DNA of 32,494 nucleotides from a bacterium (GCA_021824155.1 JAKALN010000008.1:1-32494); one strand, 5' to 3'; shown: positions 1 through 32,494, numbered from the stretch's first letter. Program-made: numbers and translations. The notes: a model not told the origin generated them from the sequence alone.

Positions 1-2
1 AT

Positions 3-257
3 ATGGCTTTTGTGGGACCAAGACCCCTGCCGGTTATAGAAGCATTAAAAGTGCCAAAGAAATATCAAAAAAGATTCGAGGTTTTACCGGGTGTTACTTC
101 TCCTTGGGTTTTAAAGGGGCAGCATGCACTTAATTTCAGCAAATGGATGGAACTTGATTTAAAATATATTAAGAACAGGTCAAGAGTTTACGATATAAGA
201 ATTTCGTTGAGCACTGCCTTTTTAATACTAAAACTTATATGGAAAAAATTTACTTAA
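3..257 (+). CDS. Bacterial sugar transferase, C-terminal part (5' truncated)
   Basis: Only the last 85 or so residues are in the window; the gene begins upstream. The segment has the signature of initiating undecaprenyl-phosphate sugar phosphotransferases (PF02397 type): a VGPRPLP motif near the visible start, then a K-x-F-x-x-LPGVTSP segment and an L-x-x-D-x-x-Y-I motif. Family members load the first sugar phosphate onto the lipid carrier at the cytoplasmic membrane, starting an exopolysaccharide, capsule or O-antigen unit. The end of the frame overlaps the start of the kinase-like gene by 19 bases, so the two are probably co-transcribed and translationally coupled. The family call is firm; the sugar used cannot be told. 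Confidence 0.85.
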   Translation: MAFVGPRPLPVIEALKVPKKYQKRFEVLPGVTSPWVLKGQHALNFSKWMELDLKYIKNRSRVYDIRISLSTAFLILKLIWKKFT

Positions 258-1054
258 GAATAGGGGGATTTAATTTGCTTTTTAAAATTCATTACACGGA
301 GCAGCTTTTTCATATGGAAAAGTTCGTAAATATGCTAAAAAATGATTATGGCGGATTTATAGACAATGGTAAATTAAGAGCTGATTTCATTTTCCATATT
401 CACACGATGGGAAGATATATTCTAAAAAAAAACAAAGACAAAGATACGGATGGCAAAAATTTTGATATCAGAGCCTTTCACATAAATGAAAAAAAACGAA
501 CGTTAACCATGCATAATCCTCCCGGCAGTTCTGATTTTGAATTTATGGTAAGTACTGTTCTTGATAATTTTTTAATACCCCAAAAAAAATCTTTTATTAT
601 TCACGGTTCAGGAGTAAGTTATAAAGGCAAGGCTTATATGTTTGAAGGGAAAAGCGGCGCGGGAAAATCGACTACGGCACAGATGCTTAGGGGTCTATGC
701 GATATTTTGGCGGATGATTCTATGATAATTAGAAAAATTAATAATAAATTTCATTTTTTTCAGAACGTGCTTTATGAGAAAAACTTTAATTTTAAAAAAG
801 GAAAGGAGTCTTATTTAATTGATAAAGTTTTTTTTATAAGAAAAGCAGATAAATGTGCGCTTGTGGAAATTAAGAATAAGAATTTCATTTTGGATAAAAT
901 GTTAAAACAGGTATTTACATATCCTGGTAAAATAAAAATGCAATTTCCGGTGATTGCGGAATTTGTTAATAAAACTGATTTTTATTATTTATATGTAAGA
1001 AAGGATGGAAAAGTTTTCAAGAATTTTTTTAAGAAGGAAATTTTAAAAGCATGA
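239..1054 (+). CDS. HPr kinase/phosphorylase-like (HprK-related) protein
   Basis: This 271-residue protein has a P-loop at residues 137-145 (GKSGAGKST) preceded by a conserved IHGSG stretch (H122) and followed by an ILADD motif with D159 and D160. That is the arrangement of the HprK C-terminal kinase core. The N-terminal 110 residues do not look like the classical HprK regulatory domain, and no HPr or PTS gene is nearby, so carbon-catabolite control is unlikely. HprK-like kinases of this kind occur next to PqqD, nucleotidyltransferase and ABC transporter genes in lasso-peptide loci (PadeK of paeninodin phosphorylates the peptide) and in some polysaccharide loci. The start overlaps the sugar transferase by 19 bases, and the stop overlaps the PqqD start by 4 bases (ATGA). 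Substrate unknown. Confidence 0.8.
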   Translation: MEKIYLRIGGFNLLFKIHYTEQLFHMEKFVNMLKNDYGGFIDNGKLRADFIFHIHTMGRYILKKNKDKDTDGKNFDIRAFHINEKKRTLTMHNPPGSSDFEFMVSTVLDNFLIPQKKSFIIHGSGVSYKGKAYMFEGKSGAGKSTTAQMLRGLCDILADDSMIIRKINNKFHFFQNVLYEKNFNFKKGKESYLIDKVFFIRKADKCALVEIKNKNFILDKMLKQVFTYPGKIKMQFPVIAEFVNKTDFYYLYVRKDGKVFKNFFKKEILKA

Positions 1055-1311
1055 AATTTAGAATAAACAAAGGTTTTATTGTTCAAAAAGTAGGGAATAA
1101 ATCAACAATTTTTGATGGAGAGGAATCCGCGCTTTATACTTTTAACAAGACAGGTTCCCTTATTTTTGAAAAAATAAAGCTTGGATGGGATAAAGAGAAA
1201 ATAGTTGTATTTATATCAAAGACGTATTTAATTAAAAGGGAAACGGCAGAAAAAGATCTTGACGAATTTACCAATGGGCTTATTAAATCAAAAATAATTA
1301 AAAAGGTTTAG
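1051..1311 (+). CDS. PqqD-like peptide-binding (RRE-type) protein
   Basis: An 86-residue protein with the PqqD family outline (PF05402): an N-terminal beta hairpin, an L-Y-x-F-N-x-T-G-x-x-I-F-E-K segment (residues 28-41), a helix with K-x-x-I-V-x-F-I, and a C-terminal D-L-D-E-F helix. PqqD-like proteins bind RiPP leader peptides and present them to modifying enzymes; many also occur as orphans in kinase/nucleotidyltransferase clusters. It overlaps the kinase-like gene by 4 bases (ATGA), so the two are coupled and probably work together. Its 3' end overlaps the convergent peptidase/nucleotidyltransferase gene by 14 bases. No leader peptide for it to bind is visible in the window. Confidence 0.75.
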   Translation: MKFRINKGFIVQKVGNKSTIFDGEESALYTFNKTGSLIFEKIKLGWDKEKIVVFISKTYLIKRETAEKDLDEFTNGLIKSKIIKKV

Positions 1312-2524
1312 AGAGTTTAAGTTTCCTATAAAAAACCAAGAAGATGGAATACAAAACCTCTTTATTAAAAAAAATTAAAATTTTTCTGTAGATAGGGTAG
1401 GGAGATAAGAAAAAAATCATCTTAAACCTTCTTTTCCCGCCATCTACTCTTTCTTCCTCGTCAAAAACATCGATATCAAGAATGTTATTTTTGATGTAAT
1501 AAAGCAATCTTTTGTTTGGTTTAATTTCTTTAAGCATATTTTTGTTTATGGGAGTTTTATAATATTTTTTCAGAATAATAAAGCATGGATAAACAAAATT
1601 CTGTAAATGATATTTTTTTATAACTTCGGTTATTCTTTTATAATCGGGTGTACTTGTTTTTATTATTTTGTCTATAAAATCGTAGCGGTATGCGCCTTTA
1701 AAATTATGATGAAAAAGATGCAGGCAAAGATAAATTATGAGATCGCTTTCGGAAAGTATTTGGAAATTTTCTCCAAAAACTTTTATAATTCTTTTCCCAG
1801 TCATAAATTCCTTTGTAAGTAAATTAACTTGCTTTTGCGGATATAAAAAATTTAGTTCGCCAACTTTCGTCATTAAAAATACAATTTCAAAATGGATGTC
1901 AAAAACCACGTATAAACCATTTAGGTTTTTTGCAAAGGACATTTCAGACTCTTTATTTTTTATTTTTTTGTGTTTATTAGGTAAGCTGTCTTTGATTTTT
2001 AAATATCCAGATTTTTTTAGAAATTTCTTAATTTTTGGGAAATCTTTTGGATTAATCAGAATATCGCAGTCCGCATAAAATCTTTTGGGGTGGGTTTTTT
2101 CAAAATACAAATGCAAAGGAAGCCCCTTAAGAAATACATGTTCAATTTTATTATCTTCAAGTGTATTTTTTATTTTTACGATTTCCCCAAAATACATGCT
2201 GGATTGTAAAAGATATAGTTGGTTAGGATTAAAAATGTTTCCCTCCCTTTTGACATTTTGAACATTTCCCACAATATTTTTTGGGTAAACCTTACTATCT
2301 GTAGCTGCATTATTATCTCCTTTCGTAATCAAATATCGGTTTCCTTTATAAATAACTCTGTGGGTAAAATAACTTGAAGAATTTTTAGCGGTTATTATGT
2401 CATTTACTTTTATATTTTGAAAATTAATTTTTTTAAGATATAAAATGTCTCCATCAAGAAGCAGGGGATGCATACTATTTCCGAAGGTTTTTATGACCAT
2501 CGGTATTTTTATAATTTTTCCCAT
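1298..2524 (-). CDS. Fusion: S26 signal-peptidase-like domain + nucleotidyltransferase-family domain
   Basis: A 408-residue protein. Residues 10-95 match the S24/S26 serine peptidase fold: box B G-N-S-M-x-P with candidate nucleophile Ser17, a T-H-R-V motif with His55, and a K-G-D-N-N box at 68-72. Histidine in place of lysine is typical of the ER/SipW type (Ser-His dyad). There is no membrane anchor before the catalytic Ser, which is unusual for a signal peptidase. From about residue 100 it resembles the uncharacterised nucleotidyltransferase family (PF14907): F-L-K-G at 131-134, then D-C-D at 152-154, with a long helical C-terminus. A weak Shine-Dalgarno (AAGGA) lies 7 bases before the ATG. 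It converges on the PqqD-like gene and diverges from the ABC exporter. The domains are clear; the joint function is inferred to be peptide or lipid-linked-product maturation. Confidence 0.75.
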   Translation of the reverse strand: MGKIIKIPMVIKTFGNSMHPLLLDGDILYLKKINFQNIKVNDIITAKNSSSYFTHRVIYKGNRYLITKGDNNAATDSKVYPKNIVGNVQNVKREGNIFNPNQLYLLQSSMYFGEIVKIKNTLEDNKIEHVFLKGLPLHLYFEKTHPKRFYADCDILINPKDFPKIKKFLKKSGYLKIKDSLPNKHKKIKNKESEMSFAKNLNGLYVVFDIHFEIVFLMTKVGELNFLYPQKQVNLLTKEFMTGKRIIKVFGENFQILSESDLIIYLCLHLFHHNFKGAYRYDFIDKIIKTSTPDYKRITEVIKKYHLQNFVYPCFIILKKYYKTPINKNMLKEIKPNKRLLYYIKNNILDIDVFDEEERVDGGKRRFKMIFFLSPYPIYRKILIFFNKEVLYSIFLVFYRKLKLSKPF

Positions 2525-2580
2525 ATTTGTCCTTATATTCTAGCATAAGAATATTATGTGTAGTAAAATAGGGTTTATTA

Positions 2581-4401
2581 ATGGCAGGATTTATTAAAAA
2601 AGGGAAGATAAGTAAAGTTCTTGATGTTGCCAAAACTTCAAAAAGGCTCCTAATTTTTTTGTGGCAAATAGATAAACCTCTATTTCTTTCAAGTTTTACT
2701 GTTGCGGTAATTCCGGCATTTATACCCTTTGCAAACGCTTATATTTATAAGCTTCTTATAGATATGATTGTCGGTTCCCTGAACCGCTCGCATTTTAATT
2801 TCCAATTGCTTTATTTTTTAATGGGTTTAAGGCTTATTACATTTATAGTCCAGGAGATTTTCTTTTCACTTCAAAGCTATATAGACCTTTTAATATGGAC
2901 AAAACTTCCCGTAGCGCTTTACAGGGTAGTTCTTTTAAAGCTTTCCCAGTTGGATTTGCAGTATTTTGAAGACAGTAATTTTAAGGACACTTTGCAAAGA
3001 GTTAAAGAAAGCTATACATGGAGGCCGCTTAACATGGTTTCCGCCATTTTTTACACGTTCCAAAGTCTTACGGGACTTTTACTTGCAGTTATTATTATTT
3101 CGACTTTAAACATATATCTTGGATTTTTTATTGTTTTAATAGCAGTTCCTGTTTTTCTTAATCAGACTAAATATGCAAAAACGATTTGGGGGCTCTGGGA
3201 AGAGAATTCTCCCTACAGAAAGAAATTTTGGTATATCTCGGACTTAATTCAAAACGGACAGAGCGCAAAGGAAATGAAAATTTTTCAGACGGCAAAAAAT
3301 TTTATTACCGAACTTGACAGAATACAGAAAAAATTCGTTTCCGAAAACACAAGAGTAGGAAGAAAAAGATTTTTGACTACCCTTATTTTTGATATCGGTG
3401 GAATTGTAATATATTTTGCAATTGAATTATTTATAATCCTTTCTACAATCGCCGGAAGGATTACGGTAGGAAGTCTTACTTATTTCACTTTTGTAGTCGG
3501 TAATTTCCAGCAAGCTGTAAACGGTTTATTCCGTAATATGTCGCAAACATATAATCAAACTCTTTATGTTGAAGATATATTTAAAGTCCTTGACGCAAAA
3601 CCGGTTATTGTTTCCCCAAAATCGGCAGTCAGGGTGAATATACATAAAGCTCCAAGTATAGAATTTAAAAATGTGACTTTTGTATATCCAGGCTCAAAAA
3701 AACCGGTTCTGGAGAATTTTTCTTTAAAGATGAGCCCCGGAGAAAAAATTGCTTTTGTAGGCGAAAACGGGGCAGGAAAAACTACACTTGTAAAACTTTT
3801 ATCCCGTTTTTATGATGTAACGTCGGGAGAGATACTAATAAACGGGACAAATATTAATAAACTTGATCTAACAAGCTGGTATAAAACTTTAGGAGTGATT
3901 TTTCAGGATTTCATAAAATACGAATATACATTACGGGAAAATATATATTTTGGAAAAACGTTTGAAAAAGAAGATTTTAAAGAAATAGTAAAAGCTGCAG
4001 GAAAATCGGGAGCTGATAAAGTTGCAAAATCTTTAGAAAAGGGCTACGAACAGGTTTTAGGTAAAACATTTGAAGGGGGGACGGACATTTCGGTGGGCGA
4101 GTGGCAGAAAGTTGCACTGGCAAGGGCATTTTTTAGAAATGCCCCCGTTTTAATATTGGATGAGCCCACGGCATCGATAGACGCAAAATCGGAAAATGAA
4201 ATCTTTGAGAAAGTGGAGGCCTTAGGTAAGGATAAAACAGTTATTATTATTTCCCATAGGTTTTCAACGGTAAGAAATGCCGACAGAATTTATGTAATCG
4301 GTAAAGGTAAAATTGTCGAAGAAGGTACCCACGATAGATTAATGAAGAAAAAAGGTATATACGAGAAGCTTTTCAGTATTCAGGCTAAAAGGTACAGGTA
4401 G
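2581..4401 (+). CDS. ABC transporter, fused permease and ATPase (exporter type)
   Basis: At 606 residues this has the half-transporter layout of an exporter. The N-terminal membrane domain covers residues 30-330 with about six hydrophobic segments; the nucleotide-binding domain covers 355-606. Visible motifs are Walker A (GENGAGKTT, 394-402), Q-loop Gln442, the signature SVGEW at 504-508 in place of the usual LSGGQ, Walker B VLILDEP (523-529) and the switch His559. It would act as a homodimer in the cytoplasmic membrane and export a peptide, lipid-linked sugar or lipid. No peptidase C39 domain is present. It starts 56 bases from the divergent peptidase/nucleotidyltransferase gene; a TAAAAT box at 2564-2569 may be its -10. 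Context suggests it exports the product of the kinase/PqqD cluster. Confidence 0.9.
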   Translation: MAGFIKKGKISKVLDVAKTSKRLLIFLWQIDKPLFLSSFTVAVIPAFIPFANAYIYKLLIDMIVGSLNRSHFNFQLLYFLMGLRLITFIVQEIFFSLQSYIDLLIWTKLPVALYRVVLLKLSQLDLQYFEDSNFKDTLQRVKESYTWRPLNMVSAIFYTFQSLTGLLLAVIIISTLNIYLGFFIVLIAVPVFLNQTKYAKTIWGLWEENSPYRKKFWYISDLIQNGQSAKEMKIFQTAKNFITELDRIQKKFVSENTRVGRKRFLTTLIFDIGGIVIYFAIELFIILSTIAGRITVGSLTYFTFVVGNFQQAVNGLFRNMSQTYNQTLYVEDIFKVLDAKPVIVSPKSAVRVNIHKAPSIEFKNVTFVYPGSKKPVLENFSLKMSPGEKIAFVGENGAGKTTLVKLLSRFYDVTSGEILINGTNINKLDLTSWYKTLGVIFQDFIKYEYTLRENIYFGKTFEKEDFKEIVKAAGKSGADKVAKSLEKGYEQVLGKTFEGGTDISVGEWQKVALARAFFRNAPVLILDEPTASIDAKSENEIFEKVEALGKDKTVIIISHRFSTVRNADRIYVIGKGKIVEEGTHDRLMKKKGIYEKLFSIQAKRYR

Positions 4402-4402
4402 T

Positions 4403-5122
4403 TTATTTTCTTCGTCTCTGTAATTTCTTGTTGTTGTTCCAAAGAAGAAACATTAACAAGAGTGCGGTAAAAATCAAAAACACTAGCGCTATTGTTTTTT
4501 GCGTAGAAACCGATGGCGCGGCAGCGGGCTGAGATACTGTTGTATTGGGAGAAGGCGGATTAAGTGAAGGATCGCTTTTTTGCAGCAATTTATTGGCGGA
4601 AACAATGAATGCGGAATCTTGAATAGGAAGCGGTGTATTTACAAAAATATGGCCCGGCCATTTTTTTGCGTTTGCTACATCAATATTGCCGATGGCCCCA
4701 ATTGGATAAAAGAAAGTGTCTGTGCCTGTAAAATTGTTGTATGACTGAATAGTTATCGGATTGGAAGGAAGAACCATTTTGCTTTTACTGTTAATAAAAA
4801 CAATATAATAAGACGAAATAGGCGATTCGTCTTTCGGCAGAACTGCTTTTATTTTATCCCAGTTTCCTTGGTAGATATTAACCGTAACGTTGTCTTTAAA
4901 GCTGTTTGGGGGAACTATAACAGTTGTGAAAGGGAATATGTCAATCCTTTTTGCCTGAGGCTCTCCGTACTGTATGAAGCTTGTCGCAGCGGTTTTAGAC
5001 ATGTCAAAAAGAGGGTTATATGTAACCACATCCGGGGCGGCAGTTTGAGCAAAGGAAACTTTTGCCAAAAGCAGAAAGGCAAGTATGAGTGGTAAGCCCA
5101 GAAGCAGTTTTATTTTTTTCAT
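4403..5122 (-). CDS. Secreted protein with C-terminal membrane anchor, function unknown
   Basis: A 239-residue protein that I do not recognise. It starts with a standard signal peptide (MKKIK, then a hydrophobic core, cleavage probably after SFA near residue 25). A beta-rich extracellular region of about 150 residues follows, then a Pro/Ser/Thr/Ala-rich linker (about 180-208). It ends with a hydrophobic helix (about 211-229) and a basic tail NNNKKLQRRRK. This layout suits a surface protein anchored by its C-terminus. Its stop lies one base from the stop of the ABC exporter. It has its own promoter (-35 5157-5162, -10 5134-5139), placed back to back with the rpsB promoter. Confidence 0.8.
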   Translation of the reverse strand: MKKIKLLLGLPLILAFLLLAKVSFAQTAAPDVVTYNPLFDMSKTAATSFIQYGEPQAKRIDIFPFTTVIVPPNSFKDNVTVNIYQGNWDKIKAVLPKDESPISSYYIVFINSKSKMVLPSNPITIQSYNNFTGTDTFFYPIGAIGNIDVANAKKWPGHIFVNTPLPIQDSAFIVSANKLLQKSDPSLNPPSPNTTVSQPAAAPSVSTQKTIALVFLIFTALLLMFLLWNNNKKLQRRRK

Positions 5123-5133
5123 GCTCTGATTTA

Positions 5134-5162
5134 ATTAAACCCTGTCCTAAACTATTTGTCAA
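5134..5162 (-). promoter_or_regulatory. Sigma-70 type promoter of the secreted anchored protein
   Basis: Read on the minus strand, TTGACA (5157-5162) is separated by exactly 17 bases from TTTAAT (5134-5139). Transcription should start near 5127, only about 5 bases before the ATG at 5122, so the mRNA would be nearly leaderless. Confidence 0.7.
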
Positions 5163-5167
5163 GGTAC

Positions 5168-5196
5168 TTGTCTTTAAGCTTTGTTTCCATTATAAT
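5168..5196 (+). promoter_or_regulatory. Sigma-70 type promoter of the rpsB operon
   Basis: TTGTCT (5168-5173), a 17-base spacer and a perfect TATAAT (5191-5196). The start of transcription is expected near 5203, giving a leader of about 70 bases before rpsB. The two divergent -35 boxes here are only 5 bases apart. Confidence 0.75.
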
Positions 5197-5210
5197 ATCT
5201 CTCATCACTC

Positions 5211-5271
5211 ACATTCGGAGAATGTCCTTGAAGCAATTCTTCGGCTCCGGATGGCGGTATAAAGGACAATT
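5211..5271 (+). promoter_or_regulatory. Structured rpsB leader that can sequester the ribosome-binding site
   Basis: Two overlapping foldings are visible. Hairpin one is ACATTC (5211-5216), loop GGA, GAATGT (5220-5225). The alternative pairs TGTCCTT (5223-5229) with AAGGACA (5262-5268), which covers the rpsB Shine-Dalgarno; inside it GAAG/CTTC (5230-5233 with 5239-5242) can form. Bases 5223-5225 cannot be in both, so the leader could switch. Autoregulation by S2 is known for rpsB leaders in other bacteria; that this is such a leader is my inference. Confidence 0.5.
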
Positions 5272-6192
5272 ATGAGAGAAGTTTCATTAGAAGAACTTTT
5301 AGAGGCCGGATGTCATTTCGGCCATCAGGTAACAAGGTCAAATCCAAAAGCAAGAGATTTTGTTTTTGAATCCCGTGATAATATCCAAATTATTGACTTG
5401 GCAAAAACCAAGGAGGGTTTGGAAACGGCAGCTTTTTACGTAAAAGAATTAGGCAAAAAGGGAGGAAGGCTTCTAGTTGTTGCCACAAAAAGACAGGCCC
5501 AGGGAATTGTCTACGAAGAAATAGCCAGAGCAAAAGATTTACTCAAAGAAGGTCACTCGTCTCAAGGAGACGGCCTATATTATGTTACAAATAGATGGAT
5601 AGGCGGCATATTAACCAATCTTTCCGAGGTTTCGAAGAATTTTAAAAAACTTAACGACTTAAAAGCAAATATTGCATCTGCGGAAGAAAGGGCAAAATAT
5701 ACAAAAAGAGAAGTCGGACTTTGGGAAAAAGAAAAACAAAGACTGGAAGCCCTATACGGCGGTGTATCCGAACTTAAAGAGAAACCGGACGCAATGTTTA
5801 TTGTTGATTCCCATCTTGAAGATTTGGCTATAAGGGAAGCCAAAAATATGGGGGTTACAACAGTTGCGGTTGTAGATACGAATGCAGACCCCAGCGTTAT
5901 TGATTATCCAATTCCCGCAAACGATGATGCGGTCGGTTCTATAAAACTTATAACGTCATATATAATGGATGCATGGGTTGAAGGAAGAAAAGAATTTGAT
6001 AAAAAAGCCCAAGCGGAAGCGGAAAAGGCGGCAAAGGATGCGGAACCAAAAGCTCAAAAGACAGAGGCAAAATCTGAACCCAAAAAGGAAGCAGAGCCCA
6101 AAAAAGAAAAAGCAAAAAAAGTCACAAAAGCTTCAAAGCCTAAAACTGAAAAAGTAAAATCTAAAGCAAAGGGTAAAACTAAAAAGGAATAA
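5272..6192 (+). CDS. rpsB: 30S ribosomal protein S2
   Basis: The protein (306 residues) starts with the S2 signature EELLEAGCHFGHQVTRSNP and carries the conserved segments VATKRQAQ, TNRWIGGILTN, PDAMFIVDSHLEDLAIREA and the A-V-V-D-T-N-A-D-P stretch. S2 joins the 30S subunit near S1 and helps to recruit it. The core ends at about residue 240, and the last 65 residues form a highly charged Lys/Ala/Glu tail that makes the protein longer than the E. coli form (241 residues). Such basic tails are common on S2 in several phyla and probably touch rRNA. It is the first gene of rpsB-tsf-frr, 36 bases ahead of tsf, with an AAAGGA ribosome-binding site inside the structured leader. Confidence 0.97.
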   Translation: MREVSLEELLEAGCHFGHQVTRSNPKARDFVFESRDNIQIIDLAKTKEGLETAAFYVKELGKKGGRLLVVATKRQAQGIVYEEIARAKDLLKEGHSSQGDGLYYVTNRWIGGILTNLSEVSKNFKKLNDLKANIASAEERAKYTKREVGLWEKEKQRLEALYGGVSELKEKPDAMFIVDSHLEDLAIREAKNMGVTTVAVVDTNADPSVIDYPIPANDDAVGSIKLITSYIMDAWVEGRKEFDKKAQAEAEKAAKDAEPKAQKTEAKSEPKKEAEPKKEKAKKVTKASKPKTEKVKSKAKGKTKKE

Positions 6193-6228
6193 TTTGCTGA
6201 GTAATATTCCCCGTAAATTATATAAATT

Positions 6229-6681
6229 ATGAAAATAGACGTAAAGTTAATAAAACAATTAAGGCAAGATTCACAGGCTTCTATTGCAGACTGCAGGAAA
6301 GCTTTGGAGGAAACAAACGGCGATTATAAAAAAGCCAATGAGTGGCTGGTTAAGCATGGAATTGAAAAAGCAGAGAAAAAATCCGACAGAGAAACAAAGC
6401 AGGGTCTGATTGAAAGCTACATTCATCAAAATGGAAAAGTTGGCGCAATGGTAGAAATTTTGTGTGAAACAGATTTTGTTGCAAGAACAGAAGAATTTAA
6501 AAACTTAGCGCACGAAGTGGCAATGCAAATTGCGGCAATGAACCCGAAAGATGTTGAAACACTTTTAAAACAGGAGTATATTAGAGACAGTTCATTGACC
6601 ATTGAACAACTTGTAAAAAGCGTAATAGGGAAATTAGGCGAGAACATAGTTATAAAGGGTTTTACAAGACTCGAAATTTAA
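6229..6681 (+). CDS. tsf: Elongation factor Ts, short form
   Basis: EF-Ts recharges EF-Tu with GTP. The N-terminal UBA-like domain is clear (IKQLRQDSQASIADCRKALEE...GDYKKANEWL), and the nucleotide-exchange motif CETDFVAR sits at about residues 78-85. The protein is only 150 residues against 283 in E. coli, so the second core subdomain and the coiled coil are missing. Short one-core forms are known from Thermus and organelles, so this is probably functional. It lies between rpsB and frr, and its stop is one base from the frr start. The usual pyrH (UMP kinase) between tsf and frr is absent. Confidence 0.95.
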   Translation: MKIDVKLIKQLRQDSQASIADCRKALEETNGDYKKANEWLVKHGIEKAEKKSDRETKQGLIESYIHQNGKVGAMVEILCETDFVARTEEFKNLAHEVAMQIAAMNPKDVETLLKQEYIRDSSLTIEQLVKSVIGKLGENIVIKGFTRLEI

Positions 6682-6682
6682 A

Positions 6683-7243
6683 ATGGAACAATCCGTTCAA
6701 ACCGCAAGTGCCCAAATGCAAAAAGTTATCGAGGTTATTAAAACAGACCTCTCCACCGTACGTACAGGAAGAGCAACCCCTTCGCTTGTAGAAAACATAG
6801 TTATAAACGCTTATCAGGGAACTGCAAAAATGAGGGTAGTAGAGCTTGCCCATGTAAGTGTTTCCGACCCGCAGACGCTTTTGATAACACCATTCGATCC
6901 TTCAATAATAGGGGAAATAAATAAAGGAATCCAGGAATCAAATATAGGTTTTACCCCGGTTATTGACGGACAATTAATAAGAATATCCATTCCATTGCTT
7001 TCCCAGGAGCGAAGACAGGAATTGGTTCATTTGGTCAACCAAAAGCTTGAAGGAGGAAAAATTCAGGTTAGGCAGGTAAGGCACGAGGCAATGACGGAAG
7101 TCAAAAAAATGCTGGATGATAAGACAATTTCGGAAGACGACCAACAAAGACTTGAGAAAGAAATACAAAAACTTACGGACGATACGATTGCGGAATTAGA
7201 TTCTTTGGGCAAGAAAAAGGAAGAAGAACTTCTCGCGATTTAA
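6683..7243 (+). CDS. frr: Ribosome recycling factor
   Basis: The 186-residue length is normal for RRF, which splits the post-termination ribosome together with EF-G. Visible family motifs are STVRTGRATPSLVENI, the ITPFDPSII-x-x-I-N-K-G-I-Q stretch, PLLSQERRQELV and VRQVRHEAM, followed by a long charged helix that ends in LGKKKEEEL. The two-domain L shape (three-helix bundle plus small beta domain at about 30-105) is implied by the pattern. The start codon is one base after the tsf stop, so translation is coupled. It is the last gene of the rpsB operon; a palindromic repeat (7252-7350) follows directly. Confidence 0.97.
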   Translation: MEQSVQTASAQMQKVIEVIKTDLSTVRTGRATPSLVENIVINAYQGTAKMRVVELAHVSVSDPQTLLITPFDPSIIGEINKGIQESNIGFTPVIDGQLIRISIPLLSQERRQELVHLVNQKLEGGKIQVRQVRHEAMTEVKKMLDDKTISEDDQQRLEKEIQKLTDDTIAELDSLGKKKEEELLAI

Positions 7244-7251
7244 ATCGCTCC

Positions 7252-7350
7252 AAATCCTAATTTCTAATATCTAAATCCTAATATTTTGAATTTTGTTTTT
7301 GAAGAATTGGAAATTATTTGGAATTTAGTGTTTAGGGTTTAGAATTTTAT
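7252..7350. repeat. A+T-rich imperfect palindrome, family A (empty copy)
   Basis: The left arm (7252-7281) is rich in CTAAAT/TCTAAT units; the right arm (about 7318-7350) contains the complementary TTTAG units. The 30-base left arm matches the reverse complement of 13160-13189, the right arm next to the four-helix-bundle gene, at 29 of 30 positions. The copy fills the gap between frr and rseP. Confidence 0.75.
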
Positions 7351-7358
7351 GGTATACT
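7350..7358 (+). promoter_or_regulatory. Extended -10 promoter of rseP
   Basis: TG-G-TATACT (7350-7358) is an extended -10 box directly after the repeat arm. Transcription would start near 7365, with the rseP ATG at 7368, so the mRNA should be leaderless. No good -35 box is seen, which is acceptable for an extended -10. Confidence 0.5.
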
Positions 7359-7367
7359 CTTTAGGTT

Positions 7368-8480
7368 ATGATTTTGACAGTTATTATATTTCTTGTAATC
7401 CTCTCTGTTTTGGTTTTAATTCACGAAGCGGGACATTTTTTTGTTGCCAAATTTTTCGGAATAAAAGTTGAAGAGTTCGGTTTTGGTCTGCCCCCCAGAG
7501 CTTTCGGAATGAAAAGGGGAGAAACAGTATATTCCATTAACTGGCTTCCGATAGGAGGATTTGTAAAGCTTTACGGAGAAGACGAAGCGGGAACAGGGGC
7601 TGTAAAAGTTAAAGCCCAAAAGGTAAAAGAAAAAGATAAGGAAAGGGCATTTTTTTCAAAGCCTGTTTGGCAAAGGGCATTAGTTGTATTTGCCGGAGTG
7701 GCAATGAATTTTCTACTTGCGGTTTTAATTATTTCCGTTTTATTTTCCGTAGTCGGAGTGCAAACAGGGGGGGATAAGGTGATAGTTACCCAGGTTATTT
7801 CCGGTTCTCCCGCGCAAAAAGCAGGCCTTAGGACGGGGGATACCATACAATATATAAATAGCATAAAGGTTACAGACCCAAATCAGCTGGTTGCAATAAC
7901 AAAAGAGCATTTGGGTGAAAAGCTTACTCTTAAAGTACAGACACAAAACAATAAAGAGGAAACAATAAGTATTACTCCAAGAAAGGAATATCCGCCCGAC
8001 CAGGGGCCTATGGGAGTTGCAATTTCACAAAATATTATTACTCAAAAATACCCTTGGTATAAAGCCCCGTTTATAGGAACTTATCAGGCCTTGCAGGAAT
8101 CGGGACTTATTGTGCAGGGACTTGGAATGGTTGTTTTTCAAATTTTTACAAAAGCAACTGTACCTCAGGGTGTTGCCGGGCCGGTGGGAATAGCCGAACT
8201 TACCGGGCAGTTTGTGCAGCTTGGTCCCTCCGCTCTTTTGTCTTTTGTTTCGCTTTTGTCCCTTAATTTGGCAATACTTAATATTTTACCCATTCCGGCA
8301 CTTGACGGGGGAAGGTTGTTTTTTATAATTATAGAAGGAGTTACAAGGAGAAAGGTTAACCAGAAAGTTGAATCCTACACCCATGCGATCGGAATGGCCA
8401 TACTTCTTCTTCTAATAGTACTAATAACTCTTCATGATATTATAAGGTTAATTACCGGCCAACCAATACTTCCCAAGTAA
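7368..8480 (+). CDS. rseP: Site-2 protease, RseP family intramembrane zinc metalloprotease
   Basis: This 370-residue membrane protein has the HEAGH zinc motif (H19, E20, H23) in its first membrane segment. A PDZ domain (about 125-205, including V-I-S-G-S-P-A-Q-K-A-G-L-R-T-G-D) and the third zinc-ligand motif N-I-L-P-I-P-A-L-D-G-G-R near residue 310 follow. The last helix (IGMAILLLLIVLITL) spans the membrane. Family members cut transmembrane substrates such as anti-sigma factors or leftover signal peptides. It follows the rpsB operon where uppS, cdsA and dxr often sit; those are absent here. An extended -10 box lies just before the ATG. A sigma/anti-sigma-like pair at 29177-30509 is a possible, unproven target. 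Confidence 0.95.
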   Translation: MILTVIIFLVILSVLVLIHEAGHFFVAKFFGIKVEEFGFGLPPRAFGMKRGETVYSINWLPIGGFVKLYGEDEAGTGAVKVKAQKVKEKDKERAFFSKPVWQRALVVFAGVAMNFLLAVLIISVLFSVVGVQTGGDKVIVTQVISGSPAQKAGLRTGDTIQYINSIKVTDPNQLVAITKEHLGEKLTLKVQTQNNKEETISITPRKEYPPDQGPMGVAISQNIITQKYPWYKAPFIGTYQALQESGLIVQGLGMVVFQIFTKATVPQGVAGPVGIAELTGQFVQLGPSALLSFVSLLSLNLAILNILPIPALDGGRLFFIIIEGVTRRKVNQKVESYTHAIGMAILLLLIVLITLHDIIRLITGQPILPK

Positions 8481-8483
8481 AAA

Positions 8484-8600
8484 TCCTAAATTCAAAGTTC
8501 TAAATTCTAAATAAACCCAAATGCTCAAAATTCAAAGTTTAATATTTTGGTAATTTTAATTTTGAGATTGTTTAGTATTTGGATATTAGTGTTTAGGGTT
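8484..8600. repeat. A+T-rich imperfect palindrome, family A (empty copy)
   Basis: Left arm units TCTAAATTCTAAAT and TCAAAATTCAAAG lie at 8500-8541 and right arm units TTTAG/TTTAGGGTTT at 8569-8600. The block sits between the convergent rseP and gdhA genes, where it could also end transcription. The TCAAAATTCAAAG unit is also found in the first codons of the four-helix-bundle gene at 12784. Confidence 0.7.
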
Positions 8601-9883
8601 TATTGGTTGAGGATTTTATTAATTGCCACAAGGTATGACGCTTCTTTTAAATCCGTTTTATTCTTTTTTGACTGGTCCCATACATTTTCGAATGCGTCCT
8701 GCATCATTTTTTCAAGGCGTTTTAAAACGTCTTCTTTTTTGTATTTTTTATCCTCAACATTTTGTTCCCATTCTATATAGCTTCCCGCGACCCCTCCGGA
8801 GTTGGCTAAAATATCGGGAACTATAATAACCCCTTTTTGAGTCAAATAATGATAAGCCGCGGGGGAAACCGGTCCGTTGGCCATTTCAATTATTATTTTC
8901 GCTTTTATATTTTGCATATTGTTTTCGTTAATAACGTCTTCCAAAGCTGCAGGAATTAGAATATCAACGGGGAGATTGAGCAATTCTTCGTTGGTTATCA
9001 TTTGTCCGCCCCTTGTATCACAAACCCCACCCGCGCAATAGCATCCTGCCAGGCTTCCCTTTTCCTGTTTGCAGTCAAAAACCAGGGGAATATCCAAAGG
9101 AATAAATTCATCCCCTGATTTTTTAACTATTCCTCCTTTTGAATCGGAAACTGCAACTATTTGGAATCCGGCTTTACTTGCAAGTTCGGCAAAATAATAG
9201 CCTACATTTCCAAAGCCCATAACTGCAACGGTTTGTTTTTTTGGTTCAAGTTTCAATTTTCTCGCAAGCTCTTTAAGCACTGTTACACCGCCGAATCCGG
9301 TAGCTTCCGTTCTTCCGCTCAAGCCGTTTTTAGATTTTCCGGTAAATGTTGCAAAAAGTTTATTTAAGGGCGTAGAGCCTTTGCCGTTCATCATAGAGAG
9401 TTTTATATATTCATCTACCATCCAGTCTATTATTTTTGGATTTGTATTTACGTCCGGAGCAGGTACGTCTTTGTCATAACCCAAAACATCGTAAGTTTTA
9501 CGGACATATTCCCTGGATAATTCTTCAAGCTGTTTTTCGCTTAATGCTTTAGGGTCAACGGCAATTCCCCCTTTCCCCCCTCCAAAAGGAATTCCAACGA
9601 CTGCTGTTTTTAAGCTCATCCACAAAGACAAAGCCATAACCTCGTCTTTAGTAACTCCGGGGTGGAATCTTAACCCGCCTTTATATGGGCCCAGATTATT
9701 GTTATGCTGGCTTCTGTAGCCTTTAAAGCTTACCGTTTCGCTGCCGAGCTTAACCGGAACTTTAATTTCGACTATTCTGTCCGGCTGGAGAAATTCTTCC
9801 AATTTATTCTGGGGAATATTATATTTTTTACCTACAGTGAGGATTTCTTCTCTCGACTTATTGTAAACACCCGAATTATCCAT
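8600..9883 (-). CDS. gdhA: Glutamate dehydrogenase (Glu/Leu/Phe/Val dehydrogenase family)
   Basis: The 427-residue protein covers the whole GDH family. The glutamate-binding N-terminal domain includes GPYKGGLRFHP and the catalytic-lysine loop PFGGGKGGI (about 99-107); the Rossmann domain includes GFGNVG at 223-228. It interconverts glutamate and 2-oxoglutarate plus ammonia. A short Cys-rich segment (C271, C281, C283, C288) lies after the Rossmann core where most GDHs have none. I chose ATG at 9881-9883 over a TTG two codons upstream because the -10 box TATACT (9895-9900) puts the transcript start near 9888. Divergent from zwf, its natural partner for NADPH supply. Confidence 0.93.
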   Translation of the reverse strand: MDNSGVYNKSREEILTVGKKYNIPQNKLEEFLQPDRIVEIKVPVKLGSETVSFKGYRSQHNNNLGPYKGGLRFHPGVTKDEVMALSLWMSLKTAVVGIPFGGGKGGIAVDPKALSEKQLEELSREYVRKTYDVLGYDKDVPAPDVNTNPKIIDWMVDEYIKLSMMNGKGSTPLNKLFATFTGKSKNGLSGRTEATGFGGVTVLKELARKLKLEPKKQTVAVMGFGNVGYYFAELASKAGFQIVAVSDSKGGIVKKSGDEFIPLDIPLVFDCKQEKGSLAGCYCAGGVCDTRGGQMITNEELLNLPVDILIPAALEDVINENNMQNIKAKIIIEMANGPVSPAAYHYLTQKGVIIVPDILANSGGVAGSYIEWEQNVEDKKYKKEDVLKRLEKMMQDAFENVWDQSKKNKTDLKEASYLVAINKILNQ

Positions 9884-9894
9884 AACCAAAAAAC

Positions 9895-9900
9895 AGTATA
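9895..9900 (-). promoter_or_regulatory. -10 box of gdhA
   Basis: TATACT on the minus strand, 11 bases before the ATG; the mRNA would have a leader of only about 5 bases. No convincing -35 box is seen at the right distance. Confidence 0.45.
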
Positions 9901-9959
9901 CAACTAATTTTGTAAATTTTCTATGGGATTTTGGCGTAAGCTTTCTAAAAAGTAACTAC

Positions 9960-9988
9960 TTTATATTTAATCTTCTTAGTCATATAAT
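9960..9988 (+). promoter_or_regulatory. Promoter of zwf, nearly leaderless
   Basis: A perfect TATAAT (9983-9988) lies 6 bases before the zwf ATG, and a weak -35 (TTTATA, 9960-9965) is 17 bases upstream. The transcript should begin at or next to the start codon. Confidence 0.55.
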
Positions 9989-9994
9989 TCATCC

Positions 9995-11464
9995 ATGGAA
10001 AAACCCAAAAACAAACAGGAGACATGCGCTTATGTTATGGTGATTTTCGGCGCAACAGGGGATTTAGCCTTAAATAAATTAATTCCTTCGCTTTTTTCCC
10101 TTTTTAATCAGAAAAAACTTCCTGTTAATTTTTCCGTAATAGGTTTTTCAAGAAGGGAAATGACGGATAGCCAGTTTCGTAACCACTTCGAAAACCTAAA
10201 AAATAAAAAAGGGTGGGATAAGTTTTCGAAAATACTTTCCTACCAAAAAGGCGATTTTCAGGATAAGAATGCTTACCTCGAATTAATAGATAAACTTGAG
10301 CTTTTAGACAAAAAATACGGGGACTGCATAACAAGGCTTTTTTATCTTGCCACGCCTCCCCAAAACTATGATGTGATACTGGATTTTATGGAAGATACAA
10401 AGCTTTCAAAAGGAGTGGGCCAGAATACATACAACCAAACTAAAATAATTATTGAAAAACCGTTCGGAAAAGATTTGGATACGGCAAAAGCACTCGACCA
10501 AAAGTTATACAAAACATTTAAAGAGGAACAAATTTTCCGGGTTGACCATTATCTTGGTAAAGAAACTATTCAGAATATGCTTGCATTCAGGTTTGCTAAC
10601 GGCATATTCGAACCGGTTTGGAATAATAAATTTATAGACCATGTGCAAATAACTTTCGCCGAAAGTAAAGGAATAGACGGAAGAGGAAAATTTTTTGACG
10701 GTGTAGGAATTCTAAGGGATGTTGCACAAAACCATTTAATGCAGATTCTTGCAGCTGTTGCAATGGAACAGCCGATAAGTTTTGAAAGGGAAGCGATAAG
10801 GGATGCAAGGGCAAAAGTCATAGAGGCGATAAGGCCTGTTGAGCCAAAGGAAGTAGGAGAATATACAGTCAGAGGACAATACGAGGGTTACACCGGGGAA
10901 AAAGATGTGGAACCCGATTCAAAAACAGGAACATATACAGCGGTTAAGCTTTTCGTAGATACGGAAAGATTTAGAGGCATTCCCTTTTATTTGCGGGCAG
11001 GAAAAATGATGCCCAAGAATTCTGTTTATGTTTCGATAGTTTTTATACAGACATGCCATATACTTTTTAAAGAATACGGTTGTCCCGAAATAGGGAATGT
11101 TTTAACTATTAAAATTCAGCCGGACGAGGGAATAACATTAAGGGTTATAGCCAAAAAGCCCCAGGAAAAACTTGCCCTGGATACGGTAAATATGAAATTT
11201 ACATATAAAGGTGAATTCGGAGGGGAAATAAAGGATGCTTACGAAAAAATACTTTTAGATATTTTTGAAGGGGACCAGATGCTTTTTAACAGGAGCGATG
11301 AATTGCAAAGTTCCTGGAAATTTATAACTAAAATATTAGAAGGCTGGGAAATGCAATTAAAATCCTCTAAATGGAAAATGCCTAAATACAAAAAGGGTAC
11401 TTGGGGGCCCAAAGAATCGCTTGACTTGATAGAGAAAGATGGGAGAAAATGGATAGAAGTATAG
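9995..11464 (+). CDS. zwf: Glucose-6-phosphate 1-dehydrogenase
   Basis: The first enzyme of the oxidative pentose phosphate pathway; it oxidises glucose 6-phosphate and yields NADPH. At 489 residues it has normal length. The dinucleotide-binding motif is GATGDLA (19-25), followed by the conserved EKPFGKD and the catalytic RVDHYLGKE with its key Asp-His. The C-terminal domain has the usual FYLRAGK and D-A-Y-E-K-I-L-L-D motifs. No 6-phosphogluconolactonase or 6-phosphogluconate dehydrogenase gene lies beside it, so the rest of the pathway must be elsewhere or missing. It is divergent from gdhA, and both have -10 boxes next to their start codons. Confidence 0.96.
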   Translation: MEKPKNKQETCAYVMVIFGATGDLALNKLIPSLFSLFNQKKLPVNFSVIGFSRREMTDSQFRNHFENLKNKKGWDKFSKILSYQKGDFQDKNAYLELIDKLELLDKKYGDCITRLFYLATPPQNYDVILDFMEDTKLSKGVGQNTYNQTKIIIEKPFGKDLDTAKALDQKLYKTFKEEQIFRVDHYLGKETIQNMLAFRFANGIFEPVWNNKFIDHVQITFAESKGIDGRGKFFDGVGILRDVAQNHLMQILAAVAMEQPISFEREAIRDARAKVIEAIRPVEPKEVGEYTVRGQYEGYTGEKDVEPDSKTGTYTAVKLFVDTERFRGIPFYLRAGKMMPKNSVYVSIVFIQTCHILFKEYGCPEIGNVLTIKIQPDEGITLRVIAKKPQEKLALDTVNMKFTYKGEFGGEIKDAYEKILLDIFEGDQMLFNRSDELQSSWKFITKILEGWEMQLKSSKWKMPKYKKGTWGPKESLDLIEKDGRKWIEV

Positions 11465-11466
11465 AC

Positions 11467-11500
11467 TGAATTCAGAATTTAGATTTCAGAATTAAGAATT
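11467..11500. repeat. Short A+T-rich palindrome, family B
   Basis: Repeated GAATT/TCAGAATT units form an imperfect hairpin that ends exactly at the start codon of the tRNA-binding protein gene. Bases 11489-11510 are identical over 22 bases to 20530-20551, which span the start codon of an unrelated gene. Confidence 0.6.
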
Positions 11501-11827
11501 ATGGATACGATTACATTTGAGGAATTCAAAAAAGTTGAAATAAAAATAGGGAAGATACTTTCCGCGGAAAAGGTGGAAAATGCGGATAAACTCTTAAAAC
11601 TTCAGGTCGATTTTGGAGATTTCCAAAGGCAAATAATTTCGGGAATTGCGGAAAGTTTTTCAACAGAAGAACTTGTAGGAAAAAAGCTTCCTTTTATCAT
11701 TAATTTGGAATATAGAAAGTTCAGGGGAGAAGAATCTCAGGGAATGCTTATGGCAATAGATGTTCCTGAAAAAACAGTTCTTCTTATTCCGGAAACGGAT
11801 GTCCCCGAAGGCACGGAAGTAGTCTAA
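11501..11827 (+). CDS. Stand-alone tRNA-binding domain (MetRS C-terminal / CsaA-like)
   Basis: A 108-residue OB-fold protein of the EMAP/Trbp111/CsaA group: F-K-K-V-E-I-K-I-G-K-I near the start, then E-N-A-D-K-L-L-K-L-Q-V-D-F, R-Q-I-I-S-G-I-A and S-Q-G-M-L-M-A near the C-terminus. In many bacteria the domain forms the C-terminal end of methionyl-tRNA synthetase and helps to hold tRNA; alone it acts as a dimeric tRNA-binding subunit or, as CsaA, a chaperone. The synthetase itself is not in the window. It has no clear Shine-Dalgarno. Its 3' end overlaps the convergent 2H phosphoesterase gene by 4 bases. Confidence 0.88.
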   Translation: MDTITFEEFKKVEIKIGKILSAEKVENADKLLKLQVDFGDFQRQIISGIAESFSTEELVGKKLPFIINLEYRKFRGEESQGMLMAIDVPEKTVLLIPETDVPEGTEVV

Positions 11828-12336
11828 AAAGTCTTTTTGTATATAATTTTCCAACCGTTTACGTTTGGATAATCATTCGGATCATTGCGGTTTATATAAA
11901 CATTTCCGATTGTAAATTCGTTTTTAATATCAAGGCTATTAATAATATTAATTCTTTCTTTTTCCGGTAATGTTTTATAGATTAAGCTTAAGTGGGGTTT
12001 GAATGTAGAAAAATCTCTTTGTTCTATTTTTTCCGACAGTGCGTTAAAAAGATCTTTAAAATAATCGTTATTTTCAAATTCTATAAATGCCGTTTTATAA
12101 AAATTTTCACTTTGATTTAGGCCTTTTTTCTTAATTTTAAAGGGTTTAACGTTTGCAAAAATTTCGTCAACAGTTGACTTTAAATTCTCTTCGCCTGCTT
12201 TAACATCAACAAAAAGTGTCAAGTGAGGAATAAAGATAGGGGAATCGTATTTGTTTGCCAAATCTTTAATAATTTTATCAAGATATTCCTTGTCTTTTTT
12301 TCCGGGGACAAACCAAACCGAAAAGCAGTTATCCAT
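11824..12336 (-). CDS. 2H phosphoesterase (2'-5' RNA ligase / cyclic phosphodiesterase-like)
   Basis: The protein (170 residues) carries the two His-x-Thr/Ser motifs of the 2H superfamily: P-H38-L-T-L and P-H115-L-S-L, about 77 residues apart as expected. The N-terminal SVWFVP strand and spacing fit the cyclic phosphodiesterase branch better than ThpR. Members open or form 2',3'-cyclic or 2'-5' phosphodiester bonds in RNA or nucleotides. It is translationally coupled to the upstream small gene by a TAATG overlap, and its 3' end overlaps the tRNA-binding gene by 4 bases. The real substrate is unknown. Confidence 0.82.
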   Translation of the reverse strand: MDNCFSVWFVPGKKDKEYLDKIIKDLANKYDSPIFIPHLTLFVDVKAGEENLKSTVDEIFANVKPFKIKKKGLNQSENFYKTAFIEFENNDYFKDLFNALSEKIEQRDFSTFKPHLSLIYKTLPEKERINIINSLDIKNEFTIGNVYINRNDPNDYPNVNGWKIIYKKTF

Positions 12337-12686
12337 TATTCTATGTATTTTTCTACCATTATAGCAGCTTGAGAGCCTTTTATTCTCATAGCTTCTATGT
12401 CAACTTGAGATAGTCTTTCTTCTCTTGGCCAAGTTTGGAGTTGGTAAAGGTCTTCTGCCGTTACTATTTCTGCTTCTCCGGTTTCAGAATCCCGGGGGAT
12501 AAATGCAATACCTTTACCGGGGTTAAAACCCCAAACCATTTGCGATAGCATTTCCTTTATAGCACCCGAGGAAAAACCGTCTAAAGCCAGGGCTTTGTAT
12601 CTTGTTCTATCGCCCGGTTCGGTTGAACGGAAATGTCTGATTTCGAAAGGAGGTCTTTCGGGCTGTCCCCGCCTGTCTTTTTCCAT
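12336..12686 (-). CDS. Small hydrophilic protein, unknown
   Basis: The 116-residue product is rich in Arg, Glu and Pro, with no signal peptide or membrane helix, and I do not recognise it. The middle (about 45-75) contains S-Q-M-V-W-G-F-N-P-G-K-G-I-A-F-I-P and the rest is probably helical. It overlaps the 2H phosphoesterase start by one base (TAATG), so the two form an operon. A TATACT box (12695-12700) lies 8 bases before the ATG, which predicts a leaderless mRNA. Unlike its neighbours it uses many Arg codons, but the overlap and the promoter make it a real gene. Confidence 0.7.
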   Translation of the reverse strand: MEKDRRGQPERPPFEIRHFRSTEPGDRTRYKALALDGFSSGAIKEMLSQMVWGFNPGKGIAFIPRDSETGEAEIVTAEDLYQLQTWPREERLSQVDIEAMRIKGSQAAIMVEKYIE

Positions 12687-12694
12687 AAGCTGAG

Positions 12695-12700
12695 AGTATA
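12695..12700 (-). promoter_or_regulatory. -10 box of the small hydrophilic protein/2H phosphoesterase operon
   Basis: TATACT on the minus strand; the start codon follows 8 bases later, so the message is leaderless or nearly so. The best -35 (TTGTAG, 12721-12726) is 20 bases away and weak. Confidence 0.45.
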
Positions 12701-12754
12701 CAATATAGGTTTTAAAAATGCTACAATAATTTTAAGTAAAGCTTAAAATCAAGC

Positions 12755-13190
12755 TCTAAATATTAATTTCTAAATTCTAAACAATGACAAAAATTCAAAA
12801 TTCAAAGAAATATGATTTGGAGGAAAGAACTTTAAAATTCGCTAAAGATATTAGAAAATTTCTTCAAGAAATACCCAAATCGGTTATTAATGTAGAAGAT
12901 ATTAAACAATTATTAAGGTCATCTGGCTCGGTAGGCGCAAATTATATTGAGGCAAATGAGTCATTAAGCAAGAAGGATTTCGTAATGAGGGTTAAAATTT
13001 GCAGAAAAGAGGCAAAGGAAACTGAATTTTGGTTAAATTTGATGGATGTTCCAAGATTTGATTCGGAAAGAAGACAGTTATTGGAGGAAGCAATAGAGCT
13101 AAGAAAAATTTTTGGTGCTATAATTGAAAAGTCTAAATGATTAAAAAATTTGAATTTATTTAGGATTTAGATATTAGAAATTAGAATTTT
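12755..13190 (+). mobile_element. Candidate element: four-helix-bundle gene between family A repeat arms
   Basis: The left arm (12755-12782, continuing into the first codons to about 12805) and the right arm (13146-13190) are inverted with respect to each other; 18-base cores of the arms agree at 16 positions. The same arms, without the gene, occur at 7252, 8484, 16868, 18517 and 19818. The arrangement is like that of a mobile or formerly mobile unit with deleted derivatives. No transposase is present, so mobility is an inference. Confidence 0.4.
12784..13140 (+). CDS. Four-helix-bundle protein (23S rRNA intervening-sequence / S23 family)
   Basis: A 118-residue all-helical protein with the family pattern: L-E-E-R-T-L-K-F-A-K-D-I-R-K-F, then L-L-R-S-S-G-S-V-G-A-N-Y-I-E-A-N-E-S-L-S-K-K-D-F, and K-E-A-K-E-T-E-F-W-L. 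Relatives are encoded in intervening sequences of 23S rRNA and include the Avd accessory protein of diversity-generating retroelements. They are basic pentamers that bind nucleic acid; the cellular role of lone copies is unknown. There is no rRNA and no reverse transcriptase here. Its first codons (T-K-I-Q-N-S-K) are made of the same TTCAAAATTCAAA unit found in the empty palindromes, so the coding frame begins inside the repeat. Confidence 0.9.
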   Translation: MTKIQNSKKYDLEERTLKFAKDIRKFLQEIPKSVINVEDIKQLLRSSGSVGANYIEANESLSKKDFVMRVKICRKEAKETEFWLNLMDVPRFDSERRQLLEEAIELRKIFGAIIEKSK

Positions 13191-13194
13191 ATTT

Positions 13195-14424
13195 ATGAGA
13201 TACTCGAAATTATTCGGCAAAACAACAAGGGATTTTCCAAAAGACGAAGTTTCAACCAACGCAAAACTTTTATTAAAAGCCGGGTTTATAGATAAGTTAA
13301 TGGCCGGCTCTTTTACACTTTTACCTTTAGGTTTTAGGGTTGTTGAAAATATTAAACAAATTGTCAGGGAAGAGATAGACGCGACCGGAGCAAACGAGCT
13401 TTTAATGCCTCTTTTACACCCGAAAGAAATTTGGAATGAAACAGGCCGCTGGGACAGCGCTAAAGAAATAATGTACCAGTTGGAAAAAGATAAAAAGGAA
13501 TTCGGGCTTTCATTTACCCACGAAGAAATAGTAATGGACTTAATAAGGAAAAGGGCGCAGTCTTTTAAAGATTTTCCGATTAAAGTTTATCATTTTTCAA
13601 CCAAATTCAGGTATGAAGCAAGGCCGAAATCAGGTATTTTAAGGGGCAGGGAGTTTTTAATGAAAGATTTATACAGTGCCCATGTTTCTTTTGAAGATAT
13701 GGACAAATATTATTGGGAGGTAGTAGATGCCTATCTTCGGATTTTCAAAAGAATCGGTCTGGAAGTTAAGGTGGTCGAGGCATCGGGCGGCGTTTTTACA
13801 AAAGCCCACAGCCATGAATTTCAGGTTCTTTCCCCCGTTGGAGAGGATACTATTTATTATTGCGATAGCTGCGATTTTGCCCAAAACGATGAAATTGCAA
13901 AAGTAAAAGAAGGCGATGTTTGTCCAAAGTGCAAAAAAGGAAAAATTGATACTTCAAAATCCATTGAAGTGGGGAATATTTTTCCGCTTGGAACAATGTA
14001 TTCGGAAAAAATGGGATTTTATTTTACAGATCAAGGCGGCAGCAAAAAACCCGTTGTTTTGGCAAGCTACGGAATCGGTCCGACCAGGGTTTTGGGGACT
14101 TTAGCAGAAGTTTATAACGATGAAAAGGGTATTATCTGGCCCGAAAGTGTCGCTCCTTATAAAGTCCATTTGGTTTCGATTGGGGAAAACGGAAAAGCGG
14201 ACAAAATTTACGAAAGGCTTTTAACTGAGGATATTGAAGCATTGTATGACGACAGGGAAGTGGGGGCAGGAGAAAAACTCAACGACGCAGATTTAATCGG
14301 AATTCCCATAAGGCTTGTTATAAGTGCAAAAACCGGTGATAAAATAGAGTGGAAATTAAGAAAAGAAAAAAATACGGAGCTGTTGGATATAGAAGAGGTT
14401 ATTAAGAGGATCAAAAAAGTTTAA
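13195..14424 (+). CDS. proS: Prolyl-tRNA synthetase, short form without the editing insertion
   Basis: A class II synthetase that charges tRNA-Pro. It has 409 residues against 572 in E. coli. Motif 2 (F-R-Y-E-A-R-P-K-S-G-I-L-R-G-R-E-F) and motif 3 (A-S-Y-G-I-G-P-T-R) are present, and the anticodon-binding domain occupies the last 100 residues. The roughly 180-residue INS domain that clears Ala-tRNA-Pro is replaced by about 50 residues with two CxxC pairs (C223/C226 and C243/C246), a likely zinc site. The family A repeat arm ends just before the ATG, and its TAGAAT (13182-13187) could serve as a -10. The 3' end overlaps the convergent small membrane protein gene by 14 bases. Confidence 0.95.
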   Translation: MRYSKLFGKTTRDFPKDEVSTNAKLLLKAGFIDKLMAGSFTLLPLGFRVVENIKQIVREEIDATGANELLMPLLHPKEIWNETGRWDSAKEIMYQLEKDKKEFGLSFTHEEIVMDLIRKRAQSFKDFPIKVYHFSTKFRYEARPKSGILRGREFLMKDLYSAHVSFEDMDKYYWEVVDAYLRIFKRIGLEVKVVEASGGVFTKAHSHEFQVLSPVGEDTIYYCDSCDFAQNDEIAKVKEGDVCPKCKKGKIDTSKSIEVGNIFPLGTMYSEKMGFYFTDQGGSKKPVVLASYGIGPTRVLGTLAEVYNDEKGIIWPESVAPYKVHLVSIGENGKADKIYERLLTEDIEALYDDREVGAGEKLNDADLIGIPIRLVISAKTGDKIEWKLRKEKNTELLDIEEVIKRIKKV

Positions 14425-14734
14425 ATACTTTTGCCCATACAACCGCGTAAATCACAAAGAAAAGTATTCCTACTACAAGAAAAATCACAGGGCTGATTTT
14501 GCTTTTCTTTTTCGTAGATGCAATCTTTTCTCCGGCGGGAGTTGTTATTGGAGTTACGTTAATTGGAGGTAATCCCTGTGGCATTTGAGCCATAGAAGGA
14601 GCCATTGGCTGTACCGGCTGCGGAGTTTGCGGTTTTGGTGGAATTACGTTTCCCGGGTTTATATTACTTCCCATAACTCTGTCGTATGCTTCTTTGAGCT
14701 TTGGGTCCAAATCTTGAGGAGTTTTTGGATTCAT
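14411..14734 (-). CDS. Small Pro-rich protein with C-terminal membrane helix, unknown
   Basis: In this 107-residue protein the N-terminal third is a charged helix (PKTPQDLDPKLKEAYDRVM). The middle is rich in Pro, Gln and Met (about 27-66). A basic KKKSK stretch follows, and one hydrophobic helix of about 20 residues (PVIFLVVGILFFVIYAVVWA) ends the protein. It is probably tail-anchored in the cytoplasmic membrane with the Pro-rich part inside. I see no known domain. It is convergent with proS (14-base overlap). The -10 TATAAT (14746-14751) lies 11 bases before the ATG. Confidence 0.75.
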   Translation of the reverse strand: MNPKTPQDLDPKLKEAYDRVMGSNINPGNVIPPKPQTPQPVQPMAPSMAQMPQGLPPINVTPITTPAGEKIASTKKKSKISPVIFLVVGILFFVIYAVVWAKVFKLF

Positions 14735-14745
14735 AGGCAGTTAAT

Positions 14746-14777
14746 ATTATAGTGCTAGATTAGACACTTTTTGTCAA
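14746..14777 (-). promoter_or_regulatory. Probable promoter of the Pro-rich membrane protein
   Basis: TATAAT (14746-14751) and TTGACA (14772-14777) on the minus strand. Both boxes are perfect, but the spacer is 20 bases, longer than usual. The start of transcription would be about 5 bases before the ATG. Confidence 0.45.
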
Positions 14778-14896
14778 GGGGTGAACCACGTTGGGTTCAT
14801 CCCGCAGACCCGTCAATAATCGCTCTTTGAGGCATGAACGAATAGTTCCAAAAAGCTGAAAAGCAAGATATGTGAGGTCAAGTGGGGCTTTTTTTT
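14778..14896 (+). ncRNA. Structured intergenic segment ending in a T run; possible small RNA
   Basis: A 10-bp hairpin (14778-14787 with 14794-14803, loop ACGTTG) opens the segment. AAAAAGC (14850-14856) can pair with GCTTTTT before an 8-T run (14889-14896), as in an intrinsic terminator. The stretch is more G+C-rich than other gaps and has no open frame. I could not match it to SRP RNA, 6S RNA, tmRNA or a tRNA. It could be a small RNA or the terminator region of an unseen transcript. Confidence 0.3.
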
Positions 14897-14925
14897 AAGC
14901 AGTAAAAACTGTATACTTACTAATC

Positions 14926-14979
14926 AAACTTAAAATATAAAATATAAAACGTAAAATTTAAGTTTTAAGTTATAAGTTT
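14926..14979. repeat. A+T-rich inverted repeat before the DHH-like gene
   Basis: AAACTTA (14926-14932) pairs with TAAGTTT (14973-14979), and TAAAATATAA-type units fill the inside. It resembles the other intergenic palindromes in style but not in exact sequence. A TATACT box lies just upstream at 14912-14917. Confidence 0.45.
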
Positions 14980-14986
14980 TTAATTT

Positions 14987-15889
14987 ATGAGAATTATTGT
15001 TGCACATACATCGCCCGATATGGATGCAATTACATCCATCTGGCTTATAAAAAAATTTTTACCGGGTTGGGAAGACGCGGATGTACAGTTTGTTCCCGCG
15101 GGTGAGTCAATGGGAAGGATCCCGCAGTCCGGTTTAAAACTTACCGATCCCGTGGAAAAAATGGGCAGAAATTTGGTTATTCACGTTGATACCGGATTAG
15201 GTCCCTTAGACCACCATCAGACCTCAAGTGACAAAGTCTGCGCCGCAAGCCTGACTTTTGATTATGTGATTAAGGTTATGAACGAAAATATTCCCGCAAT
15301 GAACGATGACAAATTTGAAGCCCTAAAAAGAATTGTTGATGTAGTTGTACAGGTGGACCATTTTAAGGAAGTTTTCTGGAGCGAACCGACGGCAGATTAC
15401 CATGAATTTTCAATAGTAGGAATTTTGGAAGGATTAAAGCTTGAAAAGCCGGATAACGATAAATATTATGTAGATTTTGTAATAACAGCGTTGGACGCGC
15501 TTTTACACCAATTCGAAAATAGGATTTGGGCGGAAAAAGAAATAAAAGAAAATGGGGTCGAATTTGCAACCCGTCTGGGAAAAGCTATTGCTTTTGAAAC
15601 AATTAACGACTCGGTTATTAAACTCGCCCAAAAAATGGGTTATTACCTTGTTATAAGGAAAGACCCCAGAAAAGGTTATGTCAGAATAAAGGCAAGGCCG
15701 ACAAAACAAGGGGAAAAGGCCGCAGATTTAACATTGATTTACGAAAAACTAAGAAAGATTGACCCGGAAGCTACCTGGTTTTTGCATATATCCAAAAAAA
15801 TGCTTTTAAACGGGACTGTAAAGAATCCAAAAATGAGACCGACAAAACTGAGTTTGAGTGATATAATAGAAGTACTAAAGTCAATTTAG
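14987..15889 (+). CDS. DHH-like phosphoesterase family protein
   Basis: The 300-residue protein has the metal-binding pattern of the DHH superfamily: H7-x-x-x-D11-x-D13 at the N-terminus, H66-x-D68, the D75-H76-H77 motif and a later D124-H125. Such proteins use two Mn or Mg ions to hydrolyse phosphodiesters or polyphosphates (RecJ, NrnA, PPX-type). The C-terminal half does not look like DHHA1, so the substrate cannot be assigned, and a distant MYG1-type relation cannot be excluded. It is cytosolic, with no signal or membrane segment. A palindrome separates it from the HIT gene. Confidence 0.65.
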   Translation: MRIIVAHTSPDMDAITSIWLIKKFLPGWEDADVQFVPAGESMGRIPQSGLKLTDPVEKMGRNLVIHVDTGLGPLDHHQTSSDKVCAASLTFDYVIKVMNENIPAMNDDKFEALKRIVDVVVQVDHFKEVFWSEPTADYHEFSIVGILEGLKLEKPDNDKYYVDFVITALDALLHQFENRIWAEKEIKENGVEFATRLGKAIAFETINDSVIKLAQKMGYYLVIRKDPRKGYVRIKARPTKQGEKAADLTLIYEKLRKIDPEATWFLHISKKMLLNGTVKNPKMRPTKLSLSDIIEVLKSI

Positions 15890-15941
15890 AATTCATAATT
15901 TATAATTCAGAATTATTCTGAACTCTAGATTCTAAATTATT
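15889..15941. repeat. Short A+T-rich palindrome, family B
   Basis: GAATTCATAATTTATAATTC units surround a perfect hairpin TTCAGAA-TTA-TTCTGAA, and the block ends exactly at the HIT start codon. Confidence 0.55.
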
Positions 15942-16265
15942 ATGGATTGTATTTTTTGTAAGATAAGAGATAGGGAAATACCCAAAGAATTTACCTACGA
16001 AGACAAAGATTTGATGGTTTTCCCCGATATACATCCCATAAAACCAATCCATTTATTGGTAGTACCAAAAGAGCATATAGAAGATTTTCTGGAGCTTAAC
16101 GACGCAAAGCTCCTTTCAGGAATAAAAAATATGATCGATAAAATGGTTAAAGACAACAAACTGGATAAAAAAGGGTATAGAATATCGGTGAATGGCGGAG
16201 GAGCGCAAGTTATAAATCATTTGCATTTCCACGTTATGGGACCGATAAAAAGTACTGAAATGTAA
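15942..16265 (+). CDS. HIT family (histidine triad) protein
   Basis: This 107-residue protein has the zinc-type N-terminus of HinT-like proteins (C3-x-x-C6), V-F-P-D-I-x-P and P-x-H-L-L-V-V-P-K-E-H, and ends with the triad H93-L-H95-F-H97-V. His95 would be the nucleophile by analogy. The family hydrolyses purine nucleoside phosphoramidates and AMP-lysine or other AMP conjugates in the cytosol. It is the first gene of the HIT-rpsU-ybeY cluster; the rpsU Shine-Dalgarno lies right after its stop. Confidence 0.93.
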   Translation: MDCIFCKIRDREIPKEFTYEDKDLMVFPDIHPIKPIHLLVVPKEHIEDFLELNDAKLLSGIKNMIDKMVKDNKLDKKGYRISVNGGGAQVINHLHFHVMGPIKSTEM

Positions 16266-16286
16266 TTTAAAGGAGGTGTTTTATTT

Positions 16287-16472
16287 ATGGTAGTAGTTAA
16301 AAAAATGCCCGGAGACAGCGATGACGCACTCATCAGGAAATTCTCAAGAAAAGTAATGTCCGAAGGGATTCTACAGGAAGCGAAAAGGAGAGAATTTTAT
16401 CTTAAACCGTCTTTGGCAAGAAAACAAAAAGCAGAAGATGCAAGAAAGGCAAAAAAAATCTGGACAGCTTAA
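16287..16472 (+). CDS. rpsU: 30S ribosomal protein S21
   Basis: The 61-residue, very basic protein matches S21 ([41 protein letters not shown] split over its first 43 residues). S21 takes part in initiation on the 30S platform near the anti-Shine-Dalgarno. A strong AAAGGAGGTG lies 8 bases before the ATG, one of the few strong ribosome-binding sites among the housekeeping genes here. The gap to ybeY is two bases, so both are on one mRNA. Confidence 0.93.
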
Positions 16473-16474
16473 AT

Positions 16475-16864
16475 ATGAATAAGGTTAACGTTCTGATTTT
16501 TGTTGAGAGCAGATATAAAATCAACAGAAAGAGAATCAAAGGAGTGATTGAACAAACCGTAAACAAAAACGAAATTGATTCTCCTGTTGAAGTTTCCGTG
16601 GCTATTGTAGGCGACAGAAAAATGAGGAGCCTCTCAAAAAAATATAAAGGCGAAGATAAAACAAGAAATATTTTATCTTTCTCCCAAACCGAAGGTCAAC
16701 CCGTCCAATCTCCAAACGATATTTTAAGGCTTGGGGATATTGTCCTTTCTTTCCCCCAGGTAATCAGAGATGCATCAAGGGACGAGATGCTCGTTGACGA
16801 TAAAGTCGATGAGCTGGTAGAACACGGTTTAATGCACCTGCTCGGGTTACATCACGAAGAATGA
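16475..16864 (+). CDS. ybeY: Endoribonuclease / rRNA maturation factor YbeY
   Basis: The 129-residue protein ends with the YbeY zinc motif H117-G-L-M-H121-L-L-G-L-H-H127, the diagnostic three-His site. An N-I-L-S-F segment and G-D-I-V-L-S precede it. YbeY trims the 3' end of 16S rRNA and takes part in ribosome quality control. It is slightly short (E. coli 155 residues) because the protein ends almost directly after the motif. Two bases separate it from rpsU, so the two ribosome-related genes are coupled. Confidence 0.95.
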   Translation: MNKVNVLIFVESRYKINRKRIKGVIEQTVNKNEIDSPVEVSVAIVGDRKMRSLSKKYKGEDKTRNILSFSQTEGQPVQSPNDILRLGDIVLSFPQVIRDASRDEMLVDDKVDELVEHGLMHLLGLHHEE

Positions 16865-16867
16865 AAA

Positions 16868-16987
16868 TGCTAAATCCTAAGCACCAAATCCTAAATAAGC
16901 TTTAATGCTCAAAATCCTAAGGAGATGGCTTTAGTATTTGAGAAATTGAGATTTGTTTAGAGTTTAGATATTAGAAATTAGAGTTTA
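16868..16987. repeat. A+T-rich imperfect palindrome, family A (empty copy)
   Basis: Left-arm CTAAATCCTAA units (16870-16920) and a right arm (about 16954-16986) nearly identical to 13156-13190 beside the four-helix-bundle gene. The block fills the ybeY-dnaX gap and ends 9 bases before the dnaX start. Confidence 0.75.
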
Positions 16988-16995
16988 TATAAAAT

Positions 16996-18513
16996 ATGGT
17001 TTTTTACAGAAAATACAGGCCCCAAAAAATAGAAGAATTAGACAGCGATGCCGTTAGGGAAAGCATTTATTCAGCTTTTTCAGGCAACTCTTTTACACAC
17101 GCTTTTCTTTTTACCGGACCAAAAGGTCTTGGAAAAACCTCAACAGCAAGAATTGTTGCTAAAGTAATTAATTGCGAAAAACATAATATTGAAAAAAAAC
17201 ACAAAACCAGGGAAGAAATAGAACCATGTAACAAATGCGAAGAATGTGTTTCCATTACAAACGGAAACAACATGGACGTTTTGGAAATTGACGGAGCATC
17301 AAACAGAGGAATTGACGAGATAAGGGATTTAAGGGATAAAGTAAAACTCGCCCCTTTTAAAGCAAAAAGAAAAGTTTACATAATTGACGAAGTGCACATG
17401 TTAACAACGGAAGCTTTTAACGCTTTATTAAAAACTCTTGAAGAGCCTCCGGCTCACGTTGTTTTTATTTTTTGCACAACAGAACCTCATAAAATTCCGG
17501 CAACCATTCTTTCCCGCTGTTTTCAGGTAATGTTTAAAAAGGCAACGGAAGAAGAGCTTACAAGGTCTTTCCAAAGAATTGTAAAGGCGGAAAAAGTCGA
17601 AGCCAATAAAGAAGGTTTGGCTGCAATAGCCCATTTGTCGGAAGGAAGTTTTAGAGACGGTGCAAAAATTCTTGAAGAAATGGTCCTTCTGTCAAACGGG
17701 AAACCTATAACAAAAGAATTGGTAGAGAAAAAATACAAACTTACAAATGTAGATTCCCAGGTGAATCAAATGCTTTCTTTTCTTAAGGAGAAAAATCAGG
17801 AAAAAGCTTTTAAACTTGTTTCCAATTTAGTGGAAAGCGGAGTAGACATTAAATATTTTCTGGAAAAATTGATAAATGGTTTACATATGCATTTACTCAA
17901 AAAAGTCGGTATTTTAGAAAATGAAGAACAGACAGAAGAGTTTGAAATACACGAAATAAAAAAACTTATGGATTTATTTTCAAAAGCATATTTAGATACA
18001 AAATTTGCAGTTTTGGAACAGATGCCGTTGGAGTTGGCAATAGTGGAATGGACAAGCGAAGATGATGTTTTCGGTCAAAAACCACACATTTTAGGTGACG
18101 CTCGCCAGAGTAACACCGATGAAAAAACAGATACCCGCTCGCTAAACGAAAGCCTTTCTAAAAGCTCGGATAATAAAACAACCTTACAGGCGACGGCTTT
18201 CGATTCTTCCCTTGTCAAGCAAGCGGGCTCCTTCGTCCGCCCTAAAAGTGGACTTTCTCCCTCAAACATTACAAAATTGGATAAATTATTTGGGGAGTTA
18301 ATAGAAAAAGTTAATTTGCATAACCGTTCCGTTGCCGGAGTTTTAAGAGGCTGCTCGATAGAAAGTTTCAACGGAAAGAAGCTGACAATAGAAACAAGCT
18401 ATAAATTCCATAAAGAAAAACTGGAAGAAAGTAAAACGAAAAAAATAATAGAAGATGTAATGCTGGAAATTACCGGAGATAGAGCTATAATATCAGTAAT
18501 ACTAAAATCTTAA
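16996..18513 (+). CDS. dnaX: DNA polymerase III subunit tau/gamma
   Basis: The clamp-loader ATPase. Residues 1-350 are canonical: FYRKYRPQ at the start, Walker A GPKGLGKTS (41-49), zinc cysteines C60, C78, C81 and C84, Walker B VYIIDEVH (127-134), and T-T-E-P-H-K-I-P-x-T-I-L-S-R-C. The clamp-loader collar follows to about 355. A linker of about 60 residues then leads to a C-terminal domain (about 425-505) of the tau type. The linker (365-417) has CGC-rich codon use unlike the rest of the gene and is bounded by short inverted repeats, so it may be an insertion. At 505 residues it is shorter than E. coli tau (643). Confidence 0.95.
   Translation: MVFYRKYRPQKIEELDSDAVRESIYSAFSGNSFTHAFLFTGPKGLGKTSTARIVAKVINCEKHNIEKKHKTREEIEPCNKCEECVSITNGNNMDVLEIDGASNRGIDEIRDLRDKVKLAPFKAKRKVYIIDEVHMLTTEAFNALLKTLEEPPAHVVFIFCTTEPHKIPATILSRCFQVMFKKATEEELTRSFQRIVKAEKVEANKEGLAAIAHLSEGSFRDGAKILEEMVLLSNGKPITKELVEKKYKLTNVDSQVNQMLSFLKEKNQEKAFKLVSNLVESGVDIKYFLEKLINGLHMHLLKKVGILENEEQTEEFEIHEIKKLMDLFSKAYLDTKFAVLEQMPLELAIVEWTSEDDVFGQKPHILGDARQSNTDEKTDTRSLNESLSKSSDNKTTLQATAFDSSLVKQAGSFVRPKSGLSPSNITKLDKLFGELIEKVNLHNRSVAGVLRGCSIESFNGKKLTIETSYKFHKEKLEESKTKKIIEDVMLEITGDRAIISVILKS
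18089..18247. repeat. Possible in-frame insertion in the dnaX linker, bounded by inverted repeats
   Basis: TTTTAGG (18089-18095) and CCTAAAA (18241-18247) bound a 159-base block (53 codons, in frame). A GACG tetramer follows the left end and its complement precedes the right end at nearly the same distance. Inside, Arg codons are CGC, whereas the rest of the gene mostly uses AGA and AGG. Confidence 0.35.
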
Positions 18514-18516
18514 GCA

Positions 18517-18596
18517 CTAATTTCTAAATTCTAAATAATATCAAATGTTCAAAATTCAAAATGTTTAGGATTTAGTTATTAGGATTTAGAGTTTAA
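18517..18596. repeat. A+T-rich imperfect palindrome, family A (empty copy)
   Basis: The left arm (18517-18560) carries the TAATTTCTAAATTCTAAA and TTCAAAATTCAAA units found at the 5' end of the four-helix-bundle gene. The right arm (18563-18594) holds TTTAGGATTTAG units. The two halves can fold together over about 30 bases with mismatches. Confidence 0.75.
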
Positions 18597-18617
18597 TTTT
18601 AAGGAGGTGATATTTCT

Positions 18618-18896
18618 ATGAATAATCCTTTTTCACAGTTAGGTGATTTAAAAAAGATGAGGGACCAGGCTATGCAAATCCAAAAAGAACTTCAGTCAGA
18701 GGAAGTTAGAATTGAAAAAAACGGAGTGGAAATATTAATTTCCGGAGACCAAAAAATAAAAGAAATAAAAGTCAACGGAAAAAACGATAACGACGTAAAA
18801 GAAGCAATTAACGAAGCAATTAAAAAATCACAGGAAATTGCAGCCAAAAAACTTGCAACAATGCAGGGAGGATTGGGAGGTCTTTTAGGTCAGTAG
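18618..18896 (+). CDS. YbaB/EbfC family nucleoid-associated protein
   Basis: The 92-residue protein has the YbaB outline: a long N-terminal helix (DLKKMRDQAMQIQKELQ), a three-stranded sheet containing V-E-I-L-I-S-G-D-Q-K-I-K-E-I-K-V, and a second long helix that ends in a Gly-rich tail. It binds DNA as a dimer. In many bacteria the gene lies between dnaX and recR, as here, with prs inserted. The ribosome-binding site is strong (AAGGAGGTGAT, 18600-18610). Confidence 0.93.
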   Translation: MNNPFSQLGDLKKMRDQAMQIQKELQSEEVRIEKNGVEILISGDQKIKEIKVNGKNDNDVKEAINEAIKKSQEIAAKKLATMQGGLGGLLGQ

Positions 18897-18920
18897 TGGA
18901 TTTATCCTGTTAAATAATTT

Positions 18921-19817
18921 ATGAAAATTTTTAGCGGAAGCTCCAATAAACCTTTGGCAGAGAAAGTCGCGAAAGATCTAAATGCCGATTATTCTTTGCT
19001 TGATATTTTTGTTTTTCCCGACGGGGAAAGAAGGGTAAGGGTTGTCGATAGAGTAGTTGGTGAAAATGCCGTAGTATTCCAGTCAACAAGTACTCCTCCG
19101 GACCAGAATTATATGGAGCTTTTCTTTATTTTAGATGCCTTAAAAAGAAGCGGTGCGTCAAATGTTACTGCAGTTGTCCCATATTTAGGCTACGAAAGAC
19201 AGGACCACGTATTCAGAGACGGGGAAGCGGTTTCCTTAGAAGTTATTATAGAAACACTTGAAAGAGTGGGTGCGGACAAATTTGTAGCGTTTGATTTACA
19301 TTCCATAAAAGTACCCGAGCTTTTTTCTATTCCGGTTTTACATCTGTCTGCGCTTTCCTTATTTGCGCAAAAAATCAAAAATATAGAAGGGGATATAGTT
19401 TTGGTTTCACCCGACATGGGCGGCATAAGAAGAATTAAAGAGCTTTCGGAGAGCTTAGGGAATATCCCATATGCAACAATAGTAAAAAACAGGGATTTGG
19501 AAACAGGAAAAATAGAGGACAGCCAATTAAACGGTGAAGTAAAAGGAAAGGTTGCGGTAATAGTTGACGATATGATTGCAACGGGGGATACAACTGTTGA
19601 CGCCGCAAGACTTCTTCTGGAAAAAGGGGCAGAAAAAGTTTTTGCTTTCGCAACACACGCTGTATTTACAAAGAAAGCTCATGAAGTCTTACAAAATTCC
19701 CAAATAGAAAAAATATGGGTAACGGATACAATTTTGGTTCCGGAAGAAAAAAGATTTCCAAAGCTTAATATTATTTCGGTAAGTGAGGTTATTGCAAAAG
19801 GCCTCAAAAATTTTTAA
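18921..19817 (+). CDS. prs: Ribose-phosphate pyrophosphokinase (PRPP synthase)
   Basis: It makes PRPP from ribose 5-phosphate and ATP for nucleotide, His and Trp synthesis. The 298-residue protein has F-P-D-G-E near the N-terminus, P-Y-L-G-Y-E-R-Q-D in the flexible-loop region, D-L-H-S in the ATP-binding part, and the PRPP loop V-I-V-D-D-M-I-A-T-G-D-T-T at about residues 213-225. It is somewhat shorter than the E. coli enzyme (315), and K-x-R is replaced by R-Q-D at the flexible loop. That suggests a divergent class, although synthesis of PRPP is still the best call. It lies 24 bases after ybaB/ebfC. Confidence 0.92.
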   Translation: MKIFSGSSNKPLAEKVAKDLNADYSLLDIFVFPDGERRVRVVDRVVGENAVVFQSTSTPPDQNYMELFFILDALKRSGASNVTAVVPYLGYERQDHVFRDGEAVSLEVIIETLERVGADKFVAFDLHSIKVPELFSIPVLHLSALSLFAQKIKNIEGDIVLVSPDMGGIRRIKELSESLGNIPYATIVKNRDLETGKIEDSQLNGEVKGKVAVIVDDMIATGDTTVDAARLLLEKGAEKVFAFATHAVFTKKAHEVLQNSQIEKIWVTDTILVPEEKRFPKLNIISVSEVIAKGLKNF

Positions 19818-19902
19818 TTCTTAATTTTTAATTTCTAAACAAATTCCAAAAATCAAATTTAATTTTTTTAACATTCATTAGAAATTAGGATTTTAGATTA
19901 TT
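19818..19902. repeat. A+T-rich imperfect palindrome, family A (degraded copy)
   Basis: The left-arm unit TAATTTCTAAAC (19838-19849) and the right-arm unit ATTAGAAATTAGGATTTTAG (19878-19897) are recognisable; the middle is A+T filler. It ends at the recR start codon. Confidence 0.6.
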
Positions 19903-20511
19903 ATGATTATTCCTAAAGCAATTCAAAATTTAATAGAGTCTTTCGAAAGGCTTCCCGGTGTCGGGCCCAAGACTGCTCAAAGATTAACCTTTTATCTTCT
20001 TCATGTACCTCAAGGTGAATTAGATAAGTTTGCTAATTCATTACAGAATTTAAAAAAAGATACAATTTTATGTTCAAATTGTTTTATGATTGGGGAGACA
20101 GATCCGTGCAGTATTTGCAGCGATTCTAACCGCGACCATTCTACTGTTTGTGTAGTAGAACAGCCTTTGGACGTTTTGGCTTTGGAAAAAGGGGGAAAGT
20201 ATAAAGGGATTTACCATGTTTTACACGGGAAAATAGATCCCTTAAATAGCATAGGCCCGGACGAGATTTATATAAGTCAGCTTCTTTTAAGAATTAAGAA
20301 TCACGATTTGGGAATTAAGGAGTTAATTCTGGCTACTAATCCGACAATGGAAGGAGAAGGAACGGCAATGTACATAACAAAACAGCTTAAATCCCAAAGC
20401 TCAAACGTTAAGATTACAAGGATAGGAAGAGGACTTCCAATAGGAGCGGATTTAGAGTATGCTGACGAAGTAACTTTGCAAAGGGCTATTGAAGGAAGGA
20501 GCGAATATTAA
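19903..20511 (+). CDS. recR: Recombination protein RecR
   Basis: The protein (202 residues, normal length) has the helix-hairpin-helix start F-E-R-L-P-G-V-G-P-K-T-A-Q-R, the C4 zinc finger (C-S-N-C then C-S-I-C at about 57-72) and a TOPRIM domain starting C-V-V-E-Q-P-L-D. N-P-T-M-E-G-E-G-T-A and R-I-G-R-G-L-P-I-G-A-D-L-E-Y are further family motifs. RecR clamps DNA with RecO in the RecFOR gap-repair pathway. The order dnaX-ybaB-(prs)-recR is a widely conserved cluster. Confidence 0.97.
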   Translation: MIIPKAIQNLIESFERLPGVGPKTAQRLTFYLLHVPQGELDKFANSLQNLKKDTILCSNCFMIGETDPCSICSDSNRDHSTVCVVEQPLDVLALEKGGKYKGIYHVLHGKIDPLNSIGPDEIYISQLLLRIKNHDLGIKELILATNPTMEGEGTAMYITKQLKSQSSNVKITRIGRGLPIGADLEYADEVTLQRAIEGRSEY

Positions 20512-20541
20512 TTTAGAATTCAGAGTACGGAATTAAGAATT
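20512..20541. repeat. Short A+T-rich palindrome, family B
   Basis: GAATTCAGA and GGAATTAAGAATT units end at the start codon of the next gene. Bases 20530-20551 are identical to 11489-11510. Confidence 0.6.
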
Positions 20542-21063
20542 ATGGATACGAATGATGGAATAGGAGAATTATTGGAAAAGGGACAAAGTACCGTTCAAAA
20601 AACAGGTAAGGCCGTTACCGGTGCGGCTGTTAATGCTGTAAAAGCAGTAACGGGGCAAGTTACCGGTTCGGATGTTTCGGGACAACAAATGGAAGCTAAC
20701 GTTTCGCCCCAAGACCAAGCCTCGCAGGCAGATGCACAAGCTCAGGTAAACGATATGGTAAAAGACTTTTATGCGCCTTCAAATCTCCAAAGCGGAGAGC
20801 CCGCCTTGTCTAAAGAACAGATTGAAGAAGCAGATAAGGTAAAGCTTGAACAGGTAAAACAGCAATTACATAATGAGGTCTATTACCAACCCCTTATTAA
20901 CAAAGCCCAAAGTCAGAAAGAGGAAGAAAGGCCGGCGGAAAAAGTTGAAAGGGAAGAAATCCAAGAGTTGCAGGAAGAACAAAATAAAGAGAAAAAAAAG
21001 CCCGATTATGCGCTGCAGAGAGAACAGCGAAGAGCTGAAGTAAAAGGAGGAATAGCCGGTTGA
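20542..21063 (+). CDS. Charged helical protein, unknown
   Basis: This 173-residue protein has no family I can name. The first 50 residues are rich in small residues and Val (TGAAVNAVKAVTGQVTG), which suggests an amphipathic segment. The middle is Gln- and Asp-rich, and the C-terminal half (about 95-165) is a long, highly charged stretch likely to form coiled coil (EEERPAEKVEREEIQELQEEQ). No signal peptide is seen. The cysS start overlaps its stop (TTGA), so it is co-translated with cysS, and the cysS ribosome-binding site lies inside its last codons. Its first bases belong to the 22-base repeat shared with position 11489. Confidence 0.75.
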   Translation: MDTNDGIGELLEKGQSTVQKTGKAVTGAAVNAVKAVTGQVTGSDVSGQQMEANVSPQDQASQADAQAQVNDMVKDFYAPSNLQSGEPALSKEQIEEADKVKLEQVKQQLHNEVYYQPLINKAQSQKEEERPAEKVEREEIQELQEEQNKEKKKPDYALQREQRRAEVKGGIAG

Positions 21064-22406
21064 AGATATACAATACTTTATCAAAACAAATAGAAGAAAT
21101 TATTCCCCAAAATCCGCCTCAAGTTACAATGTATACCTGCGGACCTACTGTTTATGACCATATGCATATAGGAAATTTAAGAACCTTCCTGTTTTCCGAT
21201 ATTATGCAAAGGACCTTAAAATACAACGGATTTGAAGTAAAAAATGCGGAAAATATAACAGACATAGATGACAAAATTATTAAAAGGGCAAAAGAAAAAG
21301 GAACAACAATAGGGCAAATTTCGCAAGAGTATACAAGGTATTTTTTTGAAGATATCCAAAAACTGAATGTAGAAAATCCTTTGTTTCAGCCCAAAGCCAC
21401 CGAATACGTGAAAAAAATGATTGAGTACGTCCAGGATTTAGTCAGAAAAGGTTATGCGTATGCGGAAGAAGACGGTTCTGTTTATTTTGATATTTCAAAA
21501 TTTTCCGGTTACGGAAAGCTTTCGGGGGTTGAAAAAAGGGAATTAAAAACGGGAACAAGAGTACTTTCCGATGAATATTCCAAGGAGGACGTCCAGGATT
21601 TTGCTTTATGGAAAGCGGTCGGAGAAGATGAGGTGGGTTTTGATTCCCCCTGGGGCAAAGGCAGGCCGGGATGGCATATAGAATGTTCGGTTATGTCCCA
21701 GTCAATTTTAGGGAATAAAATAGATTTGCATTTGGGCGGAATAGATCTGGTTTTTCCTCATCATGAAAACGAGATTGCCCAAAGCGAAGCAAAAACAGGG
21801 GAGAAACCCTTTGTAAAATATTGGGTACACGGCGCTCATATTTTAGTTAATGGAAAGAAAATGAGTAAATCACTTCATAATTTTTTTACCCTTTCGGAGC
21901 TAAGAAAACAGGAATACGAACCGTTAGCCCTTAGATACCTTTATCTGCAAACTCATTACAGGCAGGAAATGAATTTTACATTCGACAGTTTGGAAGGAGC
22001 ACAAAATGCACTTAATAATCTTAGGGAGGAAGTATCTACTTGGGATAAGCCCGAAATAGGATGTGCGGAATTTGAAGAGAAGTTTCTTCAGGCTGTAAAT
22101 GACGATTTAAATACCCCTAAGGCTTTGGCTGTTATGTGGGAATTGGTAAAATCAGATTATCCAACTTCGGCAAAGGCCCAAAGCCTTTTTAAATTCGATA
22201 AAATTTTAGGATTAAATTTGGCGGACGTAAAAAAGAAGGCAAAGATTGGCGCGGTGCCCGAAGAAGTCCTAAGGCTTGTTAAAGAAAGGGAAGCCTTAAG
22301 AAAAGAAAAACGTTATCATATGGCAGACGAATTAAGGCATAAAATTAAAAAATTGGGGTATGATTTGGAAGATAAAGACGGAAAAACCGAAATTACTCCT
22401 CTTTAA
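21060..22406 (+). CDS. cysS: Cysteinyl-tRNA synthetase
   Basis: A class I synthetase of 448 residues, normal for the family. It shows T-C27-G-P-T-V-Y-D with the zinc Cys, the HIGH-type motif H36-I-G-N39, W-H-I-E-C-S and H-H-E-N (further zinc ligands), and K-K-M-S-K-S. The start codon is TTG at 21060-21062: AAGGAGG (21044-21050) sits 9 bases upstream, and the codon overlaps the upstream stop as TTGA. An ATG start would lose conserved N-terminal residues (Y-N-T-L-S-K-Q). Confidence 0.97.
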   Translation: MKIYNTLSKQIEEIIPQNPPQVTMYTCGPTVYDHMHIGNLRTFLFSDIMQRTLKYNGFEVKNAENITDIDDKIIKRAKEKGTTIGQISQEYTRYFFEDIQKLNVENPLFQPKATEYVKKMIEYVQDLVRKGYAYAEEDGSVYFDISKFSGYGKLSGVEKRELKTGTRVLSDEYSKEDVQDFALWKAVGEDEVGFDSPWGKGRPGWHIECSVMSQSILGNKIDLHLGGIDLVFPHHENEIAQSEAKTGEKPFVKYWVHGAHILVNGKKMSKSLHNFFTLSELRKQEYEPLALRYLYLQTHYRQEMNFTFDSLEGAQNALNNLREEVSTWDKPEIGCAEFEEKFLQAVNDDLNTPKALAVMWELVKSDYPTSAKAQSLFKFDKILGLNLADVKKKAKIGAVPEEVLRLVKEREALRKEKRYHMADELRHKIKKLGYDLEDKDGKTEITPL

Positions 22407-22588
22407 ACCCTTTTTGGAGGTTCGGAAGTAAGCTGGGGTGTAAAATGAGCCAAGTGTCTTCTTCTTGTAATAGCTTGAAGTCTTATCCAGGATTGGCTGT
22501 GGTCAATTTGGGGTGAAGAAAGGACACCTGCAGGATGCTCGGCAGTTTGCTTGCCATGGGTAATGTTTTCGATAAACTCCGCAATCAT
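22403..22588 (-). CDS. Possible small protein, unknown
   Basis: A 61-residue frame in an otherwise empty gap, rich in His, Arg, Ser and Pro, with no hydrophobic segment. The reading frame ends 4 bases inside the cysS 3' end. I see no Shine-Dalgarno. A TATAAT (minus strand, near 22624) without a well-placed -35 is the only promoter hint. It resembles in style the other small hydrophilic proteins here but may be chance; if it is not real, 22407-22649 holds nothing I recognise. Confidence 0.35.
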   Translation of the reverse strand: MIAEFIENITHGKQTAEHPAGVLSSPQIDHSQSWIRLQAITRRRHLAHFTPQLTSEPPKRV

Positions 22589-22649
22589 AAACCAGCTATG
22601 TCCACTAATTAGCGTAAAACTTTATTATAGACCTTGTCAAGAGGGGGAA

Positions 22650-23027
22650 TTATCTGGTGTTTGGGTTTCCCTTGCCTCTGTCGAAATGATCGTAAAGTAT
22701 GTATTGGGTATCAATAAGGGCTTGTCCGACGGCGTCTATTTGTTTTCCGGGAAAAACTACATCTCCTGTTTCAGGGTTTAAAGAAAGGCTTACGCCGAAA
22801 GTGGACCATATGGCCTGAATTTGTTTAAAATGTTCATCGCCCTGCCTAACGGAGTAACCCAGGTTTGATAAAGCAACAAGAGTGTCGCCCTGTTCCTTAA
22901 TTTGCTGAACCTTTTCCTGGGGAATTACAGGTGCGTCAAATTGACCCGCTTCTAAGGGCGGTTTAAACATACCGTGCCCGGTTGGATTTACTTCCTGCCT
23001 GTCTCTTTCAAAATAGCTAGCTGCCAT
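22650..23027 (-). CDS. Small hydrophilic protein, unknown
   Basis: The 125-residue product has no signal peptide or membrane helix and belongs to no family I know. The N-terminal 35 residues are polar and Pro-rich (FERDRQEVNPTGHGMFKPP). A helical part (about 37-90) and a small strand-rich end (SLSLNPETGDVVFPGK) follow. A good promoter precedes it on the minus strand (TTGACT 23081-23086, 17-base spacer, TATAAA 23058-23063), giving a leader of about 25 bases without a clear Shine-Dalgarno. It is next to the secreted-protein cassettes but points away from them. Confidence 0.7.
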   Translation of the reverse strand: MAASYFERDRQEVNPTGHGMFKPPLEAGQFDAPVIPQEKVQQIKEQGDTLVALSNLGYSVRQGDEHFKQIQAIWSTFGVSLSLNPETGDVVFPGKQIDAVGQALIDTQYILYDHFDRGKGNPNTR

Positions 23028-23057
23028 ATATTTTGCTTTTCGTGAAAACCAGGAGAG

Positions 23058-23086
23058 TTTATACCACTATCAGTCTTAAAAGTCAA
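23058..23086 (-). promoter_or_regulatory. Sigma-70 type promoter of the 125-residue protein
   Basis: TTGACT (23081-23086), exactly 17 bases, TATAAA (23058-23063), read on the minus strand. Confidence 0.65.
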
Positions 23087-23149
23087 ACGAATTAGTTAAT
23101 GGTTCATGGTTCATAGTTGATAGTTAATAGTTTGTAGCTAAGAGTTTTC

Positions 23150-23207
23150 TTGACAAATTGGCCGAAACGGCGTAAAAGTAATTTAATGAAAAAGGCAGGT
23201 TTTTCAT
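23150..23207 (+). promoter_or_regulatory. Promoter plus conserved leader hairpin of the beta-helix cassette
   Basis: TTGACA (23150-23155), 17 bases, TAAAAG (23173-23178), then an 8-bp perfect hairpin (23186-23193 with 23200-23207) whose loop is GGCAGG. The whole block recurs almost unchanged at 25267-25324. The hairpin would sit at the 5' end of the mRNA, where it could protect it or bind a regulator. Confidence 0.6.
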
Positions 23208-23295
23208 ATTTCCTCTTTTTTTCTACAAAAAACTTCTTCAACCATGATTCACAATTCATAATTCGTAATTCTAATAAAGAAGGGAGGTGAATAAA

Positions 23296-24336
23296 ATGAA
23301 TTTAAAAAAACTTTTAATAGGAGGAGCAGCAGGAGCATTAATGCTCGGCGCAATGATTGCTCCCGCATTTGCCACTAAAACACAGGGAGATTTCGGTCCA
23401 ATTACTTGTTCTCCCACAGGATTTTATAGAGACGGCATTAATATGACGGCAGCTTTAATAAATCCGGGAGATATTACAGGAACAGTTAATGCAGCTGGCT
23501 GCAATATCGGAGTATATTACGATAATGGTTCTGGTTCTGTAAATAAAGCAGATATTTATGGAGCAAACTATTTTGGGGTGTTGGTTAACGGGGATGTAAA
23601 TAATGTTTCCGTTGATGTCCAAAACAGCAGTATCCACGATATCGGAGAATCTCCATTGAATGGAGATCAGCACGGAGTTGCAATTTACTACCGTGGTTTT
23701 GGTACAGGTAGTGCCTCGGGTAAAATCTGGGGAAATACTCTTACCAATTACCAAAAAGGTGGAATAGTTGCAAACGGACTTGGAACAACAGCAGATATTA
23801 GAAATAATGTTGTAACCGGTCAGGGACACGTCAACTATATAGCCCAAAACGGTATCCAAATTGGATATGGAGCGAGCGCCCAAGTAAGGGGAAATACTGT
23901 AACAGGTAATTCCTATACCGGTAGTTCGACCGTTTCCGGTGGAATAATAGTAGTTGGAGGACCTCTTTATTGCACATATTTTGGACCGCCATGTGACTAT
24001 ACAACAGGAACAATAATTGATGGAAATACCGTTAGAAATAACGATATCGGTATTTGGTTAACAAATCTTGATGAGAATGGAAATTCTCCAACATCTCAAA
24101 CTAACGTAAAAGTTGTAAACAATACTATTAGTAATGATGGTTTGTACAATAATTACGGAGGATTTGGTTATCAAGCCGGTATTGCGGATCAGGGAGACAA
24201 CGACAAAATGATCCACAATAATATTTCCGGAGCTGGATATACTCCAGCAACGAGTGCAACTGCTTATTTAGTTGCTATAGATGCTGATGCATCTTTCACT
24301 AACAACGCCAAAATTCACGCAAATGTAACACCGTAA
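23296..24336 (+). CDS. Secreted right-handed parallel beta-helix protein
   Basis: This 346-residue protein has a signal peptide (KKLLIGGAAGALMLGAMIAPAFA, cleavage after about residue 26). Short degenerate repeats of about 22-25 residues follow, with N-x-V/I and G-I-x-I/V patterns such as I-W-G-N-T-L-T-N, I-R-N-N-V-V-T-G, V-R-G-N-T-V-T-G and I-D-G-N-T-V-R-N-N. These are the rungs of a NosD/pectate-lyase-like beta helix. No catalytic set is clear, so binding of polysaccharide or another surface role is more likely than a stated activity. The ATG at 23296 is preferred to a GTG three codons earlier, because GGGAGGTGA at 23282-23290 is its ribosome-binding site. First of three secreted cassettes. 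Confidence 0.85.
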   Translation: MNLKKLLIGGAAGALMLGAMIAPAFATKTQGDFGPITCSPTGFYRDGINMTAALINPGDITGTVNAAGCNIGVYYDNGSGSVNKADIYGANYFGVLVNGDVNNVSVDVQNSSIHDIGESPLNGDQHGVAIYYRGFGTGSASGKIWGNTLTNYQKGGIVANGLGTTADIRNNVVTGQGHVNYIAQNGIQIGYGASAQVRGNTVTGNSYTGSSTVSGGIIVVGGPLYCTYFGPPCDYTTGTIIDGNTVRNNDIGIWLTNLDENGNSPTSQTNVKVVNNTISNDGLYNNYGGFGYQAGIADQGDNDKMIHNNISGAGYTPATSATAYLVAIDADASFTNNAKIHANVTP

Positions 24337-24353
24337 TTTGTGTGTATTTTTTT

Positions 24354-24392
24354 AAACAACCCATTTGCTTTAAAGCGGTGGGTTGTTTTTTT
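24354..24392 (+). terminator. Rho-independent terminator, cassette 1
   Basis: AAACAACCCA (24354-24363) pairs with TGGGTTGTTT (24379-24388), followed by more T. The same hairpin ends the other two cassettes. Confidence 0.85.
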
Positions 24393-24433
24393 GTGACAAA
24401 TAGCACAGACATATTAAAAAACAAGGTATAAGG

Positions 24434-24447
24434 TGAAAGCGCTTTCC
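24434..24447. promoter_or_regulatory. Palindromic operator-like site upstream of the second cassette
   Basis: A perfect 12-base palindrome GAAAGCGCTTTC (24435-24446) in the leader of the next gene. With flanks it differs from the Firmicutes cre (CcpA/LacI-family) consensus at one base. It directly follows a TATAAG box (24427-24432), a good position for a repressor. No regulator gene of that family is in the window. Confidence 0.4.
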
Positions 24448-24511
24448 GCGTATCCGCCAAAACTGAATTTATTTTAAATTCCACAACGCTTAAAAGAAGG
24501 GAGGTGAAAAT

Positions 24512-25198
24512 ATGAGAAAGATAATATTAGGCCTTTCGTCTGCTGTAATAGGTTTGGCTCTTTTTGTAGTCCCGGCATTTGCCAGCGGACCGACTTTGTT
24601 TGGTTCGGCAGTCATACAAAATGGAGCAGTAAACCTTACCTCTTCGGGAGCATCTTATTCCGGAATTGATTTTCCGGTTCCTTCGGGATTAACTGTTAAT
24701 GGTTTAAGTAACTTACAGGTAAATTACGAAGCTACTGTAGGAGGCTGCGGAGGAGGATCGCCGAGGTATCAAGTTGGAGTAACAACTCCCTCGGGGCCGG
24801 CAAACATATTCGTTTATATTGGAACGCCGCCAAATTATACATGTGTACTTAACGCATGGTTAGACAGCGGAAACCTTTTTGACGAGAGCAACTCCGCCAA
24901 CAAGGTGGATACCAGTCAATTGGGAGGAACGTTCTATGATACGCTGTCACATATGTATTCTACATACGGCAGCTATCCTGTAACGGATATCTCATTGGTT
25001 GTTGATTCCGGTTGGATGTTTGGAACGGAAACAATATTGGTTAAGAGCGCGGGTATTAACAGCGCCACCTTTAGTGTTCTACCAACATCCAAAGATCAAT
25101 GTAAGAATGGAGGGTGGATGAATTTTATTACTCCATTCAAAAACCAGGGTGATTGCGTTAGTTATGTTGCGACAGGAGGGAAAAATCTCCCTAACTAA
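24512..25198 (+). CDS. Secreted protein with C-terminal CKNGGW module
   Basis: The 228-residue protein starts with a signal peptide (MRKIILGLSSAVIGLALFVVPAFA, cleavage after about residue 24). A beta-rich domain (about 25-190) of unknown family contains a Cys-Gly-rich turn (GGCGGGSPRY). The C-terminus holds a module I have seen at the end of many secreted actinobacterial and CPR proteins: K-D-Q-C-K-N-G-G-W with a second Cys in K-N-Q-G-D-C-V-S-Y-V (about 194-220), presumably disulphide-linked and surface-related. The ribosome-binding site GGGAGGTGA matches the other two cassettes. Second of three. Confidence 0.8.
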   Translation: MRKIILGLSSAVIGLALFVVPAFASGPTLFGSAVIQNGAVNLTSSGASYSGIDFPVPSGLTVNGLSNLQVNYEATVGGCGGGSPRYQVGVTTPSGPANIFVYIGTPPNYTCVLNAWLDSGNLFDESNSANKVDTSQLGGTFYDTLSHMYSTYGSYPVTDISLVVDSGWMFGTETILVKSAGINSATFSVLPTSKDQCKNGGWMNFITPFKNQGDCVSYVATGGKNLPN

Positions 25199-25218
25199 AG
25201 TTGCAATGACGCAATTTT

Positions 25219-25255
25219 AAACAACTCACTTGCTATAAACAGTGGGTTGTTTTTT
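25219..25255 (+). terminator. Rho-independent terminator, cassette 2
   Basis: A 12-bp stem (25219-25230 with 25241-25252, one G-T pair) and a T run. It is the second copy of the cassette terminator. Confidence 0.85.
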
Positions 25256-25266
25256 AGAAAAGGGAA

Positions 25267-25324
25267 TTGACAAAATGATTTAAACGGCGTAAAAATAATT
25301 TAATGAAAAGGGCAGGTTTTTCAT
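25267..25324 (+). promoter_or_regulatory. Promoter plus conserved leader hairpin of cassette 3
   Basis: TTGACA (25267-25272), 17 bases, TAAAAA (25290-25295), then the ATGAAAA/TTTTCAT hairpin (25303-25324) with loop GGCAGG. It is nearly identical from the -10 onward to 23173-23207, while the spacers differ. Confidence 0.6.
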
Positions 25325-25418
25325 GTCTTTGTATTTCTTCAAATTTTATCCTCAATTGCGACTACCAAACAAAACGCTTTTTAGATTTTAACTTTGAAAA
25401 GAGGGGAGGTGAAATATA

Positions 25419-26132
25419 ATGAGAAAAATAATTTTAGGTATTTCGGTATTTTCTTTACTTTTATTGGCAGTTGTCGCATATTCTTCTAACGTTTTTGCTC
25501 AAGAAGGCCATGAAAATTTTAATTTGCACAGGGATGAGCATGGTGATAACAATTTTAATCCCAATAAAGAATTGTCTAAATCCGCGTGCGGAAGCAAATT
25601 AGGCGAACCGCTTGTAAATGTTACGGAAAAAGTCCGAAACGATGTTGATTCGGGATTTGGATCCACTGTCTGGTGGGCTTTTGATTATTACAATAGGCAT
25701 ATTCAGGTTTGGCAGACAGGCAGCAACGAGAACAGTAATACCTATTGTGCGATCGTCACATACGATGGTCAATTTTATGCTGTTCCCGGACAAGTAGGTC
25801 CAGGAAATAATCCTTCGGGAGCATTGATTGACTCTCCTGTAGTCGGTGATATGTCCGGAGGATACAGAGCGACATTTAACGGAACTTTTGCTCCGATAAC
25901 GGGAACAGGAGCTTGGCCGACACACGGAAATGTTGGAACCGTAGATTATAAATGCAATATAACAGGTTCTAATAGTTGTACTTTTGTTGATTGGGTAGCA
26001 AAATATTTCCCCGGGTACGACCAAAACAGTTTTGCACAGCCTTGGTGGGGTTGGATATATAGAGCAGGAGATCACGGAACGTGGGTTAATGCTATAAATG
26101 TAACCCAGCCAAATTCTGGAAACATTTTATAA
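25419..26132 (+). CDS. Secreted protein, unknown
   Basis: A 237-residue protein with a signal peptide of the same type as its neighbour (MRKIILGIS, cleavage after VFA near residue 27). The mature part is rich in Asn, Gly and aromatic residues and has four cysteines, two of them close together in K-C-N-I-T-G-S-N-S-C. Trp-rich motifs (S-T-V-W-W-A-F-D-Y-Y, P-W-W-G-W-I-Y) recall carbohydrate-binding or surface domains, but I recognise no family. Ribosome-binding site GGGAGGTGA. Third cassette; it has the same promoter-hairpin as the first and the same terminator as both. Confidence 0.8.
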   Translation: MRKIILGISVFSLLLLAVVAYSSNVFAQEGHENFNLHRDEHGDNNFNPNKELSKSACGSKLGEPLVNVTEKVRNDVDSGFGSTVWWAFDYYNRHIQVWQTGSNENSNTYCAIVTYDGQFYAVPGQVGPGNNPSGALIDSPVVGDMSGGYRATFNGTFAPITGTGAWPTHGNVGTVDYKCNITGSNSCTFVDWVAKYFPGYDQNSFAQPWWGWIYRAGDHGTWVNAINVTQPNSGNIL

Positions 26133-26147
26133 AACTAAATTAGTTTT

Positions 26148-26186
26148 AAACAACCCATTTTGCCTTTAGGCGGTGGGTTGTTTTTT
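26148..26186 (+). terminator. Rho-independent terminator, cassette 3
   Basis: AAACAACCCA (26148-26157) pairs with TGGGTTGTTT (26174-26183), then T. It is almost base for base the terminator of cassette 1. Confidence 0.85.
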
Positions 26187-26201
26187 GTGACAAATTCCTA
26201 C

Positions 26202-26230
26202 TTTACAAAGTTTAGAGTTAGCCCTAAAAT
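26202..26230 (+). promoter_or_regulatory. Promoter of the 210-residue protein, leaderless
   Basis: TTTACA (26202-26207), 17 bases, TAAAAT (26225-26230). The start of transcription is expected near 26237 and the ATG is at 26240. Confidence 0.65.
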
Positions 26231-26239
26231 AAATCTTTT

Positions 26240-26872
26240 ATGGGAACTCCGGAGAACCCTGCCTTTATTAGATTTAAAGAAAGGTTTCAGGCGTATCCTG
26301 TATATGACGACCCCGCAAGAGCTCCGAAAACCGTGGTTTCCCAAACAGAAAGTATTATCGGACTTATGGCTAACGGCGGTCTGTCCGGAGATTTTATCCA
26401 TAATTACATTACAAACTATACGTTTCCATTTCTAAAAACAGCGGCGGTCGGGGTGAGAAGGGTATTCGATAAGACCTTATCGGCAGCGGACTCGCAGCCG
26501 GTTGAGGCAAACGAAGCGGCCGATTTTACAAATGTAGTTTTTGCATGGATGCATCATTTTGCAACGTCGCCGTATTTGCCTAACGGTTTTGCGAGAAGGG
26601 GAATGCTAAGGGCTCCGCAAAGCGAGGAGGAATTTATAAGAAGGCTTAGGGAAATAAAATTTCAACTTAATGGGATGGCAAGCGGAGTAATAAGTACAGA
26701 CATGACTTTAGATACAAGTGTTGCAGCATTTAGAACTTACCAATTTTTTAGGGTAGGTGCGGTAATGCCTTTAAAATTTCCCGAAAGCGAAAAGGAAAAA
26801 GAGGAGCACTCAAGGCAAATAATGGCAAAAATCCTTGAAGGCATAGATACGGATTTTTTTAAAGAATCATAG
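26240..26872 (+). CDS. Soluble protein, unknown
   Basis: I do not recognise this 210-residue protein. It is mostly helical, without a signal peptide or membrane segment. Notable stretches are F-A-W-M-H-H-F-A-T-S-P-Y-L-P-N-G-F-A-R-R-G, and T-D-M-T-L-D-T-S-V-A-A-F-R-T-Y-Q-F-F-R near residue 155. A well-formed promoter sits right before the ATG, so the mRNA should be leaderless. The reading frame starts after the third cassette terminator and ends 41 bases before the aldolase-like gene, which has a TTGACA in the gap. Confidence 0.7.
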   Translation: MGTPENPAFIRFKERFQAYPVYDDPARAPKTVVSQTESIIGLMANGGLSGDFIHNYITNYTFPFLKTAAVGVRRVFDKTLSAADSQPVEANEAADFTNVVFAWMHHFATSPYLPNGFARRGMLRAPQSEEEFIRRLREIKFQLNGMASGVISTDMTLDTSVAAFRTYQFFRVGAVMPLKFPESEKEKEEHSRQIMAKILEGIDTDFFKES

Positions 26873-26913
26873 AGGTTGACAAATCCGCAAAACCACGAGA
26901 AACTAGATAATAG

Positions 26914-27825
26914 ATGGATAATTTAGGATATACAAAGCCCCTTTATATTCTTCCCTTTGATCATAGAGCGACTTTTGCGCAAAAATTGTTCAATAAAAAA
27001 ACTTTGGAAGAATTATCGGAAGAAGAGCGCACTTCTATAAAAGAGTACAAACAAATAATATATCAAGGTTTTAAAAAAGCAGTTGAAAACGGAATTTCCA
27101 AAGAATATGCAGCTATTTTAGTTGACGAAGAATTCGGAGACCAAGTTTTAAAAGATGCTAAAGAAAACGGATACACAATACTTTTGACTACCGAAAAAAC
27201 AGGGCAGGAGGAGTTTGATTTTCAGTATGGGTCCGATTTCGCTTCTCACATAGAAAAATATAATCCGCAGTTTGTAAAAGTTTTAATAAGGTATAATCCC
27301 GAAGACCAAGAGGAATTAAGACATAGGCAACTGGAAAAACTTAAAATAATAAGTGATTTTTGTAAAGATAAGGGTTTTAAATTTCTATTGGAAGTTTTGG
27401 TTATCCCAACAGATAAACAAAAAGAAGAAACAAATAATTCCAAGGAAGAATTCGATAGGCTTCTAAGGCCCGCTCTTACCGTTGCGGTAATTAAAGAACT
27501 TCAGGATTTCGGAGTTGAGCCGGATATATGGAAGCTCGAAGGATTCGATACTAAAGAAGAATATAAAGAAATTGTGGAAGCGGCAAAAGAACACGGAAGG
27601 GAAAACGTAAGCTTGGTAGTCTTGGGAAGGGGAGAAGGGGAAGAAAAAGTTGATGAATGGCTTAAGGTTGGGAGCCAAGTGCAAGGAGTCGTAGGGTTTG
27701 CCGTCGGGAGAACCGTATTTTGGCAGAGCATAGTAGATTTTAAAAACGGATCTAAAACAAGGGAGGATGCAATAGACACAATAAATAAAAACTTTACTAA
27801 TTTCTACAAAATTTTTACCCCGTAA
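26914..27825 (+). CDS. DUF2090/IolC C-terminal-like class I aldolase family protein
   Basis: The protein (303 residues) starts with P-L-Y-I-L-P-F-D-H-R-A-T-F, the signature of the DUF2090 group, a TIM barrel related to the C-terminal part of IolC and to tagatose-bisphosphate/deoxyketogluconate-phosphate aldolases. Further barrel motifs are A-A-I-L-V-D-E-E-F-G, V-K-V-L-I-R-Y-N-P, L-L-E-V-L-V, P-D-I-W-K-L-E-G and V-V-L-G-R-G. The lysine in W-K-L-E-G is the likely Schiff-base residue by analogy. The IolC kinase half and other inositol genes are absent, so the substrate is open; cleavage of a sugar phosphate into triose units is a guess. TTGACA at 26876-26881 lies upstream, but no -10 is well spaced. 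Confidence 0.75.
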   Translation: MDNLGYTKPLYILPFDHRATFAQKLFNKKTLEELSEEERTSIKEYKQIIYQGFKKAVENGISKEYAAILVDEEFGDQVLKDAKENGYTILLTTEKTGQEEFDFQYGSDFASHIEKYNPQFVKVLIRYNPEDQEELRHRQLEKLKIISDFCKDKGFKFLLEVLVIPTDKQKEETNNSKEEFDRLLRPALTVAVIKELQDFGVEPDIWKLEGFDTKEEYKEIVEAAKEHGRENVSLVVLGRGEGEEKVDEWLKVGSQVQGVVGFAVGRTVFWQSIVDFKNGSKTREDAIDTINKNFTNFYKIFTP

Positions 27826-27870
27826 AAACTCATACACACTTTTTATAGGTATAGGAAAAAATAGCTTTGT

Positions 27871-27899
27871 TTGAACAAATCCGGAAAGTAAGCTATAAT
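27871..27899 (+). promoter_or_regulatory. Promoter of the 238-residue protein, leaderless
   Basis: TTGAAC (27871-27876), 17 bases, perfect TATAAT (27894-27899). The transcript starts near 27906, past the GTG at 27901, so it decides the start at ATG 27910. Confidence 0.75.
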
Positions 27900-27909
27900 T
27901 GTGCCCATT

Positions 27910-28626
27910 ATGGGAGGAGCTCAGGAAAGAATAGATAGACGTCCGCACGTAAAACGTCCCAAAATGGACGGAACAGAAGCTGGAGCCGCAGCTAATACGT
28001 CTAAAGACAGATTTCCATTAAAACCCACTCATCTGCAGGGTGTTTCTTTGCGTACGGAGCCCGGTTCCAATCCCGAAGTGCCCGAAAGCGTTGTAGAAGC
28101 ATTTCTGGCGGATGCGGTAGCTTTCAAAGAAGCCGACGCAAGGGAAAAAGCGGCTGCGAAAGAAAGGGACAGCCGGAGAGATAGAATTCTCCCCCTGATA
28201 AAAGATTATCCCGGATTAAGGGGAATAATTTCGGAACCCGACGACGCAATAGTAACTGCTATTCCAAGTGAAAAAAAAGTAGAATGGGATATCGATTTAA
28301 TAAGAGGTTCGTTGCCTACCGCAGGGGATTACCACGAGGTTGTTACGGAAACTGTCGTTGTTGAATTCCCAAAACCTGCAGGCGTAAAACCCGAGGTAAT
28401 AAAAAGCGTAATGGCAGAGGCAATCTACGATTTAGGAAAAGGTATCCTTAGAACCCGTAAAGCAACTTTTACTGTTTTATTTGATGTCAACGAAAGAAGG
28501 CTGGCCTCAAGACTCAAGGCTTTGGGAAGAAGTTTATTGCCCGGAGCAAGGACTTCAACAACAGAATTTTCTCTTACAGCCGGGCCGCTTATTAAAAATC
28601 CTCCAAAAGATGAAACAGCCAAATAA
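27910..28626 (+). CDS. Soluble charged protein, unknown
   Basis: A protein of 238 residues without signal peptide or membrane helix and of no family known to me. The first 45 residues are basic and Pro-rich and probably disordered. A charged helix follows (about 60-90, KEADAREKAAAKERDSRRDR). The second half alternates strands and helices (W-D-I-D-L-I-R-G, V-V-T-E-T-V-V-V-E-F-P, A-T-F-T-V-L-F-D-V-N-E-R-R) and could be a small alpha/beta domain. The ATG at 27910 is chosen over the in-frame GTG at 27901 because the promoter would start the mRNA after the GTG. A hairpin (28628-28656) separates it from the convergent sigma operon. Confidence 0.7.
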   Translation: MGGAQERIDRRPHVKRPKMDGTEAGAAANTSKDRFPLKPTHLQGVSLRTEPGSNPEVPESVVEAFLADAVAFKEADAREKAAAKERDSRRDRILPLIKDYPGLRGIISEPDDAIVTAIPSEKKVEWDIDLIRGSLPTAGDYHEVVTETVVVEFPKPAGVKPEVIKSVMAEAIYDLGKGILRTRKATFTVLFDVNERRLASRLKALGRSLLPGARTSTTEFSLTAGPLIKNPPKDETAK

Positions 28627-28627
28627 A

Positions 28628-28656
28628 AAAGGAGCAACGTTTCGCGTTGCCCCTTT
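28628..28656. terminator. Bidirectional hairpin between convergent genes
   Basis: AAAGG-A-GCAACG (28628-28639) pairs with CGTTGC-CC-CTTT (28645-28656). A and T tails on either side would allow termination from both directions; the T run is short. Confidence 0.6.
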
Positions 28657-28681
28657 AATTGTTGGATCATAGCTTAGGAGT

Positions 28682-29113
28682 TTATCTGTCGAGTAAATCT
28701 CCTAAATTTCCATTTAGATTGGTTTGAGATTGGACTTGTACGGATGCTTGTGTTTGCACTCTTTCCCTGTTTTCTTCTCCGTTTTCGCTTTCGTCTTCCT
28801 GTCCTTCTCCCGCACCTTTTATAGAAAATCTATGGTTATTATTAACCCCTAAACTTAGATTAACCTGAGAACTCGGGCTTGCCGCCGGTGTCGGCGTAGG
28901 TTCTTCGGTTGGTTGGGTCGAAGGTTCGGCTGTTGCTTCAGGTGTTTTGTTTATGTTTGCCTGTATCCTATTTTGAGCGTGAACATCTGCTACTTCAACT
29001 GCTTTTAATAATCCGTTTGCGTGAAGCGGATTCTTGGGCAGATTTGCTCCCAAGTTAAAAAAAGCTGCTCCTCCGAATATTGCTGTTGCTGCTAATGCTA
29101 TTAAAAGTTGCAT
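28682..29113 (-). CDS. Secreted protein of the sigma-factor operon, unknown
   Basis: The 143-residue protein begins with a hydrophobic export signal (LLIALAATAIFGGAAFFNLGA) that lacks the usual N-terminal lysines. A Pro/Thr/Glu-rich linker (about 55-80, PTEEPTPTPAASP) follows, then a polar end rich in Asn, Gln and Glu (VQTQASVQVQSQTNLNGN). I see no domain. The ribosome-binding site is GGGGGTGA, 6 bases before the ATG. It lies 63 bases downstream of the DUF5667 protein gene, with two direct repeats (29145-29176) between them like those before the sigma gene, so it may be a target of the sigma factor. Confidence 0.75.
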   Translation of the reverse strand: MQLLIALAATAIFGGAAFFNLGANLPKNPLHANGLLKAVEVADVHAQNRIQANINKTPEATAEPSTQPTEEPTPTPAASPSSQVNLSLGVNNNHRFSIKGAGEGQEDESENGEENRERVQTQASVQVQSQTNLNGNLGDLLDR

Positions 29114-29144
29114 ATATTTTTCACCCCCATTTCTTTGTATATAA

Positions 29145-29176
29145 ATAAAAACGTAAAAGGATAAAAAACGTAACAG
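29145..29176 (-). promoter_or_regulatory. Direct repeats shared with the sigma gene upstream region
   Basis: On the minus strand CTGTTACGTTTTTTAT is followed by TTTTACGTTTTTAT, two copies of TTACGTTTTT(T)AT about 19 bases apart. The first copy matches CTGTTTCGTTTTTAT before the sigma gene (30530-30543) but for one base and one T. A candidate ECF sigma or regulator site. Confidence 0.4.
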
Positions 29177-29968
29177 TTAGCGGTCTTGGGATTCGGGGGA
29201 GGGTGTGGCAGTCAGGTCATGTATGGTATTTTCAATTCCTTTTTGGACATTTTCTACGGGGTTAAATGTCGGCGAAGCTTCCGGCTGTTTTGAGGCCTGG
29301 GGTTTAGGAGTTATATTTTCGGTATTGCCGTTATCCGGGCTTTTTTCGGTGGCGGAGGGTTTAACCTCGTCAAAATTTGTCTGTTTTTGTTCGTTTTGGT
29401 TTACCCGATTTTGGTTTTCTTTTTCTTTATTATTGCCGTACTGTTCCAGCAGGCCGTTAAGGTTTTTTTCTTCGTTAGAAAGTTCTTTGTTAATATCGCT
29501 TTGGTTTGAAGGAGTAATTGTTTTTGCTTCGTTTATGCTGTTTTTATACCTTATAATTCCTTGCTGCAATTGGCCATTTTGTTCGGACGAAATTTCTCCG
29601 GCTCTTCTTTTTACTATTTCAAGAGCAATCTTAGGCTTTAATGAAGAAGGGGAAAGCGTTAAGGCAGCGTTTTCACTTGCAATTTTAATGGGATAAAGTC
29701 CGCTACCGGGTCCTGCCGATTGGGCAGCAAGAATAGTTCCTGTTGAAACCATTAGAAGAATTAAAACAAGGGCTAAGGCAAAGCGGAAAGAAAAAAATCT
29801 GTTTCTTTTCAAAGAGAAATTTTTATTTAAGGATGGCCCTTTGGATATTTGGTTTAGGATTCTTATCCTGGTATTTTGCCTGAAAATTTCCGAAGGAATT
29901 GCATCCTCTTTTGTTTTAAAGGTTTTTAATATTTCTTCCAAGTTATTTAAATCAGTTTCGTTTTTCAT
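29177..29968 (-). CDS. Membrane protein with DUF5667-like domain, anti-sigma factor candidate
   Basis: The 263-residue protein has an N-terminal cytosolic part of about 60 residues, one membrane helix (61-82) and a DUF5667-like segment just outside it (G-P-G-S-G-L-Y-P-I-K-I-A-S-E-N-A-A-L-T-L, about 86-105, then a helical pair). The rest, to the end, is a low-complexity tail rich in Asn, Gln, Pro, Ser and Thr. Genes of this type often follow ECF sigma factors and probably act as membrane-bound anti-sigma factors; no zinc (HxxxCxxC) motif is seen. It overlaps the sigma gene by 17 bases. The layout would suit proteolytic control by a site-2 protease, but nothing here proves that. Confidence 0.75.
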   Translation of the reverse strand: MKNETDLNNLEEILKTFKTKEDAIPSEIFRQNTRIRILNQISKGPSLNKNFSLKRNRFFSFRFALALVLILLMVSTGTILAAQSAGPGSGLYPIKIASENAALTLSPSSLKPKIALEIVKRRAGEISSEQNGQLQQGIIRYKNSINEAKTITPSNQSDINKELSNEEKNLNGLLEQYGNNKEKENQNRVNQNEQKQTNFDEVKPSATEKSPDNGNTENITPKPQASKQPEASPTFNPVENVQKGIENTIHDLTATPSPESQDR

Positions 29969-30509
29969 ATATTATTTTTTTTAAAGCTGTTAGTGCCCTT
30001 GATTGTAAAACCCTTATATGGTCAATGGGTTTTTCCAGTATTTGGCTAATTTCTTTATTATCTTTTTCCTCTATAAACTTTAAAATAATTATTTCCCGGT
30101 AATTATCGGGAAGAAGTTTCATTTTCTCAAATATAACTTCCTTCAACATTTTACTGTGCAGTAAATCTTCAGGCAGTTCTTTATCATCGGGAAGTGTATC
30201 CTTTAGTTCTTCGTTTAGGCTTATTTTCTGTTTTCTTGTCCTGTAATGGTCTATCACAATATTTCTGGCAATTCTAAAAACCCATGCTTCAAAAGGTACT
30301 CCGGTATTTTTATACGACGCAATGCTTTTCCAGATTTTTATAAACGTACTTTCGGTTAAGTCTTCCGCATCTTCTTTGTTTCCGGTTTTAAAATAAATAA
30401 AGCGGTAAACTTTTTCCAAGAGCAGGTCATAAATTTCCCCAAAAGCATTCACATCTCCTTTTTGCACTTTTTCTACCAGTGCCTGCATCTTTTTAGAATT
30501 TCCATTCAT
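29952..30509 (-). CDS. ECF-type RNA polymerase sigma factor
   Basis: In this 185-residue protein, region 2 is complete (AFGEIYDLLLEKVYRFIYFKTGNKEDAEDLTEST split over 22-55, F-I-K-I-W-K, W-V-F-R-I-A-R-N-I-V-I-D-H-Y-R). A short linker leads to region 4 (L-P-D-N-Y-R-E-I-I-I-L-K-F then a helix-turn-helix E-I-S-Q-I-L-E-K-P-I-D-H-I-R-V-L-Q-S-R-A). Sigma regions 1 and 3 are missing, as in all ECF factors. It directs RNA polymerase to a small regulon; the overlapping downstream gene is its likely anti-sigma factor. Upstream bases 30518-30543 carry the motif also found before the third operon gene, which suggests autoregulation. Confidence 0.93.
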   Translation of the reverse strand: MNGNSKKMQALVEKVQKGDVNAFGEIYDLLLEKVYRFIYFKTGNKEDAEDLTESTFIKIWKSIASYKNTGVPFEAWVFRIARNIVIDHYRTRKQKISLNEELKDTLPDDKELPEDLLHSKMLKEVIFEKMKLLPDNYREIIILKFIEEKDNKEISQILEKPIDHIRVLQSRALTALKKIIYEKRN

Positions 30510-30517
30510 AATTATTA

Positions 30518-30543
30518 ACGAAGAATATATAAAAACGAAACAG
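30518..30543 (-). promoter_or_regulatory. Motif before the sigma gene, possible autoregulated promoter
   Basis: On the minus strand CTGTTTCGTTTTTAT is followed by TTCGTTAATAA. It resembles the direct repeats at 29145-29176. No sigma-70 type pair is obvious. Confidence 0.35.
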
Positions 30544-30545
30544 TA

Positions 30546-30944
30546 CTATATTCGGGCCGCGGATTTTTCTCTTCTTATGTGTCTTGCCCAACCCCTTGAA
30601 GAAGGTAATGGCATTTCAGGAATGTGGGTAATTGATTCTCTTACCATTCTCATAGGAGTTTTTAAGCGGCTTCTCTCTTCTGGGGTAACATAATATATAC
30701 TGGTTTCGTCAAGCATTGCTTCTCTAAATCTATCCACGTTTTTTGTCCCGTTTTTTAGGGCGTAGTCTTTGGAAACTGCTTCATGGTAACCTCGCAAAAG
30801 TCCCCAGTGTCTTTTTACCGTTTTTTGTATTGCCGGGTGATGTTGTAGTTTTGCTTCCCAGCTTCTTGCGGTTTCGTCCCATGAGGTAGCATTCATTCTT
30901 CTAATTTGGGTTTCAGTTTGCGAAATTGGTCTTTCTACTGACAT
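30546..30944 (-). CDS. Small basic protein, unknown
   Basis: I chose the ATG at 30944 (132 residues): an upstream in-frame ATG at 30983 lies before the predicted transcript start and would add a hydrophobic stretch made from promoter DNA. The product is rich in Arg, His and Thr, helical, and without signal or membrane segments. W-E-A-K-L-Q-H-H-P-A-I-Q-K-T-V-K-R-H-W and T-P-E-E-R-S-R-L-K-T-P-M-R-M-V-R-E are its most ordered parts. I do not recognise it. Its promoter (30963-30991) is divergent from that of the MazG-like gene. Confidence 0.65.
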   Translation of the reverse strand: MSVERPISQTETQIRRMNATSWDETARSWEAKLQHHPAIQKTVKRHWGLLRGYHEAVSKDYALKNGTKNVDRFREAMLDETSIYYVTPEERSRLKTPMRMVRESITHIPEMPLPSSRGWARHIRREKSAARI

Positions 30945-30962
30945 ATTGAGGCAGATTGGCAG

Positions 30963-30991
30963 ATAGTAGCACAAAAAAAACACTAATTCAA
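30963..30991 (-). promoter_or_regulatory. Promoter of the small basic protein
   Basis: TTGAAT (30986-30991), 17 bases, TACTAT (30963-30968), read on the minus strand. Confidence 0.6.
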
Positions 30992-30999
30992 TGATTATT

Positions 31000-31029
31000 T
31001 TGACAAGAGATTTATTCTTTTGTTAGTAT
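31000..31029 (+). promoter_or_regulatory. Promoter of the MazG-like gene, leaderless
   Basis: TTGACA (31000-31005), 17 or 18 bases, TTAGTA/TAGTAT (31023-31029). Transcription starts near 31035 and the ATG is at 31039. It is divergent from the promoter at 30963-30991. Confidence 0.6.
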
Positions 31030-31038
31030 TTGGTAATA

Positions 31039-31629
31039 ATGGAAAGCGGTGAAAGTTCTGCAAATCTTGTAAGTATTCAAAGGGAAGTTGAACTTGTCAG
31101 AAAAAGGAAACTGATAAGAGACGGTTATTTGGATATTTTTAAAAAAAAGGAAAATCCGCCGGTTACAAGAAAAGCTCTGGATAACGAAGAATACCTTTTG
31201 CTTCTTGACGAAAAATTGGAGGAAGAAGCAAAGGAATGGATGATAAGTAAAAACCCCGAAGAACTTGCAGATGTTATGGAGGTTATAGAAGCGCAGTGCA
31301 CAGCCAGAACGAGAAAATATACACTCACTTCTTTAACAAGGGTTCAGCAATCCGACCTTGAATTAATTAAAGCAATAAGAAAAGTTATAAATAACGGAAA
31401 TACGGATATGGATATTTTTAACGGGATGTTTTTGTCGCAAATTGAAAAATGGTCTAATACACATGATTTTAAAGATTTGGCAAGAGTTTTAGGAATTACA
31501 TATGCGGCAGGGCAGATTTCCAGACCCTTTACGGAAATCCCGGGATTGGAAGATAAACGAAGGGAAAAATACCGAAAGCTCGGAGGATTTGCCCAAAGAG
31601 TGGTGCTGGAGCCCTTGTTACCTGTATAA
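31039..31629 (+). CDS. MazG-like all-alpha NTP pyrophosphohydrolase family protein
   Basis: In this 196-residue protein the first 95 residues follow the small MazG-like/phosphoribosyl-ATP-pyrophosphohydrolase pattern: K-L-I-R-D-G-Y near residue 25, then D-N-E-E-Y-L-L-L-L-D-E-K-L-E-E-E-A-K-E-W and N-P-E-E-L-A-D-V-M-E-V-I-E-A with the metal-binding E-x-x-E and E-x-x-D pairs. The family usually has about 100 residues and ends in a K-R-G-G-F-type motif; here Y-R-K-L-G-G-F-A-Q-R-V-V-L-E-P-L stands at the very end, so about 75 residues are inserted between. It may remove damaged nucleotides. I start it at ATG 31039, not at a TTG three codons earlier, because the promoter lies directly upstream. Confidence 0.65.
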   Translation: MESGESSANLVSIQREVELVRKRKLIRDGYLDIFKKKENPPVTRKALDNEEYLLLLDEKLEEEAKEWMISKNPEELADVMEVIEAQCTARTRKYTLTSLTRVQQSDLELIKAIRKVINNGNTDMDIFNGMFLSQIEKWSNTHDFKDLARVLGITYAAGQISRPFTEIPGLEDKRREKYRKLGGFAQRVVLEPLLPV

Positions 31630-31630
31630 T
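31625..31630 (+). promoter_or_regulatory. -10 box of the 111-residue protein, leaderless
   Basis: A perfect TATAAT overlaps the end of the MazG-like gene, 8 bases before the next ATG. No good -35 is visible. Confidence 0.4.
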
Positions 31631-31638
31631 ATAAAGTA

Positions 31639-31974
31639 ATGAATAATCATCCGGAAGGGCAAAGCGGAAAAATAATACGGGTTAAGCAATTTGACGGGTT
31701 TACGAAATATGAAAAGGATTTTACAGACCCGGAACTCGAAAGACAAATAGATGCATCTGAGTCGGAACCCGGATTTGCCCAAAGAATAGCGGACGGGGTA
31801 ATGGGTGCATTAAAACCGGAAGATGATCCCGCGGATATGCAACATAATGTAATTGGCAGAAGAAGGATGCACCGGAGATTGCGTGAAGTTACATTGGCAA
31901 ATCATGGCGGGGAAACAGCAGAAGCACCCGGCGGCAAAGTAGTTGAGTTTAGGCCGCGGATAAAAAAAACCTAG
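31639..31974 (+). CDS. Small charged protein, unknown
   Basis: This 111-residue protein has no known domain, signal or membrane segment. The charged N-terminal half (K-I-I-R-V-K-Q-F-D-G-F-T-K-Y-E-K-D-F) gives way to a short helix (F-A-Q-R-I-A-D-G-V-M-G-A-L), an Arg-rich patch (G-R-R-R-M-H-R-R-L-R-E-V), and a Gly-rich end with V-V-E-F-R-P-R. The Arg patch may bind nucleic acid. It lies 9 bases after the MazG-like gene and 3 bases before the nuclease gene, so it is co-transcribed with the nuclease at least. Confidence 0.7.
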   Translation: MNNHPEGQSGKIIRVKQFDGFTKYEKDFTDPELERQIDASESEPGFAQRIADGVMGALKPEDDPADMQHNVIGRRRMHRRLREVTLANHGGETAEAPGGKVVEFRPRIKKT

Positions 31975-31977
31975 TTT

Positions 31978-32494
31978 ATGTCTAAATATTATAATCCTCA
32001 TAGAAAAAGCAATTTATTTGATAAAAACTCAAAAGAATCTTTTAGGTTAAGCCGTTCAAAAATAGATTTATTCCTTAATTGTCCGCGGTGTTTTTATCTG
32101 GACAGAAAATTAGGAATTGCACAGCCCCCGGGATTTCCTTTTTCTTTAAACTCTGCCGTAGATAAATTATTAAAAAAGGAGTTTGATATTTTAAGGGAGA
32201 AGGGCCAGCCGCATCCTTTGATGAAAAAATTCGGTATTGATGCGGTTCCTTTAAAACATGAAAAACTTAACCAGTGGCGTGATGCATTAGCGGGGGGAAT
32301 AACATACCTGGATAAAGACACAAACCTATTTATAACAGGAGGAGTTGACGATATTTGGGTAAATCCTAAAGGGGAATTTATAATAGTTGATTACAAAGCC
32401 ACGTCTAAAGATGAAGAAGTCAGCCTTGATGCCGATTGGCAGATAGGGTACAAAAGGCAAATGGAAATATACCAATGGCTTTTTAAGAAAAACG
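31978..32494 (+). CDS. PD-(D/E)XK superfamily nuclease, RecB/Cas4-like (3' truncated)
   Basis: The frame opens with ATG three bases after the previous stop and runs off the window after 172 codons. It starts like RecB-type nucleases: L-S-R-S-K-I-D-L-F-L-N-C35-P-R-C38-F-Y-L, then G-G-V-D-D (metal Asp 124 or 125), I-I-V-D138-Y-K140 as the D-x-K of the catalytic core, and Y-K-R-Q-M-E-I-Y-Q-W as the final QxxxY helix. Such proteins cut or trim DNA, often beside helicases (AddB, RecB) or in defence. The missing end could hold a third and fourth Cys for an Fe-S cluster, as in Cas4. No Cas gene or array is seen. Confidence 0.85.
   Translation, partial: MSKYYNPHRKSNLFDKNSKESFRLSRSKIDLFLNCPRCFYLDRKLGIAQPPGFPFSLNSAVDKLLKKEFDILREKGQPHPLMKKFGIDAVPLKHEKLNQWRDALAGGITYLDKDTNLFITGGVDDIWVNPKGEFIIVDYKATSKDEEVSLDADWQIGYKRQMEIYQWLFKKN

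Follow-up and report, generated by a model that had tools for sequence, protein, structure and literature searches.

What product would be made by a locus in which an HprK-like kinase, a PqqD-like protein, a peptidase joined to a nucleotidyltransferase and an ABC exporter lie together in a CPR-type genome? The window analysed here, the whole stretch of 32,494 bases, is the complete contig C8 of genome G000 (814 kb in 32 contigs) from a tiny uncultured bacterium, an assembly rated 99.5% complete. From its genes and those of its relatives, we consider it likely that positions 3-4401, on the margin of an exopolysaccharide locus, encode that half of a RiPP pathway which recognises and phosphorylates a peptide, cleaves its leader and exports it, in a manner resembling that of the linear polyphosphorylated peptides (LPP).

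Genes of the cassette

The original prediction had grouped a kinase, a PqqD protein, an S26-nucleotidyltransferase fusion and an ABC exporter beside a sugar transferase, and every one of these parts was found where it had been placed:

3-257, + strand: sugar-1-phosphate transferase (polyprenyl-phosphate), C-terminal fragment truncated at the contig start (PF02397)
239-1054, + strand: HprK-like kinase, LppK/PadeK-like, with catalytic H122, K143, D159 and D160 (TIGR00679; AF2 model)
1051-1311, + strand: PqqD-type discrete RiPP recognition element (RRE), LppB/lasso B1-like (PF05402; TfuB1/TbiB1 profile matches)
1298-2524, - strand: fused leader peptidase (S26, archaeal/SipW type) and nucleotidyltransferase (TIGR02228, PF14907, AF2 model)
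2246-2503, - strand: S26 signal-peptidase-like domain of the fused protein, residues 8-93, Ser17-His55-Asp76 (TIGR02228; SEC11 matches)
1550-2227, - strand: NTP_transf_5 domain of the fused protein, about residues 100-325, Asp152/Asp154/Asp209 (PF14907; LnuA-like fold)
2581-4401, + strand: MsbA-like ABC exporter, LppD-like (TIGR02203)
4403-5122, - strand: 239-aa protein without family match, adjoining the exporter

The kinase and pqqD genes share an ATGA overlap, the pqqD and peptidase-transferase genes converge with a tail-to-tail overlap of 14 bp, and the exporter gene is transcribed divergently from the latter. The 84 residues encoded at 3-257 match the C-terminal part of bacterial sugar transferases (PF02397, E = 7.5e-15, model positions 102-178), and a full-length sugar transferase occupies the equivalent place in G001, G060 and other genomes. 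Since the kinase matched its family model weakly (TIGR00679, E = 4e-5, below the cut-off), its structure was predicted; the AlphaFold2 model (pLDDT 90) resembles structures of PEPCK and HPr kinase/phosphatase, and H122, K143, D159 and D160 are kept in 85-97% of 34 homologues. At another locus, an intact kinase gene is adjoined by a kinase-like copy that lacks the P-loop (L014:12281-12997) and has the look of a pseudokinase partner. The PqqD protein matches PF05402 over the cut-off, and when its family profile was compared with PDB chains, the lasso B1 proteins TfuB1 (4e-7) and TbiB1 (4.9e-6) were better matches than the other PqqD chains.

In the fused protein, the S26 part scored 57.7 bits against TIGR02228 (cut-off 51.85) and the nucleotidyltransferase part matched PF14907 (NTP_transf_5) with E = 2.2e-23. 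A model of the whole chain (pLDDT 90) resembles signal peptidases (human) or LexA together with nucleotidyltransferases of the LnuA type. Both domains lie in one chain across 34 homologues, among which S17 is kept in 94%, H55 in 97% and D76 in 97%, while Asp152, Asp154 and Asp209 of the transferase part are invariant (34/34). The exporter matches TIGR02203 (MsbA) with E = 8.8e-80, below the equivalog cut-off. The 239-aa protein that follows it starts like a signal peptide and has, at its C-terminus, a membrane helix that ends in basic residues; it is kept beside the exporter in G001.

Resemblance to LPP and lasso-peptide clusters

LPP, described in 2026 with the lpp cluster of Paenibacillus alginolyticus as restricted to Bacillota, are made in Paenibacillus in three steps: the YxxP leader is bound by a discrete RRE, core Ser3 receives several phosphates from an HprK-like kinase, and the leader is removed by a serine peptidase of the SipW type with the aid of the RRE. 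The catalytic residues of LppS are S29/H68/D93, and the set, which sits within capsule loci, also includes an NTP transferase of unresolved role and an MsbA-like pump (PMC13381572). In the window we found an HprK-like kinase (by fold and H-K-D-D residues), a discrete RRE gene (1051-1311), a SpI leader peptidase of the SipW/archaeal type with a Ser-His-Asp triad (TIGR02228; S17/H55/D76), an NTP transferase (the PF14907 domain, fused to the peptidase) and an MsbA-like exporter within the cluster. The likeness extends to the YxxP leader of the relatives' precursors, the capsular or exopolysaccharide setting and the fact that no lasso cyclase is needed. Unlike LPP clusters, this cassette carries its peptidase and NTP transferase as one protein and belongs to a CPR host; in addition, the relatives have a membrane-anchored partner gene, some of their loci contain YcaO/SagB or radical SAM proteins, and some of their precursors end in Hint or S74 domains. 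The relatives' precursors share only YxxPx[IVLM] and are without the VLxHQxIxFETxxS extension of the LPP leader. Because this longer motif is absent from them, we do not file the cassette as a member of the LPP family, although that family is a better match than the lasso peptides.

A cluster for a phosphorylated or nucleotidylated lasso peptide of the paeninodin or pseudomycoidin type (PadeK, PadeB1, PsmK, PsmN), with its cyclase and B2 protease upstream, had been suggested by the His-Lys-Asp-Asp HprK-like kinase, B1-type PqqD, nucleotidyltransferase and ABC exporter, which are common to such clusters (PMC9266682); the nearest solved relatives of the PqqD protein are likewise lasso B1 proteins. 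In contrast, no B2-type cysteine protease (Transglut_core3) was found in G000, G001, G037 or G045 and no macrolactam cyclase (Asn_synthase match) in G000, G001, G037 or G060, and a serine leader peptidase of the S26 family is present instead. Two Asn_synthase genes inspected near the cassettes of other genomes start with MCGIAG, which we take to be the start of glutamine-dependent asparagine synthetases. A lasso cluster was rejected on these grounds and seems to us highly improbable. The broader part of the original prediction, a tailoring and export set for some RiPP, stands through the conserved precursors with a shared leader described below, and a putative set for RiPP tailoring, processing and export in a CPR-type genome is supported by the sequences.

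HprK-like and PqqD proteins are also paired in the HPr-rel-A and SynChlorMet cassettes (NCBIfam TIGR04352/04353 and TIGR04249/04248). The matches of our kinase and PqqD protein to these models are weak and all fall far below cut-off, and we know of no such cassette that includes an S26 leader peptidase-nucleotidyltransferase fusion. Graspetides are known in CPR (PMC8939145), and YcaO clusters have been found there by antiSMASH (PMC12153355). A search covering part of the literature yielded no paper on the present cassette in CPR and none on HprK with PqqD and exopolysaccharide.

The cassette in related genomes

A scan for the fused protein in one genome per species (84,980 species) gave 15 full relatives, those with names being Levy-, Roizman- or Gottesmanbacteria or unclassified Patescibacteria. 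When about 0.7 Mb around the fused-protein genes of 34 genomes was read for the same gene order, a PqqD gene was found within about 10 kb of the fused-protein gene in 30 of 34 and an HprK-like gene near it in 28-29. Given this recurrence in 34 genomes, the grouping is not due to chance. The exporter is less constant: it is kept beside the cassette in G001, G060 and CandRoiz1, adjoins it in only 4 of 34 genomes, and most relatives have none within about 10 kb. A recurrent neighbour is a membrane-anchored partner of 170-200 aa with one N-terminal membrane helix. Another membrane-anchored protein, of 270-300 aa and without a Pfam match (L006:7158-7997 and homologues), is encoded near the cassette in most genomes.

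YcaO lies near the cassette in 8 of 34 genomes, with a SagB dehydrogenase alongside in most; G086, one of the eight, encodes a 704-aa YcaO protein and no SagB, and may on our reading also have radical-SAM-like proteins. As in YcaO/SagB TOMMs, Cys/Ser-rich cores are encoded along with SagD-like YcaO and SagB in G001, G037, G045 and other genomes; unlike in those systems, an LPP-type kinase and a leader peptidase are added, the recognition element is a separate PqqD protein, and YcaO/SagB are absent from the assembly of the window. G037 has a second YcaO-SagB pair (L007:1160-3470), upstream of which lies a Pro-rich 71-aa ORF without the common leader.

Precursor peptides

Precursors were sought as small ORFs with a K/R-rich leader containing YxxPx[I/V/L/M], a pattern that leaves out the leader/core junction. 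This gave 27 small candidate precursor genes in 21 of the 34 surveyed genomes; the leader motif found none in the other 13, in some of them owing to contig ends there. ORFs with such a leader numbered 24 in the 225 kb lying within 1 kb of core genes, compared to 3 in the remaining 522 kb, and of these three, two also lie within RiPP loci. Most precursor ORFs abut the gene for the 170-200-aa partner and a kinase or peptidase gene.

In about 20 of the 34 genomes a sugar transferase is encoded within some 10 kb of the fused-protein gene, and the region upstream of the cassette in G001 and G060 is filled with genes for glycosyltransferases and polymerases. The cassette could on this account be an accessory module of exopolysaccharide synthesis that involves no peptide, its kinase and nucleotidyltransferase acting on a glycan or lipid carrier. 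We regard this as improbable, since conserved precursor genes abut the cassette genes, the PqqD protein is B1-like and the leader motif fits, and LPP clusters too sit in capsule loci (PMC13381572). The original prediction would have fallen had polysaccharide genes alone been found upstream and in all homologous loci, with no conserved small peptide gene; such peptide genes, with their common leader, do recur next to the cassettes of relatives.

Alignment of the 27 precursors (21 genomes) placed an h-x-Ala junction between leader and core in 25, compared to a mean of 14.6 and a maximum of 23 in 2,000 per-sequence shuffles. As the junction formed no part of the search pattern, it is independent evidence for a signal-peptidase-like cut. 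An h-x-Ala junction also resembles the ordinary signal-peptidase rule, as it would if the S26 domain were the cell's housekeeping signal peptidase and its neighbours coincidental. This is hard to reconcile with a fused protein that has no transmembrane helix by hydropathy, that carries the nucleotidyltransferase in all 34 homologues and that is absent from most genomes of the class to which G000 belongs (it was found in 31 of 373), and we give such a role very little credence. Several precursors read Ala-Gln-Ser at the junction, and the LPP leader is cut before Ala-Gln-Ser (PMC13381572).

The cores are variable and often Cys-rich, ranging from a few residues to Cys-rich tails, and some precursors are without Ser at the position phosphorylated in LPP. 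Very short cores of 4-6 residues after h-x-Ala occur at L134, L135, L032, L020 and L119 (GVVS, GEIS, ATAI, ATWV and IGVSGG). In two putative precursors (L022:3459-4037 and L121:6166-6723), the common leader and a tiny core (e.g. QSGCGG) are followed, from the next Cys, by a Hint/intein-like domain (Pfam PT-HINT, E = 5e-10 and 2e-9, respectively), self-cleavage of which could free a core that is activated at its C-terminus. A further Hint-like precursor may lie at L076:2014-2628; Pfam gave no support for a Hint domain there, and Hint calls rest on Pfam because a custom Hint profile, with whole precursors in its second-round training, also matches ordinary leaders. At L117:14795-15268, a precursor-like leader is fused directly to a Peptidase_S74 chaperone domain (Pfam E = 2e-15), a domain that cleaves itself. 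In the part of the literature searched, no paper joined a Hint domain to a RiPP precursor.

The region upstream of the window

Motif scans of the window for a precursor yielded only chance-like ORFs distant from the cassette, and a DNA pattern search of the whole G000 assembly gave 12 matches compared to 11 for a reversed control, with no plausible gene among them. A leader profile that recovered the known precursors in G001 and G133 reached only E = 0.146 in G000. Nor did any part of this assembly yield a YcaO, a second kinase or a carbamoyltransferase, and the substrate of the G000 cassette is accordingly inferred.

In the same-genus sister genome G001, two precursors lie about 18-22 kb upstream of the sugar transferase, in a stretch that also encodes a SagD-like YcaO (198 bits, cut-off 219), a SagB over the cut-off, one intact and one P-loop-less kinase copy, and two partner proteins; glycan genes also lie ahead of the sugar transferase there. 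In G000, contig C20 has the left flank of the corresponding stretch (a vWA-like gene, then UppS) beginning right at its end, and the window opens with the right flank. By comparison with G001, about 27 kb are absent between the two contig ends, and this gap spans the syntenic stretch that carries YcaO in G001. A related genome, G060, is likewise broken in this region, with a partner gene and a kinase-like gene interrupted.

The missing RiPP genes of G000 thus appear best explained by an assembly gap. Alternatively, the cassette could be a remnant, YcaO, SagB and the precursors being truly lost and the remaining proteins serving another substrate or decaying. The absence of all those genes from so complete an assembly would fit such a loss, while the catalytic residues are all intact and the contig ends flank exactly the RiPP region, and the breaks in G060 fall within genes of that region; we hold a remnant to be unlikely. 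The expectation that missing parts lie upstream is probably right for a precursor, as the position of the G001 precursors suggests, and is unsupported for the cyclase and B2 protease, neither of which was found in the four genomes searched for each.

Proposed pathway

The LPP-like pathway that we favour is a prediction of chemistry from the observed gene content and synteny, the folds with their conserved catalytic residues, and the leader and junction motifs. In it, the PqqD protein would bind a small precursor by its YxxPx[I/V] leader and the HprK-like kinase would phosphorylate a core Ser (or Thr) one or more times. With its substrate presented by PqqD, the S26 domain would then cut the leader at h-x-Ala in the cytoplasm. 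The hexoses on the phosphorylated Ser of pseudomycoidin require the nucleotidyltransferase PsmN (PMC9266682), and by this analogy the fused nucleotidyltransferase domain may modify the phosphorylated core with a nucleotide or a sugar-type group. Export of the product would fall to the ABC protein. In some relatives, YcaO and SagB would convert core Cys, Ser or Thr to azoles, as they probably do in G000 too, encoded within the gap.

More tentatively, the cassettes might define a hybrid RiPP class of CPR bacteria, in which common-leader precursors pass through a constant LPP-like module (kinase, RRE and fused peptidase-nucleotidyltransferase) and interchangeable maturases (YcaO/SagB or radical SAM), some with Hint or S74 followers, and the phosphorylated core is finally joined to a glycan or lipid-linked sugar from the adjacent transferase and displayed on the surface. 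This is a possibility to which we give less weight than to its alternatives taken together.

The CPR version lies far from the LPP clusters of Bacillota, and the welding of the NTP transferase to the leader peptidase ties two steps together and offers a way to test the role of the LPP-type NTP transferase. Very variable cores are as expected of molecules for contact with hosts or rivals, and genome-reduced CPR bacteria would retain an elaborate peptide-modifying locus among their surface-glycan genes.
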